Below the pieces are notes generated by a model. It did not search any database. It saw nothing but the letters and a program-made list of their open reading frames with translations, and was not told the DNA's origin. This document shows, piece by piece, positions 1-64,000 of a stretch of 64,000 nt of DNA. A program made the translations under genes and the position numbers. The stretch's first letter is position 1. Each line of letters opens with the position of its first letter. The stretch is from Hyphomicrobiales bacterium (GTDB taxonomy: Bacteria > Pseudomonadota > Alphaproteobacteria > Parvibaculales > Parvibaculaceae). The stretch spans positions 124,001 through 188,000 of the forward strand of contig WGND01000003.1 of assembly GCA_016124805.1 (NCBI GenBank), read 5' to 3'.

Positions 1-183
1 GGTGTCAATCTCGCCGGGTGCGATTTCCTCGCAGCTAAAAATGCCCGGCTCCTTGTCGGCGCAGGGGCAGACATCGGGGTGGAGAACGAGGCTGTTGTAA
101 AGCGCTGTGGTGCCGGCTTTCATGGCGCCGATGATGAAGTGCACATTATGGGGGGCGGGTCTTGATGTGTCGGGATGCGTCAT
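1..183 (-). CDS. Sulfotransferase family protein, N-terminal part (runs off window)
   Basis: Only the first 61 codons are present; the gene continues beyond base 1. The start is an ATG preceded by GGAAA on the minus strand. The reading includes FIIGAMKAGTTALYNSL at about residues 16-32. This is the 5'-phosphosulfate-binding loop of PAPS-dependent sulfotransferases, with the lysine at residue 22, and the following HPDV is also typical. The family transfers sulfate from PAPS to carbohydrates or other acceptors. It lies divergent to manC, so a role in decorating a surface polysaccharide is plausible but inferred. The acceptor cannot be told from this fragment. Confidence 0.8.
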   Translation of the reverse strand, partial: MTHPDTSRPAPHNVHFIIGAMKAGTTALYNSLVLHPDVCPCADKEPGIFSCEEIAPGEIDT

Positions 184-492
184 CTTTTCCGGAAACCTTG
201 GGGCTTTTGTTATTTTGCAGGCAAACTACCTGTTTGGATCGCCCTGAGGCTTGGTAGGGGCATGATTGGTCAATGTTTTGGCCATTGTTTCAAGGGCGAA
301 TTCGAGGCGGCTTTCCTGAAAATCAGGTGGGGTCTACCCGATTCCCCTCTTTTTTGCCTCGTAACCATGATTTGGGCCGACATGTCTTGTATCATGCTGG
401 AAAAAGGGCAGGGGTGCCAAGATGGCGGGTTCTCTCCCTTCTCAATTTACGGCATATCTTGCGCAGAGTAATGAGCGCTGGGGACCTATCTG
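184..492. other. Divergent intergenic region, no gene seen
   Basis: This 309-base region separates the divergent sulfotransferase and manC genes and should hold both promoters. It is less GC-rich than its flanks. The short open frames in it lack recognisable domains and convincing ribosome binding sites. I see no clear consensus promoter and no RNA gene. Confidence 0.5.
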
Positions 493-1926
493 ATGATCTA
501 TCCTGTTATCCTTTCAGGCGGTGTGGGATCGCGGCTCTGGCCGACATCCCGCTCCGTCTACCCCAAGCAGCTGCTGCCGATCGTGTCGGACCGGGCCATG
601 CTGATCGAGACGGCCGAACGTGTTTCCGATGCTGACCGCTTTGCGCGGCCCCTGATCATTTCCAATGACGAACATCGCTTTATCATTGCCCAGTTGATGT
701 CAGAGGCCGGTCTTACCTCACTGGCGCATATGCTCGAACCAATGGGACGCAATACGGCGCCCGCAGCGGCTGCGGCGGCTGCCTTCATTCAGGCGCAGGA
801 TGCCAAAGGCATTCTGCTTATTCTGCCCGCGGACCATCACATTACGAATATGGCCGCCTTTGACCGCGCCGTGGCTCAAGGCGCGCAGCTGGCCGCGCAG
901 GGGCGGCTTGTAACATTCGGCATCCGGCCCAGCGCGCCTGAGACAGGCTATGGCTATATCGAACGCGGGCCGGCGCTTGATGCGGATGGCGCCTATGAGG
1001 TCGCGCGTTTTGTCGAGAAGCCGGATGCCGCTACTGCCGCCACCTATCTGGCCCATGGCGGCTATGACTGGAATGCGGGCATCTTCATGTTTCGTGTTGA
1101 CATGATTCTGGATGAGATGCGCCAGCATTGCCCCGAGATTGTGGCGCGGGCGACCGAGGCCGTTGTCAAGGCGCATCGCGATCTTGATTTCGTCCGCCTG
1201 CAGAAGGAGGCTTTTTCCGCGTCGCCCTCCGACTCGATTGACTATGCCGTGATGGAGCATACCGACAAGGCCGCCGTTATTCCCGTCGATATGGGATGGA
1301 GCGATATCGGTTCCTGGTCGGCGCTTTGGGATATTGGTGAGAAAGACGCCAATGCCAATGTCATTGTCGGCGACGTGATGACGGAATCGACGACGGACTG
1401 TTTTATCCGTGCCGAGAACGGACTGGTCGCCACGCTGGGGTTGAAAGATCTCGTGATTGTGCAGACCGATGATGTGACGCTGGTGGCTGATCGCAACCGG
1501 GTTCAGGATGTGAAGCTGCTGGTGGAGCGGGTGGCCGCCGCCGGACGCGATGAACACAAGCTGCATGCCCGTGTTTACCGCCCCTGGGGATATTTCGAGA
1601 GTCTGGATGCGGGCCCCCGTCATCAGGTCAAGCATCTGATGGTGCATCCAGGCGCGCAGCTTTCCCTGCAGCTTCATCACAAGCGTGCCGAGCATTGGGT
1701 GGTTGTGAAGGGGCAGGCGCGGGTGACGATTGGCGAGCAGGTCACGCTGCTGGGCGAAAATGCCTCGACCTATATTCCCATTGGTACGAAGCATCGGTTA
1801 GAAAATCCGGGCCCTGAGCCGCTCAGCATCATTGAGGTGCAGTCAGGTGATTATCTCGGTGAGGATGATATTGTCCGTTTCGACGATATCTATGGACGTG
1901 ATGTCAAAAATCCGGCGGCTGAATAA
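493..1926 (+). CDS. manC: Mannose-1-phosphate guanylyltransferase / mannose-6-phosphate isomerase
   Basis: A bifunctional 477-residue enzyme for GDP-mannose synthesis: GTP plus mannose-1-phosphate to GDP-mannose, and interconversion of fructose-6- and mannose-6-phosphate. The N-terminal nucleotidyltransferase signature is PVILSGGVGSRLWPTSR at residues 4-20, followed by YPKQLLP. The C-terminal type II isomerase cupin carries PWGYFESLD and HHKRAEHWVVVKG. Length and domain order match the AlgA/ManC/CpsB class. GGGGACC lies just upstream of the ATG. It is convergent with an EF-hand lipoprotein gene. With the sugar transferase at 5.1 kb and gmhA at 6.8 kb it points to surface polysaccharide synthesis. 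A bifunctional role is inferred from the two domains. Confidence 0.95.
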   Translation: MIYPVILSGGVGSRLWPTSRSVYPKQLLPIVSDRAMLIETAERVSDADRFARPLIISNDEHRFIIAQLMSEAGLTSLAHMLEPMGRNTAPAAAAAAAFIQAQDAKGILLILPADHHITNMAAFDRAVAQGAQLAAQGRLVTFGIRPSAPETGYGYIERGPALDADGAYEVARFVEKPDAATAATYLAHGGYDWNAGIFMFRVDMILDEMRQHCPEIVARATEAVVKAHRDLDFVRLQKEAFSASPSDSIDYAVMEHTDKAAVIPVDMGWSDIGSWSALWDIGEKDANANVIVGDVMTESTTDCFIRAENGLVATLGLKDLVIVQTDDVTLVADRNRVQDVKLLVERVAAAGRDEHKLHARVYRPWGYFESLDAGPRHQVKHLMVHPGAQLSLQLHHKRAEHWVVVKGQARVTIGEQVTLLGENASTYIPIGTKHRLENPGPEPLSIIEVQSGDYLGEDDIVRFDDIYGRDVKNPAAE

Positions 1927-1935
1927 CGAGGCTAC

Positions 1936-2469
1936 CTATTTCCGCCTGCCCGATGGCTTGGTGCCGCCTTCCGGTTTTTCACCCGACGGGTTTTTCGAGT
2001 CATCCGGCATCATCATGACAGGCTGGTTCAATTCGTCCTGCGTGACGATGCCATCCTTGTTGCTGTCGAGTTGATCAAAGGCCGTGCCAATGGCGGCCCC
2101 GAATTCATCGAAGGAAATGATCCCGTCGCCCGTCCAGTCCGTGACCGGGGCGCGGGTCAGGCCCGTGGTCACCGATGCTTCAGCCATGTTCCAGTCGCTG
2201 CCTTCGCTTGCGGAGACATGCCCATCATGATTGGTGTCGGCGCGCTTCATGTCTGCCGTGACATAGGCCTTCACTTCATCGCGCGTGATTTTCCCGTCTC
2301 CGTTCAGGTCGGCGGGGGCAAGGATGAGTTTTTCAGGCGTATCGAAATTTGAACGTCGCATATGATCAGGTGGCGCCCTATGGGCACAGGCACTCAGGGC
2401 GCTGCTGAGCGCCAGAAGGACCAGCAGGGCCGGACGCTTTTGCGGGGGTGTGTGACGGGCGATATGCAT
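1936..2469 (-). CDS. EF-hand calcium-binding lipoprotein
   Basis: A 177-residue protein with a lipoprotein signal: a hydrophobic stretch and LSAC lipobox with Cys28. Four canonical 12-residue EF-hand loops follow, at residues 54-65, 78-89, 111-122 and 135-146. Each has Asp at position 1 and Glu at position 12 (for example DLNGDGKITRDE). It should therefore be an envelope-anchored calcium-binding protein with two EF-hand pairs. The C-terminal 30 residues are rich in Pro, Lys and Gly and look disordered. GGAG precedes the ATG. It is convergent with manC, ten bases apart. No enzymatic domain is visible, so its role (calcium buffering, sensing or structure) is unknown. Confidence 0.88.
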   Translation of the reverse strand: MHIARHTPPQKRPALLVLLALSSALSACAHRAPPDHMRRSNFDTPEKLILAPADLNGDGKITRDEVKAYVTADMKRADTNHDGHVSASEGSDWNMAEASVTTGLTRAPVTDWTGDGIISFDEFGAAIGTAFDQLDSNKDGIVTQDELNQPVMMMPDDSKNPSGEKPEGGTKPSGRRK

Positions 2470-2619
2470 GGATGAACTCCATTTGGCCCTCTCGGGGCGA
2501 TTTCACCTTCAACGTACAGGGTCCCTTGTTCCGGCGCTCATGACGTCTTTGTCATGAAGCGGCATGATGGCTGTCGATTTCGTCTTGACCTTTGGGGCCT
2601 GAGTTGCTGTTTTGGAGTC

Positions 2620-3051
2620 ATGGTTAGCGAATCACATACACGGTCGTTGCAGACCCGTTTCCGGGGTGTCGCTCCGGCAGCCTTTTTGCTGCTCTCGCTG
2701 GGTCTTGCGGGCTGCGACACAATCGGGACGCCCGGCACACCGCTGCAGGCTGAACCCATCCTTGTTCAGGATGCCGAGAAGCGTGTCTCGCTTGCCCAGG
2801 AATCCCTTGATCGCGCCAACAAGATGATTGCCGATGGCGAACAGCAGACGATTGAGGGTAAAAAGCTCATTGCGGATGGCGAACAGCGTATCAGCGTTGG
2901 CCAGACGCTGAAGGCGGAAGCCGAGCGCCAGCTCGGCATTGCCCAGAGCGAAGCCGCCGAGGCACGCGCGCGGGCCGGCATGATCCCGCAAGAGGGCGAT
3001 GCGCCCGTGCCGCAAACACGGCCCGGGCCGATCAGCGTCCAGCCTTACTAA
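2620..3051 (+). CDS. Small coiled-coil lipoprotein of unknown function
   Basis: Predicted 143-residue lipoprotein. A hydrophobic segment ends in LAGC with Cys32. A long helical region follows with a near-repeat, MIADGEQQTIEGKK then LIADGEQRISVGQ, about 17 residues apart. The tail is proline-rich. The helical part looks like a short coiled coil, as in Lpp-like or YbgF-like spacer proteins, but I do not recognise a family. The start is uncertain: an ATG at 2554 would add 22 residues but would bury the signal peptide, so I chose 2620, whose own ribosome site (GGAG) is very close to the ATG. Confidence 0.7.
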   Translation: MVSESHTRSLQTRFRGVAPAAFLLLSLGLAGCDTIGTPGTPLQAEPILVQDAEKRVSLAQESLDRANKMIADGEQQTIEGKKLIADGEQRISVGQTLKAEAERQLGIAQSEAAEARARAGMIPQEGDAPVPQTRPGPISVQPY

Positions 3052-3082
3052 CCCTTTCTTATTTTCCCTGACCTCGTCTCAT

Positions 3083-4165
3083 TTATGATGGCCTGACCAC
3101 CGTGGTCCTGAAGGGGCCAGAATTTGCCGCTGCGTGGTCGATGGCCGCCTTAAAATCTTTCAGATCAAATGCCGTGACCTCAAAAAGATCGAGGCTGATG
3201 AGACCGGCGCGGATGAGCCCCACCATCATGCTCGCGGCATGGGGTGGATACATCCATTGGCCGCGGATCGTGATGTTGTGGCGCATAAGCCAGGCATAGG
3301 GCAGGTCAATTGTCGCGCCGTCCTGCGTGCCGACGCCGCCCATCAGCACCACGCGGCCATTGGGCCGCACGGTCATCAGCGCCGCCATGACTTGTGCAGG
3401 GCTTGCTGCGGGCGGCAGAAGATCCAGAACCATATCGACTGGCCCCGGGGCGGCCTCTTTGATGGCGGCCTGATCGGTCGCCTCATTGCCCTGCATGGCG
3501 ACCACGCGCAGGCGCTGATCGAATTTCTCGACCAGTGATGAGAGAGCGGCTTTGTTGCGTCCGGTGGCGATGACGCAACCTGCCCCCATGCCGAAGGCAA
3601 CGGCTATGGCGGCGCTGCCGAATTTGCCCGTTGCGCCATTGATGACAATGGTTTCGCCCGCCTGCAGCTTGCCGGCGAGCAGGCCGCCATAGGGCACAAG
3701 CAGCGAGCCGATCGAGGCCCAGGCATTGGCCTGGTCGGGATCAATGTCGCCAAGGGCTTTGGCGTTTTCGGTGGGTACGCGGATCTGTTCGGCCCAGCCG
3801 CCATCACGAAAATATTGTTGAAGCTTCAAGCCGCCTTCACTGCCTGCGCTCAGTGCCTGAAGGGTGATGTCGGGCGTGAGCGCATTGTCGCGCGAGCGTA
3901 CCGTCGGATCGCAATAGACCCAGTCCCCGGTTTTGAGCTGCGTGGCATCCGGCCCGGTTTGCGCAACGCGGCCAATGACGCCGTTGCCCGGAATCACGGG
4001 CAGGTCGAGAAGATATTTACGGGCGCCGCTCAGGACTTCGCCGGCGTAGCTGAGGACGGGGCAGGCGACGACATCGACGATGACTTCGCCAGTGCCCAGA
4101 ACGGGATTGGGGGTGGTTTCGAGGGTGGCGGGGTGGCCAAAGGCCTTGAGGATGACGGCACGCAT
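3083..4165 (-). CDS. Zinc-free MDR-family alcohol dehydrogenase / quinone oxidoreductase
   Basis: A 360-residue medium-chain dehydrogenase/reductase. The N-terminal GroES-like half contains VIPGNGVIGRVAQTGPDA. The Rossmann half has a cofactor loop in IVINGATGKFGSAAIAVAFG. The conserved zinc-ligand pattern of classical alcohol dehydrogenases is absent, so an NAD(P)H-dependent quinone-oxidoreductase-like reaction is more likely. The start is the ATG preceded by AAAGGAAA; an upstream in-frame ATG would place that ribosome site inside the gene. It is divergent from an XRE regulator across about 107 bases, a common arrangement for a regulator and its target. The substrate is unknown. Confidence 0.85.
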   Translation of the reverse strand: MRAVILKAFGHPATLETTPNPVLGTGEVIVDVVACPVLSYAGEVLSGARKYLLDLPVIPGNGVIGRVAQTGPDATQLKTGDWVYCDPTVRSRDNALTPDITLQALSAGSEGGLKLQQYFRDGGWAEQIRVPTENAKALGDIDPDQANAWASIGSLLVPYGGLLAGKLQAGETIVINGATGKFGSAAIAVAFGMGAGCVIATGRNKAALSSLVEKFDQRLRVVAMQGNEATDQAAIKEAAPGPVDMVLDLLPPAASPAQVMAALMTVRPNGRVVLMGGVGTQDGATIDLPYAWLMRHNITIRGQWMYPPHAASMMVGLIRAGLISLDLFEVTAFDLKDFKAAIDHAAANSGPFRTTVVRPS

Positions 4166-4221
4166 GGTGATTTCCTTTCGCAAGAGAAATCAAACCATAG
4201 GCGTGCTTGTGGCTCCTATTC

Positions 4222-4242
4222 AGTACTGGTATTATCCTAGGA
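4222..4242. promoter_or_regulatory. Candidate operator between oxidoreductase and XRE regulator
   Basis: The divergent promoter region contains two short perfect palindromes, AGTACT (4222-4227) and TCCTAGGA (4235-4242), separated by seven bases. The location suggests binding by the adjacent MmyB-type regulator, acting on both genes. This is inference from position and symmetry only. Confidence 0.35.
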
Positions 4243-4272
4243 CTAAAAATGCCCCCATGAAGAGGTCCGGCT

Positions 4273-5049
4273 ATGGATAGCCACAAGCACGCCGAATTGG
4301 GCAGCTTTCTGCGGTCGCGGCGCGAGAGGCTGCGACCCGAGATGGTTGGCCTTGCCGATGGCCGGCGACGGCGCACGGCGGGTCTTCGGCGCGAGGAAGT
4401 GGCCGAGCGCGCCGGCATCGGGGTCGACTGGTATGTCCGGCTTGAGCAGGGTCGGGCGGTTAGTCCCTCGGTGACAACGGTGGATGCGCTGGCGCGGGCG
4501 TTGTTGCTTGATGAGGCTGAACACGCCCATTTGCGATTGCTGACACAACATGCCGGGCCGCGCGCCTTCGAGACGGAAACGGTGCCCGACACGATCAGGC
4601 GCATGCTGGCGGGGCTCAATGCACCTGCCTATGTGACGGGACGGCGCTGGGATGTGCTCGCCTGGAACGATGCGGCTGACGCGCTTTTTGCCTATAGCCG
4701 CATACCGGAGGCGGATCGCAACACACTTATCAGTATGCTGACAAATGAGAAGACCCGGCGGCTGTTTGGCGAGGCCTGGGAAGGCGAAGCCCGGCGCATG
4801 ATCGCCGAATTCCGCGCCATCCATGATCTCTGGTCAGGTGATCCGGCTTTTGTCAGCCTGCTTGAGCGATTGCGCGCGGGCTGTCCTGAGTTTCAGGGAT
4901 GGTGGGACAGTCATGACATTCGCCACGCACAGGCAGGGCGCAAGCAACTGCATTTTCGTGCGCGCGGGACGCAGCAGTTTGAATATGTGAGCTTTCAGGC
5001 CAATGACGATCCGGCGCTCAAGCTTGTGATCTATACGGCTGTGCCCTGA
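4273..5049 (+). CDS. XRE-family regulator with MmyB-like ligand-binding domain
   Basis: A 258-residue transcription factor. The N-terminal helix-turn-helix (residues about 8-75) includes LRREEVAERAGIGVDWYVRL. The C-terminal part (about 95-258) has the MmyB-like PAS-type ligand-binding pattern, including PAYVTGRRWDVLAWNDAA and a distal region ending YEYVSFQANDDPALKL-like text (EYVSFQANDDPALKL here). Members of this family are usually repressors of a divergent oxidoreductase or drug-type enzyme, released by a small hydrophobic ligand. It sits head-to-head with the oxidoreductase at 3.1-4.2 kb, so that gene is the obvious target. Confidence 0.9.
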   Translation: MDSHKHAELGSFLRSRRERLRPEMVGLADGRRRRTAGLRREEVAERAGIGVDWYVRLEQGRAVSPSVTTVDALARALLLDEAEHAHLRLLTQHAGPRAFETETVPDTIRRMLAGLNAPAYVTGRRWDVLAWNDAADALFAYSRIPEADRNTLISMLTNEKTRRLFGEAWEGEARRMIAEFRAIHDLWSGDPAFVSLLERLRAGCPEFQGWWDSHDIRHAQAGRKQLHFRARGTQQFEYVSFQANDDPALKLVIYTAVP

Positions 5050-5062
5050 TCGAAGCTGCCTC

Positions 5063-6601
5063 TCAGCAGGCCCCGTGGCGCGTGATGAGTGCGGGCAGGG
5101 TCTTGCAGAGAATGGCGATGTCCTGCCACAGCGACCAGTTCTTCACATACCAGGCATCAAGCTGCACACGACGCAGATAGGTTGTCTGGTTGCGGCCGCT
5201 CACCTGCCAGAGGCCGGTGATGCCAGGTTTGGCGGCCAGATAATATTCGGCATCCTCGCCGTAGCGGATGACTTCGCCATAGGTGACGGGGCGCGGGCCG
5301 ACAAGGCTCATCTCGTTGCGCAGCACATTGATGAGCTGAGGCAATTCATCAAGGCTCGTGCGGCGCAGGAAGTGGCCAATCGGTGTGACGCGCGGATCGT
5401 TCTGCAGCTTCTGGTCACGGGCCCATTCAGCGGCGGCCTCTTTGTCGCTGGCGAGCAGCTCGGCAAGTATCTGGTCGCCATTCACCTTCATGGTGCGGAA
5501 TTTCAGGCAGTGGAACTCGCGGCCATTCTCACCGACGCGACGGTGACCGAAAAAGGCGGGCCCGCCATCCTGGCGGATGAGCGCTGCGACGACGGCGAAA
5601 AAGGGCGCGAGCAGAAGCAAGGCAAGACCGGCCAGCGCCATGTCGAAGCTGCGCTTGAGAATGCGGCTGAGTGGCCGGTTGAGATTGTCGGCCTGTGTCA
5701 GCATGACGAGGTCATGGCTGAAGAAGTTGCCGGTTTCGAGCGCCATGACGCCCATGCCGCGCACAGGCGGGATGACAGCGAAGGAGATATGGGCGCGGTG
5801 CAGGGCGCGCAGGATCGGATCGAGCGTGCCCATTTCCTCAGGCGAGGGGGCGAGCACGATGAAGCGGGCCTGATACTGCTCAAGCGCGATGGCAAGGGCG
5901 TGACCGAGATCACCGCCAGCGCGGTAGAGAAAGCTGGAGGGAAGATCAGCGGCGTTTTCCGAGCTGAAGCTTTCGGGCGAGACGACACCGGCAATCTCGT
6001 AGCCGAGATAGGGTTCGGATTCGAGAACGTCTGCGGCTTCATCAGCCGTTTCATTGTTGCCGACGACGAGCACGGGTGCTGTCCAGCTGCCATAATTCTT
6101 CAGCAGGCGGCGCATGGAGATGCGCGCGACCGGCACAAAGAGTAGCGCCCAGAGCCATGCCTGCATGAGCCACATGCGCGAGAAATCATCGCGGGTGATG
6201 TAAAGCAGGAAGCCGTCGAGCAGCGCGACGAGGGTGATGGCCTTGACCACTTCGCGGGTCTGGGACCAGAACGGCGCGCGGCGCGAATAGTGCCCTTTGG
6301 CAAACCACCAGAGTACGGGCACGGTGATGAGCAGGGCAATGCGGATGAGGCGGTCGGACAATTCGCCGGCTTCGAAGGCTTCATACTGGCGGTCGAGAAT
6401 TTGTTCGCTGAAGCCGAAGGCGATCATGGCCGCGAAAATCTGGGCGAGCGCGAGGGCGCCGAAGTCGCCGATGAGGAGCATGATGCGGTCGGCGATGGGC
6501 GTGAGGCGGCCTGTTGCAGCCCGGCGCAGATTCCCACCCAGGAAGGGCACGGATCGGGCGGTTTTGGCTTCGAAGGCGATATCTTTGTTTACATATTCCA
6601 C
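5063..6601 (-). CDS. Undecaprenyl-phosphate glycosylphosphotransferase (exopolysaccharide priming)
   Basis: This enzyme starts polysaccharide repeat-unit synthesis by moving a sugar-1-phosphate to undecaprenyl phosphate at the inner membrane. The N-terminal half has about four transmembrane segments. A CoA-binding-like Rossmann region follows (VLVVGNNE near residue 177). The C-terminal catalytic part starts with a membrane helix at about 317 and has KFRTM, DELPQLINVLRNEMSLVGPR and KPGITGLWQVSGRN. Length about 512 residues, usual for the WcaJ/PssY class. The start is uncertain: I chose a GTG preceded by TGAGG, because upstream only a TTG without a ribosome site is available. The sugar is not predictable. 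Confidence 0.92.
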   Translation of the reverse strand: MEYVNKDIAFEAKTARSVPFLGGNLRRAATGRLTPIADRIMLLIGDFGALALAQIFAAMIAFGFSEQILDRQYEAFEAGELSDRLIRIALLITVPVLWWFAKGHYSRRAPFWSQTREVVKAITLVALLDGFLLYITRDDFSRMWLMQAWLWALLFVPVARISMRRLLKNYGSWTAPVLVVGNNETADEAADVLESEPYLGYEIAGVVSPESFSSENAADLPSSFLYRAGGDLGHALAIALEQYQARFIVLAPSPEEMGTLDPILRALHRAHISFAVIPPVRGMGVMALETGNFFSHDLVMLTQADNLNRPLSRILKRSFDMALAGLALLLLAPFFAVVAALIRQDGGPAFFGHRRVGENGREFHCLKFRTMKVNGDQILAELLASDKEAAAEWARDQKLQNDPRVTPIGHFLRRTSLDELPQLINVLRNEMSLVGPRPVTYGEVIRYGEDAEYYLAAKPGITGLWQVSGRNQTTYLRRVQLDAWYVKNWSLWQDIAILCKTLPALITRHGAC

Positions 6602-6799
6602 GGCGGGGGGCCTCAACTGTCCTCTATTGCAACAAGTCGGGAAGGGTGTCGCAAAGAGCAGGCCATGGATTTCCGCCGTTTTTTGTCCCAAAACAGGTCT
6701 GTCGGCGTTTCAAAGCGGGTCAGTTCCGGCGTGTCATCCCTTGCATCATGGGTGGCGGGACTGCTTGGCAGGGTGATATAGCTCAGCATTAGGGAGTGC

Positions 6800-7396
6800 G
6801 TGTCCCTGAGTGAGAAACAGGAACGGGTCATGGGAATTGGCGACTATTGCCTCGATGCGGCGAGGCTGATGGAAGAAACCGCGCGGCATGTGAGTGACGC
6901 GTGCATGGAAGCGGCCATTGTGGCGGTGACCGAGGCCCTTACGCATGACCGTGCACTGCTGGTATGCGGCAATGGAGGCTCGGCCTCTGATGCCATGCAT
7001 ATTACCGGTGAGCTGGTGGGCCGGTTCCTGAAAGAGCGGCGCGGCCTGAAGGCGATCTGCCTGAGCTCCAATCCCGCCGTGCTGACGGCCTGGGCCAATG
7101 ATTATGATTACGCCACGGTGTTTTCGCGTCAGGTCGAGGCCTTTGGCGAGACAGGCGGGGTGCTGCTCGGGCTTTCCACAAGCGGCAATTCGGCCAATGT
7201 CGTGAAGGCCTTTGAGGAAGCGCGCCGACAGGGTATGACAACCATCGGCATGACGGGGCTCGGTGGCGGCAAGCTGGCGGCCTTGAGTGACATCCTGCTG
7301 GATGCGCCATCGCGCTCGACACCGGCGATCCAGCAGATCCATGTCTGCCTTTATCACTATCTCTGCGAAGAGGTGGAGGCGCGCTGCGCGCTTTAG
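6800..7396 (+). CDS. gmhA: D-sedoheptulose-7-phosphate isomerase (SIS domain)
   Basis: A 198-residue single SIS-domain protein of GmhA type, converting sedoheptulose-7-phosphate to D-glycero-D-manno-heptose-7-phosphate for the LPS inner core or other heptose-containing glycans. Visible motifs are LVCGNGGSASDAMHITGEL, LSTSGNSANVVKAFEEAR and TPAIQQIHVCLYHYLCEE, the last carrying the metal-ligand glutamine and histidine. The start is GTG with AGGGAG upstream; an ATG ten codons later is possible. Other heptose genes are not in the window. The stop overlaps the convergent VanZ-like gene by four bases. Confidence 0.9.
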   Translation: MSLSEKQERVMGIGDYCLDAARLMEETARHVSDACMEAAIVAVTEALTHDRALLVCGNGGSASDAMHITGELVGRFLKERRGLKAICLSSNPAVLTAWANDYDYATVFSRQVEAFGETGGVLLGLSTSGNSANVVKAFEEARRQGMTTIGMTGLGGGKLAALSDILLDAPSRSTPAIQQIHVCLYHYLCEEVEARCAL

Positions 7397-7773
7397 GTAA
7401 TCAGGCGCTTGAGAGCGTGGCGGATCATCAGGCCACCGAAATAGCCCGCACTGACGCCGAGCATATCGGCCACGAAATCCATGGTGGAGGCATCGCGGCC
7501 GGGGATCATGCCCTGCAGGATTTCGATGAGGCCGCCAATCGCCAGAATGGTAAGGCAGGCGGTCATGCGCCAGCGCGGCCGGGACAGCAGCAGGGTGGGC
7601 AGCGCGGAAATGATGAAATAGGCGCTCATATGGATCAGCTTGTCGAGCTGATAGATGGCGGGCATGTGGATCTGGGGTTCGAGCGAACCGATGATGACGC
7701 CGGCGACCAGCAGCAGCCATAGCCCCAGCAGCAGGTGGCGGTGGTCCCGCAGGGTCAATAAAAGCTCACTCAT
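7393..7773 (-). CDS. VanZ-like membrane protein
   Basis: A 126-residue integral membrane protein with four predicted helices. It carries the VanZ-like signatures LDKLIHMSAYF (about residues 43-53) and IEILQGMIPGRDASTMDF (about 83-100), where conserved His, Glu, Arg and Asp lie next to membrane helices. VanZ confers low-level teicoplanin resistance in enterococci, but most family members have no known role. In proteobacteria they often sit beside polysaccharide genes, as here next to gmhA. Its stop overlaps the end of gmhA. Confidence 0.85.
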   Translation of the reverse strand: MSELLLTLRDHRHLLLGLWLLLVAGVIIGSLEPQIHMPAIYQLDKLIHMSAYFIISALPTLLLSRPRWRMTACLTILAIGGLIEILQGMIPGRDASTMDFVADMLGVSAGYFGGLMIRHALKRLIT

Positions 7774-7943
7774 TCCACACCAAAGCTGTCGCCGCCATCA
7801 GAATGCCCATATCTGAAACCAATATGCTTGCCAAAGCTTTACCTTTCCGACGTTTGTTGCGGGGGCGGGTCATGTTCGAAATGATGATGGCATGATAGCG
7901 TCGCGTCAGACTGACGGGCATGCGACATAAGGGTTGAGATTCG

Positions 7944-9221
7944 ATGGAGGTTAAAGGTCTGGCGATGGGACTGCAGTTGGGTGCGAGCCTTTCAGTGTTG
8001 CTCTTGCTGGGGGCCTGCGCTGATGCCGGTGCACGCGAGACGCCCGTGCCGCTTTCCTCGCCCATCGCAATGGCGGACGCGAACAAGCCGACCATCTCCT
8101 TTCAGGAATGGGTCAAGGGGTTTCGTGTCGAGGCGCTGAAGGCGGGCATCTCGGCTGATGTTTTTGACCGGGCCTTTCGCGGTGTGACCCCCGATCCGGA
8201 AGTTGTGGCGGCTGACCAAAGCCAGCCCGAGTTCACCAAAGCTGTTTGGGAATATCTGGGCTCGGCCCTTTCCGACAAGCGCGTGGCGACGGGCAAGCAG
8301 CTGATTGCCGAACGCAAGGCGCTTCTTGACCGTATCGAGCAGACCTATGGCGTGCCGCGTGAGACCGTGGTGGCGATCTGGGGGCTTGAGTCCGGCTATG
8401 GGCAGTTTCAGGGCAGCATGAATGTGGTGCGCTCGCTCGCGACCATTGCCTATGAGGGGCGTCGCCCCGAATTTGGCCGGTCGCAGCTGATTGCCGCGCT
8501 CAAGATCATTCAGGCGGGCGACATCGCTCCCGACGCGATGCTGGGCTCCTGGGCCGGCGCCATGGGGCAGACCCAGTTCATTCCCACGACCTATCAAATT
8601 CATGCTGTCGATTTTGATGGCGACAAGCGGCGCGACATCTGGAACTCGGTGCCCGATGCGCTGGGCTCCACCGCGCAATATATCAGCCACTCCGGCTGGA
8701 AGAGCGACGAGGTCTGGGGCGGCGAGGTGCGCCTGCCGAAAGATTTCGACTATGCGCAAGCCGACATGTCGGTGAAGCAGCCTATTTCCTACTGGGCGGC
8801 CAAGGGCGTGGTGCCCGCGGCCGGCGGCAAATTTCCGGCGCGCGAATATCCGCTTGAGGCCTCGATCCTTCTGCCGGCGGGCTATCGCGGACCCGCTTTC
8901 ATCGTGACGGAGAATTTCCGTGCCGTGCTCGCCTATAATGCCTCGACCTCTTATGCGCTGGCCGTCTGTCTGTTGTCTGACCGTTTCAATGATCGCGGGA
9001 CGCTGATGGCCGACTGGCCGCTGTCGGAACGCCCGCTTGCGCGCGCCGAGCGCGTGGAGCTGCAGCGGCTGCTGACAGAGGCCGGATTTGACACGGGCGG
9101 CATTGACGGCATCATAGGCTATAATTCGCGCAAGGCCATTCGCGCCTATCAGGTGAAGCACAAGCTTCCCGCAGATGGCTATCCCACCGCATCCCTGCTC
9201 GCGCGACTGCAGTCACAATAA
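7944..9221 (+). CDS. Lytic murein transglycosylase, MltB type, with peptidoglycan-binding domain
   Basis: A 425-residue lipoprotein (lipobox LLGAC, Cys25) that should cleave glycan strands between MurNAc and GlcNAc. The transglycosylase domain (about 50-345) has the catalytic glutamate E149 in AIWGLESGYGQFQG, then GSWAGAMGQTQFIPTTY and a DGDKRRDIWNSVPDALGS region typical of the MltB class. A C-terminal peptidoglycan-binding repeat follows (about 365-425), with GGIDGIIGYNSRKAIRAYQ. A second ATG at 7965 with AAAGG upstream is also a credible start and still leaves a complete signal. It is monocistronic in appearance. Confidence 0.93.
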   Translation: MEVKGLAMGLQLGASLSVLLLLGACADAGARETPVPLSSPIAMADANKPTISFQEWVKGFRVEALKAGISADVFDRAFRGVTPDPEVVAADQSQPEFTKAVWEYLGSALSDKRVATGKQLIAERKALLDRIEQTYGVPRETVVAIWGLESGYGQFQGSMNVVRSLATIAYEGRRPEFGRSQLIAALKIIQAGDIAPDAMLGSWAGAMGQTQFIPTTYQIHAVDFDGDKRRDIWNSVPDALGSTAQYISHSGWKSDEVWGGEVRLPKDFDYAQADMSVKQPISYWAAKGVVPAAGGKFPAREYPLEASILLPAGYRGPAFIVTENFRAVLAYNASTSYALAVCLLSDRFNDRGTLMADWPLSERPLARAERVELQRLLTEAGFDTGGIDGIIGYNSRKAIRAYQVKHKLPADGYPTASLLARLQSQ

Positions 9222-9396
9222 TGGGCAAAGTGCCTCTTTGAACAGCGACCGAGGCGCGGCTTGATTAAAGCTCGTGCAACTGCAACAATTTGATACCGAG
9301 TTTATGTCGGTTTTCTGGTCTTTTCCCTTGGCATTGCTTTTGCTCTGACAAGGAGAACACCAAGGCGAGCTTATCGCCGTAAAAACAGGAGAGACG

Positions 9397-10818
9397 ATGG
9401 CTCCCGCCATCTTCGATGAAATGGGCCTCAGCGACAATGAGGTTCGCACGGCTTACCTGACGCTGCGTGACTGGCTGAAGGAGACGCCTCCGGAAATTCT
9501 GACGCTCCGGCGCGAGGAAGCCGAAACCTTTTTCCGACGTATCGGTATTACCTTTGCTGTCTATGGTGAAGGCGGCGATCCCGAGCGCATTATTCCCTTC
9601 GACATCATTCCCCGCATTCTTGAAGCCGCCGAATGGGACCAGATCTCGGCAGGTCTCATACAGCGCGTCAAAGCGCTCAATGCCTTCATTGCCGATATCT
9701 ATGGCAAACAGGAAATCATCCGCGCCGGTATCATTCCGCGCGAGCAGGTGATGACCAATGAAACCTTCCGGCCTGAAATGGTGGGGCTGGAAGTGCCCTT
9801 CAATATCTATACCCATATTGCCGGCATCGACATGGTGCGCGTGGGACCTGAAGAATTCTATGTGCTGGAAGATAATTGCCGCACGCCATCCGGCGTTTCC
9901 TACATGCTGGAAAATCGTGAAATCACGATGCGGCTCTTTCCCGATCTCTTCTCCCGCTACAATGTGGCACCGGTCGATCATTATTGCGATGACCTGCTGA
10001 GCACCCTGTCTTCCGTCGCGCCGCGCAACTGCGAAGGTGACCCGACTGTTGCCGTGCTGACGCCGGGTGTTTTCAACAGTGCCTATTACGAGCATTCCTT
10101 CCTTGCCGACCAGATGGGTGTGGAACTCGTTGAAGGGCCCGATCTCTATGTCAAGAACGACATTGTCTATATGCGCACGACACAGGGCGCCAAGCGCGTT
10201 GATGTGATCTATCGCCGTGTGGATGACGAGTTTCTTGATCCCGAGGCTTTCAATCCGGAATCCATGCTCGGCGTGGCGGGATTGATGAGCGCCTATCGGG
10301 CGGGGAATGTGACGCTGACCAACGCGGTGGGTGCCGGCATTGCCGATGACAAGGCGATCTATACCTATGTGCCGCATATGATCGAATTCTATCTCGGTGA
10401 AAAGCCGATCATGAAAAATGTGCCGACGCATCGCTGCGCCGATCCGGGTGAAATGGCCTATGTGCTCGACCGGCTCGACGAGCTTGTCGTGAAAGAGGTT
10501 CACGGCTCCGGCGGCTATGGCATGTTGATCGGTCCGAAGGCGACCAAGGAAGAACGCGCTGTCTTTGCCGAACGCATCAAGGCGGAGCCGGACAAATATA
10601 TTGCGCAGCCGACACTGGCGCTCTCGACCTGCCCGACATTCGTGAATGAAGGCGTGGCGCCGCGCCATGTTGATCTGCGGCCCTTCGTACTGTCGGGCAA
10701 GGAAATTCGCGTGGTGCCCGGCGGGCTGACGCGCGTGGCGCTCAAGGAAGGATCGCTGGTCGTGAATTCGAGCCAGGGCGGTGGCACCAAGGATACCTGG
10801 GTGCTGAGGGGCAAATGA
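9397..10818 (+). CDS. Circularly permuted ATP-grasp family protein of the Anbu locus
   Basis: A 473-residue protein of the circularly permuted ATP-grasp type 2 family (COG2308). Recognisable text includes RVGPEEFYVLEDNCRTPSG, LTPGVFNSAYYEHSFLADQMG, VKEVHGSGGYGMLIGP and a C-terminal DLRPFVLSG region. ATP-grasp enzymes form amide or related bonds with acyl phosphates, but the substrate here is unknown. It is followed 49 bases later by an alpha-E protein and then Anbu. This trio forms the known Anbu gene neighbourhood, thought to assemble or process a peptide-like product. AGGAGA lies just before the ATG. Confidence 0.92.
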   Translation: MAPAIFDEMGLSDNEVRTAYLTLRDWLKETPPEILTLRREEAETFFRRIGITFAVYGEGGDPERIIPFDIIPRILEAAEWDQISAGLIQRVKALNAFIADIYGKQEIIRAGIIPREQVMTNETFRPEMVGLEVPFNIYTHIAGIDMVRVGPEEFYVLEDNCRTPSGVSYMLENREITMRLFPDLFSRYNVAPVDHYCDDLLSTLSSVAPRNCEGDPTVAVLTPGVFNSAYYEHSFLADQMGVELVEGPDLYVKNDIVYMRTTQGAKRVDVIYRRVDDEFLDPEAFNPESMLGVAGLMSAYRAGNVTLTNAVGAGIADDKAIYTYVPHMIEFYLGEKPIMKNVPTHRCADPGEMAYVLDRLDELVVKEVHGSGGYGMLIGPKATKEERAVFAERIKAEPDKYIAQPTLALSTCPTFVNEGVAPRHVDLRPFVLSGKEIRVVPGGLTRVALKEGSLVVNSSQGGGTKDTWVLRGK

Positions 10819-10867
10819 TGACAATGATGATGCTGCGCGCCGCCATTCAGGGAGACTGCGTTTCAAC

Positions 10868-11812
10868 ATGCTGAGCCGCACCGCCGACAATCTGTTCTGG
10901 ATTGCCCGCTATATGGAGCGTGCAGAAAATATTGCACGCATGTTGCGGGTGACAGACCGTCTCTCGCTGATGCCTTCGAGCACGGAAGGTGAAGGCACGG
11001 AGTGGCAGTCCACCCTTATTGTGTCGGGTACGGAAGATATTTATTACGATAAATATGATGAAGTGACGCCGGAGAATGTCATTTTCTTTCTGGCCTTTGA
11101 TCGCGACAATCCTTCCAGCATCCGCAATTGCATCGAGCTTGCACGACGCAATGCGCGCGCCGTGCGCACAGCCATGACCACGGAGCAATGGGAAGCGCTG
11201 AATGGCGCCTGGCTGGAACTGCCAAGCTGGGACGAGACACGCCTGCGCGGCAGCGGCCTGCACCGTTTTCTTGACTGGGTGAAAGAGCGCTCGCTGCTTT
11301 TCTACGGCACGACGATTGCCACCATGCTTCGGCGCGACAGCTATTACTTCACGCGGCTTGGCACCTTCATCGAGCGCGGTGATAACACGGCGCGTATTCT
11401 GGACGTGAAATATCATCTGCTGCTGCCCGACAATGTGCGGGTGGGCGGCGGCATCGACTTCTATCAGTGGGCGGCGATCCTGCGGGCGGTGTCGGGCTAT
11501 CGCTCCTATCACGCGCTCTACAAGGAAGGCATCAAGCCCTGGCTGATTGCCGAATTCGTGATTCTGCACGACCAGATGCCGCGCTCGCTGGTGAGCTGTT
11601 CAAGTGCCATCAATGACTGTCTGGAAAACCTGACTGTGGAATATGGCGAGAAGAATGATGCCTACCGGATTGCCGGTCAGATTCATTCGCAGCTTCGCTA
11701 TGGCAAGGTTGAAGATATCTTCAACCAGGGGCTGCATGAGTTTCTCTCCTCCTATATCGAGCGGAACCACAAGCTGGGGCAGGAAATCAGCCGCAGCTAT
11801 CTGCTCGGCTAG
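10868..11812 (+). CDS. Alpha-E domain protein of the Anbu locus
   Basis: A 314-residue, almost entirely helical protein of the alpha-E family (COG2307). It starts with the diagnostic MLSRTADNLFWIARYMERAE-type text (the first 20 residues of the family). Later motifs are FLDWVKERSLLFYGTT, RDSYYFTRLGTFIERGDNTA and SYHALYKEG. No enzymatic function is established. The family occurs almost always beside the permuted ATP-grasp protein, from which it is separated here by 49 bases, so the two probably work as one enzyme system. Confident on family, not on reaction. Confidence 0.92.
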   Translation: MLSRTADNLFWIARYMERAENIARMLRVTDRLSLMPSSTEGEGTEWQSTLIVSGTEDIYYDKYDEVTPENVIFFLAFDRDNPSSIRNCIELARRNARAVRTAMTTEQWEALNGAWLELPSWDETRLRGSGLHRFLDWVKERSLLFYGTTIATMLRRDSYYFTRLGTFIERGDNTARILDVKYHLLLPDNVRVGGGIDFYQWAAILRAVSGYRSYHALYKEGIKPWLIAEFVILHDQMPRSLVSCSSAINDCLENLTVEYGEKNDAYRIAGQIHSQLRYGKVEDIFNQGLHEFLSSYIERNHKLGQEISRSYLLG

Positions 11813-11910
11813 GCTGGGACAATATCCCGCTAGACCGGATGGGGCGGAAAGCTGTATGGAAGAGCCTTGGATTTATACGGCACTTCAACCCCCACGACCG
11901 GGAGACCCTG

Positions 11911-12654
11911 ATGACCTATTGCGTCGCGCTTCGACTTGAAGGCGGCCTTGTGATGTTGGCCGATACCCGCACCAATGCCGGTGTCGACAATATCTCGACT
12001 TTCCGCAAGCTCACGATCATTGAAAAGCCGGGCGAGCGTGTCATCGGCATCATGACCGCGGGCAATCTGGCGGTGGCGCAGGCAGTGGTCAATGTGGCGC
12101 TTGAGCTTGGCGTCTCCATCCGTGACGGCGAAAAACCGATGACGCTGCATGACGTGCCGAGCATGGTGAAGGCGGCCCAGCTTATGGGCGCTGCCGTGCG
12201 TGAGGTCTATCGCGCTGACGGGCCCTCGCTTGAGGCCCAGGCGTCTGATTTCAACGTCTCCATTCTGCTGGGTGGCCAGGTTGGCAATGGCGAGATGCGC
12301 CTGTTCCAGATCTATTCAGCCGGTAACTATATCGAGGCGACGGAAGACACGCCTTATCTGCAGATCGGCGAACACAAATATGGCAAGCCGATCATCGACC
12401 GCGCCGGGACCTATGATACCGATGTGGCGGATGGTCTGAAGCTGGCGCTGATTTCGATGGATTCGACCATGCGGTCCAATCTCTCTGTCGGTATGCCGGT
12501 CGATCTGATGGTCTATCGTCGCGACACGCTGAAAGTGGCCATGAAGCGGCGCATCAAGGATGATGATCCCTATTTCCATGATCTGCGCCAGGCTTGGTCG
12601 GATGCGCTGACCAAGGCTTACCGCGCTTTGCCCGGCCCTGACTGGGATTTCTGA
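11911..12654 (+). CDS. anbu: Anbu, proteasome-like peptidase
   Basis: A 247-residue Ntn-hydrolase of the Anbu family (COG3484), a bacterial relative of the proteasome beta subunit and HslV. The chosen ATG (GGGAGA upstream) gives MTYCVALRLEGGLVMLADTR, so Thr2 becomes the N-terminal nucleophile after Met removal, which fixes the start. A longer reading frame exists upstream but would hide the threonine. The family motifs TNAGVDNISTFRKL and GGQVGNGEMRLFQIYSAGN are present. Anbu particles are ring-like or helical, with poorly understood activity. It lies 98 bases behind the alpha-E gene. The transglutaminase-like gene usually found in this operon is absent. Confidence 0.93.
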   Translation: MTYCVALRLEGGLVMLADTRTNAGVDNISTFRKLTIIEKPGERVIGIMTAGNLAVAQAVVNVALELGVSIRDGEKPMTLHDVPSMVKAAQLMGAAVREVYRADGPSLEAQASDFNVSILLGGQVGNGEMRLFQIYSAGNYIEATEDTPYLQIGEHKYGKPIIDRAGTYDTDVADGLKLALISMDSTMRSNLSVGMPVDLMVYRRDTLKVAMKRRIKDDDPYFHDLRQAWSDALTKAYRALPGPDWDF

Positions 12655-12722
12655 GTCACTTATCCCCGCCCCTGATTCCTGAGGGAAACTGTTGGACGTG
12701 ATGTCTGACAGGGAGCGGAGCT

Positions 12723-14012
12723 ATGTCGATCAAGGAACGCATAACGGGATTTTCGCCTGCTGGCGCGGTTGCCTGGCCATTGGATCATCTGCCGAGCTGG
12801 CGGGGTGGCGGCAGCACCGGCTGGTGGGATGCGACAGCGGTCTGGGATTTTGATCCCCTGAATAATCGCTATATGGCGGGCGCTGCCGAGGTGCCGCTGG
12901 CGGGGCTGATTGAGGCGCAGCGTGACACGCCGCATCTGCTGAGCAATGCCGATGGAGCCTTTCAGGCTTTTGCGCCAGACAGCCTCGCGCGCTTCACGGG
13001 GAAAGGGGCCTATATCGGTGGTGCCGTCGCCTCGCTGGTCGCCAATGGCCATGATGTGACCCAGTCCAACTGGTCCGGGACGGGCGGCGGCCTGGCCAGC
13101 GCTGGCGTGACCATCCTGAACCTGATGAAGCCCGCCTATCTCGCGTCGGCCGGATCGCCCAATACGCGGCGCTATGCGCCAACCGCCGTGCTTCTGGCGG
13201 GCGAGACCTATACCGCCCAGTTTTTCTACCGGGCAGGGACCTCGCCATGGGCCCGCATGTATCTCGGCTCGTCATTTATTGGCGGAGCTGTTGGCGCCCT
13301 GTCGCCGGGTGGCACGGCCAATGGGGTTTTCTCCCATGTCGTGAACACGCTTTTGCCGGATGGCGTGACGCATAGGGTCAGTGCAAACTTCATTCCCGAG
13401 GCAACAGGTGCCCTGACGCTCGGTTTTGGACCGGGCAGCGGCGTGCCCGGCGAAACCGTTCTCATGTGCGGCTGCGACCTGACGCAGACAAGCTATGCAC
13501 CGCCCTTCATCAGCGCAGGCAGCCCGGCCCCGTCGCGCAGCGCCTCTGATGTGACATCGGTGTCCATGGATTGGTTTTCATCGCTTGGCGGGATCGGCGC
13601 GAGCGAGCTGGTTGTGCCCAACTGGAGTCATACGGGCGATGGCGTTGACCGTCCGCTTTTTGACTATGTGGCCGATGCGAATAATTTCATTTGCGGCTAT
13701 GTGACCGCGAGCGGATATCTGGCGCTGAAAATTGTGACCGATGGTGTCATGCAGACCGATACTGCCCTTTCTTCCGCCATTGAAGCGGGCCGGGGCGCAT
13801 TGATTTTCGGCTGGTCAGCCGAGGGCGGCTATGTCGGCGATCATTTGGGACATGTGACGAGTTTCGGTGCGGTGAGCCTGCCGGACGGCATTACCTCAAA
13901 ACGCATCGGGTCGTCGCCGGGCGGGCCCTATCTCAATGACGTGATTGAACGCATGACGAGCTATCGCCTGCGCACGCAGGCACAGGCGATGGCGCTGGTG
14001 AGTGCGGCATGA
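12723..14012 (+). CDS. Phage-fibre-like protein, orphan
   Basis: A 429-residue acidic, glycine- and serine-rich protein with no signal peptide and no enzymatic motif that I recognise. Its composition and short beta-rich segments (QFFYRAGTSPWARMYLG, SNWSGTGGGLAS, PDGVTHRVSANFIPEATG, and a second region around LIFGWSAEGGYVGDH) resemble carbohydrate-binding or head-spike/tail-fibre domains of phage structural proteins. It has a good ribosome site (GGGAGCGGAG). No other phage gene lies nearby. It may be a remnant of a prophage, a gene-transfer-agent component or a domesticated adhesin. Function unassigned. Confidence 0.6.
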   Translation: MSIKERITGFSPAGAVAWPLDHLPSWRGGGSTGWWDATAVWDFDPLNNRYMAGAAEVPLAGLIEAQRDTPHLLSNADGAFQAFAPDSLARFTGKGAYIGGAVASLVANGHDVTQSNWSGTGGGLASAGVTILNLMKPAYLASAGSPNTRRYAPTAVLLAGETYTAQFFYRAGTSPWARMYLGSSFIGGAVGALSPGGTANGVFSHVVNTLLPDGVTHRVSANFIPEATGALTLGFGPGSGVPGETVLMCGCDLTQTSYAPPFISAGSPAPSRSASDVTSVSMDWFSSLGGIGASELVVPNWSHTGDGVDRPLFDYVADANNFICGYVTASGYLALKIVTDGVMQTDTALSSAIEAGRGALIFGWSAEGGYVGDHLGHVTSFGAVSLPDGITSKRIGSSPGGPYLNDVIERMTSYRLRTQAQAMALVSAA

Positions 14013-14017
14013 GGAGG

Positions 14018-14719
14018 TCAGGCGCTCAGCGGATTGAGGGTGACCTTGCGGGCCATGCCGTCGAAAAGATCGAAGCCGCGCGTCAGCCAGTCATGCAGGC
14101 TGTCATCGGCTTCGAGCGGCGGCAGGCTGTTGACGGAGGCCGCCCAGAGAAAGGTGCTGAGGCCGATATAGTCGGCATAGTTGGGTGTGTCGCCGCCGAG
14201 CCAGGGCTGTCCCGTCAGGGTGACGCGCAGCGGCCGCAGGGCCGGGCGCAGCTCGGGCAGTTTTGCTTCGCGGCCTGCCGTCACATCCTCCAGCGATTTG
14301 CCGCCCAGACGTTTTTCGCGGCTCTCGCGAAAATAGCCATGGTCTTGCGGAAAGGCGACATCATGAATGTCGAGGACATAGAGCATGAACATGCGGTTCA
14401 TGATTTCCAGGCCATACCAGTTGTCGAAAAAGCGGACCGCCGCGCGCTCGCCGGGCGAGGCGAAGAGTGCGGGTCGATCCGGATAGGTGGCGTCGAGATA
14501 ATCGGCGATGGTCCAGCTGTCATTGATGAGCCGGCCCTTGTCCTCAATGCTCGGCACGGTCTTGAAATCGCTGCCCGCATGGCCACGAATTTCGGTGAAG
14601 CGCAGCGGCACCGTTTCATAGGGCAGGCCCTTATGGGCGAGCGCATATTTGATGCGCCAGCAAAAGGGGCTGAGACGGCGATTGTCGGTGGCGGCAAGGT
14701 CAAAAAGCTTGATGGTCAT
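14018..14719 (-). CDS. Glutathione S-transferase, LigE/beta-etherase-like class
   Basis: A 233-residue GST with an N-terminal thioredoxin fold and a helical C-terminal half. The start MTIKLFDLAATDNRRLSPFC, then WRIKYALAHKGLPYETVPL and DSWTIADYLDATYPDRPALF, resemble the LigE/LigP beta-aryl-etherase branch (GSTFuA) rather than housekeeping GSTs. That branch conjugates glutathione to ether-linked aromatics, but many homologs have other or unknown substrates. It lies 24 bases downstream of the limonene-epoxide-hydrolase-like gene, so the two are probably one operon for detoxifying an epoxide or ether compound (inference). Confidence 0.85.
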   Translation of the reverse strand: MTIKLFDLAATDNRRLSPFCWRIKYALAHKGLPYETVPLRFTEIRGHAGSDFKTVPSIEDKGRLINDSWTIADYLDATYPDRPALFASPGERAAVRFFDNWYGLEIMNRMFMLYVLDIHDVAFPQDHGYFRESREKRLGGKSLEDVTAGREAKLPELRPALRPLRVTLTGQPWLGGDTPNYADYIGLSTFLWAASVNSLPPLEADDSLHDWLTRGFDLFDGMARKVTLNPLSA

Positions 14720-14743
14720 GAGCGCGTGGCCTCGGTTGCTGAT

Positions 14744-15139
14744 TCAGGAAACGGCTTTGACATAGGTGCCCATGTCGAAATAGTCGCGCCAGGCGGCAAT
14801 CTTGCCGTCCTTCATTTCAAAGACGCCGCAGCAGGGCAGCGAGACGGGCTTGCCATTGACCTTGAAATGATCGACGCGTTCGGCAAAGACCAGATCGCCG
14901 GTCGAAGACATGTTGAGGATGTCCCATTTGACATCGCTCCAGCCGGTCAGGAAGGCGGTGATGAAAGCGCGCAGATTGTCGTGTCCCTGAACCGGGTCGA
15001 GCATGATGTTGTGATAGATGCCATCGGGCGCGAAAAAGGCGAGAACCTTGTCGACATCAAGGATGGGCCAGGCATCGACAAAAGCGCGGATCGTGTCTTC
15101 GTTTTTCTGGCTCATATTCTGGCTCATATTCTGGCTCAT
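14744..15139 (-). CDS. Limonene-1,2-epoxide-hydrolase-like protein
   Basis: A 131-residue SnoaL/NTF2-fold protein of the limonene-epoxide hydrolase branch. All residues of the known active site are visible: Y42 and N44 in IYHN, R88 and D90 in AERVD, and D119 in AAWRDYFD. The reaction would be one-step water addition to an epoxide. The start is the ATG with AGGAG nine bases upstream. Odd feature: the first codons are a tandem 12-base repeat giving MSQNMSQNMSQ, so three in-frame ATGs are available. It is followed by a GST gene in the same direction. The natural substrate is unknown. Confidence 0.85.
   Translation of the reverse strand: MSQNMSQNMSQKNEDTIRAFVDAWPILDVDKVLAFFAPDGIYHNIMLDPVQGHDNLRAFITAFLTGWSDVKWDILNMSSTGDLVFAERVDHFKVNGKPVSLPCCGVFEMKDGKIAAWRDYFDMGTYVKAVS
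15104..15139 (-). repeat. Tandem 12-base repeat at the start of the epoxide-hydrolase-like gene
   Basis: Three copies of a 12-base unit encoding Met-Ser-Gln-Asn (the last copy diverges after MSQ). Each copy carries an in-frame ATG. Such a repeat can change copy number by slippage without altering frame. Confidence 0.85.
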
Positions 15140-15170
15140 GGGGATTTTCTCCTCTTGTGTGAACCGCAAG

Positions 15171-15200
15171 AAAAAACGGGGTGGTTTGCCCACCCCGTTT
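15171..15200 (-). terminator. Intrinsic terminator of the beta-oxidation gene
   Basis: A perfect 11-base stem (AAACGGGGTGG paired to its complement) with a short loop, followed on the minus strand by six T residues. It sits just after the stop of the bifunctional beta-oxidation gene and before the epoxide-hydrolase-like gene, separating the two transcripts. Confidence 0.85.
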
Positions 15201-15208
15201 CACCTGTT

Positions 15209-17287
15209 TCAGAGATCCTTGAAACCCTTGCCTTCGGCGACAAGTTTTTCAAGCAGCGCGGCGGGTTTGAAATCATCCCCCATCTGCGCCTGGAATTCCT
15301 TCATCTTGGCGAGCACCTTGTCGAGGCCGATGAGATCGCCATAGAACATGGGGCCGCCGCGATAGACCGGCCAGCCATAGCCATTGATCCAGACGATATC
15401 GATGTCGGAGGCGCGCTGGGCTTTGCCTTCTTCAAGGATTTTCGCGCCTTCATTGATCATTGGATAGATGCAGCGCTCGATGATTTCCTGATCGCTGATC
15501 TGGCGGCTGTTGATGCCTTTCTCGGCAGCAAATTCCTTGATGATCTTTTCGGTGACGGGCGAGGGCGAGGCATTGCGGTTCTCGTCATAGTCGTAGAAAC
15601 CCGCGCCTGTCTTCTGGCCGCGACGGTCGATTTCGCAGAGACGTTCGCGAATGGTCGAGCTTGTCGAGGTTTCCTTGGACCAACCCAGATCAAGGCCGGC
15701 AAGGTCCGACATGGCAAAGGGGCCCATGGGGAAACCGAAGTCGTAAAGCACGCGATCAACATCCCATGGCATGGCGCCTTCCAGAATGAGCTTCTGGGCT
15801 TCGCGCTGACGCTGGGAGAGCATGCGGTTGCCGACGAAGCCGGGGCAGACGCCGACGAGGGCGGCAATCTTGCCGATCTTCTTGGCGATCTGCATGGAGG
15901 TGGCGATGACGGGCTTGGATGTGTGATCGGCACGCACCACTTCGAGCAGGCGCATGACATTGGCCGGCGAGAAGAAATGCAGACCAATGACAAATTCGGG
16001 CCGCTTGGTGGCCGACGCGATTTCGTCGATATTCAGATAGGAAGTGTTGGAGGCGAGGATGGCGCCCTGTTTGACGATCTTGTCGAGCTTGCCGAAGACG
16101 TCCTTCTTTACATCCATGTTTTCGTAAACGGCTTCGATGACGAGATCGACATCGGCCAGCGCATCAAGCGAAAGCGCGCCGGTGAGAAGGCCCATGCGCT
16201 TTTCGACTTCTTCCATCGAGAAACGACCCTTCTTGGCCGAGTTCTCATAATTTTTGCGGATGGTGGCAATGCCACGATCCAGTGCTTCCTGCTTCATTTC
16301 CACGATGGTGACGGGAATGCCCGCATTGAGGAAATTCATGGAAATGCCGCCGCCCATGGTACCGGCGCCGATGACGCCAACCTTGTTGATCGGGATGGTG
16401 GGGGTGTCGGCGGGCACATCGGCAAGCTTCCAGACCTGGCGTTCGGCGAAGAAGACATAGCGCTGGGCTGCAGACTGCGAGCCGGTCATGAGTTCCATGA
16501 AGAGCTTGCGTTCGGTCTTGAGACCTTCGTCGAAGGGCTGGTTCACGGCCGCTTCGATGCACTGGATGTTATATTCCGGCGCGAGGAAGCCGCGTGTCTT
16601 GCGGGCAATCGACTTGCGGAATGCGGCGAAGATTTCCGGCTTGCCGCGCGCCGCTTCGACCTTGTCGTTGAGGTCGCGGACTTTTTTGAGCGGGCGCTTT
16701 TCGGCGAGAACTTTTTTGGCAAAGGCCAGCGCGCCTTCGCGCAGCTTGCCTTCTTCGACGAGCTCGTCGACGAGACCCATCTCAAGGCATTTCCTGGCGG
16801 GCACATGGGTGCCGCTGGTGACCATTTCGAGGGCCTTTTCCGGCCCGACAATGCGCGGCAGACGCTGGGTGCCACCGGCACCGGGCAGCAGGCCGAGATT
16901 GACTTCCGGCAGGCCGCATTTGGCCGAGGGAACAGCGACGCGGTAATGGCAGGTCAGCGCGACCTCAAGACCACCGCCCAGCGCCGTGCCATGAATGGCG
17001 GCGATGACGGGCTTGGGCGCATTTTCGATGGCGTTCTGCGCATCCTGCAGCGAGGGACCCTTGGGAGCCTTGCCGAATTCGGTGATGTCGGCGCCGGCGA
17101 TGAAGGTGCGGCCGTCGCAGATGAGGACAATGGCCTTGATCGCATCATTGGCCACAGCCTGCGCAATGCCGTTGGCGATGCCTTCGCGGACATCTGCCGA
17201 AAGCGCGTTGACCGGGGGGGAATTGAGCGTGAGAACGCCGATATCGCCTTCGACCGAGAGATCGGCAACCGCATTGATGGCTGTCAT
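15209..17287 (-). CDS. Bifunctional enoyl-CoA hydratase / 3-hydroxyacyl-CoA dehydrogenase
   Basis: A 692-residue multifunctional beta-oxidation protein of the FadB/FadJ type. The N-terminal crotonase domain has the oxyanion and catalytic region [19 protein letters not shown] and [20 protein letters not shown], with E108 and E128 in the two positions of the catalytic glutamates. The C-terminal NAD-binding part has [15 protein letters not shown] (about 295-310) and [14 protein letters not shown], with its catalytic histidine. It carries a duplicated dehydrogenase tail, as usual. No thiolase gene is adjacent. The start has a GGAGG ribosome site. A perfect dyad lies upstream at 17437-17454. Confidence 0.94.
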
Positions 17288-17436
17288 GGTGTATCCTCCG
17301 TGTGGTCCGATGTGCTCGGATGTTTCTTGATTGGGTGCCCCATATTCTGCCTCGGGACGCGACTATGGGGGCTGGCGCCATTCTAGTCAGCATGGCCGCG
17401 CTTACCAGAAGGAATGTCTGTTGAAGGCGCTGTTTT

Positions 17437-17454
17437 CTGTCCATTTTTGGACAG
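17437..17454. promoter_or_regulatory. 18-base dyad between the beta-oxidation and MoxR genes
   Basis: The sequence CTGTCCA-TTTT-TGGACAG is a perfect seven-base inverted repeat in the 295-base divergent region. It has no T-run after it and lies at a promoter-like position, so an operator is more likely than a terminator. The regulator is unknown. No other feature was seen in this intergenic stretch. Confidence 0.4.
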
Positions 17455-17582
17455 GGGGCTGCGCCGTCTGGACGGCCAGGTGCTTTTTGAGGCTGGCGCA
17501 TGTGCCGAGGATGCGTGTTACCCTAGGCCAAATGCTATTTCACGAATAAGAAGGCCATCAAAAGGCTTTCAGGGAGAATGCT

Positions 17583-18542
17583 GTGTCTGAGGAAAAAGGC
17601 GTGAGCGGCGTACGCGGTGCGGTGCCGGAAATAGAAGCGATTCAGAAGGGCTTTGAAGGCCGGGGCTATATCTGCAATGCCCATATTGCCACGAGTATTT
17701 TTCTGGCCGAGCGCTTGCAGAAGCCGCTGCTGATTGAAGGCCCGCCCGGCGTGGGCAAGACCGAGCTTGCCAAGGCGACCGCCGAGCTGCTGGGCAAGCC
17801 GCTGATCCGCCTGCAATGCTATGAGGGGCTGGATGAGGCCAAGGCACTTTATGAATGGAAATATGGCAAGCAGCTGCTTTACACCCAGGTGCTGAAAGAG
17901 AAGCTGGGCGACCTGATGTCGGGCGCGCAGGGGCTGAAGGAATCCATTTCGCGTCTGCATGATTTTGACGACACGTTTTTCTCCGAGGAATTTCTCGAGC
18001 CGCGGCCTTTGCTCAAGGCGCTGTGGCAGCCGGGCGGCGCTGTGCTGCTGATCGACGAAATCGACAAGTCGGACGATGAGTTTGAAGCCTTCCTGCTGGA
18101 ACTTCTCTCCGATTATCAGATTTCGGTGCCCGAGCTCGGTACGATCAAGGCGCGCACGGTGCCGGTGGTGTTTCTGACCTCCAACAATACGCGCGAGATC
18201 GGCGATGCGCTGAAGCGGCGTTGCCTGCATCTCTATATTCCTTTCCCTGACAGCGATCTGGAACAGCGCATCATCAAATCGCGTGTGCCTGAAGTGGAAG
18301 AGGCCCTGCGCAGGCAGCTTGTGGCTTTCGTGCAGGGCATTCGCGAGCTTGATCTGAAGAAGCAGCCGGCGGTAAGCGAGACCATCGACTGGGCGCGCAC
18401 GCTGGTATTGCTGCATGCCCGCGAACTCGATGCCGAGCTGGTGCGGCAGACGCTGAATGTGCTGCTGAAGTTCCAGGATGATATCGACAATGTGGAAGGC
18501 GAAGTGAATGCGCTGACCACCAAGGCGCTGCAGGCAGGGTGA
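17583..18542 (+). CDS. MoxR-family AAA+ ATPase
   Basis: A 319-residue AAA+ ATPase of the MoxR family. Walker A is GPPGVGKT (53-60), Walker B is LLIDEIDKSD (about 156-165), and a sensor-1 region is VVFLTSNNTREIGDALKRR. MoxR proteins act as chaperones that insert cofactors or activate partner enzymes, together with a VWA-domain protein. That partner is encoded directly downstream. The start is GTG with AGGGAG ahead; no closer ATG preserves the conserved N-terminus. The substrate enzyme (for example a molybdo-enzyme) is not encoded nearby, so the target is unknown. Confidence 0.93.
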   Translation: MSEEKGVSGVRGAVPEIEAIQKGFEGRGYICNAHIATSIFLAERLQKPLLIEGPPGVGKTELAKATAELLGKPLIRLQCYEGLDEAKALYEWKYGKQLLYTQVLKEKLGDLMSGAQGLKESISRLHDFDDTFFSEEFLEPRPLLKALWQPGGAVLLIDEIDKSDDEFEAFLLELLSDYQISVPELGTIKARTVPVVFLTSNNTREIGDALKRRCLHLYIPFPDSDLEQRIIKSRVPEVEEALRRQLVAFVQGIRELDLKKQPAVSETIDWARTLVLLHARELDAELVRQTLNVLLKFQDDIDNVEGEVNALTTKALQAG

Positions 18543-18549
18543 TTTTTGC

Positions 18550-18608
18550 CGGGACCGCGTCCCGACGTGGCGGGTCACAGGATGGATCCCGGGAATAAAT
18601 CCCGGGAT
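18550..18608. repeat. Intergenic palindromic repeat element
   Basis: Two hairpins lie between moxR and the VWA gene: CGGGAC-CGC-GTCCCG (18550-18564) and ATCCCGGG with a seven-base loop and CCCGGGAT (18586-18608). The text resembles the short palindromic elements (ggatcccgg...ccgggatgac) dispersed in many alphaproteobacterial genomes. The downstream gene's first possible ATG overlaps the second stem. A genome-wide copy count would settle it. Confidence 0.55.
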
Positions 18609-20067
18609 GACAGACAAAGAAGAGCTGGACTCAAACAGCATGACGGAAGTTCTTGGCGATTTCATACGGGCCCTGCGCGCCGCCGATGTCCGGGTTTCGA
18701 CATCGGAAGCGATTGATGCCGGACAGGTTGTCAGCATGGTGGGGCTGGATGACCGCCAGACATTGCGTGATGCGCTGAGTCAGGTGCTGGCCAAGAGCGA
18801 AGATGAAAAGCAGTCTTTTGGTGAAACCTTTGACCGCTTTTTTGCCTTTGACCAGTTGAAGCATCGCCCGGCGGCCAATGATGCCGAAGCCGAAGCCGAA
18901 GATGACGCCGCCGAAGATGATGAGGGCGAGAGCGGCGAGGCCAACCAGAAGGAAGGCGAGGGCGAAGGCGATGGCCCGCCATCGGGCGGCAGCGGCGGCT
19001 CGGATGGCGAACGCTATGATCTCGTCGCCATGCTGGAGCGCGGCGACCAGGCTCAGCTGCAGATGGCGCTGGCGGAAGCAGCCCGCCAGGTACGGCTGAA
19101 CGAAATCCGTCTTTTCACGCAGCGGGGCATGTATTCGCGCCGGATCATGGAGGCCATGGGCCTTTATGCGCTGGAAGACGAGGTGATGGATCGCGAACGG
19201 GCCGGCAATGAAGCCGGGGCCGATGCGCTGCGCGGGAAGCGCGAGGAGCTGCGCCTGCAGGTGCGTGACTATGTGGAAAAGCAGCTGGAGCTTTTCACCG
19301 CCAATGCCGGACGGCAGATGCGCGAGGAAGTGCTCGCCCAGATGCGGCTTTCCAATATTGATTACAGTGACATGAAATTCATGCGCGAGCTGGTGCGCAA
19401 GATGGCAAAGCGCCTGATCGCGCTGCATTCGCGCCGCCGCAAGGTGGACCGGCGCGGTGTGCTGGACATGCGTCGTACGATCCGCGCCAATGTGGAATTT
19501 GACGGGCTCTTTTTTCACACGATCTGGAAAACCAAGAAGGTGGACCGGCCCAAGGTGATGGCGATCTGCGATGTGTCGGGCTCGGTGGCGCAGGTCTCGG
19601 GTTTTCTGCTGATGTTTCTTTACAGCCTGCAGGAAGTGATCCCGCGGGTGCGCAGCTTTGCCTTTTCAGCCGAGCTTGGCGAGACGACGGATTTTTTCAA
19701 GCGTGAGAAGAATATCGAGGAAGCCATCCGCGAAACGCTGCAGCGCCATGGCGGCGGCTCGACGGATTATGGTTTTGCGCTGGCTGACTTCGAACGGCTG
19801 GCGATGGATGATATTGACCACCGCACGACGGTGATCATTCTCGGTGACGCGCGTTCGAACTATTCCAATCCGCGCGGCGATATTCTCAAAAAGGTGCATG
19901 CACGCGCGCGGCGCGTGATCTGGCTTAATCCGGAGCCCAAGGGATTATGGAATTCCGGTGACAGCGAGATGAAACGTCTCGCACCCTATTGCGACAAAGC
20001 CATTACATGCGCTTCGCTGAAAGACCTGGAACGGGTGGTATCGGAGCTTTTGCGCCACGCCTCTTAA
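18607..20067 (+). CDS. VWA-domain (CoxE-like) partner of MoxR
   Basis: A 486-residue protein with a CoxE/VWA C-terminal domain. The metal-ion-dependent adhesion site is present in AICDVSGSVAQVSG (about 319-332; DVSGS at 322-326). An acidic, low-complexity stretch lies at about 90-135. The MoxR/VWA pair is a known chaperone module; CoxE-type partners act in the maturation of molybdenum-copper enzymes and similar. The first 11 codons run through the palindromic repeat, so the true start may be the ATG at 18640, where the conserved part begins. No ribosome site is convincing at either. Confidence 0.9.
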   Translation: MTDKEELDSNSMTEVLGDFIRALRAADVRVSTSEAIDAGQVVSMVGLDDRQTLRDALSQVLAKSEDEKQSFGETFDRFFAFDQLKHRPAANDAEAEAEDDAAEDDEGESGEANQKEGEGEGDGPPSGGSGGSDGERYDLVAMLERGDQAQLQMALAEAARQVRLNEIRLFTQRGMYSRRIMEAMGLYALEDEVMDRERAGNEAGADALRGKREELRLQVRDYVEKQLELFTANAGRQMREEVLAQMRLSNIDYSDMKFMRELVRKMAKRLIALHSRRRKVDRRGVLDMRRTIRANVEFDGLFFHTIWKTKKVDRPKVMAICDVSGSVAQVSGFLLMFLYSLQEVIPRVRSFAFSAELGETTDFFKREKNIEEAIRETLQRHGGGSTDYGFALADFERLAMDDIDHRTTVIILGDARSNYSNPRGDILKKVHARARRVIWLNPEPKGLWNSGDSEMKRLAPYCDKAITCASLKDLERVVSELLRHAS

Positions 20068-20203
20068 CCATAGATGCGGTGAGTGGACTTTACGGGTGAT
20101 CCTGACTTGGCATTAAAACGGCGCTTCCATTAGACTAACGTCTGAATTTTGGGGCAAATGGCATGGTGTCGGCGCAGCGTCGCATCATGCGAGGGCAGGT
20201 TTC

Positions 20204-21391
20204 GTGCGGCATTCTTTACCATTTTCGTTTCGGGCTGTTCTGGCCGTGTGCCTGCTTGTCAGCGGCATCGGGATGGTGCGTGCCGAACCGATGAAGCTCG
20301 CGCCGCCGACCGTGGCGGCCCCGACGGCTGCGTCTGTCGCCGCGCCGAGCCTGCCTTCTGCCGCCACAGTCAAAGCGGAACCTGTGGCGCTGACGCAGGA
20401 CGCCCCTTCTAGCGCGACGCCGGCGCCGCGTCCCGATTTGGCAACCACAAAAGATGATGAACCGCTTTCCAAACCGATTGTCGAAGCTGGCGATAGGGGC
20501 GCTGACGGCGTGGCCGCGCCCACCGGGCCGATTGACGCGGGCGGCAAGCGCCTCAATGTGGTGGTGCTGGGTGACTCGCTTGGTGACGGGCTCTGGGCGG
20601 GCGTCTATCACGTGATGATGAAGGACAAGCAGTTCAACGTGATCCGCAAGTCGCGCGTGGCCACTGGTCTGGTGCGGCATGATTATTACAACTGGAATCA
20701 GACGGTGCGCGATATTGCGGCTTCCACGCGCATTGATATTGCGATTGTGGTGATGGGCACCAATGACCGGCAGGTGCTGGTGGAAGGGTCGGCGCGGCAT
20801 GCGCTTTTCGACAATGAATGGCGGCAGATCTATGCCGCCCGCGTCGATGATTTCACGCAGGTTTTGAAAGATGCCGGTGCGCGGGTTTACTGGATGGAGC
20901 TGCCGGTGATGCGCAGCCCGCGCTTTGAGCGCGACATGCAGACATTCAACGGGATTTTTGCCGCGCGCGCCCGGGCCAATGGCATTCATTTTGTGCCGAC
21001 GCGCGATCTGGCGCTGGGCGCGGATGGCGGCTATAGCGCCTATGCCGCCGATCGCTTTGGCCGCAACCGGCTGCTGCGCGCCGAGGATGGCATTCACTTC
21101 ACGCTGGCAGGTTATGAGTTGCTGGGTGAACGCATGGCCGAAGCCATTCGCCGCGACATGAATGGCGAAGCGCCGCTGATGGCCTCAACACCTGCCGCGC
21201 CGGTCGCTTCTGAGGCAAGCCAGCCGGTGGTGACGCAGGCGGCAGAGACATCGCCTGATGTGGCCACGGATGCCGGTCTGCGCGTGAGTTCAGCCGAGCC
21301 CCAGCCCGCCGCCGTGGCGCCTGCCTATGATCTGGCCAATATGCGCCCGGGTCGCAGCGATGACTGGCGATGGCATGGCGAGGCGCCCTGA
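20204..21391 (+). CDS. Periplasmic SGNH/GDSL hydrolase, DUF459-like
   Basis: A 395-residue secreted protein with a signal peptide (residues 1-27) and an alanine/proline-rich linker to about 110. The SGNH domain carries the nucleophile S125 in VVLGDSLGDGL, GTND (185-188), and the Asp/His pair D295 and H298 in EDGIHFTLAG. This is the DUF459 branch of SGNH proteins. Such domains esterify or deacetylate polysaccharides. The C-terminal 70 residues look disordered. It precedes, with overlap, another SGNH gene and an MBOAT gene, giving an O-acetylation cluster. The start is GTG with GAGGGCAGG ahead. Confidence 0.87.
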   Translation: MRHSLPFSFRAVLAVCLLVSGIGMVRAEPMKLAPPTVAAPTAASVAAPSLPSAATVKAEPVALTQDAPSSATPAPRPDLATTKDDEPLSKPIVEAGDRGADGVAAPTGPIDAGGKRLNVVVLGDSLGDGLWAGVYHVMMKDKQFNVIRKSRVATGLVRHDYYNWNQTVRDIAASTRIDIAIVVMGTNDRQVLVEGSARHALFDNEWRQIYAARVDDFTQVLKDAGARVYWMELPVMRSPRFERDMQTFNGIFAARARANGIHFVPTRDLALGADGGYSAYAADRFGRNRLLRAEDGIHFTLAGYELLGERMAEAIRRDMNGEAPLMASTPAAPVASEASQPVVTQAAETSPDVATDAGLRVSSAEPQPAAVAPAYDLANMRPGRSDDWRWHGEAP

Positions 21392-22610
21392 GGGGTGGCT
21401 CGCCGCGCTCCTGCTCGCGTGGGCGATGGTTTCATCTCCGGCAAGCGGCAGGACGGCTGACTGCATGGCTGACAATCCGATGCGGGCAGCGCTGCAACCC
21501 TTTTATCAGGCCCTTGATGAACTGAAAGCGGGTGCGCGCGACGAGGTGCGCATTCTTGAGCTGGGCGACAGCCATATCACGCTGGACCATCTGACCGGGG
21601 CGATGCGCCAGAAATGGGCGGCGCAATTTGGCGATGCCGGGCGCGGGCTGCCGGCGGGCGTGCCCTATCTCTATTATGCGCCGCAAGGTTTCGAGGCGTC
21701 GATGGAAGGCACATGGGATGTGGCTTCCAGCTTTCGGGCGAGCACGCCGGGGCCCTTCGGCATTCAAGGCTTCCGGATGGCGAGCGGTAATCCGGCCTCG
21801 CGCATGACACTCAAGCGGGTGGATGGCGAGACGATCCGCACGGTGACGCTTGAGGTGGCAGGCGGGCCCGATAGTGGCGCGCTGCTGCTGACGCTCGGGA
21901 CGGCGGGGCCGCTGAAGCTCGAAACACGGCAGGCGAAAGAAGGCTTGTTACGGTTGCAGGTGCCCGCCGCCGATGTGCGCGAGATGACGCTGCGCCCCTA
22001 TGGCAACGGGCCGATCAGGGTGCTCGGCTGGGCGGTCGGCACCGGCAGGCCCGGCATCCGTTTTGACAGCTATGGCATTGTCGGGGCGACATCGCGCGTG
22101 ATGGAGAACTGGACGCCGCTGATCATGCGCGACCAAATCCGGGCGCTGGCACCTGCTCTTGTGATCTATGCCTATGGCACGAATGAGGGCTTTGATGACG
22201 GGCTTGATCTCAATGCCGAGAAAAGCCGCTTCCTGACATTTGTTGCGCGGATGAAAGATGCCGCCCCTGCTGCCTCCATCGTGGTGATGGGGGCCTTTGA
22301 CGGTGCGCGGCAGGCGCGTGGCACAGGCGTGGCCTGCAATGCCGATTGGGAGACGCCGCCCAAGCTCATCGCGCTACGTTCCATGATGCGACAGCTTGCA
22401 CAAGAGACCGGCGCGGGCTTCTGGGACGGGGAAGCGGCGATGGGTGGCCGTTGCAGTATTGACCGCTGGGCGCGGGCTGATCCGCCGCTTGCCTGGCCTG
22501 ATCGCGTGCATTTGCGGCCCGAAGGATCGCGCGCCATGGGCGTGGCATTCTGGAGCGCGCTGATGGACGGATATGGGGCGGGCGAATGTGCTGGAGGCAG
22601 CAAACCTTAA
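21375..22610 (+). CDS. Second SGNH/GDSL hydrolase of the O-acetylation cluster
   Basis: A 411-residue exported protein with a signal segment (1-25). SGNH motifs are S66 in LELGDSHITLDHLTGAM, GTNE (268-271) and D376/H379 in WPDRVHLRPEGSR. The GDSH-type first block and the length suggest an acetyl transferase or esterase of the PatB/Ape1/AlgX-type group, working with the adjacent MBOAT protein to O-acetylate a periplasmic or surface polymer (family inference). The start overlaps the previous gene by 17 bases; several in-frame ATGs are possible. A 134-base gap precedes the MBOAT gene. Confidence 0.82.
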   Translation: MARRPEGWLAALLLAWAMVSSPASGRTADCMADNPMRAALQPFYQALDELKAGARDEVRILELGDSHITLDHLTGAMRQKWAAQFGDAGRGLPAGVPYLYYAPQGFEASMEGTWDVASSFRASTPGPFGIQGFRMASGNPASRMTLKRVDGETIRTVTLEVAGGPDSGALLLTLGTAGPLKLETRQAKEGLLRLQVPAADVREMTLRPYGNGPIRVLGWAVGTGRPGIRFDSYGIVGATSRVMENWTPLIMRDQIRALAPALVIYAYGTNEGFDDGLDLNAEKSRFLTFVARMKDAAPAASIVVMGAFDGARQARGTGVACNADWETPPKLIALRSMMRQLAQETGAGFWDGEAAMGGRCSIDRWARADPPLAWPDRVHLRPEGSRAMGVAFWSALMDGYGAGECAGGSKP

Positions 22611-22744
22611 GACATTGCCAAGGTTAACCAAGACTTCAGGCTTTGATTGAGGTTTGACGATGCAACCCGCATGATGCCTGAAACTGTCACGCCCCCCTGA
22701 TAGTTAATTTGTGAGTTGATTGCGCGTGATGGACGGGCGGCGGC

Positions 22745-24196
22745 ATGCTTTTTCCGACACTTGAGTTTGGCCTGTTTTTTCTGATCGTTTTCACGGTCAG
22801 CTGGGCGCTGCGCTGGGTGCCGATCTCGCGCAAATTCTTTCTCGTGGCGGCGAGCTATTTCTTTTATGGCTGGTGGGACTGGCGCTTCACAGGGCTGCTG
22901 TTTTTTACAACGGTGGTGAATTATCTCACCGGGCTGGCGCTGGGGCAGAGCGAGCGGCAGGGCTTGCGGAAATTCATTGTCGGCGTGAGTGTGGCGATCA
23001 ATCTTTCCGTGCTCGGCTTCTTCAAATATTACGGCTTCTTCCTGACATCGCTGGATGAGCTGCTGACCTCGGTCGGCCTGCATCGCGATCTGCCTTTCAT
23101 GGAAGTGATCCTGCCGGTGGGGATTTCCTTTTTCACCTTTCAGGGCATTTCCTATGTGGTGGATGTCTATCGCCGCCAGATCGCGCCGGAACGCTCGCTG
23201 CTGGATGTGATGCTGTTCATTTCCTTCTTCCCGCAGCTTGTGGCAGGTCCGATTGTGCGTGCGGCAGATTTTATTCCACAGCTTCACAAGACACCGCGGC
23301 TGACACGCGAGCATTTGTCGGTCGGTGTGGTGCTGATCCTGACGGGTCTTTTCAAGAAGATGGTGATTGCCAATTATCTGGCGACCAATCTGGTGGACCC
23401 CGTCTTTTTCGATCCGACAGCGGCGAGCGGGCTCGACCTGTTGACCGGCATTTATGGTTATGCGGTGCAGATCTATTGCGACTTCTCGGGCTATAGCGAT
23501 ATTGCCATCGGGGTGGCGGCGCTGCTCGGCTATCGCTTTCTTGAAAATTTTGCGCAGCCCTATCGCGCCTCGTCGCTGCAGGATTTCTGGCGGCGCTGGC
23601 ATATCTCGCTGTCGACCTGGCTGCGCGACTATCTCTATATCCCGCTGGGCGGCAACAGGGGCAGCACAGGCAAGACCTATCGCAATCTTTTCCTGACGAT
23701 GTTTCTGGGCGGCATCTGGCATGGCGCGGCCTGGACCTTCGTGATCTGGGGCACGCTGCATGGCGCGATGCTGGGGCTGGAACGCTTTCTGCGGCAGACG
23801 CTGCACAGCTTTGCGCCGGAGGAAACCGAAGCCGGCGGGCTGCTGACCTTTCTCGGCAATGGCGCGCAGCATATTGTCGGCGTGATCTGGACATTTCATT
23901 TTGTCTGCTTTGCCTGGATTTTCTTCCGCGCCGACAGCTTCATGACGGCGATCAACTATCTGCAGGGTCTGGGTGACTGGTCGGGGCCGCGCCAATATGC
24001 AACGCCGTTTCTGGTCGGGCTGATCGTGCTGACGATGTTCTTCCAGTTCACCCCGCGCCATCTGGGGCGCTGGGTGGCGCAGGGCGTGAAGCTGCTGCCA
24101 TCGCCGGTGCTGGGCCTGCTGCTGGGCGGTGGGTTGTGGCTGATCTGGGCGATGGCGCCTGAAGGTGTCGCGCCTTTCATCTATTTCCAGTTCTGA
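22745..24196 (+). CDS. MBOAT-family acyltransferase (AlgI/PatA-like)
   Basis: A 483-residue membrane protein with about ten to twelve helices. MBOAT motifs are visible: SYFFYGWWDWRF (about 37-48), LPVGISFFTFQGISYVVDV (about 123-141), FWRRWHISLSTWLRDYLYIP (281-300, H286) and GGIWHGAAWTFVIWG (322-336, catalytic-type H326). In AlgI and PatA this protein moves an acetyl group across the inner membrane to a periplasmic SGNH partner. Two SGNH genes precede it and a single-pass protein follows within ten bases. The acceptor (polysaccharide or peptidoglycan) is unresolved. Confidence 0.92.
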   Translation: MLFPTLEFGLFFLIVFTVSWALRWVPISRKFFLVAASYFFYGWWDWRFTGLLFFTTVVNYLTGLALGQSERQGLRKFIVGVSVAINLSVLGFFKYYGFFLTSLDELLTSVGLHRDLPFMEVILPVGISFFTFQGISYVVDVYRRQIAPERSLLDVMLFISFFPQLVAGPIVRAADFIPQLHKTPRLTREHLSVGVVLILTGLFKKMVIANYLATNLVDPVFFDPTAASGLDLLTGIYGYAVQIYCDFSGYSDIAIGVAALLGYRFLENFAQPYRASSLQDFWRRWHISLSTWLRDYLYIPLGGNRGSTGKTYRNLFLTMFLGGIWHGAAWTFVIWGTLHGAMLGLERFLRQTLHSFAPEETEAGGLLTFLGNGAQHIVGVIWTFHFVCFAWIFFRADSFMTAINYLQGLGDWSGPRQYATPFLVGLIVLTMFFQFTPRHLGRWVAQGVKLLPSPVLGLLLGGGLWLIWAMAPEGVAPFIYFQF

Positions 24197-24203
24197 GGGA
24201 CCG

Positions 24204-24611
24204 ATGCTTGATTTGCTAGAGGAACTGGAAGGCGGGATGAGCGAGGGCTGGGAAGCCGCCTCGAAGGATGAGCTGCAGGGTGCCGAACAGACGCGCCGCG
24301 CCGTCTCGCGCTTCACACGCGCCATGTGGCTGGTGGTCGTGCTGCTGATGTTCTTCAACAGCGGCCAGCTTGTGACCTATGTGAACGGCTTTGAGGTCGG
24401 CCCCGTGCAGGACACGGTGGTGGCGATGTCGAAAACATGGAACGAGCAGATGGAGAAGAACGGTCTCCATGAGCCCTTCCTTGAGGTGCGTGATTTCATG
24501 ACCCGCCTGCAGTCGATGAACTGGCAGGAAGTGGGTGCGGGCGTGGAAGCGGCCCAGCGCAGCGAAGGTGCCGAAATGCTGCGTGGCATGCTTTATGAGC
24601 GCAAGGGCTAG
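24204..24611 (+). CDS. Small single-pass membrane protein of the O-acetylation cluster
   Basis: A 135-residue protein with one transmembrane segment (about residues 42-57, MWLVVVLLMFFNSGQL). An acidic, short cytoplasmic N-terminus precedes it and a likely periplasmic helical tail of about 75 residues follows. GAGGGACC lies before the ATG and only eight bases separate it from the MBOAT stop, so it is co-translated. It is convergent with azlD and overlaps it by four bases. I recognise no family. Its place suggests an assembly or regulatory partner of the O-acetyltransferase. Confidence 0.75.
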   Translation: MLDLLEELEGGMSEGWEAASKDELQGAEQTRRAVSRFTRAMWLVVVLLMFFNSGQLVTYVNGFEVGPVQDTVVAMSKTWNEQMEKNGLHEPFLEVRDFMTRLQSMNWQEVGAGVEAAQRSEGAEMLRGMLYERKG

Positions 24612-24937
24612 CCGAGCAGCGCCTGAAAGCCCCAGAGTACCGGCAAGCCGACCAGAATGGTGATCAGCATGTTTTTGGTGCGCCAGGCGATGAGGCCCGC
24701 CACGATGCCTGCCAGCAGCTTCGGATTGAGCAGCGAATAATCCATGCCGCCTTGCGCGCCGCGCAGGAGCGCCGGGAAGATGATGGCCGAGAGCACGGCG
24801 GCCGGCACATAGCGCAGGGCGCGCGTGACGGCTTCGGGCATCTGGATGCGGTGGTGAAACTCCACGAAGGAGAGCCGCAATCCCCAGGTGCAGAGACCAG
24901 CCAGAATGATGATGAGCCAGGTATATTCGGGTTGCAT
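24608..24937 (-). CDS. azlD: AzlD, small subunit of branched-chain amino acid exporter
   Basis: A 109-residue membrane protein with about three helices and AzlD-type text (WGLRLSFVEFHHRIQMPEAV, RYVPAAVLSAIIFPALL, LAGIVAGLIAWRTKNMLITI). It pairs with AzlC to export branched-chain amino acids or related compounds. The start ATG overlaps the azlC stop as TGATG, so translation is coupled. The substrate range in this organism is unknown. Confidence 0.9.
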   Translation of the reverse strand: MQPEYTWLIIILAGLCTWGLRLSFVEFHHRIQMPEAVTRALRYVPAAVLSAIIFPALLRGAQGGMDYSLLNPKLLAGIVAGLIAWRTKNMLITILVGLPVLWGFQALLG

Positions 24938-25662
24938 CAGCTTGCCTCCCCGCTTGCGGGTTTGAGGATATAGGTCTCGTAGAGATAGCCCGCCGTGATG
25001 CCGCAGATGGCGGCGAGAAAGAGCCCGAGATTATAGGGCAGGCCATGGGCAAGGACGGCGATGCTGCCGCCCGCGCAGGCTGCCGCCACGCTCGCCCTGT
25101 CGCGCAGGCCCGGTACGATGAGCGCGATGAAGCCGAGCGGCACGGCAAAATCCAGCGACCATGACGGCGGGACGCCTGCGCCCAGCACATAGCCGAGAAT
25201 GGTGGCCGCACACCAGACCACCCACATGGCCAGCGCGCCGCCGAGATAAAAGCGGAAGCGGCTGGCCGGGCTCATATCGGGCGTGCGCAGGAAATGCGCA
25301 AAGGAGAGCGCATAGGCCTGATCGGTGAGGAGATAGGCGATGAGCCAGCGCTGATACCAGCGCGTATTGCTGAAATAGGGCGCGATGGAAGCGCTGTAGA
25401 TGGCAAAGCGCAGATTGATGGTGATGACGGTGAGAATGATGATGGGCAGCCAGGCCTGATCCTGGATGAGGTTCATCATGGCAAGTTGCGAGGCCCCGGC
25501 GAAGATGAGGACCGACTGGGCGATGCCGGCCAGCGTGTCGAAATGGGTGTTGAGCGCGGTGACGCCCGTGATCATGCCGAAAGGGATGGCGCCCGGGAGT
25601 ACGGGGGCCGTGGTGCGCAGGCCATCAAGAAAGTCGTTCTGCTTTTTCGTCATCGTCGTCAT
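24937..25662 (-). CDS. azlC: AzlC, large subunit of branched-chain amino acid exporter
   Basis: A 241-residue membrane protein of the AzlC family, with characteristic LPGAIPFGMITGVTALNT and SVLIFAGASQLAMMNLI segments and YLLTDQAYALSFAHF. About six to seven helices. It forms the exporter with AzlD, encoded one base overlapping downstream. No regulator of the Lrp type is adjacent. A terminator of the gltBD operon lies just upstream. Confidence 0.92.
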   Translation of the reverse strand: MTTMTKKQNDFLDGLRTTAPVLPGAIPFGMITGVTALNTHFDTLAGIAQSVLIFAGASQLAMMNLIQDQAWLPIIILTVITINLRFAIYSASIAPYFSNTRWYQRWLIAYLLTDQAYALSFAHFLRTPDMSPASRFRFYLGGALAMWVVWCAATILGYVLGAGVPPSWSLDFAVPLGFIALIVPGLRDRASVAAACAGGSIAVLAHGLPYNLGLFLAAICGITAGYLYETYILKPASGEAS

Positions 25663-25697
25663 TCTCCGGCCTCATGATGCGGTGCCGCTTGAAAAGG

Positions 25698-25729
25698 AAA
25701 ACCCCCGGGAGCATGGCTCTCGGGGGTTT
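25698..25729 (-). terminator. Intrinsic terminator of gltBD
   Basis: A hairpin with stem AACCCCCGGGAGC paired to GCTCTCGGGGGTTT around a short loop, followed on the minus strand by TTTT. It lies directly after the gltD stop. Confidence 0.8.
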
Positions 25730-25755
25730 CTGATTTTCAGAAACATTGCCTTCGA

Positions 25756-27174
25756 TCAGCGCGGCAATGTGGTTTCCCCCATAAGGAACAGGTCGACTTC
25801 GCGGGCCGCCTGACGCCCCTCACGAATAGCCCATACCACGAGTGACTGGCCGCGACGCATGTCGCCAGCGGCAAAAACATTGGACAGGGGCGTCTTGTAG
25901 GTGGCGGTGTCGGCGGCGACATTGCCACGCGGGTCGAGCGGCAGCTCCAGTTCCTTGAGCATGCCCTCATGGACGGGATGGATGAAGCCCATGGCGAGCA
26001 GCACGAGATCGGCTTTCAGCGTGAATTCCGTGCCCTCGATCGGCTGCATCTTGCTGTCGACGCGGATGCATTCAATGCCCGTGACATGGCCGTTTTCGCC
26101 GAGGATGCGGCGGGTGAGGACGGCAAAATCGCGCACTGCACCTTCGGCCTGGCTTGAGGAAGTGCGCATCTTCAGGGGCCAGTCGGGCCATGTGAGGAGC
26201 TTGTTTTCCTTCTCGGGCGGGGCCGGCATGATTTCGAGCTGGGTGACGGACAGCGCTCCCTGACGGAACGAGGTACCGATGCAGTCCGAGCCCGTGTCGC
26301 CACCACCGATGACAACGACATGCTTGCCGCCGGCCAGAATGGGTTCGACATTCATGAGCGGTTCGCCGGAGACGCGGCGGTTCTGCTGGGGCAGGAAATC
26401 CATGGCGAAGTGGACACCCGCCAGATCGCGGCCCTCGACGGGCAGATCGCGCGGGGTTTCCGAGCCGCCGGTGAGCACGACAGCATCAAATGAGCTGGTG
26501 AGTTCCCTGGCGCTCATGTCCTTGCCGATATGGACGCCGAAATGGAAGGTCACGCCTTCGGCGGTCATCTGGTCGACGCGACGGTCGATCAGGTGCTTTT
26601 CCATTTTGAAGTCCGGAATGCCGTAGCGCAGGAGGCCACCGGCCTTGGCGTTCTTTTCGAAGAGATGCACATCATGGCCGCGACGTGCGAGCTGCTGGGC
26701 GCAGGCCATGCCGGCCGGACCCGAGCCGATGACGGCGACTTTCTTGCCCGTCTTGGTGGCGGGGACATCCGCCAGCACCCAGCCTTCGGCCCAGCCCCGG
26801 TCTACAATCGCGCATTCAATGCTCTTGATGGTGACTGGCTGTTCCTGGAGGTTCAGCGTGCAGCTGGCCTCGCAAGGGGCGGGGCAGATGCGGCCGGTGA
26901 ATTCCGGGAAGTTGTTGGTGGAATGCAGGTTGAGGAAGGCCTCATGCCAGCTGTCATTATAGACGAGGTCATTCCAGTCCGGGATCTGGTTATTGACCGG
27001 GCAGCCATTGTGGCAGAAGGGGATGCCGCAATCCATGCAGCGCCCCGCCTGCGACTTCAGCGTGTCTTCAGGCAGCGGAATAACGAATTCATTGTAGTTG
27101 CGGATGCGGTCGGAGGCCGGCAGGTATTTACGGTCCTGCCGGTCGACTTCAAGAAAACCTGTGATCTTGCCCAT
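25756..27174 (-). CDS. gltD: Glutamate synthase (NADPH) small subunit
   Basis: A 472-residue electron-input subunit. It oxidises NADPH and passes electrons to the large subunit. Two iron-sulfur ligand groups lie in the N-terminal region ([14 protein letters not shown] and [10 protein letters not shown]). The FAD site is [20 protein letters not shown] and the NADPH site includes [15 protein letters not shown]. The start is the ATG with CAGGAG ahead, 15 codons after an earlier ATG without ribosome site. It is four bases downstream of gltB. Confidence 0.96.
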
Positions 27175-27178
27175 GGCG

Positions 27179-30100
27179 TTATTCTCCTGCTGCTGCCAGA
27201 GGCTGCCCGGCGGCGCGGGCAAGCTCCATTTCCTTCAGGGCACGGCGATATTCGACCGGCATGACCTTGCGGAATTTGGGGCAATAGTCTTCCCAGTGAG
27301 CCAGGATTTCCTGGGCTCGCGATGAATTGGTGTAGCGGGCATGGTTCTCGATGAGTTGACGCAGACGCTCCGAGTCAAAACGCGTCATGTCGGCAAAAAC
27401 ATCGACCATGCCATGGCTTTCAAGATCGGCTGACTGGTGACGATGCTTCTCGCTGAGTTCCAGTTCAGAAGCCACCGGCTCCAGATCGACCATGGCCAGA
27501 TTGCAGCGCTGGTCGAACTTGCCGTCCATGTCGAGGACATAGGCGATGCCGCCCGACATGCCGGCGGCGAAGTTGCGACCGGTTTCGCCGAGCACGACAA
27601 CAATGCCGCCCGTCATATATTCGCAGCCATGATCGCCGGTGCCTTCAACAACGGCAATGGCGCCGGAGTTGCGCACGGCGAAGCGTTCACCTGCGACGCC
27701 GCGGAAATAGCATTCGCCGCTGATGGCACCATAGAGAACGGTGTTGCCGACGATGATGCTGTTTTCTGGTACGATCCTGGAGATCGCGGGCGGATAGACG
27801 ATGAGGCGGCCACCGGACAGACCCTTGCCGACATAGTCATTGGCTTCGCCTTCGAGTTCCAGCGTCACGCCCTTGGCGACCCAGGCGCCGAAGCTCTGAC
27901 CGGCGGTGCCAGAAAGCTTCACATGGATGGTGTCATCAGCAAGACCGGCATGGCCGTGGCGCCGTGCAATCATGCCCGACAACATGGCGCCGGTTGTGCG
28001 GTCGGTGTTCCTGACCTTGTAGGCGAGCTGCACAGGCTTTTTGGACTCAATGGCATCCCTGGCGTCGATGATCATCTGGCGATCCAGAATGTCGTCGATC
28101 AGATGATGCTGGCTCTCGGAATTATATATGCTGTCGCCATCCGCCGCCTGGGGCTTGTGGAACAGTTTGGAGAAATCGAGACCCTTGGCCTTCCAGTGTT
28201 CGACAACCTTGCGGCGGTCGAGCATCTGAAGCTGGCCGATCATTTCGTCAAACTTGCGGTAGCCCATCTCGGCCATCAGCTCGCGCACATCTTCGGCGAC
28301 GAAGAAGAAGTAGTTGATGACATGCTCGGGCAGGCCGGTGAAGCGCTTGCGCAGCTCCGGGTCCTGCGTGGCAACGCCGACGGGGCAGGTGTTGAGATGG
28401 CATTTGCGCATCATGATGCAGCCGGCCGCAATGAGCGGCGCGGTGGCAAAGCCAAACTCGTCAGCACCCAGCAGGGCGCCAATGACGACGTCGCGACCGG
28501 TGCGCAGGCCACCATCAACCTGCACGGTGATGCGCGAACGCAGGCGGTTCATGACCAGCGTCTGGTGTGTTTCGGCAAGGCCGATTTCCCAGGGGCTGCC
28601 GGCATGCTTGATGGAAGTGAGCGGCGAGGCGCCGGTGCCACCTTCAAAGCCGGAGATCGTGACATGGTCGGCGCGCGCCTTGGAGACGCCTGCGGCCACC
28701 GTGCCCACGCCCACTTCGGACACAAGCTTCACCGAGATGAGGGCCTCGGGATTTGTGTTCTTGAGGTCGTAGATCAGCTGGGCGAGATCCTCGATCGAAT
28801 AGATGTCGTGATGCGGGGGCGGGGAGATGAGGCCCACGCCCGGCGTCGAGTGGCGCACCTTGGCAATGACGGCATCGACCTTGTGGCCGGGCAACTGGCC
28901 GCCCTCGCCGGGCTTGGCACCCTGCGCCATCTTGATCTGGATCATGTCGGAATTGACGAGATATTCCGTTGTCACACCGAAGCGGCCAGAGGCGACCTGC
29001 TTGATGGCAGAGCGCATGCTGTCGCCATTGGGCATGGGCGTGAAGCGATCGACTTCCTCGCCGCCTTCACCCGTGTTGGAGCGACCGCCAATGCGGTTCA
29101 TGGCAATGGCGAGCGTGGTGTGGGCTTCGCGCGAGATGGAGCCATAGGACATGGCGCCGGTGGCGAAGCGCTTGACGATATTGGCGGCGGGCTCGACTTC
29201 ATCAAGCGGCACCGGCTTGCGGCCCTCATCGGCGGCCTTCTTGATGTCGAAAAGACCGCGAATGGTGAGCATGCGTTCGGCCTGCTCGTCGATGCCCTTG
29301 GCGAAAGCCTTGAACTTGTCGCGGCTGTTGCCACGCACCGCATGCTGCAGGTCGCGGATCGAGTCCGAGTTCCAGGCATGTTCCTCGCCGCGCATGCGCA
29401 CGGCATATTCGCCGCCCACATCCAGCGCATTGCGCAGAACCGGGGCGTCGGAGAAGGCAAGCTTGTGGCGACGCAATGTTTCTTCGGCGATCTCCTCGAT
29501 GCCGACACCTTCGATCATGCTGGCCGTGCCCGTGAAGTAGGCCTTCACGAAATCTGAGCGCAGGCCGACGCCGTCGAAAATCTGGGCGCCGCAATAGGAC
29601 TGATAGGTCGAGATGCCCATTTTGGACATGACCTTGAGCAGGCCCTTGTCGATGGCCTTGATGAAGCGCTTTTCGATTTCATAGCGCGTCAGATGCTCGT
29701 CGAGCCTGGGTGCCAGTTCGGCCAGCGTGTCGAAGGCGAGATAGGGGTTGATGGCTTCGGCGCCATAACCGGCCAGACAGGCAAAGTGATGCACTTCGCG
29801 CGCTTCGCCCGTTTCGACCACAATGCCAACCTTGGTGCGCAGACCGGTGCGGATAAGATGGTGGTGCACAGCAGAGGTGGCGAGCAGGGCAGGGATTGCC
29901 ACACGATCAGCCGAGACGAGACGGTCTGACAGGATGATGATGTTGTAACCCTGCTTGACGGCCTCTTCGGCACGTTCACACAGACGGGCAACCATTTCAG
30001 CCATGGCTTGCGCACCGCGCGCGGCATCATAGGTGATGTCGAGCGTTTCGGTGCGGAAGTGGTTGTCGGCGACTTCACCGATCATGCGGATCTTGTCGAG

Positions 30101-31942
30101 ATCATCATTGGTGAGAATGGGCTGGCGCACTTCCAGACGCTTGACGCCAGACATGCCTTCCAGATCAAGCAGGTTGGGACGCGGGCCAATGAACGAGACC
30201 AGCGACATGACCAGTTCCTCGCGGATCGGGTCGATGGGCGGGTTCGTGACCTGCGCGAAGTTCTGCTTGAAATAGCTGTAGAGCATCTTGGAGCGCGAGG
30301 AGAGCGCGGCGATGGGCGTGTCGGTGCCCATGGAGCCGGTGGCTTCCTGTCCGTCCATGGCCATGGGCGCCAGCAGGAATTTGAGGTCTTCCTGCGAATA
30401 GCCAAAGGCCTGCTGCATGTCGAGAAGGCTTGCCGGGCTCTGAAGCGTCGGTGCGCGCGCTGGCGCGGGCATGTCTTCGAGCACGATCTGGGTGCGGTTC
30501 AGCCACTCCTGATAGGGGTGGAGCGTGGCAAGCTGCGACTTGATCTCGGCGTCTGAGACAATGCGGCCTTCTTCCAGGTCGATGAGGAGCATCTTGCCGG
30601 GCTGGAGGCGCCATTTTTCGACAATGGTTTCCTCGGGCACGGGCAGCACGCCCATTTCAGAGGCCATCATGACGGTGCCGTCTTCGGTGACGAAATAGCG
30701 GGCCGGACGCAGACCGTTGCGGTCGAGCGTGGCGCCGATCTGGCGGCCATCGGTGAAGGCGACAGCTGCCGGACCGTCCCATGGTTCCATGAGGGCGGCG
30801 TGATATTCGTAAAAGGCGCGGCGGTCATTATCCATCAGCGGATTGCCCGCCCAGGCTTCCGGGATCAGCATCATCATGGCGTGGGCGAGCGAATAGCCGC
30901 CCATGACCAGCAGTTCGAGCGCGTTGTCGAAGCAGGCTGTGTCGGACTGCTCATGAACCGCGATCGGCCAGAGCTTCTTGAGGTCATCGCCCAGAATGTC
31001 GGACTGCATGGAAGAATAGCGGGCCTGGATCCAGTTGACATTGCCGCGCTTGGTGTTGATTTCACCATTGTGGCAGACCATGCGGAAGGGATGGGCGAGC
31101 GACCATGTGGGAAAGGTGTTGGTGGAAAAACGCTGATGCACCAGCGCCAGCGCCGTCACCATGTCCGGGTCTGTCAGGTCCTTGTAATAAGGGCCGACCT
31201 GCGCGGCGAGCAGCATGCCCTTGTAGACAATGGTGCGCGAGGAAAAGGAGGGGATGTAAAGGCCACGCGGATTGGCGGAGCCTTCCTGATAGAGCGAATT
31301 GAAGATGCGCTTGCGGATGACGAAGAGCTTGCGCTCGAACGCGTCCTGATCCTTGCAGTTGTCACCACGGCCAACGAAAAGCTGGCGATGGAAGGGCTCG
31401 GTCGGCTTGACCGAATAGCCCAGATCGGCGTTGTCTACGGGGACGTCGCGCCAGCCCAGAAAGACCTGACCTTCTTCGGCCACCATCTTCTCGGTGATGT
31501 CGCAAATGGTCCGGCGGGCCTCATCATCCTTGGGCAGGAACATGAAACCGACGCCATATTCGCCCTCGGGCGGCAGCGTGAAGCCCAGACGCGCGGCTTC
31601 CTTGCGGAAAAACGCATCCGGCATCTGAATGAGAATGCCCGCGCCGTCACCCGCCTTGGGGTCGGCACCGACGGCGCCGCGATGCTCGAGATTTTCGAGA
31701 ATCTTCAGGCCATCTTCGATGATCTTGTGCGACTTGCGGTTGTGGATATTGGCGACAAAGCCAATGCCGCAGGCATCATGCTCGTTGGCGGGGTCATACA
31801 TGCCCTGCGCCTGGGGCAGACCGGCCAGATGCTTGTCGGAGGCACGTTTGACTGTGGCGGCCACGGTTTTAGTCGCGCGGGCTTCGAGGCTCGCAGCGTC
31901 AACCGGTATTCCGCCCGTCAAAATCGGCTTGTCCGTCATCAT
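27179..31942 (-). CDS. gltB: Glutamate synthase (NADPH) large subunit
   Basis: A 1587-residue enzyme making two glutamates from glutamine and 2-oxoglutarate. A propeptide precedes the N-terminal nucleophile Cys58 in [13 protein letters not shown], the class II glutamine amidotransferase. The FMN and 2-oxoglutarate domain has [16 protein letters not shown] and the 3Fe-4S region CHLNTCPVG. The C-terminal beta-helix ends near 1587. The long leader of about 280 bases before the start may be regulated. Two adjacent ATGs at the start leave a one-codon ambiguity. It is the first gene of the gltBD operon. Confidence 0.96.
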
Positions 31943-32224
31943 ATCCTGTCCTTCACCCCTGTTAATCCGCCACCTCACGGCTGGTCGGACCTGGTCTTAT
32001 CTAGTGCGCGTCCCGGCGCGGCCCATCCAGATGCCTGCGGCAAGTGCATCCAGTCGCGCCGATGCATTCGGCTGCCTGGGCATCACCTGCGCAGTGCCGC
32101 CATCCTTGACGGAGCTTTCTGCTGTGGGCCCCGTTTGCCCGGGACAAAGGCTACCAACGGCCTGTCCATACCAACCGCGGACAGGCTTTTTGCCCGGAAA
32201 GGCACATGCCTGTCCAGTGGCCGC

Positions 32225-32254
32225 ATAATGCCATCAGAATGGCCAAAAAATCAA
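32225..32254 (-). promoter_or_regulatory. Candidate sigma-70 promoter of gltBD
   Basis: On the minus strand TTGATT and CATTAT are separated by 18 bases, in the AT-rich stretch upstream of gltB. It would give a leader of roughly 270 bases. Assigned by pattern only. Confidence 0.35.
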
Positions 32255-32392
32255 GTAAATATGGCAGGATTGCTGACCTAATAAAATGTCATCAAAAACA
32301 ATGATTTAACCTGAAATTGGACTCGTTTCGGCCCTATTGGCCGATGGCCTTTTCCGGACATCCGATAACCGAGGCGCAGGCTAGGTAATGTT

Positions 32393-32413
32393 TTGCCCCA
32401 TGGCGAGGGGCAA
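32393..32413. promoter_or_regulatory. Perfect dyad upstream of the bufferin operon
   Basis: TTGCCCC and GGGGCAA form a seven-base perfect inverted repeat around a seven-base spacer, about 150 bases before bufA1. A second small dyad (TCACG-AAAG-CGTGA) follows immediately. The location suits an operator for a metal- or stress-responsive regulator, but no regulator gene is adjacent. Confidence 0.35.
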
Positions 32414-32565
32414 TGTCACGAAAGCGTGAGGGCGCGTGTGATTTCCCGACGCTTCTGTGAATGCAGTTGATTTCACAACCGGAAGGCGGGCGGGCAGTGT
32501 TTGCGGGCGGTCAGGACGGGTTCTGGCCGGTCAAACAATGTTCAAAACCTTCTGGAGATTCCCCC

Positions 32566-32853
32566 ATGTCGAAACTTGCCCTGAGCTCTGCTCTGGCCGT
32601 TGCCGGTGCCATGTCTGCTGCCCTTGCCTTCTCCGCCACGACGGCTTCTGCCGATGATATGGCCAATATGGAGAAATGCTACGGCGTCTCGCTGGCCGGC
32701 CAGAATGAATGCAAGGCCGGTGCTGGCACCACCTGCGCCGGAACGTCCACTGTCGATTATCAGGGCAATGCCTGGAAGCTCGTGCCGGCTGGTACCTGCA
32801 CCAGCATCGAGACGCCCAATGGCCATGGCAGCCTTGAAGCGATGGAAGGCTGA
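32566..32853 (+). CDS. bufA1: Bufferin precursor, BufA1/DUF2282 type
   Basis: A 95-residue precursor with a signal peptide (cleavage expected after ASA, residues 27-29) and a mature part of about 66 residues. It has four cysteines, C38, C49, C57 and C78, in the DUF2282 pattern ([31 protein letters not shown]). Bufferins are ribosomal peptides whose cysteines are converted by an MNIO enzyme, and the mature peptide binds copper in the periplasm (published family knowledge). The MNIO gene follows 26 bases later. The start is ATG with GGAGATTCCCCC ahead; upstream frame extension is not supported. Confidence 0.9.
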
Positions 32854-32879
32854 GGTCAGAGATCAGCGGAGGCAGCGCC

Positions 32880-33809
32880 ATGCAGAAACCAGTATCCCCC
32901 CAATCTGATCTGACGGGCGCTGCCTCCCTGCCTGACCGCGATGGTTTTCACCCGATTCCGGCGCGTGCCGGGATCGGGCTGAAGCCGGCGCATTATGCAG
33001 CGATCCTTGAAACGCAGCCCGATATTGGCTGGTTTGAAGTGCATGCTGAAAACTACATGGGGGCCGGTGGCGCGCCGCATCGCTATCTTGAGACCATCAC
33101 GGCGCGCTATCCGCTGTCGCTGCATGGCGTGGGGCTGTCGCTGGGCAGTGCCGGACCCCTCGACCGGGCCCATGCCAAACGTCTGCGCGCGCTGGTGGAC
33201 CGCTATCGCCCGGCGCTTGTTTCCGAACATCTGGCATGGACGCGATTTGGCGCGACGCATTTCAATGATCTGCTGCCGCTGCCCCTGACTGACGAGACCC
33301 TGGCGCTGGTGCGCGCGCATGTGGACGAGACGCAGCAAATTCTCGGCCGGCAGATGCTGATTGAAAATCCCTCGACCTATGTGCGCTTTGACGGGCCGCA
33401 AATGAGCGAGCCTGACTTTCTGGTGGCGCTTGCCGAGGCCACGGGCTGCGGGCTGCTGATTGACGTCAACAATGTGCAGGTTTCCAGCGTCAATCACATG
33501 CGCGATGCCAGGGCCTGGCTTGATGCCATACCGGGCGCGCTTGTGCATGAAGTGCACCTGGCTGGTCATGCCATCGAAATGATCGGCGGCGAGAGGCTGC
33601 TGATCGACAATCATGGCGGGCGCGTGAGTGATGCCGTGATGGCGCTTTATCGGCGCTTTGTCGAGCGTGTCGGGTCGCAGCCAACGCTGATCGAATGGGA
33701 CATGGATGTGCCCTCTCTTGATGTGTTGCTGGAGGAGGCGGTGCGCGCCGAGCGCGTGCTTGATGCGGTGCGTGATCTTGGTCCGGTGATGGCGGTGCGT
33801 CATGGCTGA
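32880..33809 (+). CDS. bufB: MNIO (DUF692) bufferin-modifying oxidase
   Basis: A 309-residue member of the multinuclear non-heme iron oxidase family (DUF692). Characteristic motifs are WFEVHAENYMGAGG, SEHLAW, LIENPSTYV, LIDVNNVQVSSVNH and TLIEWDMDVPSLDVLLEE. They supply the His, Asp and Glu metal ligands of a TIM-barrel site. In bufferin systems it converts precursor cysteines to thiooxazoles. It starts at an ATG with GGAGG, and overlaps bufC by eight bases, so the three genes are one operon. Confidence 0.93.
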   Translation: MQKPVSPQSDLTGAASLPDRDGFHPIPARAGIGLKPAHYAAILETQPDIGWFEVHAENYMGAGGAPHRYLETITARYPLSLHGVGLSLGSAGPLDRAHAKRLRALVDRYRPALVSEHLAWTRFGATHFNDLLPLPLTDETLALVRAHVDETQQILGRQMLIENPSTYVRFDGPQMSEPDFLVALAEATGCGLLIDVNNVQVSSVNHMRDARAWLDAIPGALVHEVHLAGHAIEMIGGERLLIDNHGGRVSDAVMALYRRFVERVGSQPTLIEWDMDVPSLDVLLEEAVRAERVLDAVRDLGPVMAVRHG

Positions 33810-34587
33810 GGCGTGCGCGATCTCCCTTGCCGATTTTCAGTCGCGCTTTGCCGCAGGGATTTGCGGTGAGGCTGATGTCAATGATCTGTTGACGGATTGT
33901 CCGCGTGTGCCGCGCGAAATGCGATTTGCCGTCTATCGCAACAATGTGCATGTGAGCCTTGTTGATGCGCTGGCGGCAAGTTTTCCCGCCGTGCAGCGCA
34001 TGGTGGGCGATGATTTCTTTCGCGGCGCGGCGCGGGTGTTTCTTTCGCAGGGCCTGCCGCAACAGGCCTCGCTGATCGGCTATGGCGAAAGCTTTCCCGC
34101 CTTTCTTGCCGCCTTCGAACCGGCAAGGGGCCTCACCTATCTGCCCTTTGTGGCGCGGCTGGAACTGGCCTGGCTTGCAGCCTATCACGCGGCGGATGCG
34201 GTGCCGCTGGTGGCGGCGGATTTTGCTGCCGTGCCGGGTGATGCCATGGCGGCGCTGCGTTTCGAGTTGCATCCCTCGCTGCAACTGGTCGAAAGCCCGA
34301 TGCCGGTGCTGGAACTGTGGCGACGGCATATTGAGGACGAAGTGATTGCGCCAATGCAGCTTGCGGTCGAGCGCGAAGTGCTGATGGTGCTGCGGCCCGA
34401 GGCACAGGTGGTGCTGCATGCGCTGAGCGCAGGCGAGGCGGCGATGCTGCGCGCGCTCGCCCAAGGCGCCAGCCTCGGCGCGGCGGCGGACGCAGCTGCG
34501 CCTCACAGCGGCTTTGATCTGACACAAGCCCTGCTTCGACTTATTTCCGGCGGTGTTTTGACCGCCTTTCAATTTCCTGAAGGATGA
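33802..34587 (+). CDS. bufC: BufC/HvfC-type partner (DUF2063)
   Basis: A 261-residue partner protein. The N-terminal DUF2063 domain (residues about 10-100) has RFAVYRNNVHVSLVDALAASF and MVGDDFFRGAARVFLS. The C-terminal half is helical and ends in a winged-helix-like segment. Such partners hold or present the precursor to the MNIO enzyme. It overlaps the MNIO gene upstream and the DoxX gene downstream (ATGA), which is strong evidence for a single translational unit. Confidence 0.9.
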   Translation: MAEACAISLADFQSRFAAGICGEADVNDLLTDCPRVPREMRFAVYRNNVHVSLVDALAASFPAVQRMVGDDFFRGAARVFLSQGLPQQASLIGYGESFPAFLAAFEPARGLTYLPFVARLELAWLAAYHAADAVPLVAADFAAVPGDAMAALRFELHPSLQLVESPMPVLELWRRHIEDEVIAPMQLAVEREVLMVLRPEAQVVLHALSAGEAAMLRALAQGASLGAAADAAAPHSGFDLTQALLRLISGGVLTAFQFPEG

Positions 34588-35057
34588 AAATGATGATGCG
34601 TGATCTGTCCCGTCATGTGCTGCGTGTGACAGCTTTGTTCGACGCCATTCCGGCGAGCCTGATTGCGGTGATCGCACGTCTGGCCGTCTTTCTGATCTTC
34701 TTCATGTCGGCGCGCACCAAGGTGGAGGGGCTGATCACGCTGAAGGCGAGCACCTTCACGCTCTTCCAGTATGAATATGCGCTGCCGCTGATCCCCTACA
34801 AGCTCGCGGCCTATATGGCGACCTATGCCGAGCACACATTTTCGATTTTGATCCTGATTGGTCTGGCAACACGGTTCAGTGCGCTCGCCCTTCTGGGCAT
34901 GACGGCGGTGATCGAGATTTTCGTCTATCCCGATGCCTATGTGGTGCATCTGAGCTGGGCGGCGATGCTCGTCTATCTGATGGCGCGGGGCGCAGGTATT
35001 TTGTCGCTCGACCATCTGGTTTTGCACCATTTTGGTTCACAATCGCGCAAGTCCTGA
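34584..35057 (+). CDS. DoxX-family membrane protein of the bufferin operon
   Basis: A 157-residue membrane protein with four predicted helices and DoxX-like text (RLAVFLIFFMSARTKVEGL, EHTFSILILIGLATRFSALAL, SWAAMLVYLMARGAG). DoxX-type proteins often accompany bufferin operons, where their role is unknown. The start overlaps the bufC stop by four bases. Confidence 0.88.
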   Translation: MKMMMRDLSRHVLRVTALFDAIPASLIAVIARLAVFLIFFMSARTKVEGLITLKASTFTLFQYEYALPLIPYKLAAYMATYAEHTFSILILIGLATRFSALALLGMTAVIEIFVYPDAYVVHLSWAAMLVYLMARGAGILSLDHLVLHHFGSQSRKS

Positions 35058-35133
35058 CCTGTCACTTCAGCATTCATTAACGGCACAGGCGTAGCTTGGC
35101 CCTATCCGGGGGTCCTCTGGTGAAGGTCAGGTC

Positions 35134-35562
35134 ATGAGCTCGTACAAAGAAAAAAACAGCGGCGGTTTTGATGATGCGCTGGCAAGGGCAGAAGCCGCCA
35201 TTGCCGAGCTGAAGGAGAGCTATCATGCGCAGCTGGGTCTGGACATTGCCGAGCTTGAGACGGCCTATGGCGAACTCAGTGACCCCGCGACCAGCAGTGC
35301 AGCCCTGAAAACGCTGGCGAGCCTTGCCCATAACATCAAAGGGCAGGGCGGCTCGTTCGGCTATGATCTGGCAACGGAAATCGGGGGCGCGCTTTCTGAT
35401 TTCCTGCGTCAGCGCCCGGCACCTGCGGGACGTGCGCGCCGCATCATCCATCTTTACATCCGTATGCTGCGGATCGTCTTTGAGCGAAAGCTGGTGGAAG
35501 ATGGCGGCTCGATGGGCCGGAGCCTGCGCCTCAAGCTGAAGCGCCTGAACAACGTTCTCTAA
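35134..35562 (+). CDS. Orphan histidine-phosphotransfer (Hpt) domain protein
   Basis: A 142-residue helical protein. The Hpt phosphorylation motif is present with H66 in LAHNIKGQGGSFGY, embedded in a four-helix region of residues 15-110. A basic tail follows. No histidine kinase or response regulator is encoded next to it (cpdR lies 18 kb away), so its partner is unknown. It might serve a phosphorelay elsewhere. The AAAAAACAGC-rich N-terminus is low in complexity. Confidence 0.8.
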   Translation: MSSYKEKNSGGFDDALARAEAAIAELKESYHAQLGLDIAELETAYGELSDPATSSAALKTLASLAHNIKGQGGSFGYDLATEIGGALSDFLRQRPAPAGRARRIIHLYIRMLRIVFERKLVEDGGSMGRSLRLKLKRLNNVL

Positions 35563-35564
35563 TC

Positions 35565-35583
35565 TTTTGTGACATTTTGTGCG
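35565..35583 (+). promoter_or_regulatory. Direct repeat upstream of the CoA-ligase/GNAT gene
   Basis: TTTTGTG occurs at 35565 and again at 35575, a period of 10 bases, as TTTTGTGAC then TTTTGTGCG. The same nine-base word recurs upstream of two other genes in the window. Possible protein-binding half-sites. Confidence 0.3.
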
Positions 35584-35662
35584 CTGCGGCGAAGTGCGCC
35601 TGACGCGAGCGCGTCATTTCGCCTATGCTTGCCGAACTGACCTCAAATGAAAAGAGCCCCCC

Positions 35663-38353
35663 ATGACGATCCGCAATCTTGATGCGATGTTTGCGCCCGG
35701 CTCGGTGGCGCTGATCGGCGCGCGCGAAAAAGCGGGTTCCGTCGGGCGGGTTCTGCTGCGCAATCTCACGACATCGGGTTTTGCCGGTCCCGTCTGGGCG
35801 GTGAACCCGCATGGCGGCGACATTGACGGCATGGAAGTCTATCGCGACATTGCAAGCCTGCCCGAGGCGCCCGACCTTGCCGTTATTGCGACGCCGCCGC
35901 GCAGCATACCGGCGCTGATCAGCGAATTGGGCGAGCGCGGCACGCAGGCCGCCGTTGTCATCACGGCAGGCTTTGGCGAGCTTGGCGCGGAGGGCCATGA
36001 ACTCGAAGCGCAGATGCTGGAAGCGGCGCGACCGCATCTGCTGCGTATTGTCGGGCCCAATTGCCTTGGCACGATGGTGCCGGGTGTGGGGCTCAACGCC
36101 TCCTTTGCGCATCTGCCGCCGCTCAAGGGCGATATCGCCTTTGTCTCGCAATCGGGCGCGGTGGTGACGGCTGTGCTCGACTGGGCGACAAGCCGGGGCA
36201 TCGGCTTTTCGCATATCGTGTCGCTGGGCGGCATGGCGGATGTCGATTTCGGCGACATGCTGGATTATCTCGCTCATGATCCCAAGACCCATTCGATCCT
36301 GCTTTATATCGAATCCGTGAAGGATGCGCGCAAGTTCATGTCGGCTGGCCGGCAGGCGGCGCGTCTGAAACCGGTGCTGGTGATCAAGTCGGGCCGTCAT
36401 GCGGCAGGCGCCAAGGCGGCACGTTCGCATACGGGCGCCCTGGCGGGATCGGATGCCGTTTATGATGCCGCCTTCCGCCGCGCAGGCATGTTGCGGGTGA
36501 TGGATGTGGATGATCTTTTCGAGGCGGTGGAGACATTGTCGACGCGGCCGGAAAAGCGGCCGATCACGGGCGACCGTCTGGGCATTCTGACAAATGGCGG
36601 CGGGCTTGGCGTGCTCGCGACGGACTATCTGATGGATCTGGGCGGGCATCTTGCCGAGCTCTCACCCGGGACCATCGCAACACTCGACAAGGTGCTGCCC
36701 GCCACATGGAGCCGCGGCAATCCGGTCGATATTATCGGAGATGCCGGGGCGGATCGCTATACCGCGTCCATGGGTGCGCTGCTCGCCGACAAGAATATTG
36801 ATGCGCTGCTGGTGATCAATTGTCCGACGGCGGTGGTGGATAATGTGTCGGCGGCAGACGCGGTGGCTGATGCCGCCGAGACCAGCCGCAAACCGATCGT
36901 GACAAGCTGGCTGGGCGATCAGGGGGCGCAGGGTGCGCGACGCCTGCTGCTGGGGCGGCGCATCCCGACCTATGACACGCCCTCGCAGGCGGTTCATGCC
37001 TTCATGGTGCAGGTGGAATATCAGCGCAACCAGCGGCTGCTGATGGAAATACCGCCTGCCGGTCCCTCGCTGCCGCAGCGCGATCTGCAGGCGGCACGCG
37101 CCATCATTGAGACAGCGCTGGCTGAAAAACGCGAATGGCTGAGCGAGGCGGAAGCGAAATCACTGCTGGCGGCCTATGGTGTGCCCATTGTCGAGACGCG
37201 CATTGTGGACGGCGTGGCATCAGCCGTCGCCTGCGCGGAGGAGATCGGCTATCCCGTGGCGCTCAAAATTCTCTCGCCCGACATCACCCACAAGACCGAT
37301 GTGGGCGGTGTGGTGCTGGATCTTGAAAATGCCAAAGCCGTTGAAAAAGCGGCAACGGCCATGCTCGCCAAAATCGGCAAGGCGATGCTGACCGCCCGGC
37401 TTGACGGCTTTACCGTGCAGCACATGGTGAGCAAGCCCTCTGCCTTTGAGCTTATTCTCGGCATTATTGATGACGAGACGTTTGGGCCTGTGATCCTGTT
37501 TGGTCACGGCGGCACGGCGGTGGAGGTGGTCAAGGACAAGGCGATGGCGATGCCGCCGCTGAACCGGGTGCTGGCCGAAGATCTGATCCGCACGACGCGG
37601 ATCGCCAAATTGCTGGAAGGTTATCGCGGGCGCCCGCCCGCTGATTTTGATGCGATTGCGCTCTCCCTGATGGCGTTGGGTGACCTGGCCGCCGACAATC
37701 CGGAAGTTGCCGAGCTCGACATCAATCCGCTGCTTGCCGATCATGACGGCGTGGTGGCACTGGATGCACGCGTGCGGATCAAACCGGCGCGTGGCATCGG
37801 CACGGAGCGCTTTGCCGTGCGGCCCTATCCGGGCGGTCTGGAATCTGAGCTGCATGACCGGCATGGCACGGCCTATCCGATGCGCCCGATCCGGCCGGAA
37901 GATTCCACGCTGATCGACGATATGCTGGCGCATACCGACCCGGAGGATTTGCGGCTGCGGTTTCTGTCGCCGCTGCGGCGCCTGCCCCGCCAGTTGGCCG
38001 CGCGTCTGACGCAGATCGATTATGACCGCGAGATGGCCTTTGTCGTGTTCTCCGATGAGACGCGGAGCGAGGTTGCTGCCGTCGGGCGTCTTTCGGAAGA
38101 CCCGGATCGGGAGCGGGCGGAATATGCGATCCTTGTGCGCACCGACAAGCATGGCATCGGCATGGGCTATGCGCTGATGAAGCATCTCATTCATTTCGCG
38201 TCGGAACGCGGGGTGGGTGAAATTTTCGGGCATGTGCTGCGCGAGAACCGCTCCATGCTGGCGCTTTGCGATGATCTGGGCTTTACGCGGCACAGCTTTG
38301 AAGAGCCGAGCCTTGTGGAAGTGCGCCTGCCACTGACCCTGCCGCCAAAATAA
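35663..38353 (+). CDS. Acetate-CoA-ligase-like / GNAT fusion, possible protein acetyltransferase
   Basis: An 896-residue fusion. The N-terminal NDP-forming acyl-CoA-synthetase-like half has a CoA-binding domain (1-130), a succinyl-CoA-ligase-like part with His256 in RSHTGALAGS, and an ATP-grasp portion (about 490-700) with GHGGTAVEVVKDKAMAMPP. The C-terminal GNAT domain (about 735-890) has RTDKHGIGMGYALMKHLIH. Pat-type enzymes of this build acetylate metabolic enzymes such as acetyl-CoA synthetase. Orientation CoA-ligase first, GNAT last is the common one. Confidence 0.9.
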   Translation: MTIRNLDAMFAPGSVALIGAREKAGSVGRVLLRNLTTSGFAGPVWAVNPHGGDIDGMEVYRDIASLPEAPDLAVIATPPRSIPALISELGERGTQAAVVITAGFGELGAEGHELEAQMLEAARPHLLRIVGPNCLGTMVPGVGLNASFAHLPPLKGDIAFVSQSGAVVTAVLDWATSRGIGFSHIVSLGGMADVDFGDMLDYLAHDPKTHSILLYIESVKDARKFMSAGRQAARLKPVLVIKSGRHAAGAKAARSHTGALAGSDAVYDAAFRRAGMLRVMDVDDLFEAVETLSTRPEKRPITGDRLGILTNGGGLGVLATDYLMDLGGHLAELSPGTIATLDKVLPATWSRGNPVDIIGDAGADRYTASMGALLADKNIDALLVINCPTAVVDNVSAADAVADAAETSRKPIVTSWLGDQGAQGARRLLLGRRIPTYDTPSQAVHAFMVQVEYQRNQRLLMEIPPAGPSLPQRDLQAARAIIETALAEKREWLSEAEAKSLLAAYGVPIVETRIVDGVASAVACAEEIGYPVALKILSPDITHKTDVGGVVLDLENAKAVEKAATAMLAKIGKAMLTARLDGFTVQHMVSKPSAFELILGIIDDETFGPVILFGHGGTAVEVVKDKAMAMPPLNRVLAEDLIRTTRIAKLLEGYRGRPPADFDAIALSLMALGDLAADNPEVAELDINPLLADHDGVVALDARVRIKPARGIGTERFAVRPYPGGLESELHDRHGTAYPMRPIRPEDSTLIDDMLAHTDPEDLRLRFLSPLRRLPRQLAARLTQIDYDREMAFVVFSDETRSEVAAVGRLSEDPDRERAEYAILVRTDKHGIGMGYALMKHLIHFASERGVGEIFGHVLRENRSMLALCDDLGFTRHSFEEPSLVEVRLPLTLPPK

Positions 38354-38355
38354 AA

Positions 38356-38379
38356 GGAGCGCCCCTTGCGGGACGCTCC
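38356..38379 (-). terminator. Terminator of the Hsp20 gene
   Basis: GGAGCG and CGCTCC flank a short loop with one mismatch in the stem. On the minus strand a T-rich tract (TTTTATTTT) follows, which suits termination of the Hsp20 transcript; the plus-strand tail is weaker. It could act in both directions. Confidence 0.7.
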
Positions 38380-38400
38380 CTCATTTTCTTCTCCGACGGA

Positions 38401-38874
38401 TCAGTCTGCGGCGCTGGCAAAACCTTCAATGGATTTGCCGACTGATTTTTGGGGAGCGCCCTGGGAAATCTTGATCTGGCGCGGCTTCAGTTCTTCGGGA
38501 ATGCGGCGATGCAGGTCGACATGCAGCAGGCCGTTTTCCAGATGGGCGCCATTGACCTCGACATGGTCGGCGAGCTGGAAACGACGCTCGAAGCTGCGCC
38601 CGGCAATGCCGCGATAGAGATATTTGGTGCTTTCGGTTTCCTCGCGCTTGCCTGAAATGGTGAGCACATTCTGCTTCACCTCAAGGTTGAGATCGTCGCT
38701 GGCAAAACCGGCCACCGCCATGGTGATGCGGTAATCCTGCTCGCCTGTGCGCTCGATATTATAGGGGGGATAGGTGGGCTGGTCTGTGTCGCGCGTCACG
38801 CTGTCGAGCAGCGAATGCAGCTGGTCAAAACCAACGGTGGAACGGTAAAGGGGCGAAAAATCGAAACTACGCAT
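38401..38874 (-). CDS. Hsp20-family small heat-shock protein
   Basis: A 157-residue alpha-crystallin-domain chaperone holding unfolded proteins during heat stress. The core (about 36-130) includes DLNLEVKQNVLTISGKRE, YLYRGIAGRSFERRFQLADH and ENGLLHVDLHRRIPEE. A C-terminal IKISQGA-type tail is present, without an obvious IXI motif (IKI is the closest). The ATG has AGGAGG seven bases upstream. A ROSE-type thermometer hairpin covers that ribosome site, and an RpoH-type promoter lies about 120 bases ahead; both are listed separately. Confidence 0.95.
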   Translation of the reverse strand: MRSFDFSPLYRSTVGFDQLHSLLDSVTRDTDQPTYPPYNIERTGEQDYRITMAVAGFASDDLNLEVKQNVLTISGKREETESTKYLYRGIAGRSFERRFQLADHVEVNGAHLENGLLHVDLHRRIPEELKPRQIKISQGAPQKSVGKSIEGFASAAD

Positions 38875-38879
38875 GGAAC

Positions 38880-38896
38880 ATCCTCCTTAAAGCGAT
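38880..38896 (-). promoter_or_regulatory. ROSE-type RNA thermometer hairpin of hsp20
   Basis: On the minus strand AUCGCUUUAAGGAGGAU folds so that AUC-(G)-CUU pairs with the ribosome site GGAGGAU. The conserved UCGCU lies opposite the Shine-Dalgarno with a bulged G, as in ROSE elements. It lies seven bases before the hsp20 ATG. Melting at high temperature would free the ribosome site. The longer ROSE leader likely extends to about 38985. Confidence 0.75.
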
Positions 38897-38990
38897 GTTG
38901 AAGGTCGAAGAGGCCTGTGGACGCTCAAAAAGCCGCCCAAAACCTCGTTTTTCCGCGTGAACCCGGCCAATCCGGCGTCCAGCAGACAAA

Positions 38991-39019
38991 AGATGGGAAG
39001 GCATGTTTTTGGGTTCAAG
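38991..39019 (-). promoter_or_regulatory. RpoH-type promoter of hsp20
   Basis: On the minus strand CTTGAA and CCCATCT are separated by 16 bases. This matches the heat-shock sigma consensus and lies upstream of the Hsp20 gene, giving a leader of about 110 bases that holds the thermometer. Confidence 0.7.
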
Positions 39020-39183
39020 AGGGGTTTTTCAAAGAAAAAGTGACCCGTGAACTCAATATGAACGGGGCTCCCAGCATGGGTTCAGCCGCCCGGCGTCATT
39101 CTCTGTTTCAAGGATCCATGAGGGTCCAGCGAAACAACCCACCGGACTTGGTCAAGATGACAGTCCATATGGCACGGAGAGAG

Positions 39184-39972
39184 ATGATGACAAAGACATT
39201 CACAAAGATTGGCGCCCTGACAGGCCTCGCCCTTGCAATGACGATGGCTGCCCCGCTTGCCACGCAGGCCGCACCGGCCCAGGTCAAGGTCTTCAATTTT
39301 GGCGGGTCCAATTTTCAGGCCAGCATCACCACGGTTCGTTACGACAATAATTATTCGGGCTATCGCAACCACCGCAACCGCATCCTGCCGCTTGCGCAGG
39401 TTGTTAAGAAGCTGGAACGCCAGACCGGTGGCACGCTGACCGACATCAAGCTTGCCAATAATGGCAAGGTCTACAAGTTTGAAGGTGTGAGCGCCCGCGG
39501 CTTTATCGTGGAAGCCAAGGCGGATGCCTATACCGGTCAGATCAGCGATGTGAACATCACGGCTTTCCGCCCGCACTACGACCCCAAGGGTCTGGAGATT
39601 ACCCGGCTCCTCGCCGTCATGCGGAACAAGGGCTACCACAATTTCGATCTTGTGAGCCTGAAGGACGAAAAAGGCATCTATCAGGTGCGTGGCCTGGACA
39701 AGAAGGGCAAGCCGGTTCTTATTCGCGCCCTTGCCAAGAATGGCCGCATCCTTTCGACCAAATATGCGCCGAACTATAATGGCCCGAGCTATGCCCGTGC
39801 CGAGTTCCGTGATTTCAACAGCTTCAAGGCGGATCTGAAGAAGCAGAACTACAGCCACTTCCAGAATGTGGTCGCCTATGACGATTATTACGGTGTGGAT
39901 GCCCGTGACGGCCGTGGCCGCAATGTCCACCTGGAAATCGACGGCTTTACCGGTCGTATCCTTCAGGACTGA
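39184..39972 (+). CDS. Secreted PepSY-like protein
   Basis: A 262-residue exported protein with a clear signal peptide (about 1-30). Two PepSY-like repeats follow: NNGKVYKFEGVSARGFIVEAKADAY-type region (about residues 95-125) and KDEKGIYQVRGLDKKGKPV (about 160-180), with a further variant at the end. PepSY domains are linked to inhibition of proteases, signalling or cell-surface roles. The start was chosen at MMTKT, which gives the signal peptide and has GGAGAGAG ahead. A longer reading frame starts before this but overlaps the Hsp20 promoter. It is followed by a terminator at 40001-40029. Confidence 0.8.
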   Translation: MMTKTFTKIGALTGLALAMTMAAPLATQAAPAQVKVFNFGGSNFQASITTVRYDNNYSGYRNHRNRILPLAQVVKKLERQTGGTLTDIKLANNGKVYKFEGVSARGFIVEAKADAYTGQISDVNITAFRPHYDPKGLEITRLLAVMRNKGYHNFDLVSLKDEKGIYQVRGLDKKGKPVLIRALAKNGRILSTKYAPNYNGPSYARAEFRDFNSFKADLKKQNYSHFQNVVAYDDYYGVDARDGRGRNVHLEIDGFTGRILQD

Positions 39973-40000
39973 ACTGCCGCACAAATATGAATGAAGGCGA

Positions 40001-40029
40001 GGGCTCCGTGGCAACACGGGGCCCTTTTT
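40001..40029 (+). terminator. Intrinsic terminator of the PepSY-like gene
   Basis: A ten-base stem (GGGCTCCGTG with CACGGGGCCC, one G-U pair), loop GCAA, then five T residues. Confidence 0.85.
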
Positions 40030-40173
40030 CACATGTCGTGCGGGGAAGAGTGGCAGAAACCCGACCGTCAAGATGAATGCCAGATGAACGGGTCTGCCAG
40101 AGGGGGTTCAGGCCGGGGGAGTCATATTGCAAGCCTCAGTTACCCCCGGTTTCTCCATCGGAAGGATTTGGAC

Positions 40174-40752
40174 ATGAACAACAAACTTGTACTTGCAGGA
40201 CTGGCAGCCGCTCTCGCCTTTTCTGCGCCTCTCGCCGCCCAGGCCGCTCCGAATGGCCGGGCAGATACCGTTACGACTCGGCATGACAATGTGGTGAAGA
40301 TACGTGATGACCGCCGTGACAACCGAGCAGATCGTCGTGATGACCGTCGCGACAATCGCGTCGAGCGTCGTGATGACCGGCGTGACAATCGAGCCGACCG
40401 CCGCGACGACCGCCGCGATTACCGTGTTGAGCGTCGTGACAACCGCCAGGACTATCGTCAGGATCGCCGTCATGACCGTCGCGTGGCGGCCTATCGCGGT
40501 GACCGCCCCTATAAGGCCTATCGGAATGCGCCCTATAAGCGCTATTACCGCGCGCCTGTGCGGGCCTATCGCCCCGGTGTGCGTCACTGGGATTATTGGC
40601 AGCCCCGCCTCTATGCCCGCCATTATTACGGCTTCGGTTCGCCGGTCTATTATGGCGACCATTATCGCGTTTATGCCTATGACCGCGATGACCGTCTCGT
40701 CTGGCTCTGGATCAGTGCCGTGACTGGTGCGATTCTCTTCTCCGGCTACTAA
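40174..40752 (+). CDS. Secreted Arg/Asp-repeat protein with RcnB-like C-terminus
   Basis: A 192-residue exported protein, signal peptide about 1-25. A low-complexity stretch of five or more RRDDRRDNR-type repeats lies at residues about 43-100. A Tyr-rich segment follows. The C-terminus (about 140-192) ends WLWISAVTGAILFSGY and resembles RcnB-family proteins linked to periplasmic nickel/cobalt homeostasis. That match is weak. It is next to the PepSY-like secreted protein, and both are followed by terminators. The start ATG has GGAAGG ahead. Confidence 0.7.
   Translation: MNNKLVLAGLAAALAFSAPLAAQAAPNGRADTVTTRHDNVVKIRDDRRDNRADRRDDRRDNRVERRDDRRDNRADRRDDRRDYRVERRDNRQDYRQDRRHDRRVAAYRGDRPYKAYRNAPYKRYYRAPVRAYRPGVRHWDYWQPRLYARHYYGFGSPVYYGDHYRVYAYDRDDRLVWLWISAVTGAILFSGY
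40300..40470 (+). repeat. Imperfect tandem repeat encoding RDDRRDNR units
   Basis: Repeated CGTCGTGATGACCG-type units inside the secreted-protein gene. Alternating acidic and basic residues give a polyampholyte tract. It is degenerate and in frame, so it is coding repetition and not a CRISPR array. Confidence 0.8.
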
Positions 40753-40778
40753 GCCTCAAAAGCGGTTTCATTCCGCGG

Positions 40779-40808
40779 AAAGGCCCCCTGCATGTCGGGG
40801 GGCCTTTT
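40779..40808 (+). terminator. Intrinsic terminator of the RcnB-like gene
   Basis: AAAGGCCCCC and GGGGGGCCTTTT form a stem around an eight-base loop and end in TTTT. It lies after the stop of the Arg/Asp-repeat gene. Confidence 0.85.
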
Positions 40809-40863
40809 GCTTTGCATTGCGTCGACAAGATGCTGTGATGGCGGAAAGCAACAGGATGATTCC

Positions 40864-41850
40864 ATGACCGCGCCCCTGATCCAGATCCCCGACAATCCCT
40901 GTCCCGCCGGGGCCGAGCCGGAATGGCTGGTAATGCCTGACGGCAGCCGGCTGCGCATGGTGACATGGCTGCCCGAGGCGGCCGGCCTGTCCCGCTGCCG
41001 GGGATCGGTGTTTCTGTTTGGCGGGCGTACCGAATTTGCCGAGAAATATTTCGAGGTGATTGGCGAACTGCTGGCGCGCGATTTTGCGGTGACGACGCTT
41101 GACTGGCGCGGGCAGGGGCTGTCCGACCATATGCTGCCGGACTGGCGCAAGGGGCATATTGACAGCTTTGATCGCTTTCTGAGTGATCTCTCCCATTTCA
41201 TGGCGGCTGTCGGTCCACGCATGCCCAAGCCCTGGTATGGGCTCGCCCATTCGATGGGCGGCAATATTGTGCTGCGCGCGACCCATGATCATCCTGACTG
41301 GTTTTCAGGTGTGGTGCTGACCGCCCCGATGCTGGGGATACGCCTTGGCAGCCCGCTGGTGCAGCGTCTGCTGCGCGGGGTTGCGGCAGCGGCCTGTGCG
41401 CTGGGACTGAGCGGCGCCTATCTGCCGGGTGGCACGCCAGCAGCGGCGGATGAAACCCCGTTTACCGAGAATGTGGTGACCAATAGTGAAGAGCGCTATG
41501 CGATTCATCAGGCGCTGGTGCGGGCCGAACCCAAGCTCGGGCTTGGCGCGCCGACATTCGGCTGGGTGCATGCCGGTTTTCGTTCCATGGATCTGACGCA
41601 ATCCGAGGCATATCTCGGCGAGATTGAAACGCCGGTGCTGATCTTTGAAGCGATGCAGGAAAAGCTCGTCGACAATGAGGCGCTGGAACATGCCGCGCGC
41701 TATCTGAGCGCAGGCGTGATTGAATCCGTGGAGGAAGCGCGTCACGAAATCCTGATGGAACTTGATGCTGCCCGCATCGCCTTCTGGTCGGTTTTTGATA
41801 ATTTCATTATCAAGTCGGAAGACAATGACAAGGCGCAGGCGAAAGTCTAG
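40864..41850 (+). CDS. Alpha/beta hydrolase (lysophospholipase-like)
   Basis: A 328-residue cytosolic hydrolase. The nucleophile elbow is AHSMGG, the acid region TPVLIFEAMQEKLVDN and the likely histidine in ARHEILME. An oxyanion-side motif is DWRGQGLSD. The sequence fits the PldB/serine aminopeptidase S33 group, hydrolysing monoacylglycerols or lysophospholipids. The start is the ATG preceded by CAGGAT. It is convergent with hisN, with a four-base overlap. The substrate is not proven. Confidence 0.87.
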   Translation: MTAPLIQIPDNPCPAGAEPEWLVMPDGSRLRMVTWLPEAAGLSRCRGSVFLFGGRTEFAEKYFEVIGELLARDFAVTTLDWRGQGLSDHMLPDWRKGHIDSFDRFLSDLSHFMAAVGPRMPKPWYGLAHSMGGNIVLRATHDHPDWFSGVVLTAPMLGIRLGSPLVQRLLRGVAAAACALGLSGAYLPGGTPAAADETPFTENVVTNSEERYAIHQALVRAEPKLGLGAPTFGWVHAGFRSMDLTQSEAYLGEIETPVLIFEAMQEKLVDNEALEHAARYLSAGVIESVEEARHEILMELDAARIAFWSVFDNFIIKSEDNDKAQAKV

Positions 41851-42662
41851 CTGACAGCCGGTTTGAGAATGGCCAAGGCTTCAGCATGCAGCTCTGCGGT
41901 GGCAGCCGCCACGGCATGGCCGCCCCATTGGGGATCGCCGCCTGCCCAGTCGGTGACGACGCCACCGGCCTCGCGGATGATGGGGAGCAGGGCCTGAATG
42001 TCATAGGGCTCAAGCGCTGTTTCAACAACAAGATCAATCGTGCCGGCGGCCAGCAGGCAATAGTGATAGCTGTCGCCGCTATAGCGCGTGAGGCGCACGG
42101 ATGCGCGCAGCTTTTTGAAAGCCTCGCGCTCGGCCTCGATGCGGAACATGGCCGGGTCGGTGTTGCCGAGCAGTGCATCCTTGAGATGTTTGCAGGTGCT
42201 GGTGTGCAGCACGCGCTGGCCATGGCGGCTGACAAGCTCCGTGCCGCCGGGACGCCCGATGAAACGCTCGCCGATATAGGGCTGGTCCATGATGCCGATG
42301 ACGGGCTGCGTGCCGTCATTCAGCCCGATCAGGGTGCCCCAGAGCGGCACGCCCGTGATGAAGGAGCGTGTGCCGTCGATCGGATCAAGCACCCATGTCA
42401 GATCGCTTGCGCCATCGACGCGGCCATGTTCTTCGCCATAGATGCCGTGATCGGGAAAATGGCGCGTGATGAGATCGCGCATGGCCGTTTCGGCATTGCG
42501 ATCAGCCGCCGTCACCGGATCGAAGGCGTGAATGCCGTCCTTGTGATCGACACCCAGCCCCGAGCGGAAATGGGGCAGGGTGACCTCGGCTGCCGCATCG
42601 GCCAGGCGAAGGGCAAAATGCGTCAGGCGGTCGAGATCGGTCGGGGTCAAGGTCGTCTTCAT
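41847..42662 (-). CDS. hisN: Histidinol-phosphatase of the inositol monophosphatase family
   Basis: A 271-residue metal-dependent phosphatase. Metal ligands are in GIYGEEHG and DPIDGTRSF. The C-terminal EPYDIQALLPIIREAGG replaces the inositol-phosphatase WD pattern with the YD form found in HisN-type histidinol-phosphate phosphatases. The reaction would be the penultimate-stage dephosphorylation of histidinol phosphate; other sugar-phosphate substrates are possible. No other his genes are close by. A divergent amidohydrolase is not present; the next gene lies on the same strand. Confidence 0.85.
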   Translation of the reverse strand: MKTTLTPTDLDRLTHFALRLADAAAEVTLPHFRSGLGVDHKDGIHAFDPVTAADRNAETAMRDLITRHFPDHGIYGEEHGRVDGASDLTWVLDPIDGTRSFITGVPLWGTLIGLNDGTQPVIGIMDQPYIGERFIGRPGGTELVSRHGQRVLHTSTCKHLKDALLGNTDPAMFRIEAEREAFKKLRASVRLTRYSGDSYHYCLLAAGTIDLVVETALEPYDIQALLPIIREAGGVVTDWAGGDPQWGGHAVAAATAELHAEALAILKPAVS

Positions 42663-42689
42663 GATGGCGCCACTATGGCGAGGCGGGGC

Positions 42690-43697
42690 TCATACGTCCA
42701 GCCGGTAAACGCGCTTTGCGGTGTCGTGGAAGAGGTCTGTTTTCTCCGCCTCGCTGAAGGGGGCGGCCATTTTCTTGAAGGCGTTCCAGTGGGTGGCATA
42801 GCTGCCCGAGACCTTGTCCATGGGGAAATTGCTCTCGAACATGCAGCGCGACGGCCCGAAAATGTCGATCATGTGGAGATACCAGTCGCGAGTGGCGGCG
42901 ACGAGATCATCAGATGAGGGAGGCGTCTCAAGCTTGTGCCAGCCAAAACCATTGACCGTCATGTTGATGCCGCCAAGCTTGGCCACGACATTGGGGCAGG
43001 TGGCGAGTTCGGCGACCTGCGGCTTCCAGGCTTCAAAGATTTCAGCCCGTTTGCCCTTGTAGGGGCCGACACCGAGGGGGCCGCCGAAATGATCGAAAAT
43101 GATGGTGGTGTCGGGAAAGGCGCGGGCAAGCGCGGTGAGTTCGGGCACCTGCGGGTGGTAGAGCCAGGCATCAAAGGTGAGCCCCATGGGCGCCAGACGC
43201 GCAAAGCCTTCACGGAAAGCGGCTGAGTCCGTCAGGCCCTTTGGCGGATGGGTATGGGCATTCTCGATATCGGGATGATCATCATAGGCGCTGGCATGGC
43301 GGATGCCGCGAAAGCGCTCGGGCGCATGGGCGACATGGCTTTCAAGTGTTTCGGCCACGCTGTCGCCGAGTGCCAGATCGGCAAAGCCGACAATGGCGGC
43401 TGCAATGCGCGTCTCGCCATATTGGCCACTGGCGCTTTGCGCGGCGATGCCGTTGATGAATTCGGTTTCGCCGACGGGGCGCAGATGTTCGGGCCCGTCG
43501 GCGCGATACATGGAGGTGCATTCGACAAAGACGGTGGCGCGGATATTGTGCCCGTCGCCCGTATCGGCCAGCACTTCATCCAGCATGTAACGGGAGCCCG
43601 GAAAATCCCAAAGATGATGATGGGGATCGATGATCGGGCGGTCCGGATCGATGATGTCTTCGCGGCGTTTGGCCAGCCAGTCAGCATTATCAGCCAT
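42690..43697 (-). CDS. Amidohydrolase-2 family metal hydrolase
   Basis: A 335-residue TIM-barrel hydrolase with the metal-binding IIDPHHHLWDFPG at about residues 22-34, IIFDHFGGPLG mid-protein, and FESNFPMDKV near the end. It belongs to the amidohydrolase_2 group (lactonases, decarboxylases and similar). Substrate not recognisable. The start was chosen at MADNADWL because GGGAGA lies ahead; the upstream in-frame ATG is poor. It lies 27 bases before hisN in the same orientation, so the two may be co-transcribed. Confidence 0.85.
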   Translation of the reverse strand: MADNADWLAKRREDIIDPDRPIIDPHHHLWDFPGSRYMLDEVLADTGDGHNIRATVFVECTSMYRADGPEHLRPVGETEFINGIAAQSASGQYGETRIAAAIVGFADLALGDSVAETLESHVAHAPERFRGIRHASAYDDHPDIENAHTHPPKGLTDSAAFREGFARLAPMGLTFDAWLYHPQVPELTALARAFPDTTIIFDHFGGPLGVGPYKGKRAEIFEAWKPQVAELATCPNVVAKLGGINMTVNGFGWHKLETPPSSDDLVAATRDWYLHMIDIFGPSRCMFESNFPMDKVSGSYATHWNAFKKMAAPFSEAEKTDLFHDTAKRVYRLDV

Positions 43698-43760
43698 GGG
43701 GGTCTCCCTTTTTTGGGAGAAGCTTGGCACCGCGTTCGGCCAGATGCAATTCACGCGAAA

Positions 43761-43790
43761 AAAATGGCCCGGGAAATCCCGAGCCATTTT
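43761..43790 (-). terminator. Intrinsic terminator of typA
   Basis: A thirteen-base stem with one mismatch and loop AAAT, followed on the minus strand by seven T residues. It lies just downstream of the typA stop. Confidence 0.85.
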
Positions 43791-43806
43791 CATTTATGCG
43801 GTTGGC

Positions 43807-45654
<1,848 letters not shown>

Positions 45655-45814
45655 ATTTTCCGCCGGGTCAGATTGGGGCCCAGCCGAGCGAAATACGCGC
45701 ACGGGGGCAGCCAAAGTTGCCGCCTTATATATCGTGCAGCCCTTTGCCACAAGGGCTGTGTGGCTGCAACCTGTTGCAGAAGAGAGTCGGCGTCGTCGTT
45801 AACGTCCCGATAAA

Positions 45815-46978
45815 TCAGGCTAATTCGGGTGCAGATGCCTCTTCGAGCGCCAGATTCGTGATGAATTGTCGCGTGCAGGCCTCCCAGGCGAAGTTTTGCG
45901 CAAATTCGCGGCAGTTTTCGCGTGGTGTGTCGATGGCTTTAAGGCAGGCCGTTGCCAGATCTTCATCAAGACAGCCAACTTTTGCCTCGCCAATGACATC
46001 AAGCGGGCCCTGAACGGGATAGGCCGCCACAGGTGTGCCGCAGGCCAAGGCCTCGATCATGACAAGGCCGAATGTGTCGGTCTTGCTGGGAAAGACGAAG
46101 CAGTCAGCGGCGGCATAGGCTTTTGCCAGGGCCTCACCGAACAGCGCGCCGGTGAAACAGGCCTCGGGATGAGTGCGGCGGAGATGTTCCAGACGCGGGC
46201 CTTCGCCGACGACCATCTTGGTGCCCGGTAAATCGGCGTCGAGGAAGGCTTCGATGTTTTTTTCCACGGCGACGCGCCCGACATAAAGCCAGACGGGACG
46301 GGGCAGGCCGAGATAATGCTCACCCTGAAGATCAGGACGCGGAACGAAATATTTTGTGTCCACACCGCGCGACCAGATGACCGGGCGGCCAAAGCCGCGG
46401 CCTTCCAGTTCGGTCTGAAGCGAGCGCGTGGCGACCATGAGGGCGGCGGATTTGGCATGGAACCAGCGCAGCAGGGCATAGCCCAGCGACAGGGGCAGGC
46501 CGGTGCGCGCGGTCAGATATTCGGCAAAACGGGTGTGGAAGGAGGTCGAAAAGGGAATGCCGCGATTGATGCAGAAGCGTCGCGCGGTCAGACCGAGCGG
46601 CCCTTCGGTGGCGATGTGGATGGCATTGGGGTTGGCCGCATTGATCATCTTCGCGAGCTTGCGGGCAGGAAAGAGCGCCAGCCTGATTTCGCGATAGGTC
46701 GGCATGGGGACCGTGATGAACTGGTCGGGCGTGATCGAGACAACCTCATGGCCCATGGCGGTGAGGTTTTCCTTGAGCTGTTCGAGCGTGCGCACGACGC
46801 CATTGACCTGGGGCGGGGCGGCGTCGGAGACGATCACGATTTTGAGCTGCTCGGCATCGCGACCCACATCGCGCGCCATGCGGCGACCGCGCAGGCGACC
46901 CAGCAGGCGCGCGGCACGGCGCACACGGGTGGGCCCCTGTCGGCTGGTCTGGGGGAAATTGAAGCTGTCGGCGACCAT
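45815..46978 (-). CDS. agt: Agt-like glycosyltransferase (GT4), glycolipid synthesis
   Basis: A 387-residue GT-B glycosyltransferase. N-terminal text includes IVSDAAPPQVNGVVRTLEQL and TEGPLGLTARRFC; the C-terminal donor motif is FPSKTDTFGLVMIEALACG. It is translationally coupled to plcP through a TGATG overlap. Agt enzymes transfer glucose or glucuronate to diacylglycerol to make membrane glycolipids that replace phospholipids when phosphate is scarce. The family resemblance and the plcP neighbour support this; donor sugar is not determined. Confidence 0.82.
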   Translation of the reverse strand: MVADSFNFPQTSRQGPTRVRRAARLLGRLRGRRMARDVGRDAEQLKIVIVSDAAPPQVNGVVRTLEQLKENLTAMGHEVVSITPDQFITVPMPTYREIRLALFPARKLAKMINAANPNAIHIATEGPLGLTARRFCINRGIPFSTSFHTRFAEYLTARTGLPLSLGYALLRWFHAKSAALMVATRSLQTELEGRGFGRPVIWSRGVDTKYFVPRPDLQGEHYLGLPRPVWLYVGRVAVEKNIEAFLDADLPGTKMVVGEGPRLEHLRRTHPEACFTGALFGEALAKAYAAADCFVFPSKTDTFGLVMIEALACGTPVAAYPVQGPLDVIGEAKVGCLDEDLATACLKAIDTPRENCREFAQNFAWEACTRQFITNLALEEASAPELA

Positions 46979-47970
46979 CAAGCAGCGTTCAACACGTGCT
47001 GTTTGTCCTTGCCCGAATCAGCCGGTTCGCGCTCCCAGGAGAAGCGGTGCCATGTGATGAGGCTCAGGGCGCCGTGTTCATCTTCGGCAAGGGCCGTGCA
47101 GCTTTCGACCCAGTCGCCATCATTGCAGTAGAGCACGCCATCCATCTCGCGGATTTCGGCGTGATGAATATGGCCGCAGATGACGCCATCCACGCCGCGT
47201 TCGCGCGCGGACCGTGCCACGGCGACCTCATAGCTTGAGATATATTCGACGGCGTTCTTGACCTTGTTCTTCAGATAGGACGAGAGCGACCAGTAAGGCA
47301 TGCCGAAAAGGCGGCGGGCATCATGCAGCCAGTTGTTCAGCGCCAGTGCGATGGCGTATGCCTGATCACCAAGATGAGCGAGCCATTTGGCATATTTGAC
47401 GACGCTGTCGAACTGGTCGCCGTGAATGACGAGAAATTCGCGGCCATCCGCTGTCTGATGAATGATCTCATTGACGACATCGACACCGGCAAAGGTGAGG
47501 CCGGTATAATCGCGCAAGGCTTCATCGTGATTGCCCGGTACATAGATGATGTTGGTGCCCTTGCGGGATTTGCGGAGAATTTCCTGAACCACGGCATTGT
47601 GACCTGCAGCCCAGTACCATGAGCGCTTCAGGCGCCAGCCATCAATGATGTCGCCGACGAGATAGATCGTCTCAGCTTCATTGTGGCGCAGAAAATCGAG
47701 CAGCAGATCGGCCTTGCAGCCGGGCGTGCCCAGATGAATGTCGGAGAGAAACAATGTGCGGTGACGCGTCGGGTTCGCCGGGCGCGGGCCTGTCAGACGC
47801 TCATCGAGCCCGTTGCGGCGGGAGCGGGAGCGACCGGGTTCACGCGGCTTTTCCGGCTTGTCGATTGAAAGGTCGTCTTTGGCGGTTGGAGGGAAGGAAG
47901 GGAGCTCATCATCAAGGCGCAAGGAAAAGCTGGCGCCAAGTCGGTTCAAGGCCGTGTCGAGTAGCGTCAT
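46978..47970 (-). CDS. plcP: PlcP-type phospholipase C (metallophosphoesterase)
   Basis: A 330-residue calcineurin-like phosphoesterase. Metal-binding motifs are LFLSDIHLG (D77, H79), YLVGDIIDGW (D107), VPGNHDE (N147, H148), VIHGDQFD and GHIHHA. The sequence resembles PlcP of rhizobia, which cuts phosphatidylcholine and phosphatidylethanolamine to give diacylglycerol under phosphate limitation. Annotations as UDP-2,3-diacylglucosamine hydrolase (LpxH) are a common confusion in this family. The first 65 residues are a charged extension of uncertain role. It is followed by agt with a one-base overlap. Confidence 0.83.
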   Translation of the reverse strand: MTLLDTALNRLGASFSLRLDDELPSFPPTAKDDLSIDKPEKPREPGRSRSRRNGLDERLTGPRPANPTRHRTLFLSDIHLGTPGCKADLLLDFLRHNEAETIYLVGDIIDGWRLKRSWYWAAGHNAVVQEILRKSRKGTNIIYVPGNHDEALRDYTGLTFAGVDVVNEIIHQTADGREFLVIHGDQFDSVVKYAKWLAHLGDQAYAIALALNNWLHDARRLFGMPYWSLSSYLKNKVKNAVEYISSYEVAVARSARERGVDGVICGHIHHAEIREMDGVLYCNDGDWVESCTALAEDEHGALSLITWHRFSWEREPADSGKDKQHVLNAA

Positions 47971-48121
47971 ATTCCCATCATTCGCTTTGGGCTTTCACAT
48001 CCATACATAACGCATACGGATGATCTGCCAGTTACTCGCAACGCTCGCCATGCGAATCAATTAACGCTATAAGGCGAAGCGCCCTTTCTCACGGCATCAA
48101 GATCGTCGCCAGCAGTCAATT

Positions 48122-48152
48122 TTTTGTGACGACGAGATGATCATTTTGTGAC
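48122..48152 (+). promoter_or_regulatory. TTTTGTGAC direct repeat upstream of lipid kinase
   Basis: TTTTGTGAC occurs at 48122-48130 and 48144-48152, exactly 22 bases apart, so on the same face of the helix. It lies just ahead of the lipid-kinase start in the 201-base divergent region from plcP. Possible tandem operator or activator sites. Confidence 0.4.
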
Positions 48153-48171
48153 ACGCGCCACAGGAGACCTC

Positions 48172-49062
48172 GTGCCATTCCGCCGTTCCATTCATGTCAT
48201 TTTCAATCCGCATGCCGGTGCCCGCCGTCGCCAGTTGCTCGACCGTGTGGTTGCGCAGCTCAAGGCGACGGGTGCGGAAGTTGTGCTGGAGGAGACGAAG
48301 GCGGCAGGCCATGCGATCGAACTTGCCCGCGCGGCGGCACGCGCAGGCGTGGCGGATGTGATCGTGGCGGCAGGGGGTGACGGCACCATTAACGAAGTTG
48401 CGCGCGGTCTTCTGGGGCAGGGTGTGCCGCTTGGCATTGTGCCGCTGGGCACGGCCAATGTGCTGGCTGCCGAAATCGGCCTCAAGCGCGATGTGGTCGA
48501 GATCGTCGATATGCTGCTGTCAGGCCCGGCGCAGCTGATCGGGACGGGTCTTGTGGAGGGTCGCATTTTTCTGCTGATGGTCGGTATCGGCTTTGACGGC
48601 GAGGTCGTTCACAACATTAACCCTGTCCAGAAGCGGCGATGGAGCAAGCTCGCCTTTCTCTATGAGGGGATGAAGCTGTGGTGGCGTGGTCCCGGCCATG
48701 CGATTTCGCTGAAAGTTGATGGTCGCGAGAAAAGTGCAAGCTGGGTCGTGGCCATGAACGGCAAGCGCTTTGCCGGTGACTTTCTGCTGTCGCCAGACGG
48801 GGATATCAGCCAGCCGGGGCTGACACTCTTTCTTTTCAAGACGGGCACGCGAGTGGCGCTTGCCCGCTACATGATCGCGCTGGCGATGGGACGTGTCGCG
48901 GAATTGCGCGATGTCGAAATCTTGCCGATGCGTGAGGCGATCATCACTTCGCCGGACGGGCTTGCTGTCGAGGTTGATGGCGATGCGCGCGGTGGCCTGC
49001 CGCAGACCATTGCCCAGGGGACGCAGTTCCTTCGGCTGGTGGTGCCGTCTATCGCAAGCTGA
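48172..49062 (+). CDS. Diacylglycerol-kinase-family lipid kinase
   Basis: A 296-residue protein of the DAGK/YegS/LCB kinase catalytic family. Motifs are IHVIFNPHAGARRR (about 7-20), VIVAAGGDGTINEVARGLLG and LGIVPLGTANVLAAEIG. It would phosphorylate diacylglycerol or a related lipid to phosphatidate. GTG is the start, with AGGAG five bases ahead; an earlier GTG lies inside a repeated motif and has no ribosome site. It is divergent from plcP/agt, so the same lipid pool (diacylglycerol) may be recycled. The exact lipid substrate is unproven. Confidence 0.87.
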   Translation: MPFRRSIHVIFNPHAGARRRQLLDRVVAQLKATGAEVVLEETKAAGHAIELARAAARAGVADVIVAAGGDGTINEVARGLLGQGVPLGIVPLGTANVLAAEIGLKRDVVEIVDMLLSGPAQLIGTGLVEGRIFLLMVGIGFDGEVVHNINPVQKRRWSKLAFLYEGMKLWWRGPGHAISLKVDGREKSASWVVAMNGKRFAGDFLLSPDGDISQPGLTLFLFKTGTRVALARYMIALAMGRVAELRDVEILPMREAIITSPDGLAVEVDGDARGGLPQTIAQGTQFLRLVVPSIAS

Positions 49063-50664
49063 TCAGGCGACGCTCTGGTTTTTGCGTTCGGTGAAGATCG
49101 GACGGCCAAAGCCGCGCGTTGAAGGCAGATGTTCCGGCGAGAGCCACTGCTCATAATATTTTTCCAGCGGCAGCGAAACCCCGTCCGGTCCCATGATGCG
49201 GGCATGCTCGCGGTTGAGCTTGCGCGGTTCATCAACGCCGCATGAATGGGCGATGATGCAGACCTCGTGGGCAACTTTCTCGGCATAGCGACGGACACGC
49301 TGGGCCTTGTCGGTCACATCCAGACCGCGCTGGAGGCGTTTGTCATGTGTGGTGACACCGGTGGGGCAGGTGTTCTTGTTGCATTGCAGGGCCTGAATGC
49401 AGCCGAGTGAGAACATGAAGCCGCGCGCGCTGTTGACGAAATCGGCACCGACGCAAAGGGCCCAGGCGACTTCGGCTGGTGTAATGAGCTTGCCGCTGGC
49501 GATGACGCGGACACGCGGCACAAGATTGTGACGTTCCAGTGCATCAACCATCATGGGCAGGCTTTCCCAGATCGGCAGGCCAACATAATCGATCAGCGGG
49601 GCCGGGGCGGCACCCGTGCCGCCGTCCGCGCTGTCGATGGTGATGAAATCGGGCGCCTCCTCGATGCCCCGGCTATTGATCTGTGCACAGAGGTCTTCAA
49701 GCCAGTCATAAGCGCCCAGCACCATTTTGAAGCCGGTCGGCTTGCCTGTGATTTGGCGCACACGGCTCACAAAATCCAGCAGTTCGGAGACATTGGTGAT
49801 TTCGGGGTGACGATTGGGGCTGATTGAATCCTGTCCCGCCGGGATGCCACGAATTTTAGCAATCTCGGAGGTGACTTTTTCGCCGGGCAGAATGCCGCCC
49901 TTGCCCGGCTTGGCGCCCTGGCTGAGCTTGATCTCGAACATTTTGACCTGGGGATGCGCGGCAATGGCGCGCAGCTTGTCCTCGTTGAGGCTGCCATCAT
50001 CATTGCGGCAGCCATATTTGGCAGTGCCGAGCTGGAAGATGATGTCGGCGCCGCCTTCCAGATGAAACGGGGAGAGCGCACCTTCGCCGGTGTTCATCCA
50101 GATCCCGGCCATGCGCGCGCCATTGGAGAGCGCCAGCACGGCAGGCTTGGAAATGGCGCCATAGCTCATGCCAGAAATATTGAAGAAAGAGGCCGAGCGA
50201 TAAGGGTTGGCGCAATAGGGCCCGATTTCGACAATCGCCGTTTCGGCGGCATTGCTGTCGAGTGTGGGAAAAGGGGTGTTGACGAAGCTGACCGTGCCGG
50301 CAGGCCGAAGGTCGCGCGTGGAGCCAAAGGCGACGGTAGTGTCGACGCCCTTTGCCGCGCGATAGACCCAGGCGCGCTGGGCCCGGTTGAAGGGCATTTC
50401 CTCGCGATCCATGGCGAAGAAATATTGACGGAAATATTCGCCGAGGGATTCAAAGAGGTAGCGGAAACGGCCAATGACCGGATAGTTGCGGCGGATGGCA
50501 TGGCTGGTCTGGGTGACGTCGATGACATAGAGCACCACGACAACTGCAACGAGCACGCCCAGCGAAAGAATGAAGAGGACGGAGAGCACATCCACCAATC
50601 GCCAAATCATGGAGTCATGCACCATGTTGGTGAATGTCGTCATCATTTCAGAGACCTTGTCCAT
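49063..50664 (-). CDS. Membrane-anchored FMN-dependent glutamate-synthase-like protein
   Basis: A 533-residue protein with an N-terminal transmembrane segment (about residues 28-48) and a glutamate-synthase FMN domain (COG0069). Motifs include FEIKLSQGAKPGKGGILPGE, FITIDSADGGTGAAPAPL and CIQALQCNKNTCPTGVTTHD, the last being the iron-sulfur ligand region. It lacks a glutamine amidotransferase and is distinct from GltB at 27-32 kb. Members of this family are often mis-annotated as glutamate synthase; the substrate is unknown. The start has GAGGAAA. The stop abuts the convergent lipid-kinase gene. Confidence 0.87.
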   Translation of the reverse strand: MDKVSEMMTTFTNMVHDSMIWRLVDVLSVLFILSLGVLVAVVVVLYVIDVTQTSHAIRRNYPVIGRFRYLFESLGEYFRQYFFAMDREEMPFNRAQRAWVYRAAKGVDTTVAFGSTRDLRPAGTVSFVNTPFPTLDSNAAETAIVEIGPYCANPYRSASFFNISGMSYGAISKPAVLALSNGARMAGIWMNTGEGALSPFHLEGGADIIFQLGTAKYGCRNDDGSLNEDKLRAIAAHPQVKMFEIKLSQGAKPGKGGILPGEKVTSEIAKIRGIPAGQDSISPNRHPEITNVSELLDFVSRVRQITGKPTGFKMVLGAYDWLEDLCAQINSRGIEEAPDFITIDSADGGTGAAPAPLIDYVGLPIWESLPMMVDALERHNLVPRVRVIASGKLITPAEVAWALCVGADFVNSARGFMFSLGCIQALQCNKNTCPTGVTTHDKRLQRGLDVTDKAQRVRRYAEKVAHEVCIIAHSCGVDEPRKLNREHARIMGPDGVSLPLEKYYEQWLSPEHLPSTRGFGRPIFTERKNQSVA

Positions 50665-50829
50665 GGCCGTTTCCTCTCGCATGTCTCTATCTGCCTATCA
50701 TGTCGGGACACTAGAGCATGTGAAGATCACGCTAAAGTCACGCTTTGGCGAGCGTCGCAGACAAGATGCCGGATGTTTTATGATTTTCGGGGAACGCGCT
50801 TCACGCAACAGCAGACAACAGGTCGCCGG

Positions 50830-51834
50830 TCAGACACCGGGGACATCGGCTTGCGCCATGACGGTCTTGGCCGCCTTGCCCGCGACGGGTTCGAGAACGC
50901 GGGGCGGCAGATGGGTTGTTTTCTCGTCAGCAAATTCCTGGTCGGCAATGGTGAGGCGCAGACCGACAGAGGCGACGGCCGCTTCGCGGACATAGCCGCC
51001 CTGACCGGCATCAATGACCATGGGGGCGGGACGCGAGGCAGGCATTTCGGGCTGGACAGGTTCGGTGCGGATGGAAGCGGTGGCGAGATCGGCGGCATCC
51101 TCGATGGGTGCCATATCTGCTACGTCGCTGGTGGTGTCCAGAACAGGATCGGCGGCATTTTCTTCCGCTTCTTCCGCGCTTGCATATTGCGCGGCCAAGG
51201 CATGGGAGAGGCGTACAAGACGCGGACGCTCATTTTCCCAGATGCGAATGACCTTGGCGAAATAGGGACGGTTCAGCGCGGGCGACTGGGAGTGATAGCT
51301 GCCGATGGCTTTGGGCCAGTCACCGATGCGGTCGCGCAGGCGGCTGAGGAAATTGGCGGCATAGCCGACATTGGTCAGCGGATCGAACGCATCTTCCAGC
51401 GAGGCAAAGGCATTGGGGTGGTAGCGCAGATTGACCTGCATGCAGCCGATATCGATGGAGCGCTTGCCCTGATCAAGGAGCTGGCGGGCCTTGGCGATGG
51501 CTTCCGCCTTGGTCGCGAAATAATAGCCGCGGCCTTCCGAATTGATGGTCCAGGGCCAGGAGTGGGTTTTACCCGTGGCGCGGACATAGCGACCCGACTC
51601 GGCAAGCGAGACCGAGGCGAGCAGAGCGCGGGGGAGCTTCTGGCTGGCTTCCACACGCAGGGCGGCGGCTTCGCAGAGCGCCCATGTCTTGGGTGTGGCG
51701 GAGAGCGCCTGGGGTGTCTGGGTGCTTGTGTCGGCCCGCGCGCTGCCGGGTGACATGATGCCTGCCATGATCAGGCACAGAATCGCTGCCAGTGGCAGGC
51801 CGTGCTGTCGGAATTGGCTGAAAAGGTGAGGCAT
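50830..51834 (-). CDS. Soluble lytic transglycosylase, SLT domain
   Basis: A 334-residue exported protein, signal peptide about 1-34. The SLT-type domain (about 50-205) has the catalytic glutamate in ASVSLAESGRY (E78) and further IDIGCMQVNLRYHPNAF and SYHSQSPALNRPYFAKV. The C-terminal 130 residues are acidic and look disordered. Family function is cleavage of peptidoglycan, often to let envelope complexes through. No secretion-system genes are close. The proximal promoter is divergent from the presumed small RNA. Confidence 0.88.
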   Translation of the reverse strand: MPHLFSQFRQHGLPLAAILCLIMAGIMSPGSARADTSTQTPQALSATPKTWALCEAAALRVEASQKLPRALLASVSLAESGRYVRATGKTHSWPWTINSEGRGYYFATKAEAIAKARQLLDQGKRSIDIGCMQVNLRYHPNAFASLEDAFDPLTNVGYAANFLSRLRDRIGDWPKAIGSYHSQSPALNRPYFAKVIRIWENERPRLVRLSHALAAQYASAEEAEENAADPVLDTTSDVADMAPIEDAADLATASIRTEPVQPEMPASRPAPMVIDAGQGGYVREAAVASVGLRLTIADQEFADEKTTHLPPRVLEPVAGKAAKTVMAQADVPGV

Positions 51835-52085
51835 TAATCCGCTTTCGGGCAGGGTTCATTCAGAAATACCCGCAGATCATGCCTGTCGATGGTTAAGGAA
51901 TGTTCTATCTGTCCGTTCTGAAGGGATTATTTTCGCCGAAATATGCGGCGCCGGGACTGATTGATTATTGTGCAACGCACCCTAAGTCCTTGAAATATAT
52001 TAATCCTTTTTAATCAGTAACTTAGCTTTTCCTTATTTATCAAATTTTGTGGTTATCGGTCGAAAATCAGACTTGATCTTTGTGC
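51835..52085. other. AT-rich divergent promoter region, no gene seen
   Basis: About 250 bases, markedly AT-rich around 51985-52060. It must hold the transglycosylase promoter on the minus strand and probably the promoter of the presumed small RNA on the plus strand. A weak candidate is TTGAAA (51990) with TAATCA (52011), spacing 15. No coding frame is credible. Confidence 0.45.
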
Positions 52086-52202
52086 GATGCAATGCCATTG
52101 TTGCATTGCGGCATTGGTTGAGTTTACTCCTGATGCCGCAGCCCTTCCTGGGCGTTTCCTCCCTAGACTTGGGCCCTGGTTTTTACCAGGGCCCCTTTTT
52201 TT
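52086..52202 (+). ncRNA. Probable trans-acting small RNA
   Basis: A plus-strand intrinsic terminator at 52171-52202 has no plus-strand gene upstream, so it should end an RNA gene. The proposed RNA has a 5' hairpin (GCAATG at 52089 with CATTGC at 52104), then a pyrimidine stretch TTTCCTCCCT (52155-52164) complementary to Shine-Dalgarno sequences, then the terminator. This layout is typical of Hfq-type alphaproteobacterial sRNAs. The 5' end is uncertain and may lie up to 60 bases further upstream. Confidence 0.65.
52171..52202 (+). terminator. Strong intrinsic terminator without an upstream coding gene
   Basis: A perfect ten-base stem GGGCCCTGGT/ACCAGGGCCC with loop TTTT, followed by C and seven T residues on the plus strand. 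On the minus strand there is no T-run, so it does not serve the flanking minus-strand genes. Confidence 0.9.
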
Positions 52203-52240
52203 GTGCCAAGGCCATCATCATCTGGCTTGGTGGGCGGGTG

Positions 52241-53176
52241 TCAGGTGCCGAGCTCGTTCCAGTCGAATGCAGCCATATCGCTGGCGAATTTGGTCATATC
52301 GCGAGTGATGCGAGCCAGTGCCGGACGGCGCTCAAGGCGTTCCTCATTCATATAGAGGGCGCGGTTGATCTCGATCTGCAGGGCATGAAAACCCAGGCCT
52401 GGCTGGCCGTAATGCTCGGTATTGAAGCCGCCGGCATAGGGATTGTTGCGCGACACCGTATAGCCAAGGCTTTTGAGGCTCGCTTCGGCGGCGTCGGTCA
52501 GATCGCGGGCGCAGGCCGTACCATAGCGGTCGCCCAGCACGATGTCGGGACGGTCGGCGCCGGTGTCGTCATCGGCCGGGCCGCCAACCGACGGCATGGA
52601 ATGGCAGTCGATCAGCAGGGCCTTGCCGAAGCGGGCCCGGGTCTGCTCCAGCAGCTCGCGCAGGGCGGCGTGGAAGGGCATATAGAGCAGGCGGATGCGC
52701 CGCTCGGCTTCGGCGTAAAGCAGCGGCTCGCGGTAGATTTCAGCGGTGTCGGAGACGATGCGCGCGATGGTGCCGAGGCCACCTGCCACGCGCAGCGAGC
52801 GGGTGTTGGCATGGGGCGGCAGCGCGTCCTGAAACATGGTCGGGTCGAGCTCATAGGGCTCGCGATTGGCATCAAGATAGGCGCGCGGGAAAAGGGCATG
52901 CAGCAGCGGGGCGCCGAGCCCGACAACGCCGCTGAAAATCTCTTCCACGAAGCTGTCTTCCGACCGGCGCAGCATGAGCGCGTCGAGCCGCGAATTGGCG
53001 ACAAATTTCTGCGGATAGGTGCGCCCGCTATGGGGCGAGCAGAAGACGAGGGGGTGCGTCTGGATATCGGGCAAGGCAAGCTCGAAGGGGCGGGCAAACA
53101 GGTCATGTTCGCCAGCACTCAGGTCGCGATCACCATTCTCGTAGAGTTGGGTTTGAGGGGTCGTCGAAATATCCAT
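52241..53176 (-). CDS. N-formylglutamate amidohydrolase family protein
   Basis: A 311-residue zinc-dependent hydrolase of the FGase family. Recognisable text is VFCSPHSGRTYPQKF, DANREPYELDPTMF, LLIDCHSMPS and NNPYAGGFNTEHYG. The classic reaction splits N-formylglutamate in histidine breakdown, but no hut genes are nearby, so another N-acyl or cell-wall substrate is possible. It lies upstream of cpdR on the opposite strand. Confidence 0.88.
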   Translation of the reverse strand: MDISTTPQTQLYENGDRDLSAGEHDLFARPFELALPDIQTHPLVFCSPHSGRTYPQKFVANSRLDALMLRRSEDSFVEEIFSGVVGLGAPLLHALFPRAYLDANREPYELDPTMFQDALPPHANTRSLRVAGGLGTIARIVSDTAEIYREPLLYAEAERRIRLLYMPFHAALRELLEQTRARFGKALLIDCHSMPSVGGPADDDTGADRPDIVLGDRYGTACARDLTDAAEASLKSLGYTVSRNNPYAGGFNTEHYGQPGLGFHALQIEINRALYMNEERLERRPALARITRDMTKFASDMAAFDWNELGT

Positions 53177-53452
53177 GCTCCAACGTTATCCATAGAACAT
53201 GGCATTGTAACGGAGACTTTCGACTTCATCCGGTTAAAAACCGCAGATTTACGAGGATGGCGTGGCATTTTGACCAGTGCCGCGGGCCTCCTCGGGGTCC
53301 GGGACGGGGATAAACAGGGTGGCGGCAAGTTTGCGGCTCTTCATATCCTGTTTACCCTTGGTGACCTATAACGGGACGAAGCAGGGGATGGATTCGCAAG
53401 AGCCCGCTTCTGTGTCACGATGGTGGGCAACCAATTTAGATCGGGCTGGGCT

Positions 53453-53812
53453 ATGGCACGTATTCTTCTGGCCGAAGATGATGACTCGATGCGCCGTTTT
53501 CTTGCAAAAGCGCTGGAAAATGCAGGGCATGAAGTTGTGTGTTTTGGTGAGGGCGGTCAGGCCCATCAGCGGCTCCAGAATGATGTCTTCGACATTCTGC
53601 TGACCGATATCGTGATGCCAGAAATGGATGGTATCGAGCTTGCCCGCCTGGCAGCCGAACTCGATCCGACGCTCAAAATCATGTTCATCACCGGCTTTGC
53701 CGCTGTGGCGCTGAACCCGGAACTTTCGACGCCCAAAGAGGCCAAGGTTCTCTCCAAGCCCTTCCATCTGCGCGATCTCGTGGCCGAGGTTGACCGCCTG
53801 ATGGTGGCCTGA
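53453..53812 (+). CDS. cpdR: CpdR-type response regulator
   Basis: A 119-residue single-domain receiver. Acidic pocket at EDDD (8-11), phosphoacceptor D52 in LLTDIVMPEMDG, switch residue in FITGFAA, and Lys in VLSKPFHLRDL. The text strongly resembles CpdR, which, unphosphorylated, directs ClpXP to degrade cell-cycle proteins in alphaproteobacteria. The C-terminus (RLMVA) differs from the AA-type end reported for Caulobacter. The start is at MARIL; the ribosome site is weak. No kinase is adjacent. Confidence 0.9.
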   Translation: MARILLAEDDDSMRRFLAKALENAGHEVVCFGEGGQAHQRLQNDVFDILLTDIVMPEMDGIELARLAAELDPTLKIMFITGFAAVALNPELSTPKEAKVLSKPFHLRDLVAEVDRLMVA

Positions 53813-53887
53813 GGCCCCCAACACCCTTCTTTGCATCTTGTCACGGCGCACCAAGACCGATATACGGTCCTCCACCGCATTGGCAAT

Positions 53888-53962
53888 GGGCGTGTAGCTC
53901 AGCGGGAGAGCACTTCGTTGACATCGAAGGGGTCACAGGTTCAATCCCTGTCACGCCCACCA
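53888..53962 (+). tRNA. tRNA-Val (anticodon GAC)
   Basis: A complete cloverleaf of 75 bases: acceptor GGGCGTG/CACGCCC, D-arm TAGCTCAGCGGGAGAGCA, anticodon stem CTTCG/CGAAG with loop TTGACAT (anticodon GAC), T-arm around GGTTCAATCC, and encoded terminal CCA. It lies 75 bases downstream of cpdR. No integrase or duplicated 3' end was seen. Confidence 0.95.
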
Positions 53963-53999
53963 TTGCCCCCGGACCACAGCGGTCCATCCTGTCGGAAAA

Positions 54000-54863
54000 T
54001 CAGTCTTTCTTTTCGCCGCTGAAATAGCGCAGGCCCAGCGTGAGCTGAAGGCGCCCGAGCCGCAGGCGTGTGCCCCATTTGCGTTTGGGCGCCCATGCCC
54101 CCTCATGCCGACCGCTATGGGCCGAGAGCATGCCCGTCTCGCGCTCGCGCAGCGCCCAGGGGGCAAGCGCCAGCACCGTGAAGATCGCCAGCCATGAGCC
54201 GACCGCGACATCGCTGATGAAGTGATTGGTCATGGTCACGCGTGACAGGGCGACCAGCAGGCCGAAGAGCGAGATGGCCTTCCAGTGTTTTGGAAAGGCG
54301 AGTGCAAGCACTGTTGTGACGCAGAAGATGGTCTGCGAATGGCCCGAGGGAAAGCTGTCGAGCGCGGTGGTCATGGAAAAAGGTTCAAAGCCATAGGCCC
54401 CATTGGCGAAAAGATCCCTGGGCCGGTGACGCCCGCCGAAGAATTTCACGAAATGCAGAACCGCGCCCGATGCGGCAAGCGACACAAGCAACAGAAAGCA
54501 GTAGCGCTGGATGGTGGCGATTTTTTCGCGTGTCGCATCAAGAGCGGACAGACGCTTGGCGAGGATACCGCCAAAGAGACCTATGACGGCGATGACGATG
54601 TAGAGTGTGCCCTGGCCGCGATCCGTCATGAAGCGCCAGAAATAAGCCATGTGATCATTCACATTGTTCTTCATGAAATATGCAAGCCAGCGGTCAAGGC
54701 CATGCGTCATGCTGGCAAAGGCAAAGGCAAAAACGGGCACGGCGGCCTGTTTGGCCATTTCATAGGGCGTATGCGTTGCCGCCGGCTCGTGCTCAGGCGT
54801 GGTCTCGACCACCTTGGTGGCCGCATCAAGCGGCGCGTTACTGGTTGTGTCCGTCGGTGTCAT
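54000..54863 (-). CDS. PAP2-family phosphatase
   Basis: A 287-residue membrane phosphatase with five or six helices. The three PAP2 motifs are present: KFFGGRHRPRD, SFPSGHSQTIF and SRVTMTNHFISDVAVG. Such enzymes dephosphorylate undecaprenyl pyrophosphate, phosphatidate or lipid A. It follows the GT39 gene on the same strand by 26 bases, placing it in a lipid-linked-sugar or lipid A modification cluster. The substrate is not determined. Confidence 0.9.
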   Translation of the reverse strand: MTPTDTTSNAPLDAATKVVETTPEHEPAATHTPYEMAKQAAVPVFAFAFASMTHGLDRWLAYFMKNNVNDHMAYFWRFMTDRGQGTLYIVIAVIGLFGGILAKRLSALDATREKIATIQRYCFLLLVSLAASGAVLHFVKFFGGRHRPRDLFANGAYGFEPFSMTTALDSFPSGHSQTIFCVTTVLALAFPKHWKAISLFGLLVALSRVTMTNHFISDVAVGSWLAIFTVLALAPWALRERETGMLSAHSGRHEGAWAPKRKWGTRLRLGRLQLTLGLRYFSGEKKD

Positions 54864-54889
54864 AGGCGGCCTTTTCCGGCGCTGAATCG

Positions 54890-56566
54890 TCAGGGCTGAT
54901 TGCCTGGGGCGGCAAAGAGGTGAAGCACCACATTCTTGCCATTGGAATAATTCTGCCCCTCGATGCGGCGAATTTCCAGCGGTGTGATGTCGAGCGCTTT
55001 GGTGGCGTCTTCAAAATCAGCCAGATATTCATCGCTTATGAGTGCGAAGCTCTGCGGGGTGTCGACCAATTGTCGGGCGGCGGCCTGCGGGCTGGTGAGC
55101 CTGGTGTCTGTGCCCACCATGAAGATCAGGCTCGGCTCATTATAGCCGACACTGGCAAGGGGCGCGCGCATCTGTTCCGGCGGCAGCGCCTCGGCGATTT
55201 CACGCGAGAGCCAGATGCGGTTGAGATGGGGCCCGATATGCATGGTGAGAAGGGGCACGAAAAGCAGCATCAGGGCGGCCAGCGCCATGGCTGTCTGTTC
55301 GGCATCGCGCCGCCACATATAACTGACGGCAAGCCCGCCGCCTGCAATGGTGACAGCGGCCAGAACCAGCGCCACATAATGCAGGGCGGTGCTTGAGCCA
55401 AATGTGTCGGCCCCGTAAATGGCGCCGCCGGCAATGACGAGCGTCAGGAGGGCCCAGAAGATGATATGTATACGGAACAAGACGGTGCTCCAGAGGCCCA
55501 TGCGACGGATACCGCGCGTCACAAAAATGCCGGCGAGAAGTGCCAGGGCCGGATAGGCCGGCAGCACATAATGCGGCAGCTTGGTCGGGACGAGTTCGAA
55601 CATGATCCAGGCGGGCACGGCCCATGCGAGGCAGAATCTGATGGCGCGGTCGTGGCGGTCGCGCCAGGCGACGACGAAGGCCGGTATGACGAGAAGCGAC
55701 ATGGGCCAGAAGGCGGCATAGACCGCCAGCAGATAGGTGCCGGGCGGGGCGCCATGCGATTCCTGACCCGAGAGCAGCTTGGGCAGGAGGTCTTCGCTGG
55801 CGGATTTGGCGATGAAGTCGCCCGCCCCCGAGGCGTAAAGCGCAATGGGCCAGGGCGCGACAATGGCAATGAGCAAAGGCACGCCGAGAAGCGGCTTTGT
55901 TTTCAAAAGCCATTTGCCGTCGCGGTCGAGAATGGAAATGACAATGGCGGCCATGGCGACAACGGCAGGGCCCACGGGCCCCTTGACCATGATGGAAAGA
56001 CCGAGCCCGCCCCAGAAACAGACAGACGGCAGATAGCCATGCCATTTTTCTTCGGCGCGCGGGGCGCCGGGGGCGGCATCGGTGGTGGCGAGCGCCAGCC
56101 CGTACATGGTGAGCACAATGGTGGCGAGCAGGACAGAATCAACCTGGGCGAGATGGCTTTCCACAATCAGCAGCAGCGATGTGGCAATGACGGCGGCAGA
56201 CACTAGGGCGGTGCGCCGGTCAAAGAGCCGCGCGCCCAGCGCGAAGGTGAGAAGCACGGCTGCCAGACCACCAAAGAAGGAGGGCAGGCGATAGGCCCAG
56301 ATCTGCTTGGCGGCGGGCGAGGACAGAATCTCGACGCTGGCAGCCTGCAGCCAGTAGATGCCGATCGGCTTCTTGCTGCGCGGTGTTTCCTGAAAATAGG
56401 GGACAATATAGTCGCCTGTTTCCATCATCTGCTTGGTGGCCTGGGCAAAGCGCGATTCATCGCGGTCCAACGGCGGCAAGCCTGAAAGACCCGGCAGGAA
56501 GAGTGTCAGACACATCAGCGTCAACAGGAGATAGGGGCGATAGCCCTGTTCCATGGTGGCCAACAT
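54890..56566 (-). CDS. ArnT-like GT39 membrane glycosyltransferase
   Basis: A 558-residue membrane enzyme with about 11-13 helices. The N-terminal catalytic region has PPLDRDESRFAQATKQMMET (D36/E37 type) and KKPIGIYWLQAAS. It fits the GT39/ArnT family, which takes a sugar from an undecaprenyl-phosphate donor and attaches it to lipid A or a protein on the periplasmic side. The GT2 and LAB_N genes are divergent and would supply and move the donor. Alternative start at 56554. Acceptor unknown. Confidence 0.9.
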   Translation of the reverse strand: MLATMEQGYRPYLLLTLMCLTLFLPGLSGLPPLDRDESRFAQATKQMMETGDYIVPYFQETPRSKKPIGIYWLQAASVEILSSPAAKQIWAYRLPSFFGGLAAVLLTFALGARLFDRRTALVSAAVIATSLLLIVESHLAQVDSVLLATIVLTMYGLALATTDAAPGAPRAEEKWHGYLPSVCFWGGLGLSIMVKGPVGPAVVAMAAIVISILDRDGKWLLKTKPLLGVPLLIAIVAPWPIALYASGAGDFIAKSASEDLLPKLLSGQESHGAPPGTYLLAVYAAFWPMSLLVIPAFVVAWRDRHDRAIRFCLAWAVPAWIMFELVPTKLPHYVLPAYPALALLAGIFVTRGIRRMGLWSTVLFRIHIIFWALLTLVIAGGAIYGADTFGSSTALHYVALVLAAVTIAGGGLAVSYMWRRDAEQTAMALAALMLLFVPLLTMHIGPHLNRIWLSREIAEALPPEQMRAPLASVGYNEPSLIFMVGTDTRLTSPQAAARQLVDTPQSFALISDEYLADFEDATKALDITPLEIRRIEGQNYSNGKNVVLHLFAAPGNQP

Positions 56567-56878
56567 TTATTCACCTTTCCCTTATGCGGGTCGCGCGGGT
56601 GGTTTCCGGAGGCGGACAGCATGGCCTGCGTTCCGAGGAAACCCGTCAGATGGCTGATAACAGGTCGAATTTAGCTCGCCAATGCCCAAAAAAGGCTGAA
56701 GGGCGACAATCAGCCAGATGGATAGCATTTTTGACAAGTGGCTTTCAGAATATCTTTCTTTCTGCCATACCACTGATCTTAAAGCGATTTTGTGACCCTG
56801 CTGGTCATGATCGCAGTTGGCATTTACCTTTCCGAGGCAATCTGCTTGCGCGGACTGCTTTTGCTGGACGAAAACACT
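56567..56878. other. Divergent region between GT39 and GT2, no gene seen
   Basis: About 312 bases. A perfect TTGACA lies at 56731-56736 on the plus strand, but I see no good -10. TTTTGTGAC occurs at 56788-56796. A GTG at 56792 could extend the GT2 protein by 29 residues with a hydrophobic piece, but without a ribosome site or conservation. Confidence 0.45.
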
Positions 56879-57688
56879 ATGACATTGCCGAATGGCGACG
56901 CTGATACAGGGACGAACAACTTGGAAGTGACAGTCATCATTCCGGTCCTCGATGAAGAGGACAATGTTGGGCCCTTGCTGGATGAGCTTGTCGAGGCAAT
57001 GAAGGCTGTTCCGGACCATGAAATCCTGTTCATCAATGATGGCAGCAAGGATGCGACGCTGGCGCGGCTGCGCGACGCCATGGGGCGCATTCCGCAATTG
57101 CGCGTCGTGAGCCATGAAACGGCCTGCGGCAAGTCTGAGGCGCTGCGTACGGCGGCCCGTCTTGCCAGAGGTCGTGTGCTGGTAACCATTGATGGCGATT
57201 TGCAGAATGATCCGGCGGATATTCCGCGCCTTGTGGAGGCCTTTCAGGCCGCTGAACGCAATGGCATGGTGCCGCCGCCCGGGATTGTGGCGGGGCAGCG
57301 CGTGACGCGCATCGATCCCTTCCCGCGCAGTCTTGTTTCCAAGATCGCCAATTCGGTGCGCGGCGCGATTCTGAAAGATGAGACGAAAGATACCGGCTGC
57401 GGCTTCAAGGTGATCCGGCGCGATATTTTTCTGGCGCTGCCTTTTTCTTCAGGCCTGCATCGTTTTCTGCCCGCGCTGGTCAAGCGCGAAGGGTTCAGCA
57501 TTCTGCTTGAGCCGGTGAGCCATCGCCCGCGCGTTGCCGGTGTGGCCAAATATAATACCTGGAACCGGCTCTGGGTCGGTATCGGCGACATGGCCGCCGC
57601 CTGGTGGATGATCAAACGCTATCGCGCACCCGAGAGCTATGTCGTGGTGCATGAAGACGGGAAAGACGAAAAATGCTCAGCTCTTTGA
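56879..57688 (+). CDS. Polyprenyl-phosphate glycosyltransferase (GT2)
   Basis: A 269-residue GT2 enzyme of the dolichol-phosphate-mannose-synthase/ArnC type. Motifs are VTVIIPVLDEEDNVGPLLDEL, EILFINDGSKDATLA and TIDGDLQNDPADIPRL (the DxD-like metal site). It makes undecaprenyl-phosphate-linked sugar, the donor for the GT39 enzyme. Its end overlaps the LAB_N gene by 16 bases. The chosen ATG starts at the conserved part. Confidence 0.9.
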   Translation: MTLPNGDADTGTNNLEVTVIIPVLDEEDNVGPLLDELVEAMKAVPDHEILFINDGSKDATLARLRDAMGRIPQLRVVSHETACGKSEALRTAARLARGRVLVTIDGDLQNDPADIPRLVEAFQAAERNGMVPPPGIVAGQRVTRIDPFPRSLVSKIANSVRGAILKDETKDTGCGFKVIRRDIFLALPFSSGLHRFLPALVKREGFSILLEPVSHRPRVAGVAKYNTWNRLWVGIGDMAAAWWMIKRYRAPESYVVVHEDGKDEKCSAL

Positions 57689-57975
57689 ATGCCTGGATTA
57701 TTCTTGGTTTTGCCGGGCAGGCCCTTTTTTCCATGCGGTTCATCCTGCAATGGATGGCGAGTGAAAAGGCCCGCAAGTCAATCATTCCCGTCGCCTTCTG
57801 GTATTTTTCGGTTCTGGGCGGGGCGACCTTGCTGGTCTATGCCATTCATCGTCAGGACCCGGTTTTCATTGCCGGGCAGGGCGCGGGCCTGATCATTTAC
57901 GCCCGCAATCTCTATCTGATCTATCATGAGCGGGCGGCAGGCCGTCACGCAGCAGTGGACCCCGAAGGTCAGTAA
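57673..57975 (+). CDS. Small LAB_N-domain membrane protein
   Basis: A 100-residue membrane protein with three helices. The text SMRFILQWMASEKARKSIIP and VAFWYFSVLGGATLLVYAIH are those of the LAB_N (lipid-A-disaccharide synthase N-terminal) domain. Here it stands alone, not fused to LpxB. It overlaps the GT2 gene, so they are co-translated. In this cluster a role as a small lipid-sugar flippase or partner is attractive but only inferred. Confidence 0.88.
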   Translation: MLSSLNAWIILGFAGQALFSMRFILQWMASEKARKSIIPVAFWYFSVLGGATLLVYAIHRQDPVFIAGQGAGLIIYARNLYLIYHERAAGRHAAVDPEGQ

Positions 57976-58107
57976 AAGAGCCTCTATCCGGTCATTTTGT
58001 GGCCAAGATGAGGGTTGCTGGCAAATTGCCATTTTACTCAGGCATGAAATAACCTATCTCAGATGGGGTGAGTGTCGCCATGCGCCTTTTCGACAAGAGC
58101 AATAAAA

Positions 58108-59214
58108 ATGAACCTTGAGACGCTATATGCGCGGCGCAAGCTGATCCTTGCCATCGTGCTGATCATCGCCCTGCCGGCGGGTCTGTATTACTGGACCCAT
58201 GACGGCCAGCAGGGGCATTGGGGCGAGATGCCGCCGCCGCTTGTGGAAACGGAAGTGGCCGCCATTTCGCCAGTGGAAATCAATGTCTCGGCGATCGGCT
58301 CGCTTGAGGCTGACCAATCCATTGTGATGACGGCGGAAATTGCCGGTACGATTACCGGCATTGATTTCACCGACGGGCAGAAGCTCTCCAAGGGTGATGA
58401 GGTGGTGACGCTCGATTCAGATTCGCTCAAGGCGAAGCTGATGCAGGCTGAAGCGCGTCTGGCGCTTGCCAAAGCCAATCATCAACGCGCTCAAAATCTC
58501 TTCGCGCGCGGCTCCGGCACGGCGCGGGCCCGCGATGAGGCGCTTAATGAATTGAAATCTTCGCAAGCCGATGTCGCTGCGGCGAAATCCGATTTCGACA
58601 AGGCGACCATTTCAGCCCCCTTTGACGGCACGGTCGGGCTGCGCCAGATCAGTCTGGGCCAATATATCGAGCCGGGTGATCCGATTGTGACGCTGGCCGA
58701 TCTGGAACACCTGCGCATCGATTTCCGCGTTTCTGAAATCTACCTGACATCGGTTGCCAAAGGACAGGACGTGGAACTGACCTTTGATGCCCGTCCCGGC
58801 GAACGCTTTCGCGGCCTGATCAGCGCGATTGATCCGGTGGTGGATGCCGATGGGCGGGCGCTGCGCGTGCGCGCGGAACTGGATAATCAGGAAGGCAAGC
58901 TGCGCCCCGGTCTTTTCGGTCGCGTCAATGTCATCACGCTGACGCGCAATTCCATCGTCATCCCCGAAGAATCCATCATCGCTTCGAAATCCGGCAACTC
59001 GGCTGTGTTTGTGGTGGGAGATGATCTGGTGGCACATATGCGCGAGGTGAAGCTGGGCGAGCGCCTGCCAGGTCGCGTGGAAGTTCTGTCCGGTCTGGAG
59101 GCCGGCGAGCGGGTGATTTTTTCAGGTCAGTTGAAAGTGCGTGATGGCGGCAAGATGATGCCACCCAAGGCAAAAGAGACCGCGGACGACAGTTCATCCA
59201 CGCAGGCAGAATAG
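58108..59214 (+). CDS. RND efflux periplasmic adaptor
   Basis: A 368-residue membrane-fusion protein. It has a short N-terminal anchor (about 10-28), a lipoyl part split around a coiled-coil hairpin (about 60-190, with AEIAGTITGIDFTDGQKLSK and TISAPFDGTVGLRQISLGQY), and a beta-barrel domain. It links the adjacent RND permease to an outer-membrane channel, not found here. The ribosome site is weak. Confidence 0.92.
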   Translation: MNLETLYARRKLILAIVLIIALPAGLYYWTHDGQQGHWGEMPPPLVETEVAAISPVEINVSAIGSLEADQSIVMTAEIAGTITGIDFTDGQKLSKGDEVVTLDSDSLKAKLMQAEARLALAKANHQRAQNLFARGSGTARARDEALNELKSSQADVAAAKSDFDKATISAPFDGTVGLRQISLGQYIEPGDPIVTLADLEHLRIDFRVSEIYLTSVAKGQDVELTFDARPGERFRGLISAIDPVVDADGRALRVRAELDNQEGKLRPGLFGRVNVITLTRNSIVIPEESIIASKSGNSAVFVVGDDLVAHMREVKLGERLPGRVEVLSGLEAGERVIFSGQLKVRDGGKMMPPKAKETADDSSSTQAE

Positions 59215-59225
59215 GGGCGACGGGT

Positions 59226-62200
59226 ATGCATCTCTCGGAGCTTTTTATCAGGCGGCCTGTTTTTGCCTCGGTCGTGGCGCTGATCATCATGCTGATCGGG
59301 GCGGTGTCCTATCAACGCCTGACGGTGCGTGAATATCCTGCCATTGACGAGCCTGTGGTGACGGTGACGACGGCCTATCGCGGGGCCAGCGCCTCGGTTA
59401 TCGAACGCACGGTGACGCAGCCGCTTGAAGAAGCGATGGCCGGTATTGAAGGCATTGAAATTCTATCCTCCTCCTCGCGTCCCGAGCAGAGCCAGGTGAC
59501 AGCGCGCTTTACGCTGGCGACCGATCCCGACGTGGCGGCGAGCGATGTGCGCGACCGCGTGGGCCGCGCGCGTGGCGCTTTGCCCGATGATGTGGACGAG
59601 CCGGTGATTGCCAAGGTGGAGGCGGATGCGAACCCCATCATGTTTATCGCCTTCAATAGCGACCGCATGAATGCGCTGGAGATCACCGATTATCTCGACC
59701 GCATCGTCAAGAACCAGTTGCAGAACCAGCCCGGTGTGGCGCAGGTGCGCATTTTTGGCGAGCGGCTTTATTCGATGCGCATCTGGGTGGACCGCAATCG
59801 TCTGGCCGCTTACGGGCTGACCGTGCAGGATATTGAAGCGGCGGTGCGGGCACAGAATGCGGAAATTCCCTCCGGCCGCATCGAGAGCCAGACGCGCGAA
59901 TTTACGGTGCTGGCAAAGACGGCGCTGACCACACCGATTGAATTTGCCAATATCGTCGTCAAGGAAGCCGACGGCTATCAGGTGCGCCTGAAGGATGTGG
60001 CAACCGTGGCCGTGGATGCAGCCGATATTCGCCGTGCTTCCACCTTCAACGGCGCGACCTCCATTTCACTGGGCATCATCAAGCAGGCAACTGCCAATCC
60101 GCTGGAAGTGGCCGCCGCCGTGCAGGATCAGCTGGACCGGCTGGCGCCCAATCTGCCGGTCGGCATGACCTCGACGATCGGCTATAACAGCACGATCTTC
60201 ATCAAGAAATCGATTGATGCTGTTTATGAAACCATCGCCGAGGCCATCATTCTGGTGGTGCTGGTGATCTTTGTTTTCCTGCGCACGCTGCGTGCCTCGC
60301 TCATTCCGGTTGTCACGATCCCGATTTCGCTTATCGGCACGTTTGGGCTGATGCTGGCACTGGGCTTCAGCATCAATACGCTGACGCTTCTTTCCATGGT
60401 GCTGGCCATTGGTCTGGTGGTGGATGACGCCATTGTCGTTCTCGAAAATATCTATCGCCATATCGAGGAGGGCATGACGCCGGTGGCGGCAGCCATCAAG
60501 GGCTCGCGCGAAATCACCTTCGCGGTGATTGCCATGACGCTGACGCTGGCAGCCGTTTACGCGCCGGTGGGATTTGCCACGGGACGCACTGGCACGCTGT
60601 TTCTTGAGTTCGCGCTGACGCTGGCCAGTGCCGTGATCGTGTCCGGCTTTGTGGCGCTGACACTCACTCCCATGATGTGTTCGCGGCTGCTGCGCCATAG
60701 CGAGGAGATGAGCCGTCTCGACAGCTTTCTGGGCGCGCGTCTGGACCGTCTGGATGCCGCCTATAAAGACCTGCTGCTGAAAGTGCTGGATCGCCGCCTG
60801 CTCGTTTTGTCGGTGGCGGCGGTGGTGGGCCTTTCCTGTGGCCTCTTTTACATGCTGCTCAACAAGGAACTGGCGCCGACGGAAGATCGCGGCTTCCTGC
60901 TGATTGCCGGACGTGGTCCGGAAGGGGCGACGCTTGAATATTCGACGAAATATACCAAGCAGATTGAAGCGATCATGGCGGGGATTCCCGAGGTGAAGGG
61001 CTATCTGGTGGTGACGGGATTTCCGCAGTTCACCAGCTTCATCACCTTTGCGCCGCTCAAGGACTGGAGCGACCGCAGCCGCTCGCAGAAGGATATTCTC
61101 AATTCGATCCAGCCTGCCTTGAGCGACATTCCGGGCATTCTGGCCTTTGGCATCAATCCGCCTTCGCTGGGCCAGAGCGCGCGCTCGCAGCCCATCGAAT
61201 TTGTCGTTCAGACATCGGGCACCTATGACGATCTTGAGCGCGACGTGGCGCGCTTTCTTGATGCGATCAGCCAGAATCCGGGGTTTCAGAATCCGGATAG
61301 CGATCTGAAGCTCGACAAGCCGCAGCTCGATATTGAGGTTAATCGCGCCAAGGTGATTGATGCAGGTATCGATGTGACGACTGTGGGGCGCACGCTGGAA
61401 ACGCTGCTGGGTGGCCGTCAGGTGACGCGCTATGAGCAGGGCGGCAAGCAATATGACGTGATCATTCAGGTGGATGCCAAGGACAGGCAGACCCCGAGCG
61501 ATATTTCCGACATTTATGTGCGCGCCAAATCGGGCGAGATGGTGCAGCTCTCCAATCTCATCACGGTGAAGGAAACGATTGCGCCGGATACGCTCAATCA
61601 TTTCAACCAGCTTCGCTCGGTGACCATCTCGGCCAATCTGGCGCCGGGCTATTCGATGGGCGAGGCGCTGACATTTCTGCAGGACACCGCCGCCAAGGTG
61701 CTGCCGACCAATGCGCAAACGGATCTAAATGGCGAGCTGCGTGAATTCGTCAAATCATCCGGCACGCTGGGCGTCACTTTCGCGCTGGCCATTCTGTTTA
61801 TCTATCTGGTGCTCTCGGCGCAGTTTGAGAGTTTCATCGACCCGCTGATTATCATGATTTCGGTGCCGCTTTCGATGACGGGTGCGCTGGCGCTGCTGTT
61901 TCTGAGCAATGTGACGATCAATATCTACAGCCAGGTCGGCCTGATCACGCTGGTTGGCCTCATCACCAAGCATGGCATTCTGATTGTGGAGTTCAGCAAT
62001 CAGCTGCTCGAACAGGGTCGCAGTGTGCGCGAAGCGGTGATTGAGGCCGCAGGGCTTCGTCTGCGTCCGATCCTGATGACAACCGGTGCGATGGTGCTGG
62101 GCTCGATGCCGCTGGCGCTTGCCTCGGGGGCGGGTGCCGAGGCGCGCAAGTCCATCGGCATCGTTGTGGTGGGCGGCATGAGCTTTGGCACGCTGCTGAC

Positions 62201-62294
62201 GCTTTTTGTCGTGCCGACCGTCTATCTGATGGTTGTGTCCTGGCGTGCCGGGCGTGAGGCGCGGGCGGAGGCAGCCGCCGCACCTGCCGAATAG
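59226..62294 (+). CDS. RND efflux permease (HAE1 family)
   Basis: A 1022-residue, proton-driven inner-membrane exporter with 12 helices and two large periplasmic loops. The TM4 region MVLAIGLVVDDAIVVLENIY carries the paired aspartates used in proton transfer. It starts 11 bases after the adaptor, with GGGGCGACGGGT ahead. Efflux of drugs, lipids or solvents is possible. Its outer-membrane partner is not adjacent. Confidence 0.95.
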   Translation: MHLSELFIRRPVFASVVALIIMLIGAVSYQRLTVREYPAIDEPVVTVTTAYRGASASVIERTVTQPLEEAMAGIEGIEILSSSSRPEQSQVTARFTLATDPDVAASDVRDRVGRARGALPDDVDEPVIAKVEADANPIMFIAFNSDRMNALEITDYLDRIVKNQLQNQPGVAQVRIFGERLYSMRIWVDRNRLAAYGLTVQDIEAAVRAQNAEIPSGRIESQTREFTVLAKTALTTPIEFANIVVKEADGYQVRLKDVATVAVDAADIRRASTFNGATSISLGIIKQATANPLEVAAAVQDQLDRLAPNLPVGMTSTIGYNSTIFIKKSIDAVYETIAEAIILVVLVIFVFLRTLRASLIPVVTIPISLIGTFGLMLALGFSINTLTLLSMVLAIGLVVDDAIVVLENIYRHIEEGMTPVAAAIKGSREITFAVIAMTLTLAAVYAPVGFATGRTGTLFLEFALTLASAVIVSGFVALTLTPMMCSRLLRHSEEMSRLDSFLGARLDRLDAAYKDLLLKVLDRRLLVLSVAAVVGLSCGLFYMLLNKELAPTEDRGFLLIAGRGPEGATLEYSTKYTKQIEAIMAGIPEVKGYLVVTGFPQFTSFITFAPLKDWSDRSRSQKDILNSIQPALSDIPGILAFGINPPSLGQSARSQPIEFVVQTSGTYDDLERDVARFLDAISQNPGFQNPDSDLKLDKPQLDIEVNRAKVIDAGIDVTTVGRTLETLLGGRQVTRYEQGGKQYDVIIQVDAKDRQTPSDISDIYVRAKSGEMVQLSNLITVKETIAPDTLNHFNQLRSVTISANLAPGYSMGEALTFLQDTAAKVLPTNAQTDLNGELREFVKSSGTLGVTFALAILFIYLVLSAQFESFIDPLIIMISVPLSMTGALALLFLSNVTINIYSQVGLITLVGLITKHGILIVEFSNQLLEQGRSVREAVIEAAGLRLRPILMTTGAMVLGSMPLALASGAGAEARKSIGIVVVGGMSFGTLLTLFVVPTVYLMVVSWRAGREARAEAAAAPAE

Positions 62295-62297
62295 AGC

Positions 62298-63530
62298 CTA
62301 GAAATAGCGCGCGAGCCGGAGCTGGATATAGTCGTCATCGGCAATATTGCTGACGACATCCTTTGCGGGCACGTTCTGGAAGACATAGGCTTCGAGCGAG
62401 AGCCTGTAATCCTCATCCAGTCGCCGCTGCCCCTTGAAACGGAAGGCGAGCGCGCCGGTCTCGGCATCAATGTCCACGCCGCCCAAGAGACTGGTGGAGG
62501 CGGTGTCATTGGCCGCCCAGCGCAGGGCGAGGAAACCATCATTCTGATAGGGATTGCGTGGATTGATGCCGCGCGTGTCGATGGCATATTCGGCGACCAG
62601 CCCGAGATCGGAGTCGCTGCCGCCGATGCCATAAAATGTGTATTCGATACCGCCGGTTGCGGCCTGATAATTGTCACCGAGCTCATGGCGGGTATAGCCC
62701 TCAAGCTTGTAGAGCCAGGCCCCCTTTGTGGCCTGCAGATCGAGCGAGACCTGTTTCATCTGCGTGTAATACGGCGCAAGGACAAGGTCGCCATCACGGC
62801 TGAGGGCCGGTTGCAGGAGGGGCGTGCGGTTGGTGCCGTCAAAATAGGCAAGCCCCATATCCACAATGCCGAAGCTGTTTGAATAGCGCAGCGCATAATC
62901 GATGTGACGGGCATCCTTGCTGCTCTCATAACGGGTCAGGCTTTGATCGACAGGGAGGTCGGTGGCGGGGCGTCCGTCGGGCCCGGTGTAGTTGAGCTCG
63001 CGGAATCCCGGCAGGAGGAAGGCTTCAAAGGTGCCAAAATCCTGCCTTGTGCGCAGGCGAAGCATGGCCAGGCCGAGCTTTGCTTCCTGTTTGACAGGGT
63101 CTTCGATCCAGTCGGTCTGGTTGATGACATCGACGAGATGGACGGCTTCGGTGACCCCCCAGAAGACCTTGTCGATGCCCAGGCCCAGTTCCCAGTTGCC
63201 GCGATAGAGATTGTAGCGCGCCTCCCGCATGTCCCAGTGACTGCGATGATTGTCGCGTGTGGCGATCCGCGCAAATGGCGTGACGATGAGGGACTGGTCA
63301 TTATTGTCCCAGAAATATTTGATCGTGACCTCGCCGGCGATGGAGGCATCGACATCGCGCTGTCGGGTCTGCGAGGCATTGGCCGTGAAGAGGCGCAGCT
63401 CCGGCTCGACATAGCCCGACATTTCGAAATCCTCGCCGGCATGGGCCGGCATGGCCGAAAGGCCAAGCGTCAATACACCATAGAGGGCGCTAAAGACGGC
63501 GAGCGTGAGAAGATGTGAAGGGATATGCAT
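62298..63530 (-). CDS. Outer-membrane beta-barrel protein of unknown function
   Basis: A 410-residue exported protein with a signal peptide (ending AMPAHAG) and strands of alternating hydrophobic residues. It ends LRLARYF, with the terminal Phe expected of outer-membrane barrels. No known porin motif is visible. It is eight bases downstream of the LolA-like gene in the same direction, so they form an operon. The two genes probably belong with a further transporter gene outside the window. Confidence 0.8.
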   Translation of the reverse strand: MHIPSHLLTLAVFSALYGVLTLGLSAMPAHAGEDFEMSGYVEPELRLFTANASQTRQRDVDASIAGEVTIKYFWDNNDQSLIVTPFARIATRDNHRSHWDMREARYNLYRGNWELGLGIDKVFWGVTEAVHLVDVINQTDWIEDPVKQEAKLGLAMLRLRTRQDFGTFEAFLLPGFRELNYTGPDGRPATDLPVDQSLTRYESSKDARHIDYALRYSNSFGIVDMGLAYFDGTNRTPLLQPALSRDGDLVLAPYYTQMKQVSLDLQATKGAWLYKLEGYTRHELGDNYQAATGGIEYTFYGIGGSDSDLGLVAEYAIDTRGINPRNPYQNDGFLALRWAANDTASTSLLGGVDIDAETGALAFRFKGQRRLDEDYRLSLEAYVFQNVPAKDVVSNIADDDYIQLRLARYF

Positions 63531-63538
63531 CAGACCGG

Positions 63539-64000
63539 TCAGCGCGCGCGCTCAAGGCTGGAGGTGGTGAAGTCGTTTTCGGTGAGTCCGCTCTGGAACA
63601 TATAGGACTCCCAGATCAGTTCCGTGCTCTTGCCATTTTCGTGATTGACCATGGCGAGTTTGGACGGGCGCCAGAACTTCGCGTTATAGAGCGCATAATC
63701 CTCGTAAGTCAGCGTTTTGAGCAGGGCGTTCTTGCGGTCGTAATATTCGATCTTGCGCTCTTTGTAGTTTGTCGTGTCCGTCCAGACAATCTGGCGCGTG
63801 TAGCCGGAATTCTCGTAAGCCGGACGGCGCTCGACGACATGGCAAGTGAGGGCGCCGCAGGGTTCATCACGCAGCCATTCATAGGTGAATTTGCCGACTT
63901 CCTGCGTGGCGAGATCCTCAAAGGCAAATTCGCTGCCGACGAAGGGTCCGGATTTATTGGCCGAGGAAATGCGCTTCACACGCTTGATGGCAGGCAGATA
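63539..64000 (-). CDS. LolA-like outer-membrane lipoprotein-sorting protein, C-terminal part
   Basis: The C-terminal 153 residues of a protein that begins beyond base 64000. The text YLPAIKRVKRISSANKSGPF and GSEFAFEDLATQEVGKFTYE is that of LolA-like proteins annotated as outer-membrane lipoprotein-sorting protein. It precedes the beta-barrel gene in the same direction. In such clusters an RND/MMPL-type transporter is often present; here it would lie beyond the window. Confidence 0.82.
   Translation of the reverse strand, partial: YLPAIKRVKRISSANKSGPFVGSEFAFEDLATQEVGKFTYEWLRDEPCGALTCHVVERRPAYENSGYTRQIVWTDTTNYKERKIEYYDRKNALLKTLTYEDYALYNAKFWRPSKLAMVNHENGKSTELIWESYMFQSGLTENDFTTSSLERAR

Follow-up and report, generated by a model that had tools for sequence, protein, structure and literature searches.

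The 64,000-nucleotide stretch of DNA analyzed here (the window) carries an operon of four genes, bufA1-bufB-bufC-doxX, which extends from 32566 to 35057 on the forward strand (Table 1). The original prediction had given coordinates for these genes that all hold, and the overlaps that it had reported between bufB and bufC (8 bases) and between bufC and doxX (4 bases) were confirmed. Within the interval 27179–38874, the operon is flanked by a divergent upstream gltB-like gene (1599 aa, glutamate synthase large subunit by sequence) and by a downstream HSP20 gene. A similar long gltB-like gene, a buf operon, and an HSP20-like gene are found at a Roseibium locus (L079), suggesting that this arrangement reflects old synteny. 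The window also contains a suhB/mmgR small RNA at 52134–52209 (RF00519, 79 bits).

Table 1. Genes and candidate regulatory features of the buf locus, in window coordinates.
Feature	Position	Strand	Description
Dyad TTGCCCC-N7-GGGGCAA	32393..32413		Perfect, not conserved
Conserved dyad TCACGAAAGCGTGA (TCAC-N6-GTGA)	32416..32429		Proposed operator; conservation upstream of bufA1
Promoter-proximal element TGTGAATGCAGTTGATTTCAC	32456..32476	+	CGTGA.../GTTGATTTC in relatives; 40 bp from start of conserved dyad
bufA1	32566..32853	+	Buf1/DUF2282 precursor, 95 aa; PF10048, 89.1 bits, E=1.9e-25
bufB	32880..33809	+	MNIO (DUF692) bufferin maturase, 309 aa; PF05114, 339 bits, E=1.8e-101
bufC	33802..34587	+	DUF2063 + RRE-like partner (PME type 1), 261 aa; PF09836, E=4.5e-22, above cut-off
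doxX	34584..35057	+	DoxX-family membrane protein (HvfX-like), 157 aa; PF07681, E=3.1e-12

All four cysteines of BufA1 (Cys38, Cys49, Cys57, and Cys78) fall in columns that are invariant among the 95 relatives with bufA1, and its N-terminus has the appearance of a Sec-type signal peptide, as judged by eye and not with a predictor. Together with the PF10048 match, these features bear out the earlier description of a secreted, four-cysteine precursor. An NCBIfam search with BufA1 returned no match to a BufA1 model and only a weak match to BufA2. The maturase BufB belongs to the Pfam family MbnB_TglH_ChrH and scored 369.7 bits against the NCBIfam equivalog model MNIO_BufB (NF050167), above the cut-off of 310. 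It aligns with its PDB relatives 3BWW, MbnB, and TglH, and residues H82, E116, H117, E162, N163, D195, N198, H226, D243, H245, and E272 are at least 97% conserved among 96 homologues; these His, Glu, Asp, and Asn residues are those expected for a putative metal site. Since a sequence search of the PDB with BufC found nothing, we used fold prediction for this protein. The resulting AlphaFold model (alignment of 24 homologues, pLDDT 88.9) found its best solved matches in TglI (8HCI/8HI7, TglHI holoenzyme; TM ∼0.58) and NGO1945 (3DEE), and its predicted fold is that of an MNIO partner protein with an RRE-like part. BufC scored under the HvfC equivalog cut-off of NCBIfam, and DoxX reached 43.1 bits against NF050144 (matur_HvfX_fam), under the cut-off of 80. 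The components by which a Buf1 cluster is recognized, namely a DUF2282 precursor, a BufB-type MNIO, a DUF2063 partner with an RRE, and DoxX in the core, are all found at the locus, and the published Buf1 core gene set likewise takes in DoxX (PMC12452194). Profile searches found one MNIO gene and one DUF2282 gene in the genome, whose relatives place the host among the Alphaproteobacteria. Judged by its sequence, the operon is a Buf1 (bufferin-1) operon of the usual kind, with a gene set and layout that are already known.

The layout was compared across 96 related loci, the window included, which were selected solely on their MNIO protein. In 95 of the 96, bufA1 comes before bufB; a bufC on the same strand was found in every locus, and a doxX on the strand of bufC in 85. 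In eight loci (L050, L055, L064, L080, L094, L097, L099, and L103) bufC is ∼1 kb away, with this extra length lying between bufB and bufC. With start codons set by a simple rule, so that individual gaps may be off, bufB and bufC overlap in 64 of 96 loci and bufC and doxX in 51 of 85, the commonest length of the latter overlap being 4 bases. The compact, translation-coupled layout ending in a fourth gene, doxX, which the original prediction had emphasized, is the usual arrangement, the founding Caulobacter operon included.

That founding operon, CC3254-CC3257 of Caulobacter vibrioides/crescentus (CCNA_03363-03366; PMC3511200), comprises the same four families, arranged identically from a DUF2282 precursor to DoxX as the last gene; however, it adjoins sigF-nrsF and has a GTAACC-N16-CGAA promoter, whereas the present locus lacks this promoter and its genome has no recognizable NrsF. 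The same gene order, including DUF692 and DUF2063, is found in the four-gene operon SMb20530-SMb20527 of Sinorhizobium meliloti (PMC6180224), a target of RpoE7 (ECF16) whose promoters have been mapped and are of the ECF16 type; a divergent rpoE7-ecfR7 pair is present there but not here. In Cupriavidus metallidurans and Legionella pneumophila, GIG operons also bring together DUF2282, DUF692, DUF2063, and DoxX genes and have a copper- and gold-responsive promoter, but they are regulated in another way, and the Legionella copy is carried on a conjugative element. Finally, hvfABCX of Haemophilus influenzae (oxazolin/captophorin) likewise combines a precursor gene with an MNIO, an RRE partner, and a DoxX-like gene, and its product carries copper-binding 5-thiooxazoles, but its precursor contains EGKCG repeats in place of the DUF2282 sequence found here.

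For Caulobacter Buf1, both the chemistry and the copper binding are reported in the literature: the central cysteines are modified, the outer pair forms a disulphide, and the thiooxazoles bind copper (PMC12452194), with related work assigning a 5-thiooxazole to the whole group (PMC12668002). By analogy, we infer that the present copy performs the same chemistry and copper binding. The Sec signal of BufA1 would double as the leader, as in published bufferin work, and BufC would supply the RRE-like docking domain to a BufB-BufC complex that would oxidize the central Cys49 and Cys57 to 5-thiooxazoles. The peptide would then reach the periplasm, where Cys38 and Cys78 would form a disulphide and the thiooxazoles would bind Cu(I)/Cu(II) and thereby buffer copper that is present in excess. 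The small secreted peptide of the operon probably soaks up excess copper. DoxX would serve as an inner-membrane accessory; a 2025 study raised, as a suggestion only, that it may help in copper binding, and a 2026 preprint still terms the DoxX-like HvfX uncharacterised (PMC13419390), in keeping with the earlier remark that DoxX is little explained. Of the original reading of the locus as a copper-buffering RiPP operon, the identity is upheld by the protein families and fold as well as by the order of the genes and their conserved residues, while the emphasis on the layout falls away, as does the dyad considered next.

This dyad, TTGCCCC-N7-GGGGCAA, had been named as the candidate for control of the operon. 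When the 587-base intergenic region was shuffled, ∼20% of the resulting sequences held at least one dyad with 7-bp arms, and the window's dyad was found in none of the other 95 bufA1 upstream regions. It is probably a product of chance, and we rejected it as an operator, being both unconserved and at chance level.

A different dyad, TCAC-N6-GTGA, is conserved upstream of bufA1. It was first spotted by eye in the upstream regions of the window's own taxonomic family and counted afterwards. Exact copies occur within 350 bp upstream of bufA1 in 26 of the 96 loci (window included), against 0.72 expected from shuffles. The fairer set for measuring enrichment is that of the other families, because the loci of the window's family are non-independent and were the source of the motif; there, 12 exact dyads were counted in 26,950 bp of upstream sequence versus 9 in all other parts of the same loci (918,000 bp), an enrichment of ∼45-fold (binomial p∼7e-14). 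Among family relatives with full upstream sequence, 13 of 15 carry the exact dyad. Many other alphaproteobacterial bufA1 loci have a degenerate form of the dyad or none, and the same holds for the loci examined from beta- and gammaproteobacteria. A genome of the same genus (G036) harbors a more diverged buf operon (L019, BufB 52% identical) without the dyad, and this operon is possibly of separate origin.

The dyad flanks a SigF-type promoter in many Alphaproteobacteria, and its distances from the promoter are helically phased. At nine loci of other families, the dyad starts 18–19 or 29–30 bp before the start of the −35 element of a SigF-type promoter, placing the −10 element at 39–41 or 50–51 bp from the dyad, i.e., at two positions one helical turn apart. 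The window's family has no SigF-type promoter at this place, but a conserved CGTGA element (TGTGA in the window), which may be a −10 or an upstream part of a TTGA-type promoter, lies 40–42 bp from the dyad start at all 14 loci with an exact dyad. Conservation and spacing together point to the dyad as a putative operator, which may respond to copper and which a second regulator, beyond SigF, would read. Transcription would start downstream of this operator, bound by a DNA-binding protein, and the SigF-type promoter seen next to the dyad in other lineages is missing in this one. More broadly, we tentatively propose, at somewhat less than an even chance, that alphaproteobacterial Buf1 operons share a new operator, TCAC-N6-GTGA, whose reader acts with SigF where SigF/NrsF is present and without it in lineages such as this one, and which possibly serves a wider copper/redox regulon. 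A literature search on SigF/RpoE7 promoters, with subscription papers mostly outside its reach, returned no description of a palindrome or inverted repeat; the dyad is possibly undescribed, such silence being weak evidence of novelty.

The exact dyad occurs at 24 sites genome-wide versus 10 for a reversed control pattern, with many of the 24 inside genes. Sites lie upstream of a multicopper oxidase gene (L175:4478-6586 in G000:C12, near an ArsR-rhodanese regulator), a DUF547-VTT-flavin oxidoreductase operon (L178:1097-4150 in G000:C14), and a DUF1223 gene, these copper/redox contexts having been picked post hoc. In several family genomes the dyad stands beside what appears, from the protein starts, to be the same DUF547-VTT operon. 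These contexts would suit a CusR/CopR-like response regulator of the OmpR family that would bind the dyad and switch on the operon in response to copper, as would the CopR/CusR box TGACA-N4-TGTCA (PMC12428095), whose half-site spacing equals that of the dyad, and the presence in the genome of two CopR-like regulators scoring just under the TIGR01387 cut-off. However, the conserved site is TCAC-N6-GTGA and not the CopR/CusR box, its half-site being TCAC where theirs is TGAC, the copper-linked contexts were chosen after the fact, and neither CopR-like gene carries an exact dyad or adjoins recognizable copper genes in the stretch seen, on which grounds we set both aside as readers. A response regulator adjoining a dyad in G011 was likewise discarded, its orthologue in the present genome (L190) having no such site. 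We regard control by a CusR/CopR-like regulator as doubtful, though the best placed of the alternatives. When ten dyad-bearing loci of other genera were inspected by eye for a common regulator gene nearby, some had sigF-nrsF and none other was noticed.

The upstream block could instead be a promoter for another sigma factor, of the form GTGTG-N16-CGTGA or with a TTGA-type −35, with the dyad forming part of that promoter. Measured from the dyad, the CGTGA element does lie where the SigF −10 is found (40–42 bp compared with 39–41 or 50–51 bp), but the distances between the dyad and complete SigF promoters fall into two classes separated by one helical turn, which argues against the dyad being a −35 or −10 element in its own right, and the putative −35 is poorly conserved in the window's family. 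We consider this account unlikely, slightly more so than that of a CusR/CopR-like reader. An EF-hand-linked ECF sigma factor (L022) and an RpoE/ChrR-type pair (L023) were tried as the alternative sigma factor and dropped, neither having matching promoter evidence.

The original prediction was correct that no sigma-factor or metal-regulator gene adjoins the operon, which is a common state among its relatives: NrsF lies within ∼6 kb in about half of the 79 loci on genome contigs and is missing from that distance in the other half. A search for NrsF (PF06532) in the 99.8% complete genome found no match, with the Caulobacter control positive, and NrsF was present in 4 of 39 other genomes of the family. 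No GTAA[CA]-N16-18-CGAA sequence was found within 350 bp upstream of bufA1. In other families, the SigF-type promoter (GTAAC-N16-CGAA) occurs at 35 of 40 loci with NrsF nearby versus 6 of 37 without (Fisher p∼1e-10, relatedness uncorrected); NrsF and the promoter thus co-occur across loci, and here both are missing. Regulation as in Caulobacter, by a SigF/NrsF (ECF16) pair with its genes at another place in the genome, would be suggested by the published operons of the same layout, which are SigF/RpoE7 targets (PMC3511200, PMC8224329, PMC6180224), and by the loci with NrsF nearby, but with neither a recognizable NrsF nor a SigF-type promoter here, and with the two so closely associated among relatives, we rejected it as highly improbable. 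At the level of sequence, the dyad and its spacing persist in this lineage without NrsF or a SigF-type promoter.

Taken as a whole, a Buf1 operon of the usual kind, with the chemistry of its family, DoxX as an accessory, and control through the TCAC-N6-GTGA dyad as operator, is the explanation that we hold with considerable confidence. With this operon, a large family that was characterized recently gains a further member, and the role of DoxX is the remaining biochemical question of that family. If the dyad is a real operator, it would offer a handle on how bufferin operons are switched on without SigF/NrsF, and would suggest a second input where that pair is present.
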